The notes beneath the pieces are model-generated. The model did not search any database and was not told the DNA's origin. It worked only from the letters and a program-made list of their open reading frames with translations. Shown piece after piece: positions 1 through 36,081 of a stretch of DNA of 36,081 bases. Made by a program: the position numbers and the translations under genes. Every line of letters starts with the position of its first letter. Position 1 is the stretch's first letter. Source of the stretch: Candidatus Curtissbacteria bacterium RIFCSPLOWO2_02_41_11 (GTDB lineage: Bacteria > Patescibacteriota > Microgenomatia > Curtissbacterales > GWA2-41-24); the NCBI GenBank assembly GCA_001775055.1, contig MFBU01000012.1, forward strand, positions 1 to 36,081. Reading direction: 5' to 3'.

Positions 1-2163
1 TACAGCTAAGCCAGTTCCGATAGCCGTACCAATAGTACCGCCGACCGTTGCGCCTACATAGCCACCAATTATGCCACCAATTCCTGCACCAACCCCCATT
101 GATACCATGGTGGAACTACCTGAGGCGATTCCTAGGGCAATTAAGCCACCCGCAACGCCGCCAACTGAACCGCCAATAAAACCACCGCCAACTCCACCAA
201 GGAAAGTACAGACTGGGATTGAAAGACCGAAAGTGAATGGGGCGAGAGCGACACCAATCTGGAATCCAAGATAAGCGCCAATAGCAGTACCGATAGTACC
301 GCCAATTGCCGCACCAATCACAAAGCCAGTTGCAGCTGCCTGTCCAAGTCCCAGCATATAGAGAAAAAGGGCGCCAAAGGCGGCAGCACTGCCTTTTGCA
401 ATGCGTCCCAGAATACCAGTAGCAATACCGGCAGCGAGTAAGCCTATGGAAGCTCGAGCAGCGAGACTTTTGCTCATACCAAGCATTTGCGGTCTTGGTA
501 AACCAACATGGAAGTTTCCAGGACCGAGACCGAAGGAAAGACTGCCGAAAGTTCTTCCGGATAAAATAACAGGGTTAGCAGCAAGACTTTTTGGGACGGT
601 TACTCCTCGGTATTGCCCCAAAAACGCCTCAGTAGTGGCCCAAGCAGACTGTGATGCCCAATTAAGCCTTTTGCCAACAGGCAAACTCTGAAAATAAGCA
701 AGATAGGTTTTGAATCTTTTAGGCTGTCTGATGGAAAAGGATCTGGCTCGGTTGAAATTGTCAAGCTGACGTTGGTAGGCTAGAAGGTCCTTGCGATCTC
801 TGTAAGTTAGTGCCTTTCGTTCTTTTAGCATCTTGATTTTCCCAGCTAATTGGTCCATCGATTTGTCAAGTCTGGGCTTATCGTAGGCCAAAAGTGAATG
901 GTAAGCCTCTACCTGACGGGGGGGAGAATTGAGAATTAGACCAACACCAAAGCCGGTTGTGCCTGCTGCTTTGGCAAAAGTTAAGGCTTTTGGTTGGGCA
1001 CTACCAAGACCCAGACTTTCGGCTTTAACAGCAGAAAGTGGTTTTAAGCCCATGACACTTGAGATATGTTCAACTAGAGGTTTAAAACCGATTTTGGCAT
1101 CAATAATTTTGCCTTCTTTGCTTTTAGTGAAATTAACATCGACTTGAGCAACTGTTTGATTATGGGCGACATCCTTGATTTTCTGAAGCTGGTCAAATGA
1201 AGGGACTTGGCCACCGGCTAAACTTGGTGCCAGCTTCTCTTCAAAATTATCAACATAAGTTGCTAGATATGTGCCCAAAGCCCCTGTCAGATAACTTCGT
1301 TCTTCTGGCGGTGTCAGTGGAGCTTGGGTTTCGACAGTTTGTTCAACCTGGTCGGAAATAAATTCCAACGCTTGTTGATCCGGTTTTTTAAGTTCGGCGA
1401 TTTGGGAAATTGCGCCCAGAACTGCCGTTTTTTCCAAATCTGGCTGGTTAGCCTGGGCAATGTCTTGGGTTTGGTTGGAAACCTGCTCATAAAGTTTCCC
1501 CTCACTGGTTTTAACCTCTGCAATTTGCGGGTGGGCAATAATACTTTGTGTTAGACTGTCGGCAAGAACTTGGTTAATTTGAGAAATATCTTGGATCTTG
1601 GCCACATTTTCCAGAGTTTCACGGGCAGTTTCGGCGGCAATTTCTTGGGCAATTGTCGGAATTTGATTTTTATCTAAACCGCGAGCTCCAATCTTTGGCA
1701 AAATTTCCTCAACTTTTTGTTGCAGCGACTGACTAAGTTTTGGGGCAACTTCCTGCTGGTGTTTTCTAAGAATTGGCTCGATTGATTCAAGTTCAGCCAA
1801 AACTCCTAAGGCACTGACTTTACCCCTGGTGGTTTTTAGTGGAGCTGACCGACTCGCTGGAGCAATTTTGGGTACGACCGCTTCATTAATTGTTGTTTGG
1901 CTTTCGGGGAATCTTTGCCTGAAGAGCTCAATGGTTTTTTCTTCTAAAGAAGGTATCTTTTTTTGGGGGTTTCCATAAAGAAACTCTTGAAACTGGGGTT
2001 GTAGCTTTCCTTCTTGTATACCCGGACCATTGCTTTTTTCCCAGTCTGCAACCAGCTCATCTTTTATCTGTTGAATTCTTGGGTCTTTTTCAGTTGGACT
2101 GGTGGGGAACCAGTCAATTTTGGGGCGGTCGGCGACTTGAAGCTTCTTTATTTTTTGTGCCAT
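1..2163 (-). CDS. Large coiled/glycine-zipper membrane protein, C-terminus off window
   Basis: An uninterrupted minus-strand frame runs from ATG at 2163 to base 1, giving at least 721 residues with no stop reached. The first ~480 residues are Gln/Glu/Lys-rich and look helical (coiled coil). The last ~170 are small-residue-rich hydrophobic segments with many GxxxG patterns such as GGTIGTAIG and GGVGGGFIGG, typical of glycine-zipper membrane helices. It is the last visible gene of the minus-strand secretion locus, 131 bp after virB4, separated from it by a heptamer hairpin. A structural or surface component of the machine is an inference from position. I do not recognise a named family. The Shine-Dalgarno site is weak (AGG about 12 bases upstream). 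Plus-strand open frames here are shadows. Confidence 0.8.
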   Translation of the reverse strand, partial: MAQKIKKLQVADRPKIDWFPTSPTEKDPRIQQIKDELVADWEKSNGPGIQEGKLQPQFQEFLYGNPQKKIPSLEEKTIELFRQRFPESQTTINEAVVPKIAPASRSAPLKTTRGKVSALGVLAELESIEPILRKHQQEVAPKLSQSLQQKVEEILPKIGARGLDKNQIPTIAQEIAAETARETLENVAKIQDISQINQVLADSLTQSIIAHPQIAEVKTSEGKLYEQVSNQTQDIAQANQPDLEKTAVLGAISQIAELKKPDQQALEFISDQVEQTVETQAPLTPPEERSYLTGALGTYLATYVDNFEEKLAPSLAGGQVPSFDQLQKIKDVAHNQTVAQVDVNFTKSKEGKIIDAKIGFKPLVEHISSVMGLKPLSAVKAESLGLGSAQPKALTFAKAAGTTGFGVGLILNSPPRQVEAYHSLLAYDKPRLDKSMDQLAGKIKMLKERKALTYRDRKDLLAYQRQLDNFNRARSFSIRQPKRFKTYLAYFQSLPVGKRLNWASQSAWATTEAFLGQYRGVTVPKSLAANPVILSGRTFGSLSFGLGPGNFHVGLPRPQMLGMSKSLAARASIGLLAAGIATGILGRIAKGSAAAFGALFLYMLGLGQAAATGFVIGAAIGGTIGTAIGAYLGFQIGVALAPFTFGLSIPVCTFLGGVGGGFIGGSVGGVAGGLIALGIASGSSTMVSMGVGAGIGGIIGGYVGATVGGTIGTAIGTGLAV

Positions 2164-2218
2164 GGCAATATGCCTGGCTTTGCAGGCTCTAACTTAAATA
2201 TATCACGTTAAGAGTTTT

Positions 2219-2292
2219 GCTTAATGCTTAATGCTGAACGCTTAACGCATGATCAAGAGCGTTTAGCGTTAGTCGTTTGGCGTTTAGCGATT
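2219..2292. repeat. Inverted heptamer array (hairpin) between virB4 and the glycine-zipper gene
   Basis: Four units of the type GCTTAAY at 2219-2246 are followed, after a short loop, by five units of the type AGCGTTT at 2258-2292. The arms are roughly complementary, so the transcript could fold into a long imperfect hairpin. The period is seven in both arms. It may act as a processing or attenuation site between the two genes. Confidence 0.8.
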
Positions 2293-2294
2293 TT

Positions 2295-4115
2295 TCAGAA
2301 TTGCTTCAAAACCGCCGCTTGCTTTTTCTGCATCTCAAGAAGCTCCGCAGGATTAGATGTTACCAGCATGTGTTCTTCTTCGGAAGCAACTACTCTGATT
2401 GCCACATGATTTGGCCCGGCAAAGAAGATGCCCTCGCCGATATCAGCGGCGAGTAGCAGATGTTTTTCGCCTTCAGAAAGATAAAAGACTTCGGAAACCT
2501 TATCAATTGCCGCCGGCGATTGTTTAAGAAGAATTTGGATTGATGAATTGGTAACTATGGCTTTGCCGTAATCGGTGGCTAAAAAGTCTTCGGCATCCTG
2601 CGTAATGGTTGTTAAACCAAGATAGTATTTTCTGGCGCGCTTGGCAATCGAATACATAAAGGAAGCACTATCCGGGTATTTCATCATATACCAAGCCTCA
2701 TCCACAATTAAAAGCCTTTTACGGATGTCGTTTTTAATGCGCGTCCAGATAAAATCCAAGATTAAATAAATGGCAATCGGCCGCAGTTCATCCTCCAAAT
2801 CCTTGATCGAAAAAACGGTGAAAGTATTTTTAATATCAATGTTTGACTGTTGGTTAAAAATACCAATTAACGAGCCTTTAACAAATTTCTCGATCCTGTC
2901 TGCCAAGCTTCTGGCAGCCGGATCCTCCATACCCAAAAGCGCCTTATATAGATCTTCCATTAGTGGCGGTTCGTTCTTTTGGGTAGCTGGATCAGGAGTA
3001 ATGCCTTTGGCCTTATAGGTTGCAACCAGTGCCCTATCCAAAAGCGCATCCTCAGTTGGGGTTAACTGCCCCATGATGACTTTAAAAAGCCCATGCAGTG
3101 AGAGAATTTTAAGACCGAGCTCATTTTCACCTTCTTCGTAAACGCCCGAAAGGTCAAAAGGATTAATTTTAGCCTCTGAATTAAAGCTGAATGTAATGTA
3201 TTCACCGCCAATTGCCTCGCATAAATTTTTATATTCGTCCTCCGGATCAATGACAATAATTTCGGTACCAAACATTAGCGATCTTAAAGCTTCAAGCTTA
3301 ACCATATAGGATTTGCCGGCACCCGATTTAGCAAAGACGACACTGTTGGCGTTTTCCTGACTAAATCTGTCAAAGATAATCAGCGAGCCGTTATGCTCGT
3401 TTATGCCGTACATGACCCCGGAATTTGAAGTTAGTGAGGATGAGGTAAAAGGGAAAGTCGTGGCCAGCGAAGTCGTATCCATATTGCGGGTAATGTAGAT
3501 ATGGTCGGTTCCCTGCGGCAGGGTAGTTTTAAAGGCCTCTTCCTGCTGCAATGTGGCATGTTTGGGTACCAAAAGCAGCGAGCCAAGCGTTGACTCAACT
3601 TGTTTGGTGATGGTATCCAGCTCTTCTTTGGAATCGGCAGGGATAGTTACGTAAAGGCCAAACTGGAAAAAGCGTTCTTGGCCTTTAACCAGTTCTTCCT
3701 GTAGCATCTGGGCGTCCTCAAGAGCCGCCTGCACAGCCGGATCCATCGTGCGGCCGTGTTGGATGTCGGTAGCAATCGTTGCCTCCATTTCAGTGATTTT
3801 GCGCTTTAAGTCATCGAGCACGCCTTTGGCTTCAACCGGATAAGTGTACATGCTAATTTCCAAAGTATGCTCAAAGTTAATTAAAGGAGAGAGCCAATTG
3901 GCCTGAACAAATCTTGGGTAGCCGACATTAAAAAGCGTTCTAAAGTAAGTGGAACCGACTTTGATATAGTCAAAATCAACTTCAATCGCTGGCGGGGCAA
4001 TAATGTCTTTAACCGAAACAATGCCGGCAGAAAGCGTTTGCGCCCAGCGCTGTTGGCTGGCCGTTAAATTATTGCCTTGTTTGATTTTGGGTTCAAAAAG
4101 ATTAAAAAGACCCAT
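2295..4115 (-). CDS. virB4: VirB4/TraC-type type IV secretion ATPase
   Basis: This 606-residue protein has the ATPase half of VirB4. Walker A SGAGKS is at residues 264-269, followed by an acidic strand DPEDEY at 290-295. Walker B LLIVDEAW is near 468-475 with the catalytic DE pair, and a TTITQDAEDF motif near 502-511 fits the conserved glutamine-containing loop. VirB4 is the cytoplasmic hexameric ATPase that powers pilus assembly and substrate transfer. Start: ATG at 4115 overlaps the upstream stop (TAATG) and has a strong AGGAGGT site, indicating translational coupling. The extreme N-terminal domain is missing relative to fused VirB4 proteins and appears as the separate upstream protein. It ends in TGA. 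Confidence 0.93.
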   Translation of the reverse strand: MGLFNLFEPKIKQGNNLTASQQRWAQTLSAGIVSVKDIIAPPAIEVDFDYIKVGSTYFRTLFNVGYPRFVQANWLSPLINFEHTLEISMYTYPVEAKGVLDDLKRKITEMEATIATDIQHGRTMDPAVQAALEDAQMLQEELVKGQERFFQFGLYVTIPADSKEELDTITKQVESTLGSLLLVPKHATLQQEEAFKTTLPQGTDHIYITRNMDTTSLATTFPFTSSSLTSNSGVMYGINEHNGSLIIFDRFSQENANSVVFAKSGAGKSYMVKLEALRSLMFGTEIIVIDPEDEYKNLCEAIGGEYITFSFNSEAKINPFDLSGVYEEGENELGLKILSLHGLFKVIMGQLTPTEDALLDRALVATYKAKGITPDPATQKNEPPLMEDLYKALLGMEDPAARSLADRIEKFVKGSLIGIFNQQSNIDIKNTFTVFSIKDLEDELRPIAIYLILDFIWTRIKNDIRKRLLIVDEAWYMMKYPDSASFMYSIAKRARKYYLGLTTITQDAEDFLATDYGKAIVTNSSIQILLKQSPAAIDKVSEVFYLSEGEKHLLLAADIGEGIFFAGPNHVAIRVVASEEEHMLVTSNPAELLEMQKKQAAVLKQF

Positions 4116-5224
4116 TAGACGGTACCTCCTTGGTTATCGGTAGGTGTAGTTGATGGTATTTGCCCATCGGCTGGTCGTGGCTGGACATCGGTTGGAGTTA
4201 TTTTGGACTGATTAATAAAACCGGCCGCCTTGGCAGTTGCCTCTTGTAAATTTTTGAGAGCCGCAGATTGGCTGGGCGGGATATTTGATTGTTGGTTAGT
4301 CAGGACAGAACTGATCTCTGATCTCTGATCAGATGTTATTGGAGTTGATTTGCCCGACGCAGTCGAGTTTGAATCGGTAAAGGCTGGTGGTACTGGCCGC
4401 AAGTTCTCGACTATCGGGGTACTAGGTTCTTGGGCTTTGGGTGGTAATGGTTGCTGGATACTGGACGATGACAGGCCGCCGGCCCGGAGGGTCTCGCTCC
4501 GCGTCAGAGACGGCTCCGCGTCTGCGACTAGCCCGGAGGGTGCCGGCACAGGTATTTCAACTGCTGGTTCGACCAAGGGCGCCGTATATGATTGTGAATC
4601 TAAAATAACCCTTTGGGTACCCAAGGGCGCCGGATTGTAAATATCGTAGAAAAGCTCAATCAACTCCTGAGTAGTTAATTGTCTGGCCAAAAGGCCAAGC
4701 CTGGCCAATTGTTTGATTAAATGGTCGCGTTTAGGAGTAAGGGCAATCTTGGCGTCGGCAATGAGAGCAGCTTTACTTTTGGCCTTTGTTGGTCGTCTTG
4801 TGCCCACAGCCTTAAGACCAAGCTCAAGCGGTGAGAAAGTAATAATTAAATAGAACTTTTTGTCCAAAACCGTTTTTTGCTGAACAGTTGATTGGATAAA
4901 GTCCTGATACTTTTGAATTTGCCGCTTCAAATCAGGGTTGACTTGATTTCTCTCGGCCTCGGTTAGACTTTGAAAATAAGAGGTGATGTCTGCTTTTTTG
5001 GATCTGATTAAAATCTCCATCGGGAATGACAAAGAATTTAGTAGTGCGCCATAAGCATAGATAGTAGCATCTTGTTCCGCTTCGGAAAGAATATCGAAGT
5101 TAATGGCCGTTGTTGTCAAAACCAGCGCTACCCAGCCGGTTTTAAGGATAATTAAGTCTTCGGTTATATCCTCGATATCCAGATGATCTTGGGTTGAGGC
5201 TTTAATTTTTGCGTATGCGGCCAT
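4115..5224 (-). CDS. VirB4 N-domain (TraC-like) protein with Pro/Ser/Thr-rich tail
   Basis: The 369-residue protein has an ordered first half (about 1-190) with segments such as LIILKTGWVALVLTTTAINF and SFPMEILIRSKK, like the N-terminal TraC-like domain of VirB4/TraC ATPases. The second half (about 210-369) is low-complexity and rich in Pro, Ser, Thr and Gln. It sits between PrgI and the ATPase with TAATG overlaps at both ends, and an AAGGAGT ribosome site precedes its ATG. I infer that it docks the ATPase to the membrane channel. A GC-rich palindromic insert lies in its tail (about residues 228-248). Confidence 0.75.
   Translation of the reverse strand: MAAYAKIKASTQDHLDIEDITEDLIILKTGWVALVLTTTAINFDILSEAEQDATIYAYGALLNSLSFPMEILIRSKKADITSYFQSLTEAERNQVNPDLKRQIQKYQDFIQSTVQQKTVLDKKFYLIITFSPLELGLKAVGTRRPTKAKSKAALIADAKIALTPKRDHLIKQLARLGLLARQLTTQELIELFYDIYNPAPLGTQRVILDSQSYTAPLVEPAVEIPVPAPSGLVADAEPSLTRSETLRAGGLSSSSIQQPLPPKAQEPSTPIVENLRPVPPAFTDSNSTASGKSTPITSDQRSEISSVLTNQQSNIPPSQSAALKNLQEATAKAAGFINQSKITPTDVQPRPADGQIPSTTPTDNQGGTV
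4477..4546. repeat. GC-rich palindromic insert inside the coding tail
   Basis: A strongly GC-rich block sits in an otherwise ordinary gene. An 11-base direct repeat GCCCGGAGGGT occurs at 4482-4492 and 4531-4541. Between the copies lie small inverted repeats (GTCTC/GAGAC, AGACG/CGTCT). It is translated in frame as a charged segment of the disordered tail, so the gene tolerates it. Confidence 0.65.
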
Positions 5225-6831
5225 TAATTAATTACTCCTTTCGCCCAGTCAGACTGGGCTCTTGCTTTTATTTCAAGTGGTGCCAAAACTTGGCCTGTCA
5301 AATTGATAGTGACCGGATTAAACTCAACAAGCTCGCTTTCAATCTCTATCGAATAAGTGCCGTCATTAAGTGATGTTGCCGAAAGGAATTGGCCCAGCTT
5401 GTTGGTTTTAAGAGCGCGCAGCGGAATGCCGTTTTGGTCACGAACAATAACAATAGCCCCTTCAAGCGGGGTGCCGCTAGCGTCAGCGATCAGTCCCGAA
5501 ATGACATTTGGCCTATTGGTAAGCGGCACAATTTGGGCTCTAGGTAAGATACTTGCCGGCGATACCCTGACTGTTTTTTGATCGCTAATGGTCATTTTAG
5601 AATCAGTCAGTTGTCTCTCTTGGGGTTTAAAAGAAACATCTTTTGGTTTACCAAAAGCATGAATTGGTTTAGGAACAAAGCGGGCGGCTTTTGGGACGGC
5701 TTTAACAGGGCTTGGTTTGACGCTTAGACTAGTTAAAGTTTTTGGCTTGACCTTTTTGGTTTTAGGAAGGGGAGCCGTTGGCAAGTTCTCCAAAAAATGC
5801 AGTTGTTTTTTTAATTCCTCTGAAATTTCGAATCTGGCTTCTCCGCGGATGGGCAGTTTGGAAAGATCAAAATTCTCAGGCGGCGCAAAATGCAGTTTTC
5901 TGACTCTGGTTTTACCTACACCTGTTAGGAATTTCAGGCGTCTGTCTGGAGTTCTAATCGGAATAATGTTTTCGATTGAAAAATTGACATCCGAGGCCAG
6001 TTGGGCAACAGGTGTTTTGATAAGTTCAACAGGCCTGGTTCCCTTCTCAAAACCTTGGCCTAATTTCTTCTCCAATCCCGGCAAGACATAGGGTTTGGCA
6101 TGAGGGGCGACAGTAGCAGTTATTTTTCTATAAGGTTCAAGCGAGGGTAAAGCTTCCTTGAGTTTTTCCGGATATTCTTCGGAAGGCAAGGCTTGGGCCA
6201 TCGAAACCATTGGCACGGTTTCAACTTGAGGTAGTGATACTTGGGCGTAAGTCGGCTCGGGTGGAGTTGGAGCGGTGGGGATTTGACCAAGACCTTGATA
6301 AGGCACATTTGAGAAGAGAATTGGCTTGGGCAGTTGGCCCTGAGGGGTTATTCCTTGGGCTGACTCTAGATTCAGCCTTTGCAAGGCGATTTGTTCTTTA
6401 ACATCAAATGGCGAGACCTCGCCTTTGGGCAGAGAGCGAAGGTAGGCAAAAAGCCTTTCCCTGCCTTGGGCAGTGACAGCCTCTGGAATTTTTTCCTCAC
6501 CAGGTGGTGGGGAGACCACGATATTTAAAAATTCCGGCAATTTTTGTTCCTTAATCCAAACCCTTTGAGTCGGTGAAAGAATTGCCTTAATAAAGGTAAC
6601 CACCCATTTGTCAAATGGCCGACCGCCAATGGGCACAAGAGCGGCAAAGAGGCCCAGCAAACCAAAAATTAAGGCCAAAGGCAAACGGATAATGGTTAGA
6701 AGATTTGAAAAAAAGATCAGAGCCGCAATACCCATAGGGATAGCTAAAGTCACAAATTGTCTGACCGTTAAATTACCGAAAAGCTTAAATTCGAATGAAG
6801 CGATATGTTGCGGGACAGGATGTTGTTCCAT
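5224..6831 (-). CDS. PrgI-family (VirB3-like) membrane protein with C-terminal carboxypeptidase-regulatory-like domain
   Basis: The N-terminus (about 1-95) matches the PrgI pattern: a short cytoplasmic lead, two membrane helices at about 26-42 and 50-68, then GGRPFDKW and a charged stretch. PrgI proteins take the place of VirB3 next to VirB4 in Gram-positive and CPR systems. A long Pro-rich linker follows (about 100-430). The last ~90 residues (NVISGLIADASGTPLEGA through DGTYSIEIE) read as a carboxypeptidase-regulatory-like beta-sandwich. The start has AAGGA five bases before ATG. Its stop overlaps the next ATG by one base. The fusion is unusual for PrgI, which is normally about 100-130 residues. 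Confidence 0.85.
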   Translation of the reverse strand: MEQHPVPQHIASFEFKLFGNLTVRQFVTLAIPMGIAALIFFSNLLTIIRLPLALIFGLLGLFAALVPIGGRPFDKWVVTFIKAILSPTQRVWIKEQKLPEFLNIVVSPPPGEEKIPEAVTAQGRERLFAYLRSLPKGEVSPFDVKEQIALQRLNLESAQGITPQGQLPKPILFSNVPYQGLGQIPTAPTPPEPTYAQVSLPQVETVPMVSMAQALPSEEYPEKLKEALPSLEPYRKITATVAPHAKPYVLPGLEKKLGQGFEKGTRPVELIKTPVAQLASDVNFSIENIIPIRTPDRRLKFLTGVGKTRVRKLHFAPPENFDLSKLPIRGEARFEISEELKKQLHFLENLPTAPLPKTKKVKPKTLTSLSVKPSPVKAVPKAARFVPKPIHAFGKPKDVSFKPQERQLTDSKMTISDQKTVRVSPASILPRAQIVPLTNRPNVISGLIADASGTPLEGAIVIVRDQNGIPLRALKTNKLGQFLSATSLNDGTYSIEIESELVEFNPVTINLTGQVLAPLEIKARAQSDWAKGVIN

Positions 6832-7024
6832 TTCCTTAAAAAATTTTTAATTTGTAATTTTCACTTTTCAATCAAATTTTAAATTTTAAAAATTAAATTA
6901 ATAAAAATTCATTAAAAATTTCAAATTGAGAATTTTAAATTTGCTTTAGGCTTTGCCTAAAGCCACCATACCATATGAAACAAGAGGCGAGAAGTAGTTT
7001 TTTTTCACAGGTTTGTGTCTAAAA
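6832..7024. other. AT-rich spacer upstream of prgI
   Basis: This 193-bp stretch is almost pure A/T from 6838 to 6945, with irregular repeats of AATTTTAAATTT type. It separates the start of the prgI-traC-virB4 transcription unit from the end of the regulator gene. It probably contains the prgI promoter, but the composition is too simple to choose a -10 site. No gene is seen. Confidence 0.5.
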
Positions 7025-8287
7025 TTATTCTTGGAAGCGGAAGCCTTGTCCCTTGACTGTTTGCGTGTGCTTGGGGTTATTGGGATCATCCTCGGTCTTT
7101 TTACGCAGACGGTAAACCAGTTGGTCAATTGCTTCGTCACTTATACCCTCCAAAACTTGAGCGTCTGGCCAGACTACTCTGACAATTTCTTCACGTTCAA
7201 TAATGCGTCCTTGGTTGGCGATTAAGAATCGTAACAGACGGTACTCCTGGGGAGAAAGTAAATCAGAGAGGACAGTTGGACCCTTGATGATCTCTTTAGT
7301 ATTCTCGTTAAAAGTAATTTTTTCTTGGACAAGAGAAGGACCGGAACTTAGCACAAACTCTTTCAATAATGGGATAGTAAAGTTTAATTTCTGGTCAACT
7401 AGATTGAATCTGTCAAGAGTTGTTAGTACGGTATCATCTGGTAGTGGCTTCTTTTGAGCAATTTTTAAAAGGGCTAGTTGTTCGTGGGCGGTTAAGGCCA
7501 ACCAAATCTCAAAGAGGGTAGCGGTGACAATTGGCGTTGCAAGAAGAGTTTCTACATCAAGCGGAATGCCTTCGCGGAGCACGGATTCTGCTAAAACTTT
7601 GGTAAGTTTAATATGGCCGCCGGTTAAGGTGGTGATAGTCTTTCTATCTGTTCCAGAAAGCTTTTTGGCAAACACTTTTTCGATTTGAGAAAAAAGGAAA
7701 TTGGTGGCCACTTGGTCGTGGATTTTCAGATAGAGGCTATTGCCAATAAAAAAATCATAGAAATCCTTCAAAATTTCAGGATCGACAAATTCTGCCAAAT
7801 CTCTTCTGGTTGCAAAAGCCGCAGCAAATTTATATTTGGCAATATTTTTTAAACTTCTTAATAGTTGAAAGAATGATCTGGGAATCCGGTTTTGGTATTC
7901 ATCAAAGTGATCAAAAAGAAAGATGATTGTTTGGCCTTGTACAACGAGCTTATTGACAGCTTCGGTTAATTGTTTTGATAGAACAAAATAGTCATCAGTA
8001 GCGGGCGCTTTTTCGTCGAGTGCAAAGAGTAAAAACTTGGCGATCTGTTCATCTCGATAGTCTGTAAGTTCCAAATTTAAGTACAGAAAACGAATAGAAC
8101 CCTCTCTTTCTTTAAGGTGGAACTTTAGCAAATTGCGGTTATGAGCCAGAAGCCGCAAAACTGTGGCTTTGCCAGCGCCAGGGATGCAGACAATTTGACA
8201 GAATTTACCTGTCACAAGGTAGTCTAAAATCTTGCCGATTTCCTTGTGGCGGTAGTCATTTGGAAATGTGGATTCGAAAATGATCAT
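7025..8287 (-). CDS. P-loop ATPase with C-terminal OmpR/PhoB-type winged helix, probable regulator
   Basis: This 420-residue protein has an N-terminal P-loop region (CIPGAGKAT, residues 34-42) and a Walker B-like strand IIFLFDHFDE at 121-130, as in AAA_16/STAND ATPases. A helical middle follows. The last ~80 residues form a winged helix: LSPQEYRLLRFLIANQG, a recognition helix around DEAIDQLVYRLRKK, and the closing hairpin TVKGQGFRF typical of Trans_reg_C domains. The Walker A Ser/Thr after Lys40 is Ala, so Mg-ATP binding may be altered. It lies between the two halves of the secretion locus and diverges from the 1103-residue gene, so it is a good candidate local transcription regulator (inference). 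No clear Shine-Dalgarno site precedes the ATG. Confidence 0.8.
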   Translation of the reverse strand: MIIFESTFPNDYRHKEIGKILDYLVTGKFCQIVCIPGAGKATVLRLLAHNRNLLKFHLKEREGSIRFLYLNLELTDYRDEQIAKFLLFALDEKAPATDDYFVLSKQLTEAVNKLVVQGQTIIFLFDHFDEYQNRIPRSFFQLLRSLKNIAKYKFAAAFATRRDLAEFVDPEILKDFYDFFIGNSLYLKIHDQVATNFLFSQIEKVFAKKLSGTDRKTITTLTGGHIKLTKVLAESVLREGIPLDVETLLATPIVTATLFEIWLALTAHEQLALLKIAQKKPLPDDTVLTTLDRFNLVDQKLNFTIPLLKEFVLSSGPSLVQEKITFNENTKEIIKGPTVLSDLLSPQEYRLLRFLIANQGRIIEREEIVRVVWPDAQVLEGISDEAIDQLVYRLRKKTEDDPNNPKHTQTVKGQGFRFQE

Positions 8288-8305
8288 TTCAAATATATTA
8301 CAAGC

Positions 8306-8311
8306 ATTATA
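8306..8311 (-). promoter_or_regulatory. -10 element of the regulator gene
   Basis: The minus strand reads TATAAT at 8311-8306, 18 bases upstream of the regulator ATG. No convincing -35 is seen at 17 bases. The 93-bp divergent region also contains the promoter of the plus-strand gene. Confidence 0.45.
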
Positions 8312-8380
8312 GCTCTGTAAGCTACTTGTTAGCTAAATATCAAGACAAGTTGCCATCTTTAGCTTAAACTTGCGCTCACG

Positions 8381-11300
8381 ATGAACGAGCATTTTGTTGC
8401 AATTGGTGCAGCAAACTCTTACCCTGATATTAGGGAGGACAAAAACAGGATGGCAGAGGCGGTTCCCTCTCGTTCTGAGGGAGAAAATCAAGCGGAAGCA
8501 CCCAAAACTAACGGCCAGCTCAAAGAGGCTGAGGAAAAAAGCCGACTAAAAGACCAAAAAGAAGCCCCAGGCAAAGAGGAACCTCAGGCAGGTCAAGCTC
8601 CAGAAATTGCCTATAGCCAAGCTAAAATCGCCGTTGATATTACGGAGGCAGTTGGCGAAGCCAAGGAGAAAAAAGGGCAGGTACGGGTTTCTTCCGATGA
8701 GATGGAAAGTCTGAAGCGTTTAATTAAAAGCTTCGGTCTGGCCTGCGGTATTAATAGTAAAATTATTGATGAACTCGATCAAATGCCACTCGAGCAAGTG
8801 GTTTTGCTTGCCCACAAAGTCTTAAAAAACGCCAAAATTATTGGCGCTGGTAAGGTTGATCTTGCCCGAATAGCCAAAATCAAAGAGTATAGCGATGAGA
8901 AGTTGGCAGAAGAGAAAGTTAGGGGCGTTGTCACTTTGGTGGAGGATTTTGGCAGGGTTTCAAGAGCTGGTGGGCCGGGAACGACGGAACCAGCAGAGGA
9001 GACGGATTGGACTCTAGAATTACCAGATAAGGCGAGCGTGCCTGAGCAGTTGGGAAGGTATGTCGAGCAGATCGAAAAACTTAAGGAGGCCTCCCAATTA
9101 GTTCAAATGAGACGGTTGCCGATCATTGATAGAAGTTTACATGAGGCGATTCTTAAAGGCGAGATTGCAGATGATGAGAAAGCTGAAGTTGTTAAAAAGG
9201 TTGTGGATGGACGAATCGAGCGATTATCAATGGCTGAGGCTGAAGCGGCGCGGGAGGCAAGAAAAATCAGCGCACCGGCTCTGAAAGAGGAAATCAACAA
9301 ATATACTGACGAAAGTAAGCCTGAAGTTAAGGAAATTAAAGCAAAATTCAGAGACCTTGATCGCAGAAGACGAGAGGAATTAGTTGGTGACATTGAGCGA
9401 CACGCCAATACTTATTATAAACAGATTCTTTCAGGTTGGACTCCCGATATTGATGAGTTAAAGGTAAGACTTTTGGATCTGGCAAAGATTGGTGCTGATC
9501 CGGAAGCGTTAGAATTCAGGCAATGGCGGGCAGCGACTTTGGCTGGTAGATTAGACGCGGCGGTAAGTATCAAGCAGATTTTTGAGACGCCTGTTATCTG
9601 GGAAGAAACTCCAGAGAAATTAAACGAGATTTACCGGATTATGGAGGCAACAGACCTTTCCGTCGAGGATATGAGTGCAACTATTAACAGGGCAATTGAT
9701 ATGATCAGTAGTGTTGCGCCCGACACCCACGAAGGTCGAACAGTCAGAACCAGACTCGTCAAGGAACTGGAGGCGTTCAGGGCAATCCATAGCTTAAGGA
9801 TTCAGTTGGAGAGACACGATATGGACCCAACAGAATTTCTTCCGCTTTATCGCAGTTATTTTGATGATGAAACTTTGATACATTTCGTAGAAAGATTCGC
9901 GCTCGATGAAAAGGATAGACAATTTTGGAGTACTCGCGATAACCAAGCTGTTAATCTGCTGGATGTTTCCTTTGAACTTTATTCGCAAAGATTGCGCGAT
10001 GAACGCATCAAGATGAACATGATTGAGGAAATGACCAGGCATGGAATTGAAAATCCATTTAGTGATGCAGAGCTGCGCAGTTTTGAGGAATGGTTGGGTA
10101 TTCCTTTGACCGATGAATTAAAAGGTCAGATTAAGGAGTTAAGGATGTATTTCAAGGCAAAAATGCAGGCAAAAATTGACTCGACTGCTGACCTTGCCGG
10201 TTATTCGGTTGATGACATTTGGGGGATGAAGAAAGTTATCACATTGGCTGATGGTCGGGAAGTAGACTTTCTTAAACAGACCCATGATGTGATTGACGAG
10301 TGGTATCGCAAAAAGACACTTCAGGGAGCATCGGGGATGATAGAGGAGGATGATTTAGCCGCATTGCGAGAGGAGTTTGGGCCAAAAATCGCCCAAAAGC
10401 TAAGAGAGAAACTCGGTCATGAACCGACAGCCGAGGAGCTAACCGAGGAAGTTAGTGGTTTTCTTAAGGAATTTAAAGGTAAAGACTTTTTAGATATTCG
10501 AAGAAGAGAATTATTGGAGCAATTAGAAAATGAACTCAAAGGAATGGGTTTGGCGGTCAAAGATACCGATAACAGTATTAAGTCTGTGGATTTTGGCGAT
10601 TTGAGAGAATTTGGCACTTTAGAATCCATTGACTTAAATGCTTACCATTTTGCCTGGCTGATGGAATGGTCAAGTTATGACAGTATCCGTATTTACGCAA
10701 GAAATAGAGAGTCTCAATGGCGTGATGACTATGACCACCTGGTTTTCCACCAGGGTACCAACTTATTTTTTGGCAGACAGATTGACCAAACTTGGGAATT
10801 TTTACATGAGCAGAATGAAAATAGAGGCAGACCGAAAGAAAATGATGTTAATAGGATTTGGAAGAGCTTTTTACCAGGCAAGCACAGCTGGATGTTTCCT
10901 CAGAATGGCTTGATGACCAGATGGGCGGATTTTTTCATGACAGATGAGCAAAAAGCTCTTGTTGAGCTGAGGACTAGGGAGATAATGAGGCAGTGGGATT
11001 TTGATAATGAAAAATACCATAAGGATTTTTATGACTGGATGAGGTCGGTAGTTAAGAGGGACATGATCGAATCCGGTGAAATTTCTTTTGGTAAAGAAGT
11101 TGTGGGTGTGGGAGGTAAAAAGCTCAGCGAAGTAGCCGAAGCAATGAAAGTGAAGAAATTTGAGTTTATTGATATCTTTATTGATCGGCAGTCCCACAAA
11201 AAATTTACTGATCCTGCAATCTTACAGGATTATTTGGCCAATCCGACAGAAGCAAAATTTTTAGAAATTGGTGATAAAGTCAATGAATTCTACTCATCCA

Positions 11301-11692
11301 GAGATGTCCGTCTCTTTCCATGGATGACTTTGGCGCTGCGAGCTCATTGGGAGGTCGCTAGTAAGCACCGTCAAAGATTGTTTAATATAAGAAATCTGAA
11401 TGCTGCGGCAGGCGAGGGATTAACTGACAGCCTGATTGGCGTTGGCCAGATGGACAGAAAACAAGGAGAGCACGAAAAAAGAAATCTCTTCGGTTTCAGT
11501 AGTGTTGGAGTAGGTGGTTTTTTTGGAACAACTCCTTTTAGAAGGGTTCGTCAAGGACTTGAGGATGTAAGGCGTATAGCTTGGGAGTTAAAGACGGCTC
11601 CGTTTTTTGTGCTCTTAGGTGCTATCTGGGGAGGTTTTACAGAGTTTATTAAACAATTTCCCAAGCAGGTATTCGGCGGCGGGAATAGGTGA
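8381..11692 (+). CDS. Very large charged helical protein with a C-terminal membrane segment
   Basis: 1103 residues, highly charged (Glu/Lys/Arg/Asp) and mostly helical in appearance. The only clear hydrophobic segment is near the end (about 1075-1091, FFVLLGAIWGGFTEF), so it is probably a tail-anchored cytoplasmic protein. The first ~90 residues are disordered-looking. No motif that I recognise. It is the only plus-strand gene in the secretion locus and diverges from the P-loop/winged-helix regulator. The ATG at 8381 lacks a ribosome site. The ATG at 8450 (residue 24) has GGGAGG about 11 bases upstream and may be the true start. It ends in TGA, convergent with the VirB6-like gene. Confidence 0.8.
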   Translation: MNEHFVAIGAANSYPDIREDKNRMAEAVPSRSEGENQAEAPKTNGQLKEAEEKSRLKDQKEAPGKEEPQAGQAPEIAYSQAKIAVDITEAVGEAKEKKGQVRVSSDEMESLKRLIKSFGLACGINSKIIDELDQMPLEQVVLLAHKVLKNAKIIGAGKVDLARIAKIKEYSDEKLAEEKVRGVVTLVEDFGRVSRAGGPGTTEPAEETDWTLELPDKASVPEQLGRYVEQIEKLKEASQLVQMRRLPIIDRSLHEAILKGEIADDEKAEVVKKVVDGRIERLSMAEAEAAREARKISAPALKEEINKYTDESKPEVKEIKAKFRDLDRRRREELVGDIERHANTYYKQILSGWTPDIDELKVRLLDLAKIGADPEALEFRQWRAATLAGRLDAAVSIKQIFETPVIWEETPEKLNEIYRIMEATDLSVEDMSATINRAIDMISSVAPDTHEGRTVRTRLVKELEAFRAIHSLRIQLERHDMDPTEFLPLYRSYFDDETLIHFVERFALDEKDRQFWSTRDNQAVNLLDVSFELYSQRLRDERIKMNMIEEMTRHGIENPFSDAELRSFEEWLGIPLTDELKGQIKELRMYFKAKMQAKIDSTADLAGYSVDDIWGMKKVITLADGREVDFLKQTHDVIDEWYRKKTLQGASGMIEEDDLAALREEFGPKIAQKLREKLGHEPTAEELTEEVSGFLKEFKGKDFLDIRRRELLEQLENELKGMGLAVKDTDNSIKSVDFGDLREFGTLESIDLNAYHFAWLMEWSSYDSIRIYARNRESQWRDDYDHLVFHQGTNLFFGRQIDQTWEFLHEQNENRGRPKENDVNRIWKSFLPGKHSWMFPQNGLMTRWADFFMTDEQKALVELRTREIMRQWDFDNEKYHKDFYDWMRSVVKRDMIESGEISFGKEVVGVGGKKLSEVAEAMKVKKFEFIDIFIDRQSHKKFTDPAILQDYLANPTEAKFLEIGDKVNEFYSSRDVRLFPWMTLALRAHWEVASKHRQRLFNIRNLNAAAGEGLTDSLIGVGQMDRKQGEHEKRNLFGFSSVGVGGFFGTTPFRRVRQGLEDVRRIAWELKTAPFFVLLGAIWGGFTEFIKQFPKQVFGGGNR

Positions 11693-11711
11693 TATTTTAA
11701 TTTATTAATAA

Positions 11712-13301
11712 TCAACTCGAAGTTCCTTGGCTTTGTTGATCTATTAGTCTTTTTAACCCTCCCTTTGGTACCCTTTTCGGAGCAGCAAAAGTCGGTAGCC
11801 CTATAGACTCGGCGGCAGCTTCTTGTCTCAGCATTCTTCCTGCCTCGAAGCGTCTAGCAATAGGTCCGCGTTCCCAAGCAGCTCTTCCGGCGCCTCGTGC
11901 GAAGGCACCGACTGGCGCTGCGCCTGCGCCGATGGCCGCACCGATGGCAGCGCCTGGGGCAAAGCCGCCACCGCCACCGCCTTGGCCGCCGACGAATTTC
12001 TTAACCATATTTGCCGCTTCGGGAGCCATGAACAAAAAGCCAATTGCAATCAGTTTGCCAATAGCATTGGAGTCGAATCCGCCGGAAAGAAGCGGGAATT
12101 TAAGTGATTCTCCGGCCATTTGTTTGGATAATTCTCCTGCTCCCGTACCGCCAAAAGCTCCAATACCACCGATTATGCCGGCAAAAATGATCATGAAGGC
12201 AACTGCTGGAAAGACAGCAACATTAGCTGCCATTTGTTTGAACCACTCTTTAGCGCCATTATTGCCCGGAAGAGCCTGGATCAGAAAGAAAAAAGGTGCA
12301 AACATAGTGAGAATAATAATCATCACATAGGCCATTAAAAGCATTAAAAAGATTCTAAACATTATAAAGAGGAGGGCAATACCAACAATCAAAGCGGCAA
12401 TGCCGCTGATACTCCACTTTATTATGCCCACTATATCTCCACCAAAAGTAATGACGTCGTCAATTAAATCCTTCAAGGCATTAGCTGTCATTCCAAAAAT
12501 ATCGGGCCAAGCATCTACAATGACCCCAATAATACTTTTGTCAAAGATAACGCGCGAGGCTTCATCGGCCAAAATGAATCCACTTTGAGCAAAAAGGTTG
12601 ATGGCTATATTGATTATTAAAAACATCAGATCGATCATCAAACCGGCAAGAGCATAGCTAAAGGTAACTAAAATCAAAGCAACAACAATACGCGGTATCG
12701 AATCTTGGACAGTAGCAACGGCTTGAGGCGAGATATGGGCCCTAAACATAATCATAAAGCCCATGATCACAAAGACGATAACAAAGCCGACATATGAGGC
12801 ATTCCTGAAAATCGTCCACAACGGTTGAACCGGGGAGAGTGCAGAAAACCCCACCCCTTCTTGGGCATAAGCAGGTTTAACAGGGTTAAAATCCTGAATT
12901 TTTTGGGCAAAATAACCTACTCCTGATGCTGGTGGAGTTGAATAGAGGCCGGCCACAAGACCGGCAGTTGCATTAAGTGCACCTTTGCCTTGGGTAATGG
13001 TATTGGTTTCAGGATGAAGCCAGGATTCACCCAGAAGATGGGTATTAAGACTGTCGATAGTACCAGCAATTTGATTGAAATTGAATATTTTGTCATCAAA
13101 AATATTTTTTTCAATAGCGCATTTGTTGAATGCATTAATAGTTTCTTGAGAAGTGGCATTAGCTGGTATCTGACAAGTTGCGGCGTGGACTTCCTTAGTG
13201 AATAGTGAATAGTGAATAGTGAATAGAAGTAATATAAAAATTACTATTAACCATTTACCATTAACAATTAACTTGAAATGGTTGGCAGCTTTTTTGATCA
13301 T
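11712..13301 (-). CDS. VirB6/TrbL-like polytopic membrane protein
   Basis: This 529-residue protein has an N-terminal signal-like hydrophobic segment. A soluble region of ~120 residues follows, then a core with several long helices (about residues 165-410, e.g. YVGFVIVFVIMGFMIMF and ALLFIMFRIFLMLLMAYVMI). It ends in a Gly/Ala-rich tail (GGQGGGGGG then AIGAAIGAGAA) and a basic terminus. This layout fits the VirB6/TrbL inner-membrane channel component. The family assignment is from topology and context, not a diagnostic motif. The first ~36 residues are encoded largely by two heptamer arrays, so the exact start is doubtful. Confidence 0.7.
   Translation of the reverse strand: MIKKAANHFKLIVNGKWLIVIFILLLFTIHYSLFTKEVHAATCQIPANATSQETINAFNKCAIEKNIFDDKIFNFNQIAGTIDSLNTHLLGESWLHPETNTITQGKGALNATAGLVAGLYSTPPASGVGYFAQKIQDFNPVKPAYAQEGVGFSALSPVQPLWTIFRNASYVGFVIVFVIMGFMIMFRAHISPQAVATVQDSIPRIVVALILVTFSYALAGLMIDLMFLIINIAINLFAQSGFILADEASRVIFDKSIIGVIVDAWPDIFGMTANALKDLIDDVITFGGDIVGIIKWSISGIAALIVGIALLFIMFRIFLMLLMAYVMIIILTMFAPFFFLIQALPGNNGAKEWFKQMAANVAVFPAVAFMIIFAGIIGGIGAFGGTGAGELSKQMAGESLKFPLLSGGFDSNAIGKLIAIGFLFMAPEAANMVKKFVGGQGGGGGGFAPGAAIGAAIGAGAAPVGAFARGAGRAAWERGPIARRFEAGRMLRQEAAAESIGLPTFAAPKRVPKGGLKRLIDQQSQGTSS
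13198..13275. repeat. Two heptamer arrays within the VirB6-like signal sequence
   Basis: Four perfect GTGAATA units occupy 13198-13225. A second, degenerate period-7 array (ACTATTA, ACCATTT, ACCATTA, ACAATTA) covers 13243-13275. On the coding strand they encode IHYSLFT and NGKWLIV-type residues in the hydrophobic leader (about residues 9-20 and 25-35). One unit gained or lost shifts the frame. Confidence 0.85.
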
Positions 13302-13310
13302 GCAGGCTTG

Positions 13311-13332
13311 GCCCTGAGCAAAGCCGAAGGGC
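13311..13332. repeat. REP-like hairpin
   Basis: Palindrome with arms GCCCT/AGGGC and a CTTCGG-containing interior, just upstream of the VirB6-like gene. It belongs to the same CCTTCG...CTCAGG class as copies at 18507-18547 and 22321-22360. It may act as an intergenic RNA hairpin. Confidence 0.6.
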
Positions 13333-13357
13333 TAATTTAATAGTAGCACCGCGGGGA

Positions 13358-13392
13358 ACAACTGACAACTGACAATTAACAATTGACAATTT
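13358..13392. repeat. Heptamer array ACAAYTG
   Basis: Five period-seven units (ACAACTG twice, ACAATTA, ACAATTG, ACAATTT) lie in the spacer between the zinc-ribbon gene and the VirB6-like gene, beside the REP-like hairpin. Confidence 0.85.
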
Positions 13393-13411
13393 GACCTGGC
13401 TTCTTCTTTGG

Positions 13412-14677
13412 TTAGCCGCAGGTTGCGTCCATACCGCATTCTGGACACTTGCGGATGCCGGAGCCATAACGCACGATGTAAGTACAAGGTGAACCATCTT
13501 TTTTAGTGCCAGGGCATTGGAAGTCGCTTTTGTCTTCATCTTCTAATGCGAATGGCGCAAAATCAATAACAGAACTTGCGCGCATTGAGAAAGAAAGATT
13601 TCTCAGAAAACTGGGTTGGTTGAGGGAAAAGCCTTTTTGACCGCCTGGGCAACCAAGGCTGACACTTCGTACTGGTTGTAACCCGTAAAAATTAATAGTC
13701 TGTTCGATAGTTGTAAAATGGGGGACATTGGACACTTTAGCAGTACTTGTCCGAGATCTTCCGTCTAACCTCTTTTTTGTTTCGTCAGCCACATTATAGA
13801 TTGTATTTATCGTTTTCTTGATTTCTTCGAAGTTTAATGGATCTTCGACTAGTATTCTAATGTAATAATCGAAATATGGATTGCAGGCCTCTATGATTTC
13901 TTGGTTTGTTTTTTCTAATTGGGTGTCAAGATCAAGGGCAAAAATCTTCAGAATGTGATCAGTGGGTTTATTGGTGATAATTAATTTTTGCAGAAAATAA
14001 GCTGCGTTGAGTTCATCTGGTTGAGGTTGATCAAAGGCTGGATCTAGTGTTTGGGTTGCTTCAAAAAATCTTTGGTAATCGTGTGTTGAGTGATATCTAG
14101 TCATTGTTATTTTTCCATTTATTTGCTCATAAACATAAAAAAGGTTATCCATATAGAGGGTTCCTTCGGGCCCTCTTGGTGAAATAATTATGATCTTATC
14201 GCCGTCCTGGATTTTCTCTCCAAAGAAAATTGTTTGGATTTGTCTTATGCCTTTAACCTCTGCTGATTCTCTTTTTGTTTCCATACTTCCGTTTTGCGCC
14301 AAAAACTTTCTACCCTTTTCGTACCTTTCGATGACCGGTTCCGGATAGTCTGGGCTTTTTAAAATCCCGTTTTCGATAGAATATTCGACTTGACTGCTTC
14401 TTACTTTAAACCTTTCTCCTAGAGCTTTCGCAAGCTGTCTTTTGGTGCGGTTTATTGTTTGGATTTGCCTTTGAGTAAATTCTTCTGGTGGGATCTTTCC
14501 ATGAAGGTCTGCAAGGTCTAGAAAGTCTTGAATATCGTGTTGAGGGTTGTAACCCATAATCCCCTTGAACTCCTCAGGAATTGACCACTCGACTGGCTTA
14601 TAATGTAAACGAGAAACATCCTCATTTTCTGTGAACTGTGAACTGTGAACTGTGAACTGAGCGCTGCGTTCGGCCAT
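13412..14677 (-). CDS. Unknown protein with C-terminal zinc ribbon, behind a candidate cobalamin riboswitch
   Basis: 421 residues, not recognised. The body is mixed alpha/beta, with segments such as GDKIIIISPRGPEGTLYMDN (about 180-200). The C-terminus holds cysteines 388, 398, 411 and 414 in a CxnC...CPEC arrangement, and a further Cys near the end, which fits a zinc ribbon. The N-terminal residues 6-15 come from a GTGAACT heptamer array and no ribosome site precedes the ATG at 14677. The ATG at residue 42, preceded by AAGGGG, is a possible alternative start. The U-run of an upstream terminator touches the start, so expression is probably controlled by premature termination. Confidence 0.7.
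   Translation of the reverse strand: MAERSAQFTVHSSQFTENEDVSRLHYKPVEWSIPEEFKGIMGYNPQHDIQDFLDLADLHGKIPPEEFTQRQIQTINRTKRQLAKALGERFKVRSSQVEYSIENGILKSPDYPEPVIERYEKGRKFLAQNGSMETKRESAEVKGIRQIQTIFFGEKIQDGDKIIIISPRGPEGTLYMDNLFYVYEQINGKITMTRYHSTHDYQRFFEATQTLDPAFDQPQPDELNAAYFLQKLIITNKPTDHILKIFALDLDTQLEKTNQEIIEACNPYFDYYIRILVEDPLNFEEIKKTINTIYNVADETKKRLDGRSRTSTAKVSNVPHFTTIEQTINFYGLQPVRSVSLGCPGGQKGFSLNQPSFLRNLSFSMRASSVIDFAPFALEDEDKSDFQCPGTKKDGSPCTYIVRYGSGIRKCPECGMDATCG
14631..14658. repeat. Heptamer array GTGAACT x4 in the 5' coding region
   Basis: Four perfect GTGAACT units. On the coding strand they give the QFTVHSSQFT-type N-terminus of the zinc-ribbon protein. A change in unit number would shift the reading frame if translation starts at 14677. 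Confidence 0.9.
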
Positions 14678-14678
14678 T

Positions 14679-14704
14679 AAAAAACCCTCGGAATGACCCG
14701 AGAG
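14679..14704 (-). terminator. Rho-independent terminator before the zinc-ribbon gene
   Basis: The minus strand reads a 7-bp stem CTCTCGG/CCGAGGG with a 6-base loop, followed directly by six Ts that end one base before the ATG. It lies between the candidate riboswitch and the coding region, which is the expected place for a ligand-controlled terminator. Confidence 0.75.
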
Positions 14705-14786
14705 GTTTAATAGTCCGTTTATTAGACGGGTATCCTGCTCGGGGTGTTTCAGGTCCCATTTGCGGCTTTCGGACTTACATAGAGCA

Positions 14787-14814
14787 ACTAGTTACTAGTG
14801 GCTAGCGACTAGTG
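14787..14814. repeat. Heptamer array ACTAGTK x4
   Basis: Four period-seven units (ACTAGTT, ACTAGTG, GCTAGCG, ACTAGTG) lie within the candidate riboswitch, between its GCCACTGTG and AAGTCCGAA blocks. Each unit is itself near-palindromic. Confidence 0.85.
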
Positions 14815-14858
14815 GTTTTCTATACTTACCGTTGCGGCACAGTGGCGGAATTAGAAAT

Positions 14859-14931
14859 GCTTAATGTCTAACGACCAACGACTAATGCTTTATTTTTGCG
14901 TTAGTCTTTAGTCTTTTAGCGTTTAGCGCTT
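14859..14931. repeat. Inverted heptamer arrays (hairpin) inside the candidate riboswitch
   Basis: Units GCTTAAT, GTCTAAC, GACCAAC, GACTAAT (14859-14886) face complementary-type units GCGTTA-, GTCTTTA-, AGCGTTT-like (14897-14931) across a T-rich loop. The same inverted design occurs at 2219-2292, 19855-19933 and around the four-helix-bundle gene. Confidence 0.85.
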
Positions 14932-15046
14932 CTTTACCACACTTCCCCGCGAATGGGCTATTTTAAATTTAGCATGAGGAATTTGGAGAAACAAGAGAGT
15001 GGATCAAATCCTTTTGTGCCTAACCTTAGATTTTCTTAAACTGAAG

Positions 15047-15727
15047 CTATTCTTCTTTTGGTATAAGTCTAAATTCTAATAATTTTTCTTGACTTACCTT
15101 GTCAGTAATTTCAAATGTAAAATTTCTGGAGGGATCAGATGTTTCGAACCAAACTTCAAAAATAAACCCTTGATTAGGTTCTATGGAGTAATTGGGATTA
15201 TCTATCGGATCACCGAGTTCAAATTTGTCCTTAGAGGGATTATAAAGAAGGGGACGATAAAAAAGTTGAACTGGTAGTAATTGACCAATAGGCGTATCCA
15301 TACTGAATTGGTAAGGGTCACCGAGTGTTTTTAATAAGAGAGGCTTGTCGGCTGTATTTGTTACTTCCCAACTAACCTGGATTGTTTTGATGTCATGATC
15401 ACCACCGCGGATTTCAGTCCATTGACTAAACTCAAAATGCCAGTCTCCAAGGTCAAAAGGTAGCAGATTTGAACCTTCCGAGTCTTCTTTTAATACTCTA
15501 GTGATGGTTTTGGAATCGGGTATTTCAGTTGGGCTTTGTTGAGTTTCAGGGATGTTTGGGGAGGGGGTGTTTGTCGGTTCTTGTCCAATTTCACTTACAG
15601 GACTTGCTTGTTGGTTTTCATTAAGGCAACCAGCTAAGAAAACACCACCGGCAAAAGTACCAAGTCCAGCCAGAATTCTTCGGCGAGACAGTTGTCTATC
15701 AAAGAACCGTGTTTTTCTTTCCTCCAT
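15047..15727 (-). CDS. Twin-arginine-type lipoprotein with DUF4352-like beta domain
   Basis: A 226-residue protein whose N-terminus carries a twin-arginine motif (SRRRIL, residues 14-19), a moderately hydrophobic stretch and a lipobox LAGC with Cys34. Export folded through Tat and lipidation are predicted. A Ser/Thr/Pro/Gln-rich linker follows (35-70). The C-terminal ~150 residues (TIQVSWEVTNTADKPLLL, later NQGFIFEVWFE) look like the immunoglobulin-like beta-sandwich of DUF4352-type lipoproteins. It lies in the secretion locus between the transglycosylase pair and the riboswitch-controlled gene, so it may be an envelope accessory part (inference). A Tat signal is noteworthy if the host is a CPR bacterium. 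Confidence 0.75.
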   Translation of the reverse strand: MEERKTRFFDRQLSRRRILAGLGTFAGGVFLAGCLNENQQASPVSEIGQEPTNTPSPNIPETQQSPTEIPDSKTITRVLKEDSEGSNLLPFDLGDWHFEFSQWTEIRGGDHDIKTIQVSWEVTNTADKPLLLKTLGDPYQFSMDTPIGQLLPVQLFYRPLLYNPSKDKFELGDPIDNPNYSIEPNQGFIFEVWFETSDPSRNFTFEITDKVSQEKLLEFRLIPKEE

Positions 15728-15782
15728 AATTTAGGCGAGTATTTTTAGCACAAGAGGGGGTAAGAAATCAACTGCAGCCGCG

Positions 15783-16253
15783 TTAAGGTGGACAGCCGGT
15801 TGTAATTAGGGTTTTAGCGTTTATTGTTTTACGAACTTCTTGTGGAACTTGTGGTATCCAAAATATATTTAAAGCGCAAATATCCCCAACTCCTTGCGCT
15901 TTGATAAAATTTTCAGCATCTTTTTTAATCTCTTTGAATTCTTCGGCCGAGGAAGCAGTGATTTTGACATTAATGATATTTATAGATTCTATATATTCGA
16001 TTGAATAATCCTTGCCCAAATATGGCAAAACTTCTTTTATATTTGATAGTTCGTCTTTAAAGTTGACTTCTTGTGGTAACTTCTTGGTTTCAGTTGGCTG
16101 GACAACATCTTTTTCTGCTGTATTTTGTTTTGAAGTTTGGTTATCCTCTTGGTTTGAAAATAAAACAAATCCAATAAAGGCCACAATTAGAATGACAATA
16201 AACCCTATTGTGATTTTTATAAATGGTTTAAATTGTGTGAGGGTTAAATTCAT
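15783..16253 (-). CDS. Small membrane-anchored protein of the secretion locus
   Basis: About 156 residues from ATG at 16253 (a TTG two codons earlier is a less likely start). One N-terminal membrane helix (FIKITIGFIVILIVAFIGFVL) is followed by an Asn/Gln/Thr-rich linker and an extracytoplasmic domain of ~100 residues with mixed helix and strand and two cysteines. No family recognised. It starts 9 bases after the transglycosylase stop, so the two are almost certainly co-transcribed. It could be an anchored partner of that enzyme, by position only. Confidence 0.7.
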   Translation of the reverse strand: MNLTLTQFKPFIKITIGFIVILIVAFIGFVLFSNQEDNQTSKQNTAEKDVVQPTETKKLPQEVNFKDELSNIKEVLPYLGKDYSIEYIESINIINVKITASSAEEFKEIKKDAENFIKAQGVGDICALNIFWIPQVPQEVRKTINAKTLITTGCPP

Positions 16254-16262
16254 TATCAAATA

Positions 16263-18590
16263 TTATCCACCGCAAATACCATATCTGTCTCGAAAAGTCG
16301 TCCATTCACAGGCATTGCCATTCTCCATTTTTATTATAGTCTTATCGATTTGATAGTAAGGATTCCATGCACGGCCATCTTTATTCGCACCGAATTGATA
16401 TGCCCAGTCGAAATCGAGAGGGTTGGCACCGCTTGGAATTTCTACGGCATCTGGTTCTTGTCCCCGTGGACTGCCCCAGCAAGTGTTACTAGAGCCAGGC
16501 GCTGGGTATACTGACCCAGAATCTGAATTTGGATATTGGGATACGCCTTTCCAAGTGGAGGCGATATATTGAAAAATTCCAACTTCACCAGCTCTGCCGA
16601 AAGAACATTGGTCACCCCCGCTTTCACCAGCCAGCACATTAAGCATGACTTCTGCAAGCGATGAGCCAGTTAAAGGTTCTATTTTACCGTTTGCTTGGTG
16701 CACGATGTAGCATTGTAACTCTTCGAGTGAAGTTTCAATCCCGTTTGATGGATTGCCGTCGGAAGCCCGTGGGATACTGGCGCATTCTTCAAGCGTAGGA
16801 ATAGGACCAGGATCCGTTCCCCCGGGCGGCACCTCTCCATCAGCTCTTGCCAAAAGATTACATTCTTGGCTTGTTCTGCCAAGGGCTTCTTGCAAGGCCT
16901 TGGGTTTTAAGGCGATATCGCGGTCGAATTCTTTATTGCAATCGACAGCGCCCAAAAATCGCTGTTTAATTTCATCAGCTGCGCCCTGCTCTTTACTTGG
17001 TAAGTTCTTGTTCTTAGGAAAGACTACATAATCGACGGATTTGGGTTTAAAGAAAGTATAAAGACCGGGTCTGCCCGTTTCTTGGCCTCCTTTGCCGGTC
17101 TTGCCCGCGCCGAAAATAGCAATCGCATCATCTTTGTCAGAATAAGTGGCGTTATTCCAGATTGACGCCAGCCAAGGAACATAAAATGTCGGGAAAACTC
17201 TGATAGTCAATTTACATTCGTAAATCGGTTCTCCTGTGTCCGGATCTGTACCGACTTGTTCACATTTATCCCAGCCGGGATTTTTAATTGGTAAATTAGT
17301 AACGAATTTTTGGGATTTGAAACTACATTTGACAAGTGTACCGTCATCTAGTTTATTCGGACTTTCGACATTTTGACAGTTCTCGCCAGCCTCAAGTTGT
17401 GGCTCTTTTTTTTCGGGATCAGCGGGATTAATGAGAGGGAAAGAACAAAAAGGCCCACTACCTTCCTTTTTGTCGGGTAGTATCGGAATTGGCGCAGGAC
17501 ATACTTCCCCCCATCCCTCTGGTGGAAGGATGGCAGCGTAAGCATTTTTAATGGGACTGATAAAATTTAAGCTGATTTTAACAACTTTGCGCAGCGTTTG
17601 CGAAATTGGATTATTAAGCAATGGCTTAAGGCATGTTTGGATAATTTTTGCCAGAAGTGATTTTGGAACATTAGCCGAAGCTTCTAAACTTTCTTCAACA
17701 AATTTGGCATCTGAGGATTGAGCCTGTTTTGGCACGATCAATTGATTTACTTGATTGGCGATACTGGTGGTTCGAAAATACTCGGGCAGGACAAAGTATA
17801 CCCTTCTTGATTTTGGACAGCTGCCTTGTTCAACTTGTCTAAGTCCGTCTTTACCAACGACCAGTGGAAAAGAAAACATTCCATAATAGAATTCAGAAAC
17901 AGCAGTCGGAATTTTTTCCCAATAACGGCCCCAGGTGTCAAGCCACTGCGTTTTGTCATCACCAGCCTGTGGAGGATTAGGCAGTCCAAATTCTTTGCCT
18001 AAATCATAGATTGTTTTAGGACCGCCTTTGCCTTCAATATCCGTATATTTATTGGCAGATTCGGCCAGTTCCGGTTTATCATAAACATAATTGACATATT
18101 TCACTCGAAGCTCGTCTGTCATCACCTTAGGCGCGGCTTTCTGGCCCGGGCCATGGTAGAGATTAAAGTCAGAACTTTTTAAATCTAGAATATTTTCTTT
18201 ACGGTGATCTTCACTTTGATACTTTGACTCCAAATAATCAGAATTAGGTGTTGCGAAAATAGCCGAAAGTTTAGAAAAGTCAACTTCGATTGTAAATGTG
18301 TATTCAAGATGTTTTGGTTCATCACTTTCCTTACCCGTTTCAACAAAAGTGTATTCCTTTGGTTCAAGAACAATTTTGGTTAACTGATCGGTAAATAAGC
18401 CGTTTTCGCACGGCTGGGGATTGGGCGACTCGCCGGGAGCAGCGAAGGTGGATTTAGAGGATAGAGTTAAGAGAATAGAGAATAGTGCTGTAACAATTAA
18501 CAACTGACCCTTCGGTGGACTCAGGGTCATCCTGAGCTTGTCGAATGGCTGACATTTGACAATTGACAAAAATCGGGCAGCGATTTTCAT
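16263..18590 (-). CDS. Secreted lysozyme-like transglycosylase of the type IV secretion locus (VirB1-like role)
   Basis: 775 residues with an N-terminal signal sequence and a long extracytoplasmic region. The C-terminal ~130 residues (645-775) resemble lysozyme-like lytic transglycosylases: LNVLAGESGGDQCSFG with probable catalytic Glu656, then GEVGIFQYIASTWKG, the GxxGxxQ-type substrate motif. Such enzymes open peptidoglycan for the secretion channel. The central 600 residues are unassigned and contain many Cys and Pro. The leader is odd: residues 6-13 and 28-40 come from heptamer arrays, and a REP element (residues about 15-28, translated FDKLRMT) interrupts them. The real start may therefore differ, although LLIVTALFSILLTLSS still gives a usable signal core. 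Confidence 0.8.
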   Translation of the reverse strand: MKIAARFLSIVKCQPFDKLRMTLSPPKGQLLIVTALFSILLTLSSKSTFAAPGESPNPQPCENGLFTDQLTKIVLEPKEYTFVETGKESDEPKHLEYTFTIEVDFSKLSAIFATPNSDYLESKYQSEDHRKENILDLKSSDFNLYHGPGQKAAPKVMTDELRVKYVNYVYDKPELAESANKYTDIEGKGGPKTIYDLGKEFGLPNPPQAGDDKTQWLDTWGRYWEKIPTAVSEFYYGMFSFPLVVGKDGLRQVEQGSCPKSRRVYFVLPEYFRTTSIANQVNQLIVPKQAQSSDAKFVEESLEASANVPKSLLAKIIQTCLKPLLNNPISQTLRKVVKISLNFISPIKNAYAAILPPEGWGEVCPAPIPILPDKKEGSGPFCSFPLINPADPEKKEPQLEAGENCQNVESPNKLDDGTLVKCSFKSQKFVTNLPIKNPGWDKCEQVGTDPDTGEPIYECKLTIRVFPTFYVPWLASIWNNATYSDKDDAIAIFGAGKTGKGGQETGRPGLYTFFKPKSVDYVVFPKNKNLPSKEQGAADEIKQRFLGAVDCNKEFDRDIALKPKALQEALGRTSQECNLLARADGEVPPGGTDPGPIPTLEECASIPRASDGNPSNGIETSLEELQCYIVHQANGKIEPLTGSSLAEVMLNVLAGESGGDQCSFGRAGEVGIFQYIASTWKGVSQYPNSDSGSVYPAPGSSNTCWGSPRGQEPDAVEIPSGANPLDFDWAYQFGANKDGRAWNPYYQIDKTIIKMENGNACEWTTFRDRYGICGG
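18507..18547. repeat. REP-like double hairpin inside a signal-peptide region
   Basis: Two adjacent hairpins: ACCCT...AGGGT (18507-18527) and TCAGG...CCTGA (18521-18535), followed by CTTGTCGAA. This is the widespread CCTTCG/CTCAGG-TCATCCTGAG repeat class whose translation gives FDKLRMT. It splits a period-seven array (units at 18493-18506 and 18551-18571), which suggests that it arrived after that array. Confidence 0.75.
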
Positions 18591-18629
18591 ACAGGCTTAA
18601 TTCAAGTATATCAGGTTTGAATGACGTAA

Positions 18630-18699
18630 GGTGGTTATGGTAACGAGGCCTATTTCGTCGATCGGTTTTACGTTAGACGTCTGACACTAAACGCTTAAC
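18630..18699. repeat. 28-bp repeat (copy 1) plus heptamer array upstream of the transglycosylase
   Basis: The segment 18630-18657 (core GGTTA.GGTAACGA.GCC) recurs at 22182-22209 on the same strand and inverted at 22260-22284. Next to it, 18672-18699 is a period-seven array (GTTAGAC, GTCTGAC, ACTAAAC, GCTTAAC). The 117-bp spacer between the last pilin gene and the transglycosylase is made almost wholly of these repeats. Confidence 0.7.
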
Positions 18700-18707
18700 A
18701 TTGGAAA

Positions 18708-19055
18708 TTACGGCGCTTCGGGTATAGTAACAGTAGTTACGCTGGCGCCGGTAATATCTCTAATTAAAACTAGAATCAGCCAGGAGACAACCACTAAAAT
18801 AATGCCAATTATGGCATAAGTTAAGGTCGAGCGGGCAGCGCCTGCCGCCTTCGGATCGCCGCCGGATGTTAAAAACTGAAAGCCACCAATAAGCATCATA
18901 ATAAAAAAAGCAATGCCGGCAGCAGGAGCCAAAAGGCTGATAATGTTTTCCAGAATCTCAACAATATCGGAAATTTTTGCCGGATCTTGAACGGCATAAA
19001 CAGGGGAAATTAAACCTACAGCCAGACCTGTCAGGATAATCAAGAAAGCCGCCAT
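18708..19055 (-). CDS. VirB2/TrbC-like pilin-type membrane protein 6
   Basis: A 115-residue protein with a cleavable-type leader (LIILTGLAVGLISPVYA) and two membrane helices around a short loop with the hallmark FLTSGGDPKAAGAARSTL. TrbC/VirB2 pilins share this two-helix fold. It ends the array of six and lies 4 bp after its neighbour at 19060, so it is co-transcribed. It may be a pilus subunit or a variant subunit; the sequence cannot tell which of the six forms the filament. Confidence 0.85.
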   Translation of the reverse strand: MAAFLIILTGLAVGLISPVYAVQDPAKISDIVEILENIISLLAPAAGIAFFIMMLIGGFQFLTSGGDPKAAGAARSTLTYAIIGIILVVVSWLILVLIRDITGASVTTVTIPEAP

Positions 19056-19059
19056 TTAC

Positions 19060-19476
19060 CTATTGTCCAGTAGTTTCAACTGTTGGGATGGTGATGCCGC
19101 CGCTGATAATCGAGACACCAAAGAATGTTTCCACCAATAGAATAATAGCGTATGCGACCAGCACAATCACTAGTCCAATTAAAGCTGCAGTAATCATATT
19201 TCTGGCTCCGGCCACGCCCTTTTCATCACCGCCAGCCGTGATCCAGCGGATGCCGCCGATTAAAAGCATGATAAAAGCCAAAACAAAAGCAACAACCAGA
19301 ATAAATTGAATAACTGCCCGAATAATCGCCACAATGTCAGTAATTTTACCAAGAGTTTCTTCTGGTACGATTTTGTTACCAGCAGGAGCATTCACTGCCA
19401 GCGCAGCTACAGGCCAAGCTAGTGAGGCAAATTGCAAAGATGCCAAACTCAGTATTTTTTTAGCTTTTTTAATCAT
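19060..19476 (-). CDS. VirB2/TrbC-like pilin-type membrane protein 5
   Basis: 138 residues with a basic start (MIKKAKKI), a leader ending near WPVAALA, and two long helices around WITAGGDEKGVAGARNMI. The C-terminus continues past the second helix into a short Thr/Ile-rich tail (FFGVSIISGGITIPT) shared with the 19502 neighbour, indicating that these two are closest paralogues. Confidence 0.85.
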   Translation of the reverse strand: MIKKAKKILSLASLQFASLAWPVAALAVNAPAGNKIVPEETLGKITDIVAIIRAVIQFILVVAFVLAFIMLLIGGIRWITAGGDEKGVAGARNMITAALIGLVIVLVAYAIILLVETFFGVSIISGGITIPTVETTGQ

Positions 19477-19501
19477 CTTCTGACTATTCTCACCCCCTTA
19501 A

Positions 19502-19846
19502 CTAGGACCCTCCTGGAATGTTGAATGGTCCTGAAATAACCGTTACCCCAAAAAAGGTCTCCACCAGTTTTATTATAGCAAAAGAGCCAATGATAATAGC
19601 CATACCCAAAAGTCCCCAGTAAATTTGGCTCCAGGCGCTGGAGATATTTTTGCTTTCGCCCCCGGCAAAAATAAAGCGGAATCCGGCAAAGATTGTCCAG
19701 ATTAAATCAACGATAAAGGCGCTAATTAAAAGCAGAGTAATGCCGTTTCTAATTAAAGTAGCCACAAAAACTGAAGGGTCAGCGCCAATATCGGGGACCG
19801 TGCCCGGAGGAGGAGAGATTGTACCAAGGTCAACGGCAAGATTCAT
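19502..19846 (-). CDS. VirB2/TrbC-like pilin-type membrane protein 4
   Basis: 114 residues. There is no classical leader; the N-terminus is a short Pro/Gly/Asp-rich segment. Helix 1 (GITLLLISAFIVDLIWTIFA) is followed by the hallmark loop FIFAGGESKN, helix 2 and FFGVTVISGPFNIPGG. Lacking the leader and the usual TSGGD, it is the most divergent member of the array. Confidence 0.8.
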   Translation of the reverse strand: MNLAVDLGTISPPPGTVPDIGADPSVFVATLIRNGITLLLISAFIVDLIWTIFAGFRFIFAGGESKNISSAWSQIYWGLLGMAIIIGSFAIIKLVETFFGVTVISGPFNIPGGS

Positions 19847-19854
19847 ATTATTAT

Positions 19855-19933
19855 GTCTAAAGACAAATGTCTAACGACTAACGCAAAAAAGAACCTACGG
19901 CTTTAGTCTTTAGTCGTTTAGCATTTGGCATTT
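19855..19933. repeat. Inverted heptamer arrays between pilin genes
   Basis: Four units (GTCTAAA, GACAAAT, GTCTAAC, GACTAAC) at 19855-19882 face five complementary-type units (GGCTTTA, GTCTTTA, GTCGTTT, AGCATTT, GGCATTT) at 19899-19933, forming an imperfect hairpin that fills the gap between two pilin genes. Confidence 0.9.
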
Positions 19934-20236
19934 TTACGTTATTTCTACGTTCGATCCTATAAAATGCTGGACGATGCGCAAAATCACAAAAGCCAAAATT
20001 GTCACTGCCAGTCCTATGATAGCATAAGTTAAAGTGCTAGAGGCGCTGGCCAGTTTTTTTTCATCTCCTGATGAGGTCACGAATTTAAAGCCGGCAATAA
20101 TAATAAAAATTATTGAAAGTGCGCCGGCAAAGCTGACTAGAACGGTAATAATGGTTGTGGCCAGCGCTCCGAAGTTGGCAAAAAGGTCAGCCGGGGAGAA
20201 AACAGTTTCAATATCAAAAGCAGCGTAGGCGTTCAT
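19934..20236 (-). CDS. VirB2/TrbC-like pilin-type membrane protein 3
   Basis: 100 residues with no obvious leader: a short amphipathic start then two helices around FVTSSGDEKKLASASSTLTY. Same hallmark as the other members. It is the first gene after the four-helix-bundle insertion, and its ATG is 4 bases from a heptamer array. Confidence 0.85.
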   Translation of the reverse strand: MNAYAAFDIETVFSPADLFANFGALATTIITVLVSFAGALSIIFIIIAGFKFVTSSGDEKKLASASSTLTYAIIGLAVTILAFVILRIVQHFIGSNVEIT

Positions 20237-20240
20237 ATTC

Positions 20241-20269
20241 GACTAAAGACTAAGGACTAACGACTAAGG
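20241..20269. repeat. Left heptamer arm flanking the four-helix-bundle gene
   Basis: Four exact-period GACTAAN units (N = A, G, C, G). It overlaps the end of the four-helix-bundle gene, whose last residues SLSR and stop are encoded by the arm. It is complementary to the right arm at 20626-20656. Confidence 0.9.
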
Positions 20270-20625
20270 CTTTTGATTAAAGCATTTAGTCGGGCATTAA
20301 GTTTCAAAGAGAAGTCGTAAACTTGATCAAAAGCCTTTTGGCTAATAAACCGCTGATCTAAGGAAATATAAAAACCGGTGACGACTTCATTAATTGAACC
20401 TTGGGCCATTTTCAAAAATCTTCTAAAGTCTGCGTCGGAGCCCTTTGTTGATCCTTCGGCAATATTGAGTGCAATTGAAACAGCTGCTCTTCTTATTTGG
20501 TCGACTAATCCAAAACGTTCTTTGGATGGAAAGTTAGCAGTAATTCTATAAACTAATGATACAAATTCTCTTGCATCTTTCCAAACTTCTAATTTTTCAA
20601 ACCGAAAGTATCCTTTGTTATTCAT
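20257..20625 (-). CDS. Four-helix-bundle protein (23S rRNA IVS / Avd type)
   Basis: 122 residues matching the family first seen in 23S rRNA intervening sequences: FRFEKLEVWKDAREFVSLVY, then LVDQIRRAAVSIALNIAEG with the conserved small-residue helix, then FRRFLKMAQGSINEV. Members form homopentameric barrels of four-helix bundles that probably bind nucleic acid; the related Avd proteins assist diversity-generating retroelements. No reverse transcriptase is seen nearby. It is soluble, unlike its pilin neighbours, and is flanked by complementary heptamer arms. This recalls the way IVS elements carry the same gene inside a stem, so it looks like an insertion into the pilin array. Confidence 0.9.
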   Translation of the reverse strand: MNNKGYFRFEKLEVWKDAREFVSLVYRITANFPSKERFGLVDQIRRAAVSIALNIAEGSTKGSDADFRRFLKMAQGSINEVVTGFYISLDQRFISQKAFDQVYDFSLKLNARLNALIKSLSR

Positions 20626-20656
20626 GCTTTAGTCTTTAGTCGTTAGTCGTTAAGCG
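20626..20656. repeat. Right heptamer arm flanking the four-helix-bundle gene
   Basis: Four period-seven units of the NTTAGTC type (CTTTAGT, CTTTAGT, CGTTAGT, CGTTAAG) immediately upstream of the four-helix-bundle ATG. It is the inverse of the left arm at 20241-20269. Confidence 0.9.
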
Positions 20657-20663
20657 AGTAGTA

Positions 20664-21389
20664 TCAAACGATTCCACTATTACCCAAAAACAGCTTATCA
20701 ACTATCTGCAAAATGGCAAAAGCCAGAACAATGATCACAAAGCCGATGATGGCAAAAGTCAATCTGCCGCGGGCTGCGGCTGCCGCCTCCGGATTGCCGC
20801 CGGATGTTACAAACTGAATGCCGGAGATGAGGATGATAATGACGGTGACAAAACCGGCGATGCCAAGAAGAGCTGGAAGAAATGCTGAAATAATTTTACC
20901 GACAAGGCCCTGTTCGGTGAATTCTGGCTTTAAACCCAGGACAGCAATATCAGAAAGACAATCTATAAATCCTTGACAGGCGGCACCGCCGGCTCCCCCG
21001 CCACCAGCACGGGTCACAGAAAAGCTTGGACAATCGGAGAGCGCGCCACCGTAAGTATAAAGCCCAGCATAGTAAGTACCAGCGGGTGCATTTACCCAAG
21101 AATAATGATGAGAAGCCGAACTAATGTAATTAAAAGTTATGGGAAATGGCGAAATCTGGGCTATAGCAGAAGGACAACCGCTGGCAACTATTGGCCAAAC
21201 TCCTAAATAATAAGTATCGCCAATCGACAATTCCGGTATTTCTTCCCAGGAGATAGTGATAGCAGTGCCATCATCAAAGACAGTTAAAGGGACAGTAGCA
21301 TAAACATTGTTGGGAGGTTTAAGCAGACTGGGAATAAATAGTATAAAGCTGAAGGTTAGGGCTAAAGATAAATGTGCGATGAATTTCAT
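20664..21389 (-). CDS. Two-domain pilin-like protein 2
   Basis: 241 residues: a signal peptide (ending near NNVYATV), an extracytoplasmic beta-rich domain of ~100 residues (TAITISWEEIPELSIGDTYY and a C-terminal Cys-containing part), then a Gly-rich linker and the two-helix pilin domain with FVTSGGNPEAAAAARGRLTF. The start ATG directly follows the stop of the gene before it (TAAATG), so the two are coupled. The extra domain could display an adhesive or structural module on the pilin base (inference). Confidence 0.8.
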   Translation of the reverse strand: MKFIAHLSLALTFSFILFIPSLLKPPNNVYATVPLTVFDDGTAITISWEEIPELSIGDTYYLGVWPIVASGCPSAIAQISPFPITFNYISSASHHYSWVNAPAGTYYAGLYTYGGALSDCPSFSVTRAGGGGAGGAACQGFIDCLSDIAVLGLKPEFTEQGLVGKIISAFLPALLGIAGFVTVIIILISGIQFVTSGGNPEAAAAARGRLTFAIIGFVIIVLAFAILQIVDKLFLGNSGIV

Positions 21390-22121
21390 TTAGAAACTGG
21401 GAATCGCTCCAAATAAAGTGACACCAATAAAGCGTAAAATCAGAAATGAAAAGATCAAAAATAAAAGACCAGCAATGGCAGCCACAATCATGTCTCGTCC
21501 ACCGGCTAGCTTTTGCTGATCACCGGAAGAGGTCAATACGCGGATTGAGCCAATGACCATCAAAATTAAAGCAATGCCGCCGGCAAGGCCAATGGCAATA
21601 TTTAAAACTCTTTGGGCAAAGCCGCCTACAGATGTTGGGATATTTCCCAGAGCGGTTTCGCATCCTGCTCCAGTACAGGGATTTTTGCCAGAGGTGCCAA
21701 ATGACGTTGATTCAACAACGTTATACGAGTATTCACCGCATTTAAAAGCAGGCGTTGGAGGAAGGGTGTTTGGTACAAACCACCATGCGAAGTAATGCCT
21801 TCCTTCTTCTGAGAATCCAGGTAAAAGTGCTCGCCAGGTCTCGCCGCTGGGGAGAACTTCCATTGTTATCCAATTGGCCCATTCACCGTCTATTTTAAAT
21901 TTATAGTTGCCGGGGTCAGTGAAAAGAGGGTCTGTAGGGCTAACAGGTGGCGTAAAGTCAGCAAGCGGTTGTTGAAACAGAGGAACACTTTCTGAGTCAG
22001 GCACCATGTGGGAATATTGCGCACAATCTGCTTGATCGAATGCTTTCAATGGGGTTGTGCGGTTAACTAGTCCGGTGATGATAAAGAGTATGATGATTAA
22101 TAATTTAAAAATTATTCTCAT
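21390..22121 (-). CDS. Two-domain pilin-like protein 1, first gene of the array
   Basis: 243 residues: a signal peptide (IIFKLLIIILFIITGLVN), an extracytoplasmic domain (about 25-145) rich in Pro, Trp and aromatic residues with several cysteines, then the pilin domain with VLTSSGDQQKLAGGRDMI between two helices. It leads the minus-strand array. A TAAAGAAC stretch precedes the ATG. The promoter probably lies in the repeat-rich 22122-22428 region, but I could not fix it. Confidence 0.8.
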   Translation of the reverse strand: MRIIFKLLIIILFIITGLVNRTTPLKAFDQADCAQYSHMVPDSESVPLFQQPLADFTPPVSPTDPLFTDPGNYKFKIDGEWANWITMEVLPSGETWRALLPGFSEEGRHYFAWWFVPNTLPPTPAFKCGEYSYNVVESTSFGTSGKNPCTGAGCETALGNIPTSVGGFAQRVLNIAIGLAGGIALILMVIGSIRVLTSSGDQQKLAGGRDMIVAAIAGLLFLIFSFLILRFIGVTLFGAIPSF

Positions 22122-22150
22122 GTTCTTTAATTCCAGTGTAGCATTTTTTT

Positions 22151-22284
22151 GTGACTAAGGACTAATGATGAGAAAGCGTCTGGCGGTTAGGGTAACGAAG
22201 CCAGTATCGTTTAGCGTTTAGTGTCTAGCGTAAATGACACGATTAACGTAACCACCTCACGAAACGGGCATCGTCACTCTAACC
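22151..22284. repeat. Complex repeat block: heptamers plus inverted 28-bp repeat
   Basis: This covers most of the 307-bp divergent gap between the pilin array and the SpoIID gene. GACTAAN units lie at 22152-22166 and CGTTTAG units at 22208-22221. A 28-bp repeat (22182-22209) and its inverted, diverged copy (22260-22284) pair as GGTTAGGGTAACGA with TCGTCACTCTAACC. No gene is present. Confidence 0.75.
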
Positions 22285-22320
22285 TCTAAACGACATGTTC
22301 AGGTATATCAGCAGGTCGCC

Positions 22321-22360
22321 TTGGCACAGTCCTTCGACTGCGCTCAGGACTTCATGCCAA
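22321..22360. repeat. REP-like hairpin with extended outer stem
   Basis: Inner stem AGTCCT/AGGACT around TCGACTGCGCTC, outer stem TTGGCA/TGCCAA. Same CCTTCG/CTCAGG class as the copies at 13311 and 18507. Confidence 0.7.
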
Positions 22361-22374
22361 TTGCGCTCCTCTGA

Positions 22375-22410
22375 TATATCAGATTCAGCAGAGCTGAATG
22401 CTGATATAAT
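22375..22410 (+). promoter_or_regulatory. Promoter of the SpoIID gene with overlapping inverted repeat
   Basis: TATAAT at 22405-22410, preceded by TG (extended -10), lies 18 bases before the ATG. A 15-bp interrupted palindrome (TATATCAG + ATTCAGC, loop AGA, GCTGAAT + CTGATATA) at 22375-22408 ends in the -10 box, so it could be an operator or a hairpin. A further TATATCAGCAG lies at 22304. Confidence 0.6.
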
Positions 22411-22428
22411 TAGGAAACAGAAGTTCTG

Positions 22429-24078
22429 ATGAAAAAACTCGTTGGTCTTTCTTTTGTTTTGATATTGACTTTTCTCTTTTCACTTTTCACTTTGAGTTCT
22501 GTTCGTGCCGATGAATTGGAACAAATCCAAAAGCAGATTGATGATCTAGAAAAGCAGCTTGAGCTTTCCCAAAATGCCACCACACCCCTGGAGTCACAAG
22601 TAAAATCTTTGGAGGGGCAACTCGAGGCAATCAGCGCCCGGCTTTCTGCTATTCAAAAAGATCTGGCAGAGAGTGAAAAAGATTTGGACTACCAAAGAGA
22701 AATTCTGGCAAAAACTGTGCGCTCTTTTTATATTCGCAGTTTTGTCGATATTCCCCTTTTAACCCTTTTTGCTTCGGGCGATGCCTCGGAAACTTTAAAA
22801 CTTATCGCCTTTCAGGCCCAGACAAGTAAGCAGGATAGAACCGTAATTAAGGAAATTTCAGAAAAAATAGCCAAACTTGCCGATGACAAAAAAAGGTTAG
22901 CCAGTGCTCAGGCGCAAATTAACAAGCAGTCGCAATTTTTAAAAGGCGAAATTGCCTCGGCCAAGTCATTTCAAAGCGAGTTAGAAGGTAAAATTAGCGC
23001 TTTAACCGCCAGACAGCAGGAAATTTTGGCGGAAAAATCGGGTACGTTTCAAACTACGGTGGGAGATGTACCATTGGCTGATGATCCTAACTCTCGACCC
23101 GACTATAGTCCGGGATTTTCACCGGCGTTTGCTGCTTTCTCGTTTGGAGCTCCCCACTTTAAGGGTATGAGTCAGTACGGCGCATTTGGGAGGGCTAAAG
23201 CTGGGCAAAATTATGAACAGATTCTGAGGGCGTATTACGGAGAAGGAGTTGAAATCAAAGACCATAACCCTGACGTGCAAATAACTGTAGAGGGGTATGG
23301 GACGTATTCACTTGAGGAATATGCAAAACGGATTTACGAGATGCCTGGGAGCTGGGGTGATGAAGGAGGGATGGAGGCTCTTAAAGCACAAGCGGTAGCA
23401 GCGAGGAGCTATGCTTTGGCTCGCGGCGGGTCGATTTGCGCAACTGAGAGTTGTCAAGTGTTTAAACCAAGTCCCAAGGGTGGAAATTGGGAAGAAGCAG
23501 TAAACCAGACGAGGGGAAAAGTCGTTTATGCAAACGGGGCACCATTCTCTACATGGTATGCCTCAACGAGTGGAGGATATCTGGAATCGTATAGCGCAAA
23601 TGGTTACTCAACGCCGGGCTTCTGGGATACACCCAGCGGCAGAAGTGGGTGGACGAGCCAAGCCTATGAGAAAACTGCGGGCAGCCCGTGGTTTTACAAA
23701 GGATGGTATAAGAGTCGCAGCGGGGATAGTTGTGGAAGGAGTCATCCCTGGTTGACCAGCGAAGAAATGGCAGATGTTTTAAATGGATGGAAGGTCCTTT
23801 TTGAAGGCGGAGGTGATAGCTCGAGGGTGACGCCGCAAGGAGCGTGTTGGGGAGGCAATCCTTATAGTATAAGCGAGTTGCAGTCGATAGGAAGTTACAC
23901 CAGCGTATCCGGGGTAAGCGTGAGTTATTCAGAAAGCGGGATAACGGCCAGTGTGACTTTTCAAACCAATAAAGGGAGCGTAACTATTAATGGCAATGAT
24001 TTTTATAAGGCATTTAATTTGCGGGCTCCCGGAAGAATAGCATTGAAGTCGGGGTTGTTTAATATAGAAAAAAAGTAG
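22429..24078 (+). CDS. Secreted coiled-coil protein with SpoIID/LytB domain
   Basis: 549 residues. The signal peptide ends around SSVRADE (residue 27). Residues 28-215 form a long coiled coil like those of PcsB/EnvC/CwlO-type wall-hydrolase regulators. Residues ~240-540 form a SpoIID-type domain with FKGMSQYGAFGRAKAG, IYEMPGSW (Glu304, the family's catalytic-type acid) and EALKAQAVAARSYAL near 317-331. SpoIID enzymes cleave peptidoglycan glycan strands; here the role is probably wall remodelling for division or for the adjacent secretion machine, not sporulation. It diverges from the pilin array. The signal peptide is encoded partly by CTTTTCA heptamers at 22469-22496. Confidence 0.88.
   Translation: MKKLVGLSFVLILTFLFSLFTLSSVRADELEQIQKQIDDLEKQLELSQNATTPLESQVKSLEGQLEAISARLSAIQKDLAESEKDLDYQREILAKTVRSFYIRSFVDIPLLTLFASGDASETLKLIAFQAQTSKQDRTVIKEISEKIAKLADDKKRLASAQAQINKQSQFLKGEIASAKSFQSELEGKISALTARQQEILAEKSGTFQTTVGDVPLADDPNSRPDYSPGFSPAFAAFSFGAPHFKGMSQYGAFGRAKAGQNYEQILRAYYGEGVEIKDHNPDVQITVEGYGTYSLEEYAKRIYEMPGSWGDEGGMEALKAQAVAARSYALARGGSICATESCQVFKPSPKGGNWEEAVNQTRGKVVYANGAPFSTWYASTSGGYLESYSANGYSTPGFWDTPSGRSGWTSQAYEKTAGSPWFYKGWYKSRSGDSCGRSHPWLTSEEMADVLNGWKVLFEGGGDSSRVTPQGACWGGNPYSISELQSIGSYTSVSGVSVSYSESGITASVTFQTNKGSVTINGNDFYKAFNLRAPGRIALKSGLFNIEKK
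22469..22496. repeat. Heptamer array CTTTTCA in a signal-peptide region
   Basis: Units CTTTTCT, CTTTTCA, CTTTTCA, CTTTGAG encode the hydrophobic core TFLFSLFTLSS of the SpoIID protein leader. Same seven-base period as the intergenic arrays. Confidence 0.75.
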
Positions 24079-24085
24079 TAAAAAA

Positions 24086-24133
24086 AAACGCCAGATTCTT
24101 TCTGGGGTAATCCCAGATTCGAATTAGGCGTTT
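24086..24133. terminator. Hairpin after the SpoIID gene, terminator-like
   Basis: A nearly perfect 12-bp outer stem (AACGCC.GATTC with GAATTAGGCGTT) encloses a second hairpin CTGGG/CCCAG. On the minus strand it is followed by nine Ts; on the plus strand only by TTT. It starts 8 bases after the SpoIID stop, so it probably ends that transcript and may work in both directions. Confidence 0.6.
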
Positions 24134-24205
24134 AACCTTCGCGCTCCCGGCTATATTTCACATAGAGAATAAATAGCTAATTAGCCAAACGCTGCCATTT
24201 GCCAA

Positions 24206-24211
24206 TATAAT
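24206..24211 (+). promoter_or_regulatory. -10 box seven bases before the bPH2 start codon
   Basis: TATAAT at 24206-24211 leaves only seven bases before ATG, so the transcript would begin at or next to the start codon (leaderless). No Shine-Dalgarno site is present. Confidence 0.65.
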
Positions 24212-24218
24212 TAGATTA

Positions 24219-24836
24219 ATGGCCGAAGAAGATATTTCCCAGTTGATTCACGCTAGCCAGGGCAGAAGTTCTTTGTCAATGCCTCTCCTCCAGTCAACCC
24301 GAGCTTTCTTTGAAGGCCAAGAAAAAGGCGAGCACATAATTTTGATGCTCAGACCGCATGTGATAACTTTGGCACCGCCGGCCTTTGTGGCCTTAATACT
24401 TTTTTTGGCACCGTTTTATATTATCCCTTTTCTGAAATTAATTAACATCGATCTTAGCGGAACATTAAATTTTATGCAGACATTTTTAATTATTATTATT
24501 TGGTATCTGTTTGTCTTCGGTTATTCTCTCTATCATTTCATTTTTTGGTACTTTAACATTTATATACTGACTAACGAACGGATTATCGACTTCGATTTTA
24601 AAGGACTTCTAAATAAGGAAATTTCCTACGCAAAGCTTAATCAAATCCAGGATATTTCTCCAAAGACAATTGGTTTTTTTGGAACATTTGTCCATTTTGG
24701 TAATGTTTTTATTCAGACAGCGGCGGAGCGGCCGGAGTTTGAATTCCATAATGTGGCCAGACCGGATATGGTTGCCCAGGAGATTTTAAAGCAGGTTAGA
24801 CATGAGGAGGGCGAGGCACCCGGAGAAATCGCCTAA
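24219..24836 (+). CDS. Membrane protein with bacterial PH (bPH2/YdbS-like) domain
   Basis: 205 residues: a cytoplasmic N-terminus, two membrane helices (about 50-75 and 88-115), then the PH-like fold recognised by YILTNERIIDFDFKGLLNKE, LNQIQDISPKTIGFFGTF and GNVFIQTAAE. Such proteins are membrane-associated scaffolds of unknown exact role. It is the first gene of a three-gene operon; the next gene begins 3 bases after its stop. Confidence 0.85.
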   Translation: MAEEDISQLIHASQGRSSLSMPLLQSTRAFFEGQEKGEHIILMLRPHVITLAPPAFVALILFLAPFYIIPFLKLINIDLSGTLNFMQTFLIIIIWYLFVFGYSLYHFIFWYFNIYILTNERIIDFDFKGLLNKEISYAKLNQIQDISPKTIGFFGTFVHFGNVFIQTAAERPEFEFHNVARPDMVAQEILKQVRHEEGEAPGEIA

Positions 24837-24839
24837 AGT

Positions 24840-25076
24840 ATGCCAGTTGAAGAGATTACAAATTTGACGGGGAAATTCAATACGGCCTTTGGAGTTAAGG
24901 CATTTTTGATTTTATTTTTGGTTTTCTATTGCATCTTTGCTGTGATGCTTTTTAGGCAGATTCAACTGATGAGCAGAACCCTGCCGACTGTTGTCTTCCC
25001 ACTTTTGAAGTTTTTGGCAATTATCCATATTGGTGTTTCACTAGCCATTCTTTTTATGGTATTGGGAGTTTTCTAA
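24840..25076 (+). CDS. Small two-helix membrane protein
   Basis: 78 residues with two hydrophobic helices (AFLILFLVFYCIFAVMLF and FLAIIHIGVSLAILFMVLG) joined by a short basic/polar loop. No family named with confidence. It is tightly packed: 3 bases after the bPH2 gene and 1 base before the next ATG, so translational coupling is likely. Confidence 0.75.
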   Translation: MPVEEITNLTGKFNTAFGVKAFLILFLVFYCIFAVMLFRQIQLMSRTLPTVVFPLLKFLAIIHIGVSLAILFMVLGVF

Positions 25077-25077
25077 G

Positions 25078-27000
25078 ATGCAAGATTTTTCACTGAAAAT
25101 TGAAAATATTACCGGCCAGGCAAGCCGTGATATAGCCTGCGGCGTTTTTAATAAAAAAATTACACTTGCAAACGGAGAGCAGGGAACCCTAGTCGCTTGT
25201 GTATTAATAAAAAACGGTCAAGATGTTGATATCCAAATTCTTTTAAAAGATATTTTTGAGCTATCAAGCAAAAAATTAGAAGACGCCCAAGATCGAATTT
25301 TGGAATCGGTTGAGTCTGCCCGCGATGCCTGCCGTCAGCATCTACCAGAAAGGCAGACTTCAGAACCTCAGGCCAGTCAAGATTTGCAAAAACCGCAAGT
25401 TAGTTTTGCTCTGCTATTCTTTTATAAAGATGTGTGTTATATCGCCAGACACGATCAAAATTTTAAAATTTTTGTTTTTGAGCCGCCAAAATCGCTTGAG
25501 ATTACTTTCGAGGAGGGATCTGGACCAATAAAAATTGGGCAGATATATTTAATATCTACTGAAAAATTTCTTTCGATTTTTGATGGTTCAGTTTTCTTAA
25601 ATGAAGCACAAGAGTTAGATATAGAGGAAATTATTGATGGTCTGGCAACCGAAATTTCCGCTCGCAAAGATCAAGAGGAAATTGGGGCGGCTTTTGTCTT
25701 GATTAAGGACGAGGCGATCACAGAAGGCACAGAGGACACAGAAGGCAAAGGAGAAACAGAAAAAGCTGAAAGTCTTGAGGCGAAAGAATTGGTTGAAGAT
25801 AGTACACAGGGGGAATTAATGGACGAGCCGTACAAGCAGCAAGAAATGCCGCCTAAAAGAAAACTGCCACAATTCAAAAATCCTTTACCGTTTGCCATCC
25901 AGTTTTTGGGCAAACTTGTTAGGGAAGTAAGGTCCTTGAAGCGAGGCGATATTGGCGCAATTTTTAGATTGCGCAGAAATCTGGTAGTGGTGGCAATGAT
26001 TGTGCTTTTGGTATTGGCGGCTTCTGCTCTTTTTACTGTTTCGCAAAAGCGCCAGAGCCAAAAATTGACAGAGTTTAACACCTATCTTTCTGCGGCATCC
26101 TCCAAATACAACGAAGCGCAAGCATTACTTGAGCTTAACAAATCGCGCGCCAGAGAGATCTTAATTGACGCGGATCGCGAGATTAAACTTGCCCAGGAAC
26201 TGGTTAAATCCGACGAGAGCCAAAAACTGGCAGAAGATATCGCCAAAACACTTAAAGAAACCGAAGTCACAGAAAATATTAATTTTGAAACTTTGGCAGA
26301 ACTTGACGGGCAGGTCAATTCGCTCTCTTTTGATTCTAAAAAGTTAGTAGCCTTTAGTTTGGGGAAAATTTTTGAGATTAATCCTGCCGATAAATCAAAA
26401 GATGAAATTGGCGGACCTTCGGATATCAAAAGCGGTTTTGTATTTGACGGCAAGGGATTTATTTTGACAAACGATAAGGTCATAAGAGTCAATTTACTAG
26501 ACGGTAGATCCGAAACAATCATTGAAGGGCAAACCGGCCGTGACATTGCGGTTTTTATCGGCAATATCTATCTTTTAACGCCAGATCAAGTTGTCAAATT
26601 TTCGCCCATCGAAGGCGGTTATGCCGATGGAGTCGATTATTTAAACGAAAAAGCAAACTTCACAGATTCTTCAAGAATGGCTATTGACGGTAATGTCTGG
26701 TTAACGAGCGGGCAGAAAATACTTAAGTTTTTAAGAGGAGAAAATAAGAATTTTGAAATATCGGGACTGACTGCTCCGGTCGGTGAATTTGGGATAGTTT
26801 ATACGAGTTCAAGTTTAGATAATCTCTATGTTGTCGATAGCAAGAATTCGGCGCTTTTAGTTGTAGGTAAAGACGGGGTTTATAAAAAGGCTTATCAGTC
26901 GGCAGAGTTTGGTAGAGCTAGTGATGTTGTTATTAATAATGATGAGGATACAATGTACATTGCAGACGGCCCCCGGATTTTAGAAGCCAAACTTGAGTAG
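25078..27000 (+). CDS. Membrane protein with degenerate phosphatase-like N-domain and beta-propeller-like C-domain
   Basis: 640 residues. Residues 1-200 are soluble and read like a worn PP2C-type fold (SFALLFFYKDVCYIARHDQN, then GQIYLISTEKFLSIF), without the acidic metal-binding motifs. A Glu-rich linker follows, then a membrane helix near 305-325 (VVVAMIVLLVLAASALF) and a coiled stretch. The last ~240 residues are repeated beta-strand blocks (IFEINPADKS, VIRVNLLDGR, KILKFLRGEN, NLYVVDSKNS), which suggests a beta-propeller outside the cell. The PP2C relation is tentative. It is the third gene of the bPH2 operon. Confidence 0.7.
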   Translation: MQDFSLKIENITGQASRDIACGVFNKKITLANGEQGTLVACVLIKNGQDVDIQILLKDIFELSSKKLEDAQDRILESVESARDACRQHLPERQTSEPQASQDLQKPQVSFALLFFYKDVCYIARHDQNFKIFVFEPPKSLEITFEEGSGPIKIGQIYLISTEKFLSIFDGSVFLNEAQELDIEEIIDGLATEISARKDQEEIGAAFVLIKDEAITEGTEDTEGKGETEKAESLEAKELVEDSTQGELMDEPYKQQEMPPKRKLPQFKNPLPFAIQFLGKLVREVRSLKRGDIGAIFRLRRNLVVVAMIVLLVLAASALFTVSQKRQSQKLTEFNTYLSAASSKYNEAQALLELNKSRAREILIDADREIKLAQELVKSDESQKLAEDIAKTLKETEVTENINFETLAELDGQVNSLSFDSKKLVAFSLGKIFEINPADKSKDEIGGPSDIKSGFVFDGKGFILTNDKVIRVNLLDGRSETIIEGQTGRDIAVFIGNIYLLTPDQVVKFSPIEGGYADGVDYLNEKANFTDSSRMAIDGNVWLTSGQKILKFLRGENKNFEISGLTAPVGEFGIVYTSSSLDNLYVVDSKNSALLVVGKDGVYKKAYQSAEFGRASDVVINNDEDTMYIADGPRILEAKLE

Positions 27001-27009
27001 AGAATAGTG

Positions 27010-27408
27010 TGGAGATGCCGGGCTGTGAACCCGGGTCCAAGATCGAAAGTTAAAAACATCTACAAGCTTAGTTAATCTTTAATGTCTCGTCCAATCTCTT
27101 TGCCGATTAACAAGCAGAAACTGGACAAAGATCAAAAGTTTCATCTCGCCCATTTGATCAAATGGGCGGACTACTCCCGGCTAAGTTTGTGCCTTGAAAA
27201 CCTCACCGAGAAAAGGCCAACAAGACAAGCTCAAAAAGCTTTGCTTATGCAGCAAATGCTAGAGCTGGCTGCCTGATACCAATAATGGCACCAACCAGTT
27301 GTGCAAGTTTGTTCTTTGCACGCAATTTGATTCAAAGTTTGACGCACTTTAGAATCGTATTCGGCTTGCAGTTTTTAAAGTGCGATCCTGTCGAAACGAT
27401 ACATCCCC
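27010..27408 (-). ncRNA. ssrA: tmRNA (transfer-messenger RNA)
   Basis: The minus strand begins GGGGATG at 27408, followed by the hallmark CGTTTCGACAGG, and ends GACCCGGGTTCACAG-CCCGG-CATCTCC at 27011. The T-arm is intact and the 5' GGGGATG pairs with 3' CATCTCC (one G-U). The tail element AACTAAGCTTGTAGATG also matches the conserved tmRNA 3' half. The tag frame ends GCT CTA GCA TTT GCT GCA TAA (stop at 27247-27245). With the resume codon at GCA 27319-27317 the tag is 24 residues, beginning AKNKLAQ and ending ALAFAA. CCA is not encoded. The 64-codon plus-strand ORF here is an artefact. smpB lies 1.7 kb away. Confidence 0.95.
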
Positions 27409-27409
27409 T

Positions 27410-27556
27410 CGTCGCAATAATTCCTTTTGGTTTTCGTCCGCCAGCTGGCGGACTTCAAACTAAGTCGTATTGCTCCTCTTCAAAACTCTTACGAGTTTTG
27501 AGAAAAAGAATTTGAAATGGCAAAGGGACGTCAGACGTTCCAGTGCCAGATTCAAA
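27410..27556 (+). repeat. Multi-hairpin element, copy A, next to the tmRNA gene
   Basis: Begins CGTCGCAATA one base from the tmRNA 5' end. Closing stem GCAATA (27414-27419) with TATTGC (27468-27473); inner perfect palindrome 27436-27453 (GTCCGCC/GGCGGAC); second hairpin CAAAACTC-TTAC-GAGTTTTG (27481-27500); third long stem 27510-27556 (ATTTGAA.TGGCA / TGCCA..TTCAAAT). The layout and conserved words (CGTCGCA, TTCAA, AAGTC, TGCTCCTCTTCAAAA) match copies B and C. Confidence 0.75.
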
Positions 27557-27614
27557 TCATTTTAGTAGAACAGAAATGAATTTTAGCAAAAATTAAGCTT
27601 TGAATCAAATAATG

Positions 27615-27620
27615 TAAAAT
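27615..27620 (+). promoter_or_regulatory. -10 box six bases before the GT-C-like gene
   Basis: TAAAAT preceded by TG, six bases from ATG 27627, with no ribosome site: a leaderless arrangement. Confidence 0.55.
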
Positions 27621-27626
27621 TAAAAA

Positions 27627-29096
27627 ATGACAAAGAATTTACTTGTCAAAATTGGACTATTCACTTTCATTTTTTTACTTTCACTTAAAGTTATCACTGA
27701 CACCGATTTAGGTTGGCACATCCGGGTGGGAGAATACATCCTTAAGACATTAAGCGTTCCTAAAACCGACTTATTTTCTTTCTCTCAACCAGACTACCCC
27801 TATGTTTACCACTCTTGGGCAACAGAGCTAATAATTTTTGCCAGTTATAAATGGTTGGGGCTGTGGGGGATAACACTTCTTTATGCATCAATCATCACAT
27901 TAAGTGTCTTTTATCTCTATAGAACCAGTGTCCTTATCAATGGAAAAATTAATTATCTCCTTTTTCTTTGGGTAGCTCCTTTGGCATTTGCCTTTGCCGG
28001 AGGAAGAACGAGAGCTATGGGTTTTCTTTTGCTTTCCATTCTTTATCTGCTATTTGTGAAATTCCAGCTTAAAAATTCTCGAGCGATTTGGCTTGCGCCC
28101 CTTATTTTCTTTTTGTGGGCAAATCTTCACGGTTCATTCATTTTGGGTTTTGGGGTTTTTGCGGTTTTGATTGCGACCTTGCGATTTTTTCCAAAAGAAA
28201 ACCAAAATAGGCCAAAGTTTAAAAGTCTTTTGATAATTTTCTTTTTCTCGCTAGTTAGCACGCTGGCTACCCCTTATTTTTTTGGTGCATGGAAACAGGC
28301 AGTCGTAATGACGCTGAATTCCACACTGGCTTTAAGGTCTACTAATCTGGACTGGAAATCGCTAGTTGAGCCATCCGGTGGTGGTTTGATTTTTGCCACG
28401 ATAGTGGCAGTAGTAATTTTTATGCTTTTCTTTAGCAAAAGCAAAGTTAGCAAAATCCAGAAATTTTTATTGCTTTTGTTTTTCATTTTGTCGCTTTTAA
28501 CTGCAAGATTTGCGCTGCCTTTATTAATCTTCTTTGTACCAATCGCCAATCAGTTTCTTGAAGATCTGAAGTCAAGATTAAATAAACAAGTTCTAAACTC
28601 AACATCTATAAAAGGTTTCGTATCGGTTCTTTATTTAGTCTTATCACTTAGTGTACTTATTAATCTTATTGAAACTAATTTCGCCAACAGATCTTTCAAC
28701 GAGTACAGTTATTATTTGGAAAAATTCTCCTCGGCTCGACTTCTATATCCACCATGGCCGTACGAGGCTAATCTTTTTATTCAAGAAAATTTACCGGACA
28801 TGAGAATTCTTGCTGAAGCCAATTGGGGTGGCTACATGATTTGGCTCAATCCCGGACAAAAGGTTTTTTACTGGGGGGCCATGGATAATTTTATAGTTAA
28901 TGGCCGCTCTTTTGTCTTTGAATATCTAAATATTATCAACACCAAACCGAACTGGGAAGAAAAATTAAACCAGTATAAAATTGATGCCGTTTTTCTGCCG
29001 AAAGAGTTCCCATTGGTTGCTGTTTTGAATCTAAGAGAAGATTGGCAGAAAGTTTACGACAGGCAGGATGTTGTTATCTTCACAAAAAGAAACTAA
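27627..29096 (+). CDS. GT-C-like polytopic membrane protein, possible glycosyltransferase
   Basis: 489 residues with about ten membrane helices followed by a C-terminal soluble part (about 370-489). The first outer loop DTDLGWHIRVGEYILKT, followed by VPKTDLFSFS and HSWATELIIF, resembles the acidic catalytic loop of GT-C glycosyltransferases (Asp pair, then WH and G..I). Polyprenyl-linked sugar transfer at the membrane is expected for that class; donor and acceptor are unknown. It sits between ssrA and smpB. Its stop overlaps the smpB stop by three bases (convergent). Confidence 0.75.
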   Translation: MTKNLLVKIGLFTFIFLLSLKVITDTDLGWHIRVGEYILKTLSVPKTDLFSFSQPDYPYVYHSWATELIIFASYKWLGLWGITLLYASIITLSVFYLYRTSVLINGKINYLLFLWVAPLAFAFAGGRTRAMGFLLLSILYLLFVKFQLKNSRAIWLAPLIFFLWANLHGSFILGFGVFAVLIATLRFFPKENQNRPKFKSLLIIFFFSLVSTLATPYFFGAWKQAVVMTLNSTLALRSTNLDWKSLVEPSGGGLIFATIVAVVIFMLFFSKSKVSKIQKFLLLLFFILSLLTARFALPLLIFFVPIANQFLEDLKSRLNKQVLNSTSIKGFVSVLYLVLSLSVLINLIETNFANRSFNEYSYYLEKFSSARLLYPPWPYEANLFIQENLPDMRILAEANWGGYMIWLNPGQKVFYWGAMDNFIVNGRSFVFEYLNIINTKPNWEEKLNQYKIDAVFLPKEFPLVAVLNLREDWQKVYDRQDVVIFTKRN

Positions 29097-29530
29097 TCCT
29101 GTTCTTTAAGCTCCCTTTCAATATCCCGATTAATTGTTTGCTTCTTTAAAGCGGCTCGTCTGTCAAACTTGGCCTTGCTTTTGGCAAGAGCCAACTCAAC
29201 TTTGGCCAAATTTCCCTTAATGTAAATTGAAAGAGGTACTAGTGTCAGATTTTTGCCGGCGATTTTGCCTTGCCAATTCAAAATTTGTCGCCTGTGAAGA
29301 AGTAATTTTCGCTGGCGTCTGGCATCGCTAAATTTCTCCGATCCTTTCCAAGGGAGAATATGGGCGTTGACCAAAAAAACCTCGTCCTCTTTAACCCTGG
29401 CAAAACTTTCGGAAAGATCGACGCGTCCAGCTCTTATTGATTTTATTTCGGCGCCAGTTAAAACTATCCCAGATTCAACTTTTTCCAGAATTTGATATTT
29501 GTGACGAGCCTTTCGGTTAAAAATTTTCAC
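29093..29530 (-). CDS. smpB: SsrA-binding protein SmpB
   Basis: 145 residues from a GTG start: VKIFNRKARHKYQILEKVES, then the family signature GIVLTGAEIKSIR, RVDLSESFARV and the basic tail KFDRRAALKKQTINRDIERE. SmpB binds tmRNA and delivers it to stalled ribosomes. A longer frame reaching 29722 would overlap comF on the other strand and adds 64 unlike-family residues, so GTG 29530 is preferred. That GTG is seven bases downstream of TATTAT. The partner ssrA is in the same window. Confidence 0.95.
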   Translation of the reverse strand: MKIFNRKARHKYQILEKVESGIVLTGAEIKSIRAGRVDLSESFARVKEDEVFLVNAHILPWKGSEKFSDARRQRKLLLHRRQILNWQGKIAGKNLTLVPLSIYIKGNLAKVELALAKSKAKFDRRAALKKQTINRDIERELKEQD

Positions 29531-29536
29531 TAGCCA

Positions 29537-29543
29537 TATAATA
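29537..29543. promoter_or_regulatory. Shared divergent -10 of smpB and comF
   Basis: The plus strand reads TATAAT at 29537-29542 (nine bases before the comF ATG); the minus strand reads TATTAT at 29543-29538 (seven bases before the smpB GTG). The gap between the two start codons is only 21 bp, so each -35 region must lie in the other gene. Confidence 0.6.
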
Positions 29544-29551
29544 TCAGATAG

Positions 29552-30226
29552 ATGGCCTTGTCTTTTCTTGATCTTCTTTTCCCCAAACGCTGCGTTTCCT
29601 GCGGCAAGTTTGGCGCGTATATCTGCAAAAGCTGTTTTTCCAAGATTGAATTTATCGAAAAACCGGTTTGTCCAGTTTGCCAAAGGCAGGCAATTGGAGG
29701 TAAAGTCCATCCGGGTTGCCAAGGAAGATATCGGCTTGACGGTTTGGTTGTTGCCGCCCGTTACCGCGGGCCGGTTAAAAGTGCCATTGCCAAGGTCAAA
29801 TATAAATGGGTTTATGATATCGGTAAGACTTTAGTTGATCTTTTAGCCGCCAGTCTTTGGCGCTTTGGAATTCCTGATGATTTAATATTGGTACCTATTC
29901 CGCTCCATACACGCCGCAAAAATTGGCGCGGGTTTAATCAGGCGGAAATTTTGGCAAAAAGTTTATCGTTGAAATTTAATCAGCCTTATGGTGAATATCT
30001 TGCGCGAATTATTGAAACCGCAAGTCAGGTAGGGTTAAAGAGGGATGAGCGCCAGAAGAATGTCAAAGAGGCTTTTAGATTGAGAACAGGTGCGGATGTT
30101 TCTGGGAAGAATATTTTGCTTGTCGATGATGTTTATACCAGCGGGGCGACAATGACTGAGTGTTGCAAAGTTTTAAAAAAGGAAGGAGCAGGCGAAGTTT
30201 GGGGGATGGCTGTGGCGCTTGGATAG
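29552..30226 (+). CDS. comF: ComF-family phosphoribosyltransferase-like protein
   Basis: 224 residues. Zinc-finger cysteines C14/C17, C25/C28 and C40/C43 (CVSCG, CKSC, CPVC) are followed by a phosphoribosyltransferase fold with RYRGPVKSAIAKVKY, VPIPLHTRRKNWRGFNQAE and the PRPP loop ILLVDDVYTSGAT (188-200). ComF acts in the uptake and handling of transforming DNA in naturally competent bacteria; CPR bacteria commonly keep com genes. Leaderless-type promoter shared with smpB. Confidence 0.93.
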   Translation: MALSFLDLLFPKRCVSCGKFGAYICKSCFSKIEFIEKPVCPVCQRQAIGGKVHPGCQGRYRLDGLVVAARYRGPVKSAIAKVKYKWVYDIGKTLVDLLAASLWRFGIPDDLILVPIPLHTRRKNWRGFNQAEILAKSLSLKFNQPYGEYLARIIETASQVGLKRDERQKNVKEAFRLRTGADVSGKNILLVDDVYTSGATMTECCKVLKKEGAGEVWGMAVALG

Positions 30227-30259
30227 GATGGTTAATTCTGATAAAATATCAAAGCTTAA

Positions 30260-30345
30260 GGTGGGTTGCCTGAGTGGTTTAAAGGGGCGGTTTGCTAAAC
30301 CGTTGGCGCGAAAGTGTCACACAGGTTCGAATCCTGTACCCACCG
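30260..30345 (+). tRNA. tRNA-Ser (GCT)
   Basis: Acceptor GGTGGGT/ACCCACC, anticodon stem-loop GCGGT-TTGCTAA-ACCGT with anticodon GCT (reads AGC/AGU), a long variable arm as in class II tRNAs, and T-arm ACAGG-TTCGAAT-CCTGT. Discriminator G; CCA not encoded. Confidence 0.95.
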
Positions 30346-30541
30346 CAGCGTCGCAACTAGACTTTAATATTTCGCCCTTCGCTAAACTTAGGGCTTCAAG
30401 TTAAGTCTGTTGCTTCTTTCAAAATCGCAAGCGATTTTGAAATTTTTACCAAATTTCATTGAAATTTGGAGAGGAGAAATACGAGCGCCAATAGAGTTTT
30501 TCTAAAAGAAAAACGACAAATAGCACGAGTTATTTCGACGC
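30346..30541 (+). repeat. Multi-hairpin element, copy B, filling the gap between two tRNA-Ser genes
   Basis: Starts CGTCGCAAC at 30349. Closing stem GCAAC.AGACTT (30353-30364) with AAGTCTGTTGC (30403-30413); inner hairpin GCCCT/AGGGC (30374-30394); perfect 12-bp hairpin 30417-30442 (loop AA); 9-bp hairpin CCAAATTTC/GAAATTTGG (30449-30469); outer GAAATA/TATTTC enclosing GTTTTTC/GAAAAAC (30496-30514). It ends CGACG directly at the next tRNA. Confidence 0.75.
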
Positions 30542-30628
30542 GGAGGCGTCGCATAGTGGACTAGTGCGGTTGTCTTGAAAACAACTAGGGCAGCAATGCC
30601 CTCAGAGGTTCGAATCCTCTCGCCTCCG
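30542..30628 (+). tRNA. tRNA-Ser (TGA)
   Basis: Acceptor GGAGGCG/CGCCTCC, anticodon arm GTTGT-CTTGAAA-ACAAC with anticodon TGA (UCA and wobble), long variable arm, T-arm AGAGG-TTCGAAT-CCTCT, discriminator G. Confidence 0.95.
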
Positions 30629-30733
30629 CCGCTGTAAGTTTTAACTGAAATTTTCTCTATATTTGTAACAAGAGACTAGAAATAATAACTTTTTTCTATA
30701 AAATATGGTATATTTTCGTCTGAACTTAAAACC

Positions 30734-30790
30734 ATGGTGAAAGAGCACAGCATAGATGACATAGTGGATTACAGGAGGCTTCCAGGATAG
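30734..30790 (+). other. 18-codon in-frame segment ending in TAG upstream of the J-like gene
   Basis: ATG at 30734 opens MVKEHSIDDIVDYRRLPG and meets TAG at 30788-30790. The same frame continues, with protein-like residues ERYSVNEWIAMYLG, into the J-like gene. Either the gene originally started here and carries a nonsense change, or this is an unused upstream frame. Promoter-like TATAAA and TATATT words lie at 30698-30718. Confidence 0.45.
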
Positions 30791-30820
30791 GAACGCTATT
30801 CTGTCAATGAGTGGATAGCG

Positions 30821-31957
30821 ATGTACTTAGGCCAATTGGGAATGGATTATGCCCAAGAAAGTTTGCGCGAGCTATTATCAGAATACGGATATACGGGCAA
30901 CCGTCCAGAAATCTTGTTTGGCATTTATGATTTTCTGGCAAACGAATCTGATGAAGCACTTGTGCACGGAATTAGAGCGTATGAGCTCTCAGGCCATGAC
31001 ATTGAGCGGGTTGCAAAGCTGATTAATCCAGACAGGCTGGTTGCCTACATAATTGATGTTACAGATGAAACAGAAACCCTAGCAAATCTTCAGGAAAAAT
31101 TGTTCTACGCTTCTGACATACGTTCACAGTTTTCAGGGCTTGGTTCTATGGGTTCTAGGTATAGGTCTAGGTCTGCCCAAAAAAGCAATTGCGCAAATTC
31201 AATTGTTGAGTTAGGATTGGAAATTAACTCAAGGCTTGCAGAAATTGATCCACACAATGCTGAAGTTTTGAAATCTTATGATTTTAAGGAATGGTCTGGA
31301 TTGTACAATATGCGCAGGCAGGCGCTTCAAATAGCAGTTCTTGCCCAGCAGCATCTTACAGAAGCATCCGAAGAAACACTAAGAATCCTTTCAATATATG
31401 ACAGCTTAACCGGGACAGCAGATATTCGCGGTCTAGACTATGATGTGCTTGATGCATTTATGCGAAAAAAATTGGATTTGGGCAAGCCGTCTTCCGACGG
31501 AAAAATCCCTGATGCTTTCAAAGCAGATGCATATTATGAGGACAGACGGGTATTTGGAGGAATCAATCGGGAGCAGGAATGGAGAATGAGACATTTCGGA
31601 AGGCAAAGGAAGGATTGGGAGCTACATCAGGAATACCGAGACCAAAGCCAAGAGCGAAGAGAGGAAGATCAAGCTAAGCTTGAAGACGATTATCGAAGAA
31701 TGATTGAAGATCCTTGGGCTTATTATTCCAGCCAACTTGAATTGCTTGGGCTTACCAAAGAAATGACTCTTGCCGAGGCAAAAAGAGCATTCAGGAGAGA
31801 AGTTCATAAGTACTCTTCCGCGTTCAATACCCTTTTTAACACGAGCCCCGAATATACAGCATCGCAGGAAGCGGCAAAGGCGGTCCTGTCTGCATGGGAA
31901 TCAGTATCCGCCCTTTATAAAGCAAAGGAGGCGGCAGAAGCATCAACTACCGTCTAG
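30821..31957 (+). CDS. Unknown protein with C-terminal J-like domain lacking HPD
   Basis: 378 residues, helical and charged. The last ~75 residues (YYSSQLELLGLTKEMTLAEAKRAFRREVHKYSS) follow the J-domain pattern of a Y..LGL opening, then an AFR-rich helix II, but HPD is replaced by HKY, so Hsp70 stimulation is unlikely. The first 200 residues show repeated short helices and are not recognised. No clear ribosome site lies at 30821; a perfect AGGAGG is 45 bases upstream with no start after it. The same frame is open back to the TAG at 30788. The gene may therefore be a truncated or disrupted form of a longer one. Confidence 0.65.
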   Translation: MYLGQLGMDYAQESLRELLSEYGYTGNRPEILFGIYDFLANESDEALVHGIRAYELSGHDIERVAKLINPDRLVAYIIDVTDETETLANLQEKLFYASDIRSQFSGLGSMGSRYRSRSAQKSNCANSIVELGLEINSRLAEIDPHNAEVLKSYDFKEWSGLYNMRRQALQIAVLAQQHLTEASEETLRILSIYDSLTGTADIRGLDYDVLDAFMRKKLDLGKPSSDGKIPDAFKADAYYEDRRVFGGINREQEWRMRHFGRQRKDWELHQEYRDQSQERREEDQAKLEDDYRRMIEDPWAYYSSQLELLGLTKEMTLAEAKRAFRREVHKYSSAFNTLFNTSPEYTASQEAAKAVLSAWESVSALYKAKEAAEASTTV

Positions 31958-32118
31958 TTTAACCAAGGATTTATTCAAGCAGAAGAAGATAAATATCTGG
32001 TATTATGATCCTTATAATAAGTTCCAACATAGTCCTTCCAGAGGTGGGCAGGCAATCAGGCACCGCTTGGTGATTGCAAATCTTGCTTTTAAAAAATATC
32101 GTCTTTACTATTAAACTT

Positions 32119-32523
32119 ATGCGAGGGTTCGCTATCTTACCTGTAATCATTTTTCTGGTAATAGTTGGTGGACTGGGGATTAGTTGGTATACGTTATCTG
32201 TCCGCCAGCAAACAAAAACAGAGGTTGTTTCACCTGGAAATCAAGTTGATAGCTGCAACATCATTAGTAATTCGGTTTTTCGTTCAGTTGATAAGCATGA
32301 AGTTGGGCTTGGACCAAATGGTCCGGCCATGGGATATTGGAGCATAACTTTTCAAAGTGGGAATTTTCAATGGCATCATTCAGATGTTGTCGAGAGCGGA
32401 ACATATACTTGCACTGAGAATATTTTACAAGCAAAACTTTACAATAGGACTGTTACTGCAAATTACGACATAAATCGAAAGGCTTTAATTTGGGATGGTG
32501 TTGAATACAAAAGAGGCGAGTAA
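32119..32523 (+). CDS. Small secreted or anchored protein
   Basis: 134 residues from ATG 32119 (an in-frame ATG at 32074 adds 15 unlikely residues). The N-terminus RGFAILPVIIFLVIVGGLGI resembles the opening of a type IV pilin-like or signal-anchor segment, but the Glu5 of true pilins is absent. The remainder is a ~100-residue beta-rich domain with two cysteines (DSCNI, TYTCTENI). Function unknown. Confidence 0.65.
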   Translation: MRGFAILPVIIFLVIVGGLGISWYTLSVRQQTKTEVVSPGNQVDSCNIISNSVFRSVDKHEVGLGPNGPAMGYWSITFQSGNFQWHHSDVVESGTYTCTENILQAKLYNRTVTANYDINRKALIWDGVEYKRGE

Positions 32524-32581
32524 AGCGTAAATTTCATAAAGTAAGTTCCAATAATAATTGTGATACACTTGAGTTAGATAC

Positions 32582-33157
32582 ATGCCCAACTTTCGTAAAA
32601 GCGAACACCATATTGATCATCATTCCGGCCGAATTCTTTCCAAAGAAGAGTTAGACGCCAAGCATCAGGCGGCACTGGAAGCCAAAGCGCAAGTTACCTG
32701 GAAATCTCCGGAGCGAATTTTTAAAGCCAGATCCAAAAAATATTTCACCAAAGTTGCCCTTTACGCTCTGATTTTTGTTTTGGCGGCGATTGCTTTTGGT
32801 GAATTTTTCTTAGTCGGCGTAATTATTGCCGTTGTTTTCGTCGTCTATGTTTTGGCAACTGCCGCACCCAATGTAATCGAACATAAAATTACTAACATGG
32901 GCATAACCTCCGGAGGACGGGCGTTCTTATGGGAGGAACTTGATTCATTTTGGTTTGAAAAACGCGGCGATGACCGGCTTTTAATGGTTGCGACAGAACT
33001 GCATTTTCCCACCCGCTTAATTATTCTTCTGACTTCGGTTTCCGAAAGGACGCTTCTTGATATTGTGGAAAAGCACCTCCATTATCATTCGGCTCCGGTG
33101 CATACCCTTTTTGACAAGTGGGCCCACACTCTGCAGAAGAGAATAAATTTGGAGTAA
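32582..33157 (+). CDS. Membrane protein with two helices and a PH-like C-terminal domain
   Basis: 191 residues: a charged, His-containing N-terminus, two adjacent helices (VALYALIFVLAAIAFGEFF and VGVIIAVVFVVYVLATA), then a beta-rich domain (IEHKITNMGITSGGRAFLWEELDSFWFE) similar in pattern to small bacterial PH domains. It ends in a helical basic tail. No exact family claimed. A -10-like TACACT lies 12 bases before the ATG. Confidence 0.75.
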   Translation: MPNFRKSEHHIDHHSGRILSKEELDAKHQAALEAKAQVTWKSPERIFKARSKKYFTKVALYALIFVLAAIAFGEFFLVGVIIAVVFVVYVLATAAPNVIEHKITNMGITSGGRAFLWEELDSFWFEKRGDDRLLMVATELHFPTRLIILLTSVSERTLLDIVEKHLHYHSAPVHTLFDKWAHTLQKRINLE

Positions 33158-33178
33158 AGAATTTCCCAATAATTTAAG

Positions 33179-33709
33179 TTAATTTGGATGCGGGCGACCT
33201 GATATTTGTAGTCTTTCTTCGAGTTGGTTTAAAATATAGGCAATATTTTCATAGTCTCCTCCTGAAAGTGTTGTGTCCTGGTTGATTTCTTCTCCCAGAA
33301 GCCGCGAAAAGTCATTTTGTTGCGGCCAATCTTTCACATCTGCCAATGGGTTAACCGGTACTAGAAAGTGAAATTTTCCAGCAGATCCATTTTTATCAAA
33401 CCAGTATTGGACTTTATGGCGGAGTGGCACTTTATATTCACCTTGAGGATCTTCGGTATCCGGTTCATACGGATTGTAGGGATTGAGTTCTAAGTTATAT
33501 TTTCTCCGGTGTCCAATTGTTTGGATCCATGACGGAATGATAAATCTCCCATCGACCTTAAACCCTTCAAATGAGACGTAACCAATACGTTCTTTCACAG
33601 CAGCTGGTGTTATCCATGTTCTTGCGACAATTCGCTCAATTCTTACAGCGCTTGCTCGATGGAGTGGTCTTAGTTCAGGCGTTACGGCAGATTGTCTAGC
33701 TCTTTCCAT
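33179..33709 (-). CDS. Uncharacterised protein immediately downstream of tRNA-Ser(CGA)
   Basis: 176 residues, soluble, with IGYVSFEGFKVDGRFIIPSW, a Tyr/Asn/Pro-rich middle (NLELNPYNPYEP) and VQYWFDKNGSAGKFHFLVPV. No family recognised. Its ATG is 18 bases from the 3' end of tRNA-Ser(CGA) on the same strand, with no terminator or ribosome site between, so it probably shares the tRNA transcript. TAATAATA lies directly before the ATG. Confidence 0.65.
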   Translation of the reverse strand: MERARQSAVTPELRPLHRASAVRIERIVARTWITPAAVKERIGYVSFEGFKVDGRFIIPSWIQTIGHRRKYNLELNPYNPYEPDTEDPQGEYKVPLRHKVQYWFDKNGSAGKFHFLVPVNPLADVKDWPQQNDFSRLLGEEINQDTTLSGGDYENIAYILNQLEERLQISGRPHPN

Positions 33710-33726
33710 TATTATTACTTACGTGG

Positions 33727-33813
33727 CGGAGGAGGTGAGATTCGAACTCACGTGGGCCTTGCGACCCCAGCCGTTTTCGAGACGGTGCCCTTAAACCACT
33801 TGGGTACTCCTCC
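33727..33813 (-). tRNA. tRNA-Ser (CGA)
   Basis: Acceptor GGAGGAG/CTCCTCC, anticodon loop CTCGAAA with anticodon CGA (UCG), long variable arm, T-arm GTGAG-TTCGAAT-CTCAC, discriminator G. The outermost anticodon-stem pair is A-C. Confidence 0.95.
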
Positions 33814-33819
33814 TGGTAG

Positions 33820-33893
33820 TGCGCCCAAAGGGACTCGAACCCCCAACCCCAACCTCCGCAAGGTTGTGCTCTATCCAATTGAGCTATGGGCGC
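33820..33893 (-). tRNA. tRNA-Arg (GCG)
   Basis: Acceptor GCGCCCA/TGGGCGC, anticodon arm CAACC-TTGCGGA-GGTTG. The anticodon is GCG, whereas most bacteria use ACG edited to ICG for CGN codons. T-arm loop TTCGAGT. Six bases from tRNA-Ser(CGA) on the same strand. Confidence 0.93.
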
Positions 33894-33941
33894 ATAAAAG
33901 CAAACAAATTATATCCTATTTCTGGTAAAATCTCTAAGCCA

Positions 33942-34013
33942 ATGTCAATTAAGCGAATTTTTAGTGCTGGGGGAATCGTATCTAAAAAAATTAGGCTGCA
34001 GCAAACCCTCTAG
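33942..34013 (+). pseudogene. Truncated Nudix gene 5' end
   Basis: ATG 33942 encodes SIKRIFSAGGIVSKK, nearly identical to the Nudix start at 34664 (PIKRIFSAGGIVIRK). The upstream TCTGGTAAAAT promoter word is also duplicated (33921-33931 and 34644-34654). The copy diverges after ~20 codons and stops at 34013, with no Nudix box. The toxin-antitoxin-like pair lies between the two copies. Confidence 0.75.
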
Positions 34014-34227
34014 CATGAAGGACGTCATTACTTTTTGTAGGACGAACGTCAGATGCTTTTAGCGTCACAAGCGCTACTGTTCTGCCGGTTGCTGTAACAA
34101 ACTCTACTTCTGCTGCATTACCATTGTCGTAGACATTTACCACAGCTCCTATGTCGCCTTCTTTAAGACCATGCTTTTTAATACCGTGGGTCAGTACAAT
34201 TGTTTCAAGTTCTGTAAATTTGTGCAT
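33991..34227 (-). CDS. DUF4926-like small protein, candidate antitoxin/immunity partner
   Basis: 78 residues from ATG 34227: MHKFTELETIVLT, then GLKEGDIGAVVNVYDNG and AAEVEFVTATGRTVALVTL, matching the compact beta-barrel pattern of DUF4926 proteins. A longer frame to 34299 adds a Cys-rich stretch that runs back into its neighbour and is not family-like. It starts 14 bases after the 34242 gene stop, so they form one unit. The antitoxin role is an inference from the usual pairing of these two families. Confidence 0.7.
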   Translation of the reverse strand: MHKFTELETIVLTHGIKKHGLKEGDIGAVVNVYDNGNAAEVEFVTATGRTVALVTLKASDVRPTKSNDVLHARGFAAA

Positions 34228-34241
34228 ATATTTGTTCTTTA

Positions 34242-34574
34242 TTATACAGGATACGCAGTTACAAAGCGAGGCGCACTCTTGGCATTTTGGGCGAACCAAA
34301 CAGTAGTTATCGTTACTTTTCTTCTAGTGGGTGTTTCAATTATTCCGTTGATAGCGTAATTAATACCATATTCAAATTTTCTCTCTTCTTTTACATCATT
34401 TGCACGAGCTATTTTTAAAAGTGCTTTTGTAAGCTCATCTATATTTGATTCATTAAACCCAAGTTCACGAAAGAATCTGGACTTTGTACTTCCTACAGGA
34501 TGTGTTTCCGATAGTAAATAACTTGTTAATTTTTCTTGAGGAATATGGGCTTTTTTACGGTAAGGAAGCTTCAT
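34242..34574 (-). CDS. DUF6883-like small protein, candidate toxin partner
   Basis: 110 residues: MKLPYRKKAHIPQEKLTSYL, HPVGSTKSRFFRELGF, ending VTITTVWFAQNAKSAPRFV then TAYPV. The pattern HPVG.SK..FF..LGF and the W...YPV-type end is that of DUF6883 domains, found alone and at the C-termini of polymorphic toxins. A TATGAT box lies eight bases before the ATG, suggesting a leaderless transcript. Toxin activity is unproven. Confidence 0.7.
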   Translation of the reverse strand: MKLPYRKKAHIPQEKLTSYLLSETHPVGSTKSRFFRELGFNESNIDELTKALLKIARANDVKEERKFEYGINYAINGIIETPTRRKVTITTVWFAQNAKSAPRFVTAYPV

Positions 34575-34648
34575 GTATTTTCATCATAGCATCACTCTGT
34601 GAGTTTGAGAGAATAAATAAGAACAAAGTTAAAATAATCCAAATCTGG

Positions 34649-34654
34649 TAAAAT
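34649..34654 (+). promoter_or_regulatory. -10 box nine bases before the Nudix start
   Basis: TGGTAAAAT (extended -10 form) lies nine bases before ATG 34664, with no ribosome site. The same word precedes the truncated copy at 33942. Confidence 0.55.
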
Positions 34655-34663
34655 TTGCCTGTT

Positions 34664-35149
34664 ATGCCGATCAAACGAATTTTTAGTGCAGGGGGAATCG
34701 TTATTAGGAAAAGTATAAAAAGTACGAGAGGTACGAGAAATACGAAAGGAATTGAAGTTTTAGTCACCCAGCATTCGGGGCATAAGGGTTGGGATTTTCC
34801 CAAAGGCCATCGGGAAATTTATGAATCCGAGGAGCAGACAGCGCTAAGGGAAGTTGAGGAGGAGGTTGGGATAAAGGCTTCGATTATCGAAAAGGCTGGG
34901 CAAACGCAATATTTTTATTATGAAGAAGGCGAGCGGGTTTTAAAGACAGTGGTTTTTTACTTGATGAAATATCTGGGAGAAGGTGAAGCAAGTACGGCGT
35001 TTGAGGTTTCTGCTAAAATCTGGCTGCCGATTGATAAAGTTGAAGAAAGGTTGACGTTTAAGGATACAAAGCAACTTTGGCTTAAAGTTAAGCCAAAGAT
35101 TGCACAATTAACCCGCCGTCGCCAAGGCTTTTGGCGGGCAGGCATTTGA
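34664..35149 (+). CDS. Nudix hydrolase
   Basis: 161 residues. The Nudix box is complete: GHREIYE (48-54), seven residues, REVEEEVGI (62-70), which binds Mg and hydrolyses nucleoside-diphosphate-linked substrates. KGWDFPKGH before it resembles the MutT/diadenosine-polyphosphate group. Residues 19-28 (TRGTRNTKG) come from an internal 9-bp tandem repeat (about 34712-34740). The last ~12 residues (RRRQGFWRAGI) are encoded by a REP-type hairpin. A truncated second copy of its 5' end lies at 33942. Confidence 0.9.
   Translation: MPIKRIFSAGGIVIRKSIKSTRGTRNTKGIEVLVTQHSGHKGWDFPKGHREIYESEEQTALREVEEEVGIKASIIEKAGQTQYFYYEEGERVLKTVVFYLMKYLGEGEASTAFEVSAKIWLPIDKVEERLTFKDTKQLWLKVKPKIAQLTRRRQGFWRAGI
35112..35137. 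repeat. REP-type hairpin forming the Nudix C-terminus
   Basis: CCGCC/GGCGG with inner CGCCAA/TTGGCG. It resembles the CCCGCC..CGCCAAGGC class of dispersed repeats seen in uncultured bacterial genomes. It may also serve as a weak terminator. Confidence 0.6.
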
Positions 35150-35176
35150 CGTTTGACAGTTAATACAAAGACAAAA

Positions 35177-35197
35177 GCTTAACGACTAATGACTAAA
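35177..35197. repeat. Heptamer array GACTAAN
   Basis: Three units (GCTTAAC, GACTAAT, GACTAAA) in the gap between the Nudix gene and tRNA-Ser(GGA). Two TTTGACR units lie just before at 35145-35158. Confidence 0.85.
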
Positions 35198-35203
35198 GCT
35201 TGG

Positions 35204-35290
35204 CGGAGAGGGAGGGATTCGAACCCTCGATAACCTTGCGGCTATACGGCATTTCCAGTGCCGCCCGTTCGGCCACTCCGGCACCTCTCC
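35204..35290 (-). tRNA. tRNA-Ser (GGA)
   Basis: Acceptor GGAGAGG/CCTCTCC, anticodon arm CGGCA-CTGGAAA-TGCCG with anticodon GGA (UCC/UCU), long variable arm, T-arm GAGGG-TTCGAAT-CCCTC, discriminator G. Confidence 0.95.
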
Positions 35291-35332
35291 TCGAATATTG
35301 TATTTTAGCATATAATTATAGCGTTTTATCAT

Positions 35333-35405
35333 GTGCCTGTAGCTCAGTGGAAAGAGCACTGACCTCCGGAGTCAGGGGTCGGGAGTTCGAGTCTCCCCAG
35401 GCACG
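35333..35405 (+). tRNA. tRNA-Arg (CCG)
   Basis: Acceptor GTGCCTG/CAGGCAC, anticodon arm CTGAC-CTCCGGA-GTCAG with anticodon CCG (CGG), T-loop TTCGAGT, discriminator G. Divergent from tRNA-Ser(GGA) across 42 bp of AT-rich promoter sequence. Confidence 0.95.
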
Positions 35406-35407
35406 CA

Positions 35408-35501
35408 CGTCGCAGCGAGACTTTAAAATATCGCGTTTTTGTAAACAAAAACGCTCAAGCTTTAGTCTGCTGCTCCTCTTCAAAATCACTACGTGATTTT
35501 G
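35408..35501 (+). repeat. Multi-hairpin element, copy C, three bases after tRNA-Arg(CCG)
   Basis: Starts CGTCGCAGC. Closing stem GCAGC.AGACT (35412-35422) with AGTCTGCTGC (35464-35473); inner perfect 10-bp hairpin GCGTTTTTGT/ACAAAAACGC (35433-35454, loop AA); second hairpin CAAAATCAC-TAC-GTGATTTTG (35481-35501). It lies between the tRNA and dnaG. Confidence 0.75.
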
Positions 35502-35571
35502 AGATTCTGAGGGCAATTATAATTATTAGAGATTTGGTTGGTTTGGATGTAGAATATGGGCGAGGTTTGCA

Positions 35572-36081
35572 ATGGAAGATCAAGTTGCCGAAGTTAAAAG
35601 TAAAGTTGATATTGTCGAGGTTATTTCCTCATACATTCCTCTTAAAAAAACCGGCCGCAATTTTGCGGCCCTTTGTCCGTTCCACAGCGAAAAAACACCT
35701 TCACTGATGATTTCGCCCGATCGCCAAGTTTTTAAATGTTTCGGTTGCGGCGAGGCCGGCGATGTTTTTACTTTTTTGGAAAAAATGGAAGGCTGGGATT
35801 TTCGCGAGGTTTTGGAAGAGCTGGCCAAAAGAGTTGGTGTCAAACTTAAGTCCTTTGTACCAAGTGACAAATCGCAAGAGCGCGAAAAGTTAATCTCAAT
35901 AAATTCGCTGACCGGCAAATTTTATGCCCATCTTTTGAATGAGCACCCGATAGGCAAGAAGGCTCGAGAATATTTAGAAAGTCGAGGCATTAAAAAGAGC
36001 CTTTGGCTAAAATTCGGTCTGGGCTTTGCTCCGGACAGTTGGGAAACTGTTTCCCAGTTTTTGGCAAAGCGCGGATATAGT
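35572..36081 (+). CDS. dnaG: DNA primase DnaG, N-terminal part, C-terminus off window
   Basis: The first 170 residues are visible. The CHC2 zinc finger is complete: CPFHSEKTPS with Cys35 and His38, then CFGCGEAGD with Cys56 and Cys59. VDIVEVISSYIPLKKTGRNF before it is the standard DnaG opening. Primase makes RNA primers at the replication fork. GAGG six bases before ATG 35572 is a good ribosome site, and a TAGAAT -10 word lies at 35550-35555. The RNA polymerase domain lies beyond the window edge. Confidence 0.97.
   Translation, partial: MEDQVAEVKSKVDIVEVISSYIPLKKTGRNFAALCPFHSEKTPSLMISPDRQVFKCFGCGEAGDVFTFLEKMEGWDFREVLEELAKRVGVKLKSFVPSDKSQEREKLISINSLTGKFYAHLLNEHPIGKKAREYLESRGIKKSLWLKFGLGFAPDSWETVSQFLAKRGYS

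Follow-up and report, generated by a model that had tools for sequence, protein, structure and literature searches.

The window, the 36,081-nucleotide stretch of DNA analysed here (contig C12 of a 1.08-Mb genome in 25 contigs, 99.8% complete), carries between two T4SS-pilin-like genes what is best read as a minimal mobile cassette of the rRNA intervening sequence (IVS) class, living outside rRNA; from sequence comparison, we would put the probability of this reading at roughly 0.7. The unit, of about 430 bp in general and at most 427 nt in the window, consists of a tandem array of a 7-nt word, a single ORF of the four helix bundle (FHB) family, and then the same array in reverse complement. 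Comparison of sites, from which we infer all mobility events, shows both arms to be part of the insertion. The parts of the cassette, and further arrays of its word in the window, are as follows:

20237-20663, minus strand: insert between two T4SS-pilin-like genes, whose junction is bare in two relatives
20257-20625, minus strand: FHB (S23 / 23S_rRNA_IVP) gene, 122 aa, with PF05635 and TIGR02436 profile matches
20629-20655, minus strand: degenerate heptamer array GCTTAACGACTAACGACTAAAGACTAA, the arm that lies upstream in the gene's sense and pairs with the downstream arm in the predicted RNA fold
20240-20267, minus strand: downstream arm, an NTTAGTC array in the gene's sense, GACTAAN x4 on the plus strand
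19855-19932 (also given as 19855-19930), no strand assigned: gene-less inverted GACTAAN array (hairpin) at the next pilin junction
14866-14913, no strand assigned: gene-less inverted GACTAAN array, intergenic
22153-22165, plus strand: solo GACTAAN array upstream of the pilin gene 21390-22121
35177-35196, plus strand: solo GACTAAN array adjoining a tRNA-Ser gene

The preliminary description had assigned the gene to the protein type carried by 23S rRNA IVSs, and profile searches agree, with matches of 20257-20625 to PF05635 (E=2.9e-34, 117.9 bits, cut-off 33.8) and to TIGR02436, four helix bundle protein (E=1.2e-32, 112.3 bits, cut-off 24). In the PDB, the window protein matched 2gsc, XCC0516 of Xanthomonas (E=2.7e-22), which is a toroidal homopentamer in the account of Lin et al. 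2006 given in PMC4990558. FHB proteins are mildly basic as a family, with a median net charge of +4, and no nuclease or polymerase domain was found in FHB. Moreover, the PF05635 gene is the only one between the arms, where the Y1 (HUH) transposase that marks a REPtron is absent. Searches bearing on a role in anti-phage defence gave no PADLOC match for the window FHB, and carriage by a phage or virus was rejected, no relatives being found in the phage collection or in the viral contigs queried with it. To our knowledge, the function of the S23/IVP family has never been known since its discovery in rRNA inserts.

The anatomy of the arms was also largely as first described. The left arm (20240-20267, CGACTAAAGACTAAGGACTAACGACTAA) comprises four GACTAAN units and encodes the last residues of the FHB gene, as had been noted, together with its stop codon; the right arm (20629-20655, TTAGTCTTTAGTCGTTAGTCGTTAAGC), given previously as four NTTAGTC units, has three exact units and one that is degenerate. 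The six pilin-like genes said to be interrupted were recovered around the FHB gene, four of them above the T4SS_pilin cut-off and one below it in a profile search, and the gene at 19502-19846 being weakly similar to the pilin at 20664-21389.

An S23 ORF between terminal inverted repeats, a trait of the 23S rRNA IVS, is thus found at the window locus, and arm 20629-20655 places tandem heptamers upstream of the S23 start, as in Coxiella. The 23S rRNA IVS of that bacterium is 428 nt long, with a terminal stem of 28 bp and with GACAGAT heptamers in tandem ahead of its S23 ORF (PMC4990558); IVP ORFs have been reported in inserts of both 16S and 23S rRNA of CPR bacteria (PMC11270868). The likeness to rRNA IVSs with an S23 ORF (Coxiella, Leptospira; PMC4990558) therefore covers protein family, size, stem-forming terminal inverted repeats and heptamers upstream of the ORF. 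Unlike these, the window cassette is flanked by protein genes of an operon, in an mRNA setting and in a window without any rRNA match; heptamers occur in both arms, and many words and empty sites are found among its relatives.

The preliminary description had proposed to look for an empty pilin site in related genomes, and such sites were found: in two relatives (L182, L188) the junction is bare, the stop codon being directly followed by the start of the next pilin gene. Another genome (G003; L183/L150) has a different FHB cassette with different arms at the same junction, and three more (G005, G011, G014) hold gene-less heptamer hairpins or arrays there, with the GACTAACG word in G011. Furthermore, Nostoc plasmids about 86-95% identical at their T4SS operon offer a second comparison. 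At junction B, five (L218-L222) are empty and three (L203, L216, L217) carry an FHB cassette with GGAGTCA arms, these arms being arrays of the kind known from cyanobacteria as short tandemly repeated repetitive sequences (STRRs); junction C is mostly empty, with another FHB cassette bearing GGGAAAAG arms in L219; and junction A has gene-less GGAGTCA hairpins in some plasmids, nested in two, and none in others. A gene-less GGAGTCA hairpin also lies inside the FHB ORF of L216. In Nostoc, array and gene were gained together at a site without a prior array. Empty and filled orthologous sites, the signature of a mobile element, hence exist both at the pilin junction and on the Nostoc plasmids. No clear target duplication was seen on comparing L216 with L203 and L217, and two further sites gave ambiguous candidates, TTCTA and ATG. 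In Algoriphagus, the cassette sits between the same two transporter genes in opposite orientations (L113, L114 and L132 against L115), as if by inversion between the arms or by separate insertion.

A survey of the flanks of other FHB genes, likewise suggested at the outset, showed arms to be the rule. It covered 140 non-duplicate FHB loci, 64 of them in the GTDB family to which the window belongs and 76 in genomes of many phyla; selected on similarity to the window protein or on family membership, they are not a random sample. The 150 nt upstream were locally aligned with the reverse complement of the 150 nt downstream, with dinucleotide shuffles as reference and start codons assigned by a simple rule. 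Flanks were mutually complementary at 116/140 loci at p<=0.05 and at 91/140 at p<0.005, significant arms being missing in 24/140; the median alignment score was 29.5, against 16 for mismatched flank pairs. In direct orientation, just 22 of the same 140 loci had similar flanks at p<=0.05, and among ordinary genes of the window's genome 4/82 reached p<=0.05. Strong arrays were present at 84 loci, with period 7 in 64 of the 84, and in none of any shuffled set. The median arm of significant loci is 33 nt long; on the upstream side it stops 15 nt short of the start codon, and on the downstream side it begins 2 nt past the stop. The outcomes that had been set against the preliminary description, namely relatives that all lacked arms or no empty site anywhere, did not occur; arms are usual and empty sites exist.

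The genome of the window, of CPR type to judge from the bacteria closest to it, has eight PF05635 matches, and arms are visible by eye at most of these loci with a different word at each, the words including GGCATTA, GTAGATA, GACTAAN, AGAGTNN, GAAACTN and 9-mers; L004 is weak in the alignment test, and L008 is part of a diversity-generating retroelement (DGR). In a tree of 138 proteins the eight genes fall in eight separate places and would thus have been acquired separately, which rules out amplification of whole cassettes within this genome; the scatter over the tree was counted in favour of the mobile-cassette reading, and the lack of any sign of such amplification against it.

In general, the word differs between FHB lineages and agrees between the two arms of one locus. 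When arms and proteins were compared (cross-arm, in non-coding sequence only, for pairs at different sites), pairs with a protein score >=0.6 shared arms in 35% of cases, against 2.8% with arms shuffled among loci. For inter-phylum pairs at the same protein score, similar arms were found in 46%, against 3.4% with shuffling within phyla (p=0.0005). As an example, AGTCCAT-type arms accompany one FHB clade in Nitrospirota (L120), Omnitrophota (L136, L107) and Bacteroidota (L111, L079). This match between lineage and word suggests that FHB recognises the word or the stem of its own lineage.

The GACTAAN arms are not unique to the FHB gene, since gene-less arrays of the same unit occur elsewhere in the window. 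With up to two mismatches, GACTAANGACTAA has 17 occurrences in the window, where 2.1 would be expected (0/100 shuffles reach 17), and exact matches genome-wide number 25, against 1 for the reversed control; about 18 GACTAAN arrays lie outside the cassette in the genome. The hairpin at the next pilin junction (19855-19932) folds as ssDNA at -11.7 kcal/mol, against -5.8 kcal/mol for shuffles (z -3.1). In a census of about 116 kb (the window and four further stretches of the same genome), some 14 period-7 arrays of many words occur without any FHB, where about one was expected. These scattered heptamer arrays are probably gene-less relatives of the cassette. As arrays without a gene are far more numerous than FHB genes, the role of FHB may be that of a passenger or a regulator, and not of the mobility protein.

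The defining trait of STRRs, tandem arrays of a degenerate 7-nt word scattered through intergenic DNA, is therefore present in a host that is not a cyanobacterium. Heptamer arrays of cyanobacteria, Xanthomonas and Beggiatoaceae have no known cause (PMC4692102, PMC4679880); they were reported to have no general association with mobile elements (PMC4692102), and a transfer mechanism was not evident (PMC4679880). The present arrays resemble these STRR or intergenic heptamer repeats in their degenerate 7-nt words and intergenic tandem arrangement, but these two papers (PMC4692102, PMC4679880) do not tie their arrays to FHB genes. In our literature search, whose scope excluded preprints and most subscription journals, no paper connected FHB genes with inverted arrays of heptamers outside rRNA.

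Two other kinds of element invite comparison. In REPtrons, a RAYT gene, which encodes a Y1 HUH transposase, is bounded by inverted copies of short palindromic REP/BIME sequences, and many copies without a gene are scattered over the rest of the genome. The FHB cassette shares this plan of one gene within inverted repeats and many gene-less copies, but FHB has no catalytic domain and its repeats are tandem heptamers. MITEs are small gene-less inverted-repeat insertions that nest in each other, as the gene-less arm pairs are and do; in contrast to MITEs, these pairs have neither a parent transposase nor a clear target-site duplication.

As a mechanism for the mobile cassette, we infer that the arms would snap into a stem in single-stranded nucleic acid, either DNA at the replication fork or the transcript, and that a ring of FHB may then recognise its own lineage's word or stem. 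Cutting and joining would be left to host enzymes, because FHB is devoid of a nuclease, polymerase or catalytic domain, and insertion of the product would leave no clear target duplication. Arm pairs that lack a gene could be internal deletions, or copies moved in trans. Lasting copies would be those that sit between operon genes and along transcription, where read-through expresses FHB. By a simple longest-ORF test, the cassette is co-directional with both neighbours at 93 loci and opposed to both at 9, which fits read-through expression and, equally, a route through RNA.

Such a route, in which RNase III cuts the transcript at its stem, as it does in rRNA IVSs, and the excised RNA moves by reverse transcription or reverse splicing, is the alternative that deserves most attention, although we consider it rather unlikely. 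Besides the co-orientation with the host operon, which the need for read-through expression could equally produce, it draws on the pairing of the arms in the predicted transcript (-104.2 against -93.1 kcal/mol, z -1.96), on the excision of the Coxiella IVS by RNase III in vitro (PMC4990558), and on the absence of a visible target duplication. On the other side, the arm mismatches hold 122 G-U against 143 A-C pairs, and since G-U is not in excess the stem is not visibly maintained for pairing in RNA. In addition, G008 and G010, two genomes 94-96% complete, each carry nine FHB genes but lack a reverse transcriptase; such an enzyme was accordingly rejected as the partner, the only one in the window's own genome belonging to the DGR. 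A self-splicing intron, of group I or group II, was likewise discarded, with no Rfam match at gathering score in 20.2-20.7 kb. The preliminary description had suggested a mobile or self-excised cassette in an mRNA: an inserted unit of mobile type with the anatomy of an rRNA IVS is upheld, but self-excision from mRNA is not, given that no self-splicing intron was found at the site and that the arm mismatches gave no sign of selection for RNA pairing.

It is more doubtful still that the arrays are host repeats, produced by slippage or a REP-like process, in which FHB genes land or which they attract. The many FHB-free period-7 arrays of many words (14 in 116 kb) and the roughly 18 GACTAAN arrays outside the cassette would be expected from such a process; however, words follow the FHB lineage across phyla, the Nostoc site without an array gained array and gene jointly, and the flanks of other genes have no such arms.

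If the gene were inherited vertically and the arms were its ordinary regulatory hairpin or terminator, this would account for arms lying close to the codons (medians of 15 nt before the ATG and 2 nt after the stop), yet such a reading is very improbable in view of the empty sites, the different cassette at the same junction, the eight unrelated FHB lineages in one genome, and the make-up of the arms from degenerate tandem words.

The last possibility, that the gene is an Avd-like accessory protein of a DGR, can be practically dismissed: Avd is a four-helix bundle of related fold (weak NF033474 match) and the genome has one DGR, but the window gene scores 20.2 bits against an Avd cut-off of 80, has no reverse transcriptase, template repeat or variable repeat nearby, and lies apart from that DGR, which has the genome's only reverse transcriptase and its own divergent FHB (L008) on another contig (C24). 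The DGR itself (L201, about 4.4-8.0 kb of C24) is complete, with reverse transcriptase, template and variable repeats and the Avd-like FHB gene, which is oriented opposite to the reverse transcriptase; its repeats differ at 25 aligned positions, 23/25 of which are A in the template.

Beyond the window locus, we tentatively raise a wider proposal, which we hold to be possible and not probable: FHB rings could be mobility proteins of a new kind, lacking nuclease and polymerase domains, with each lineage recognising its own 7-nt word in the form of inverted tandem arrays and moving an element of about 430 bp through host enzymes. The class would then take in rRNA IVSs, cyanobacterial STRRs and the dispersed heptamer arrays of CPR and Bacteroidota, either as members or as derivatives without the gene. 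If this were true, the FHB element would be among the smallest autonomous mobile elements. The link between gene lineage and array word, together with the empty sites and the gene-less derivatives, joins two questions, the function of S23/IVP and the origin of heptamer repeats, and makes both testable; it would also account for much of the intergenic heptamer clutter of CPR and Nostoc genomes, including protein ends coded by heptamers.

Several minor observations were made along the way. In the C5 stretches of the same genome (L177-L178), a dozen more period-7 arrays of many words occur in 40 kb, none recognised as FHB arms. The window has heptamer arrays of TAGTGAA (13194-13228) and GTGAACT (14627-14662) within the ORFs 11712-13301 and 13412-14677, where they code for LFTIHYSLFT- and AQFTVHSSQFT-like stretches close to the N-termini. 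Elsewhere in the window, a region of about 9 kb (27007-35406) contains six tRNA genes, four for Ser and two for Arg, along with a tmRNA (27007-27408). In Margulisiibacteriota (L069, L073), FHB cassettes seem, by eye from the flanks, to sit right behind the 3' end of a tRNA. Finally, on cyanobacterial plasmids (L204, L208) FHB cassettes lie in CRISPR-Cas operons, in one case between cas6 and cas4 and in the other between cas10 and cmr3, where such neighbours could pass for Cas accessory genes.
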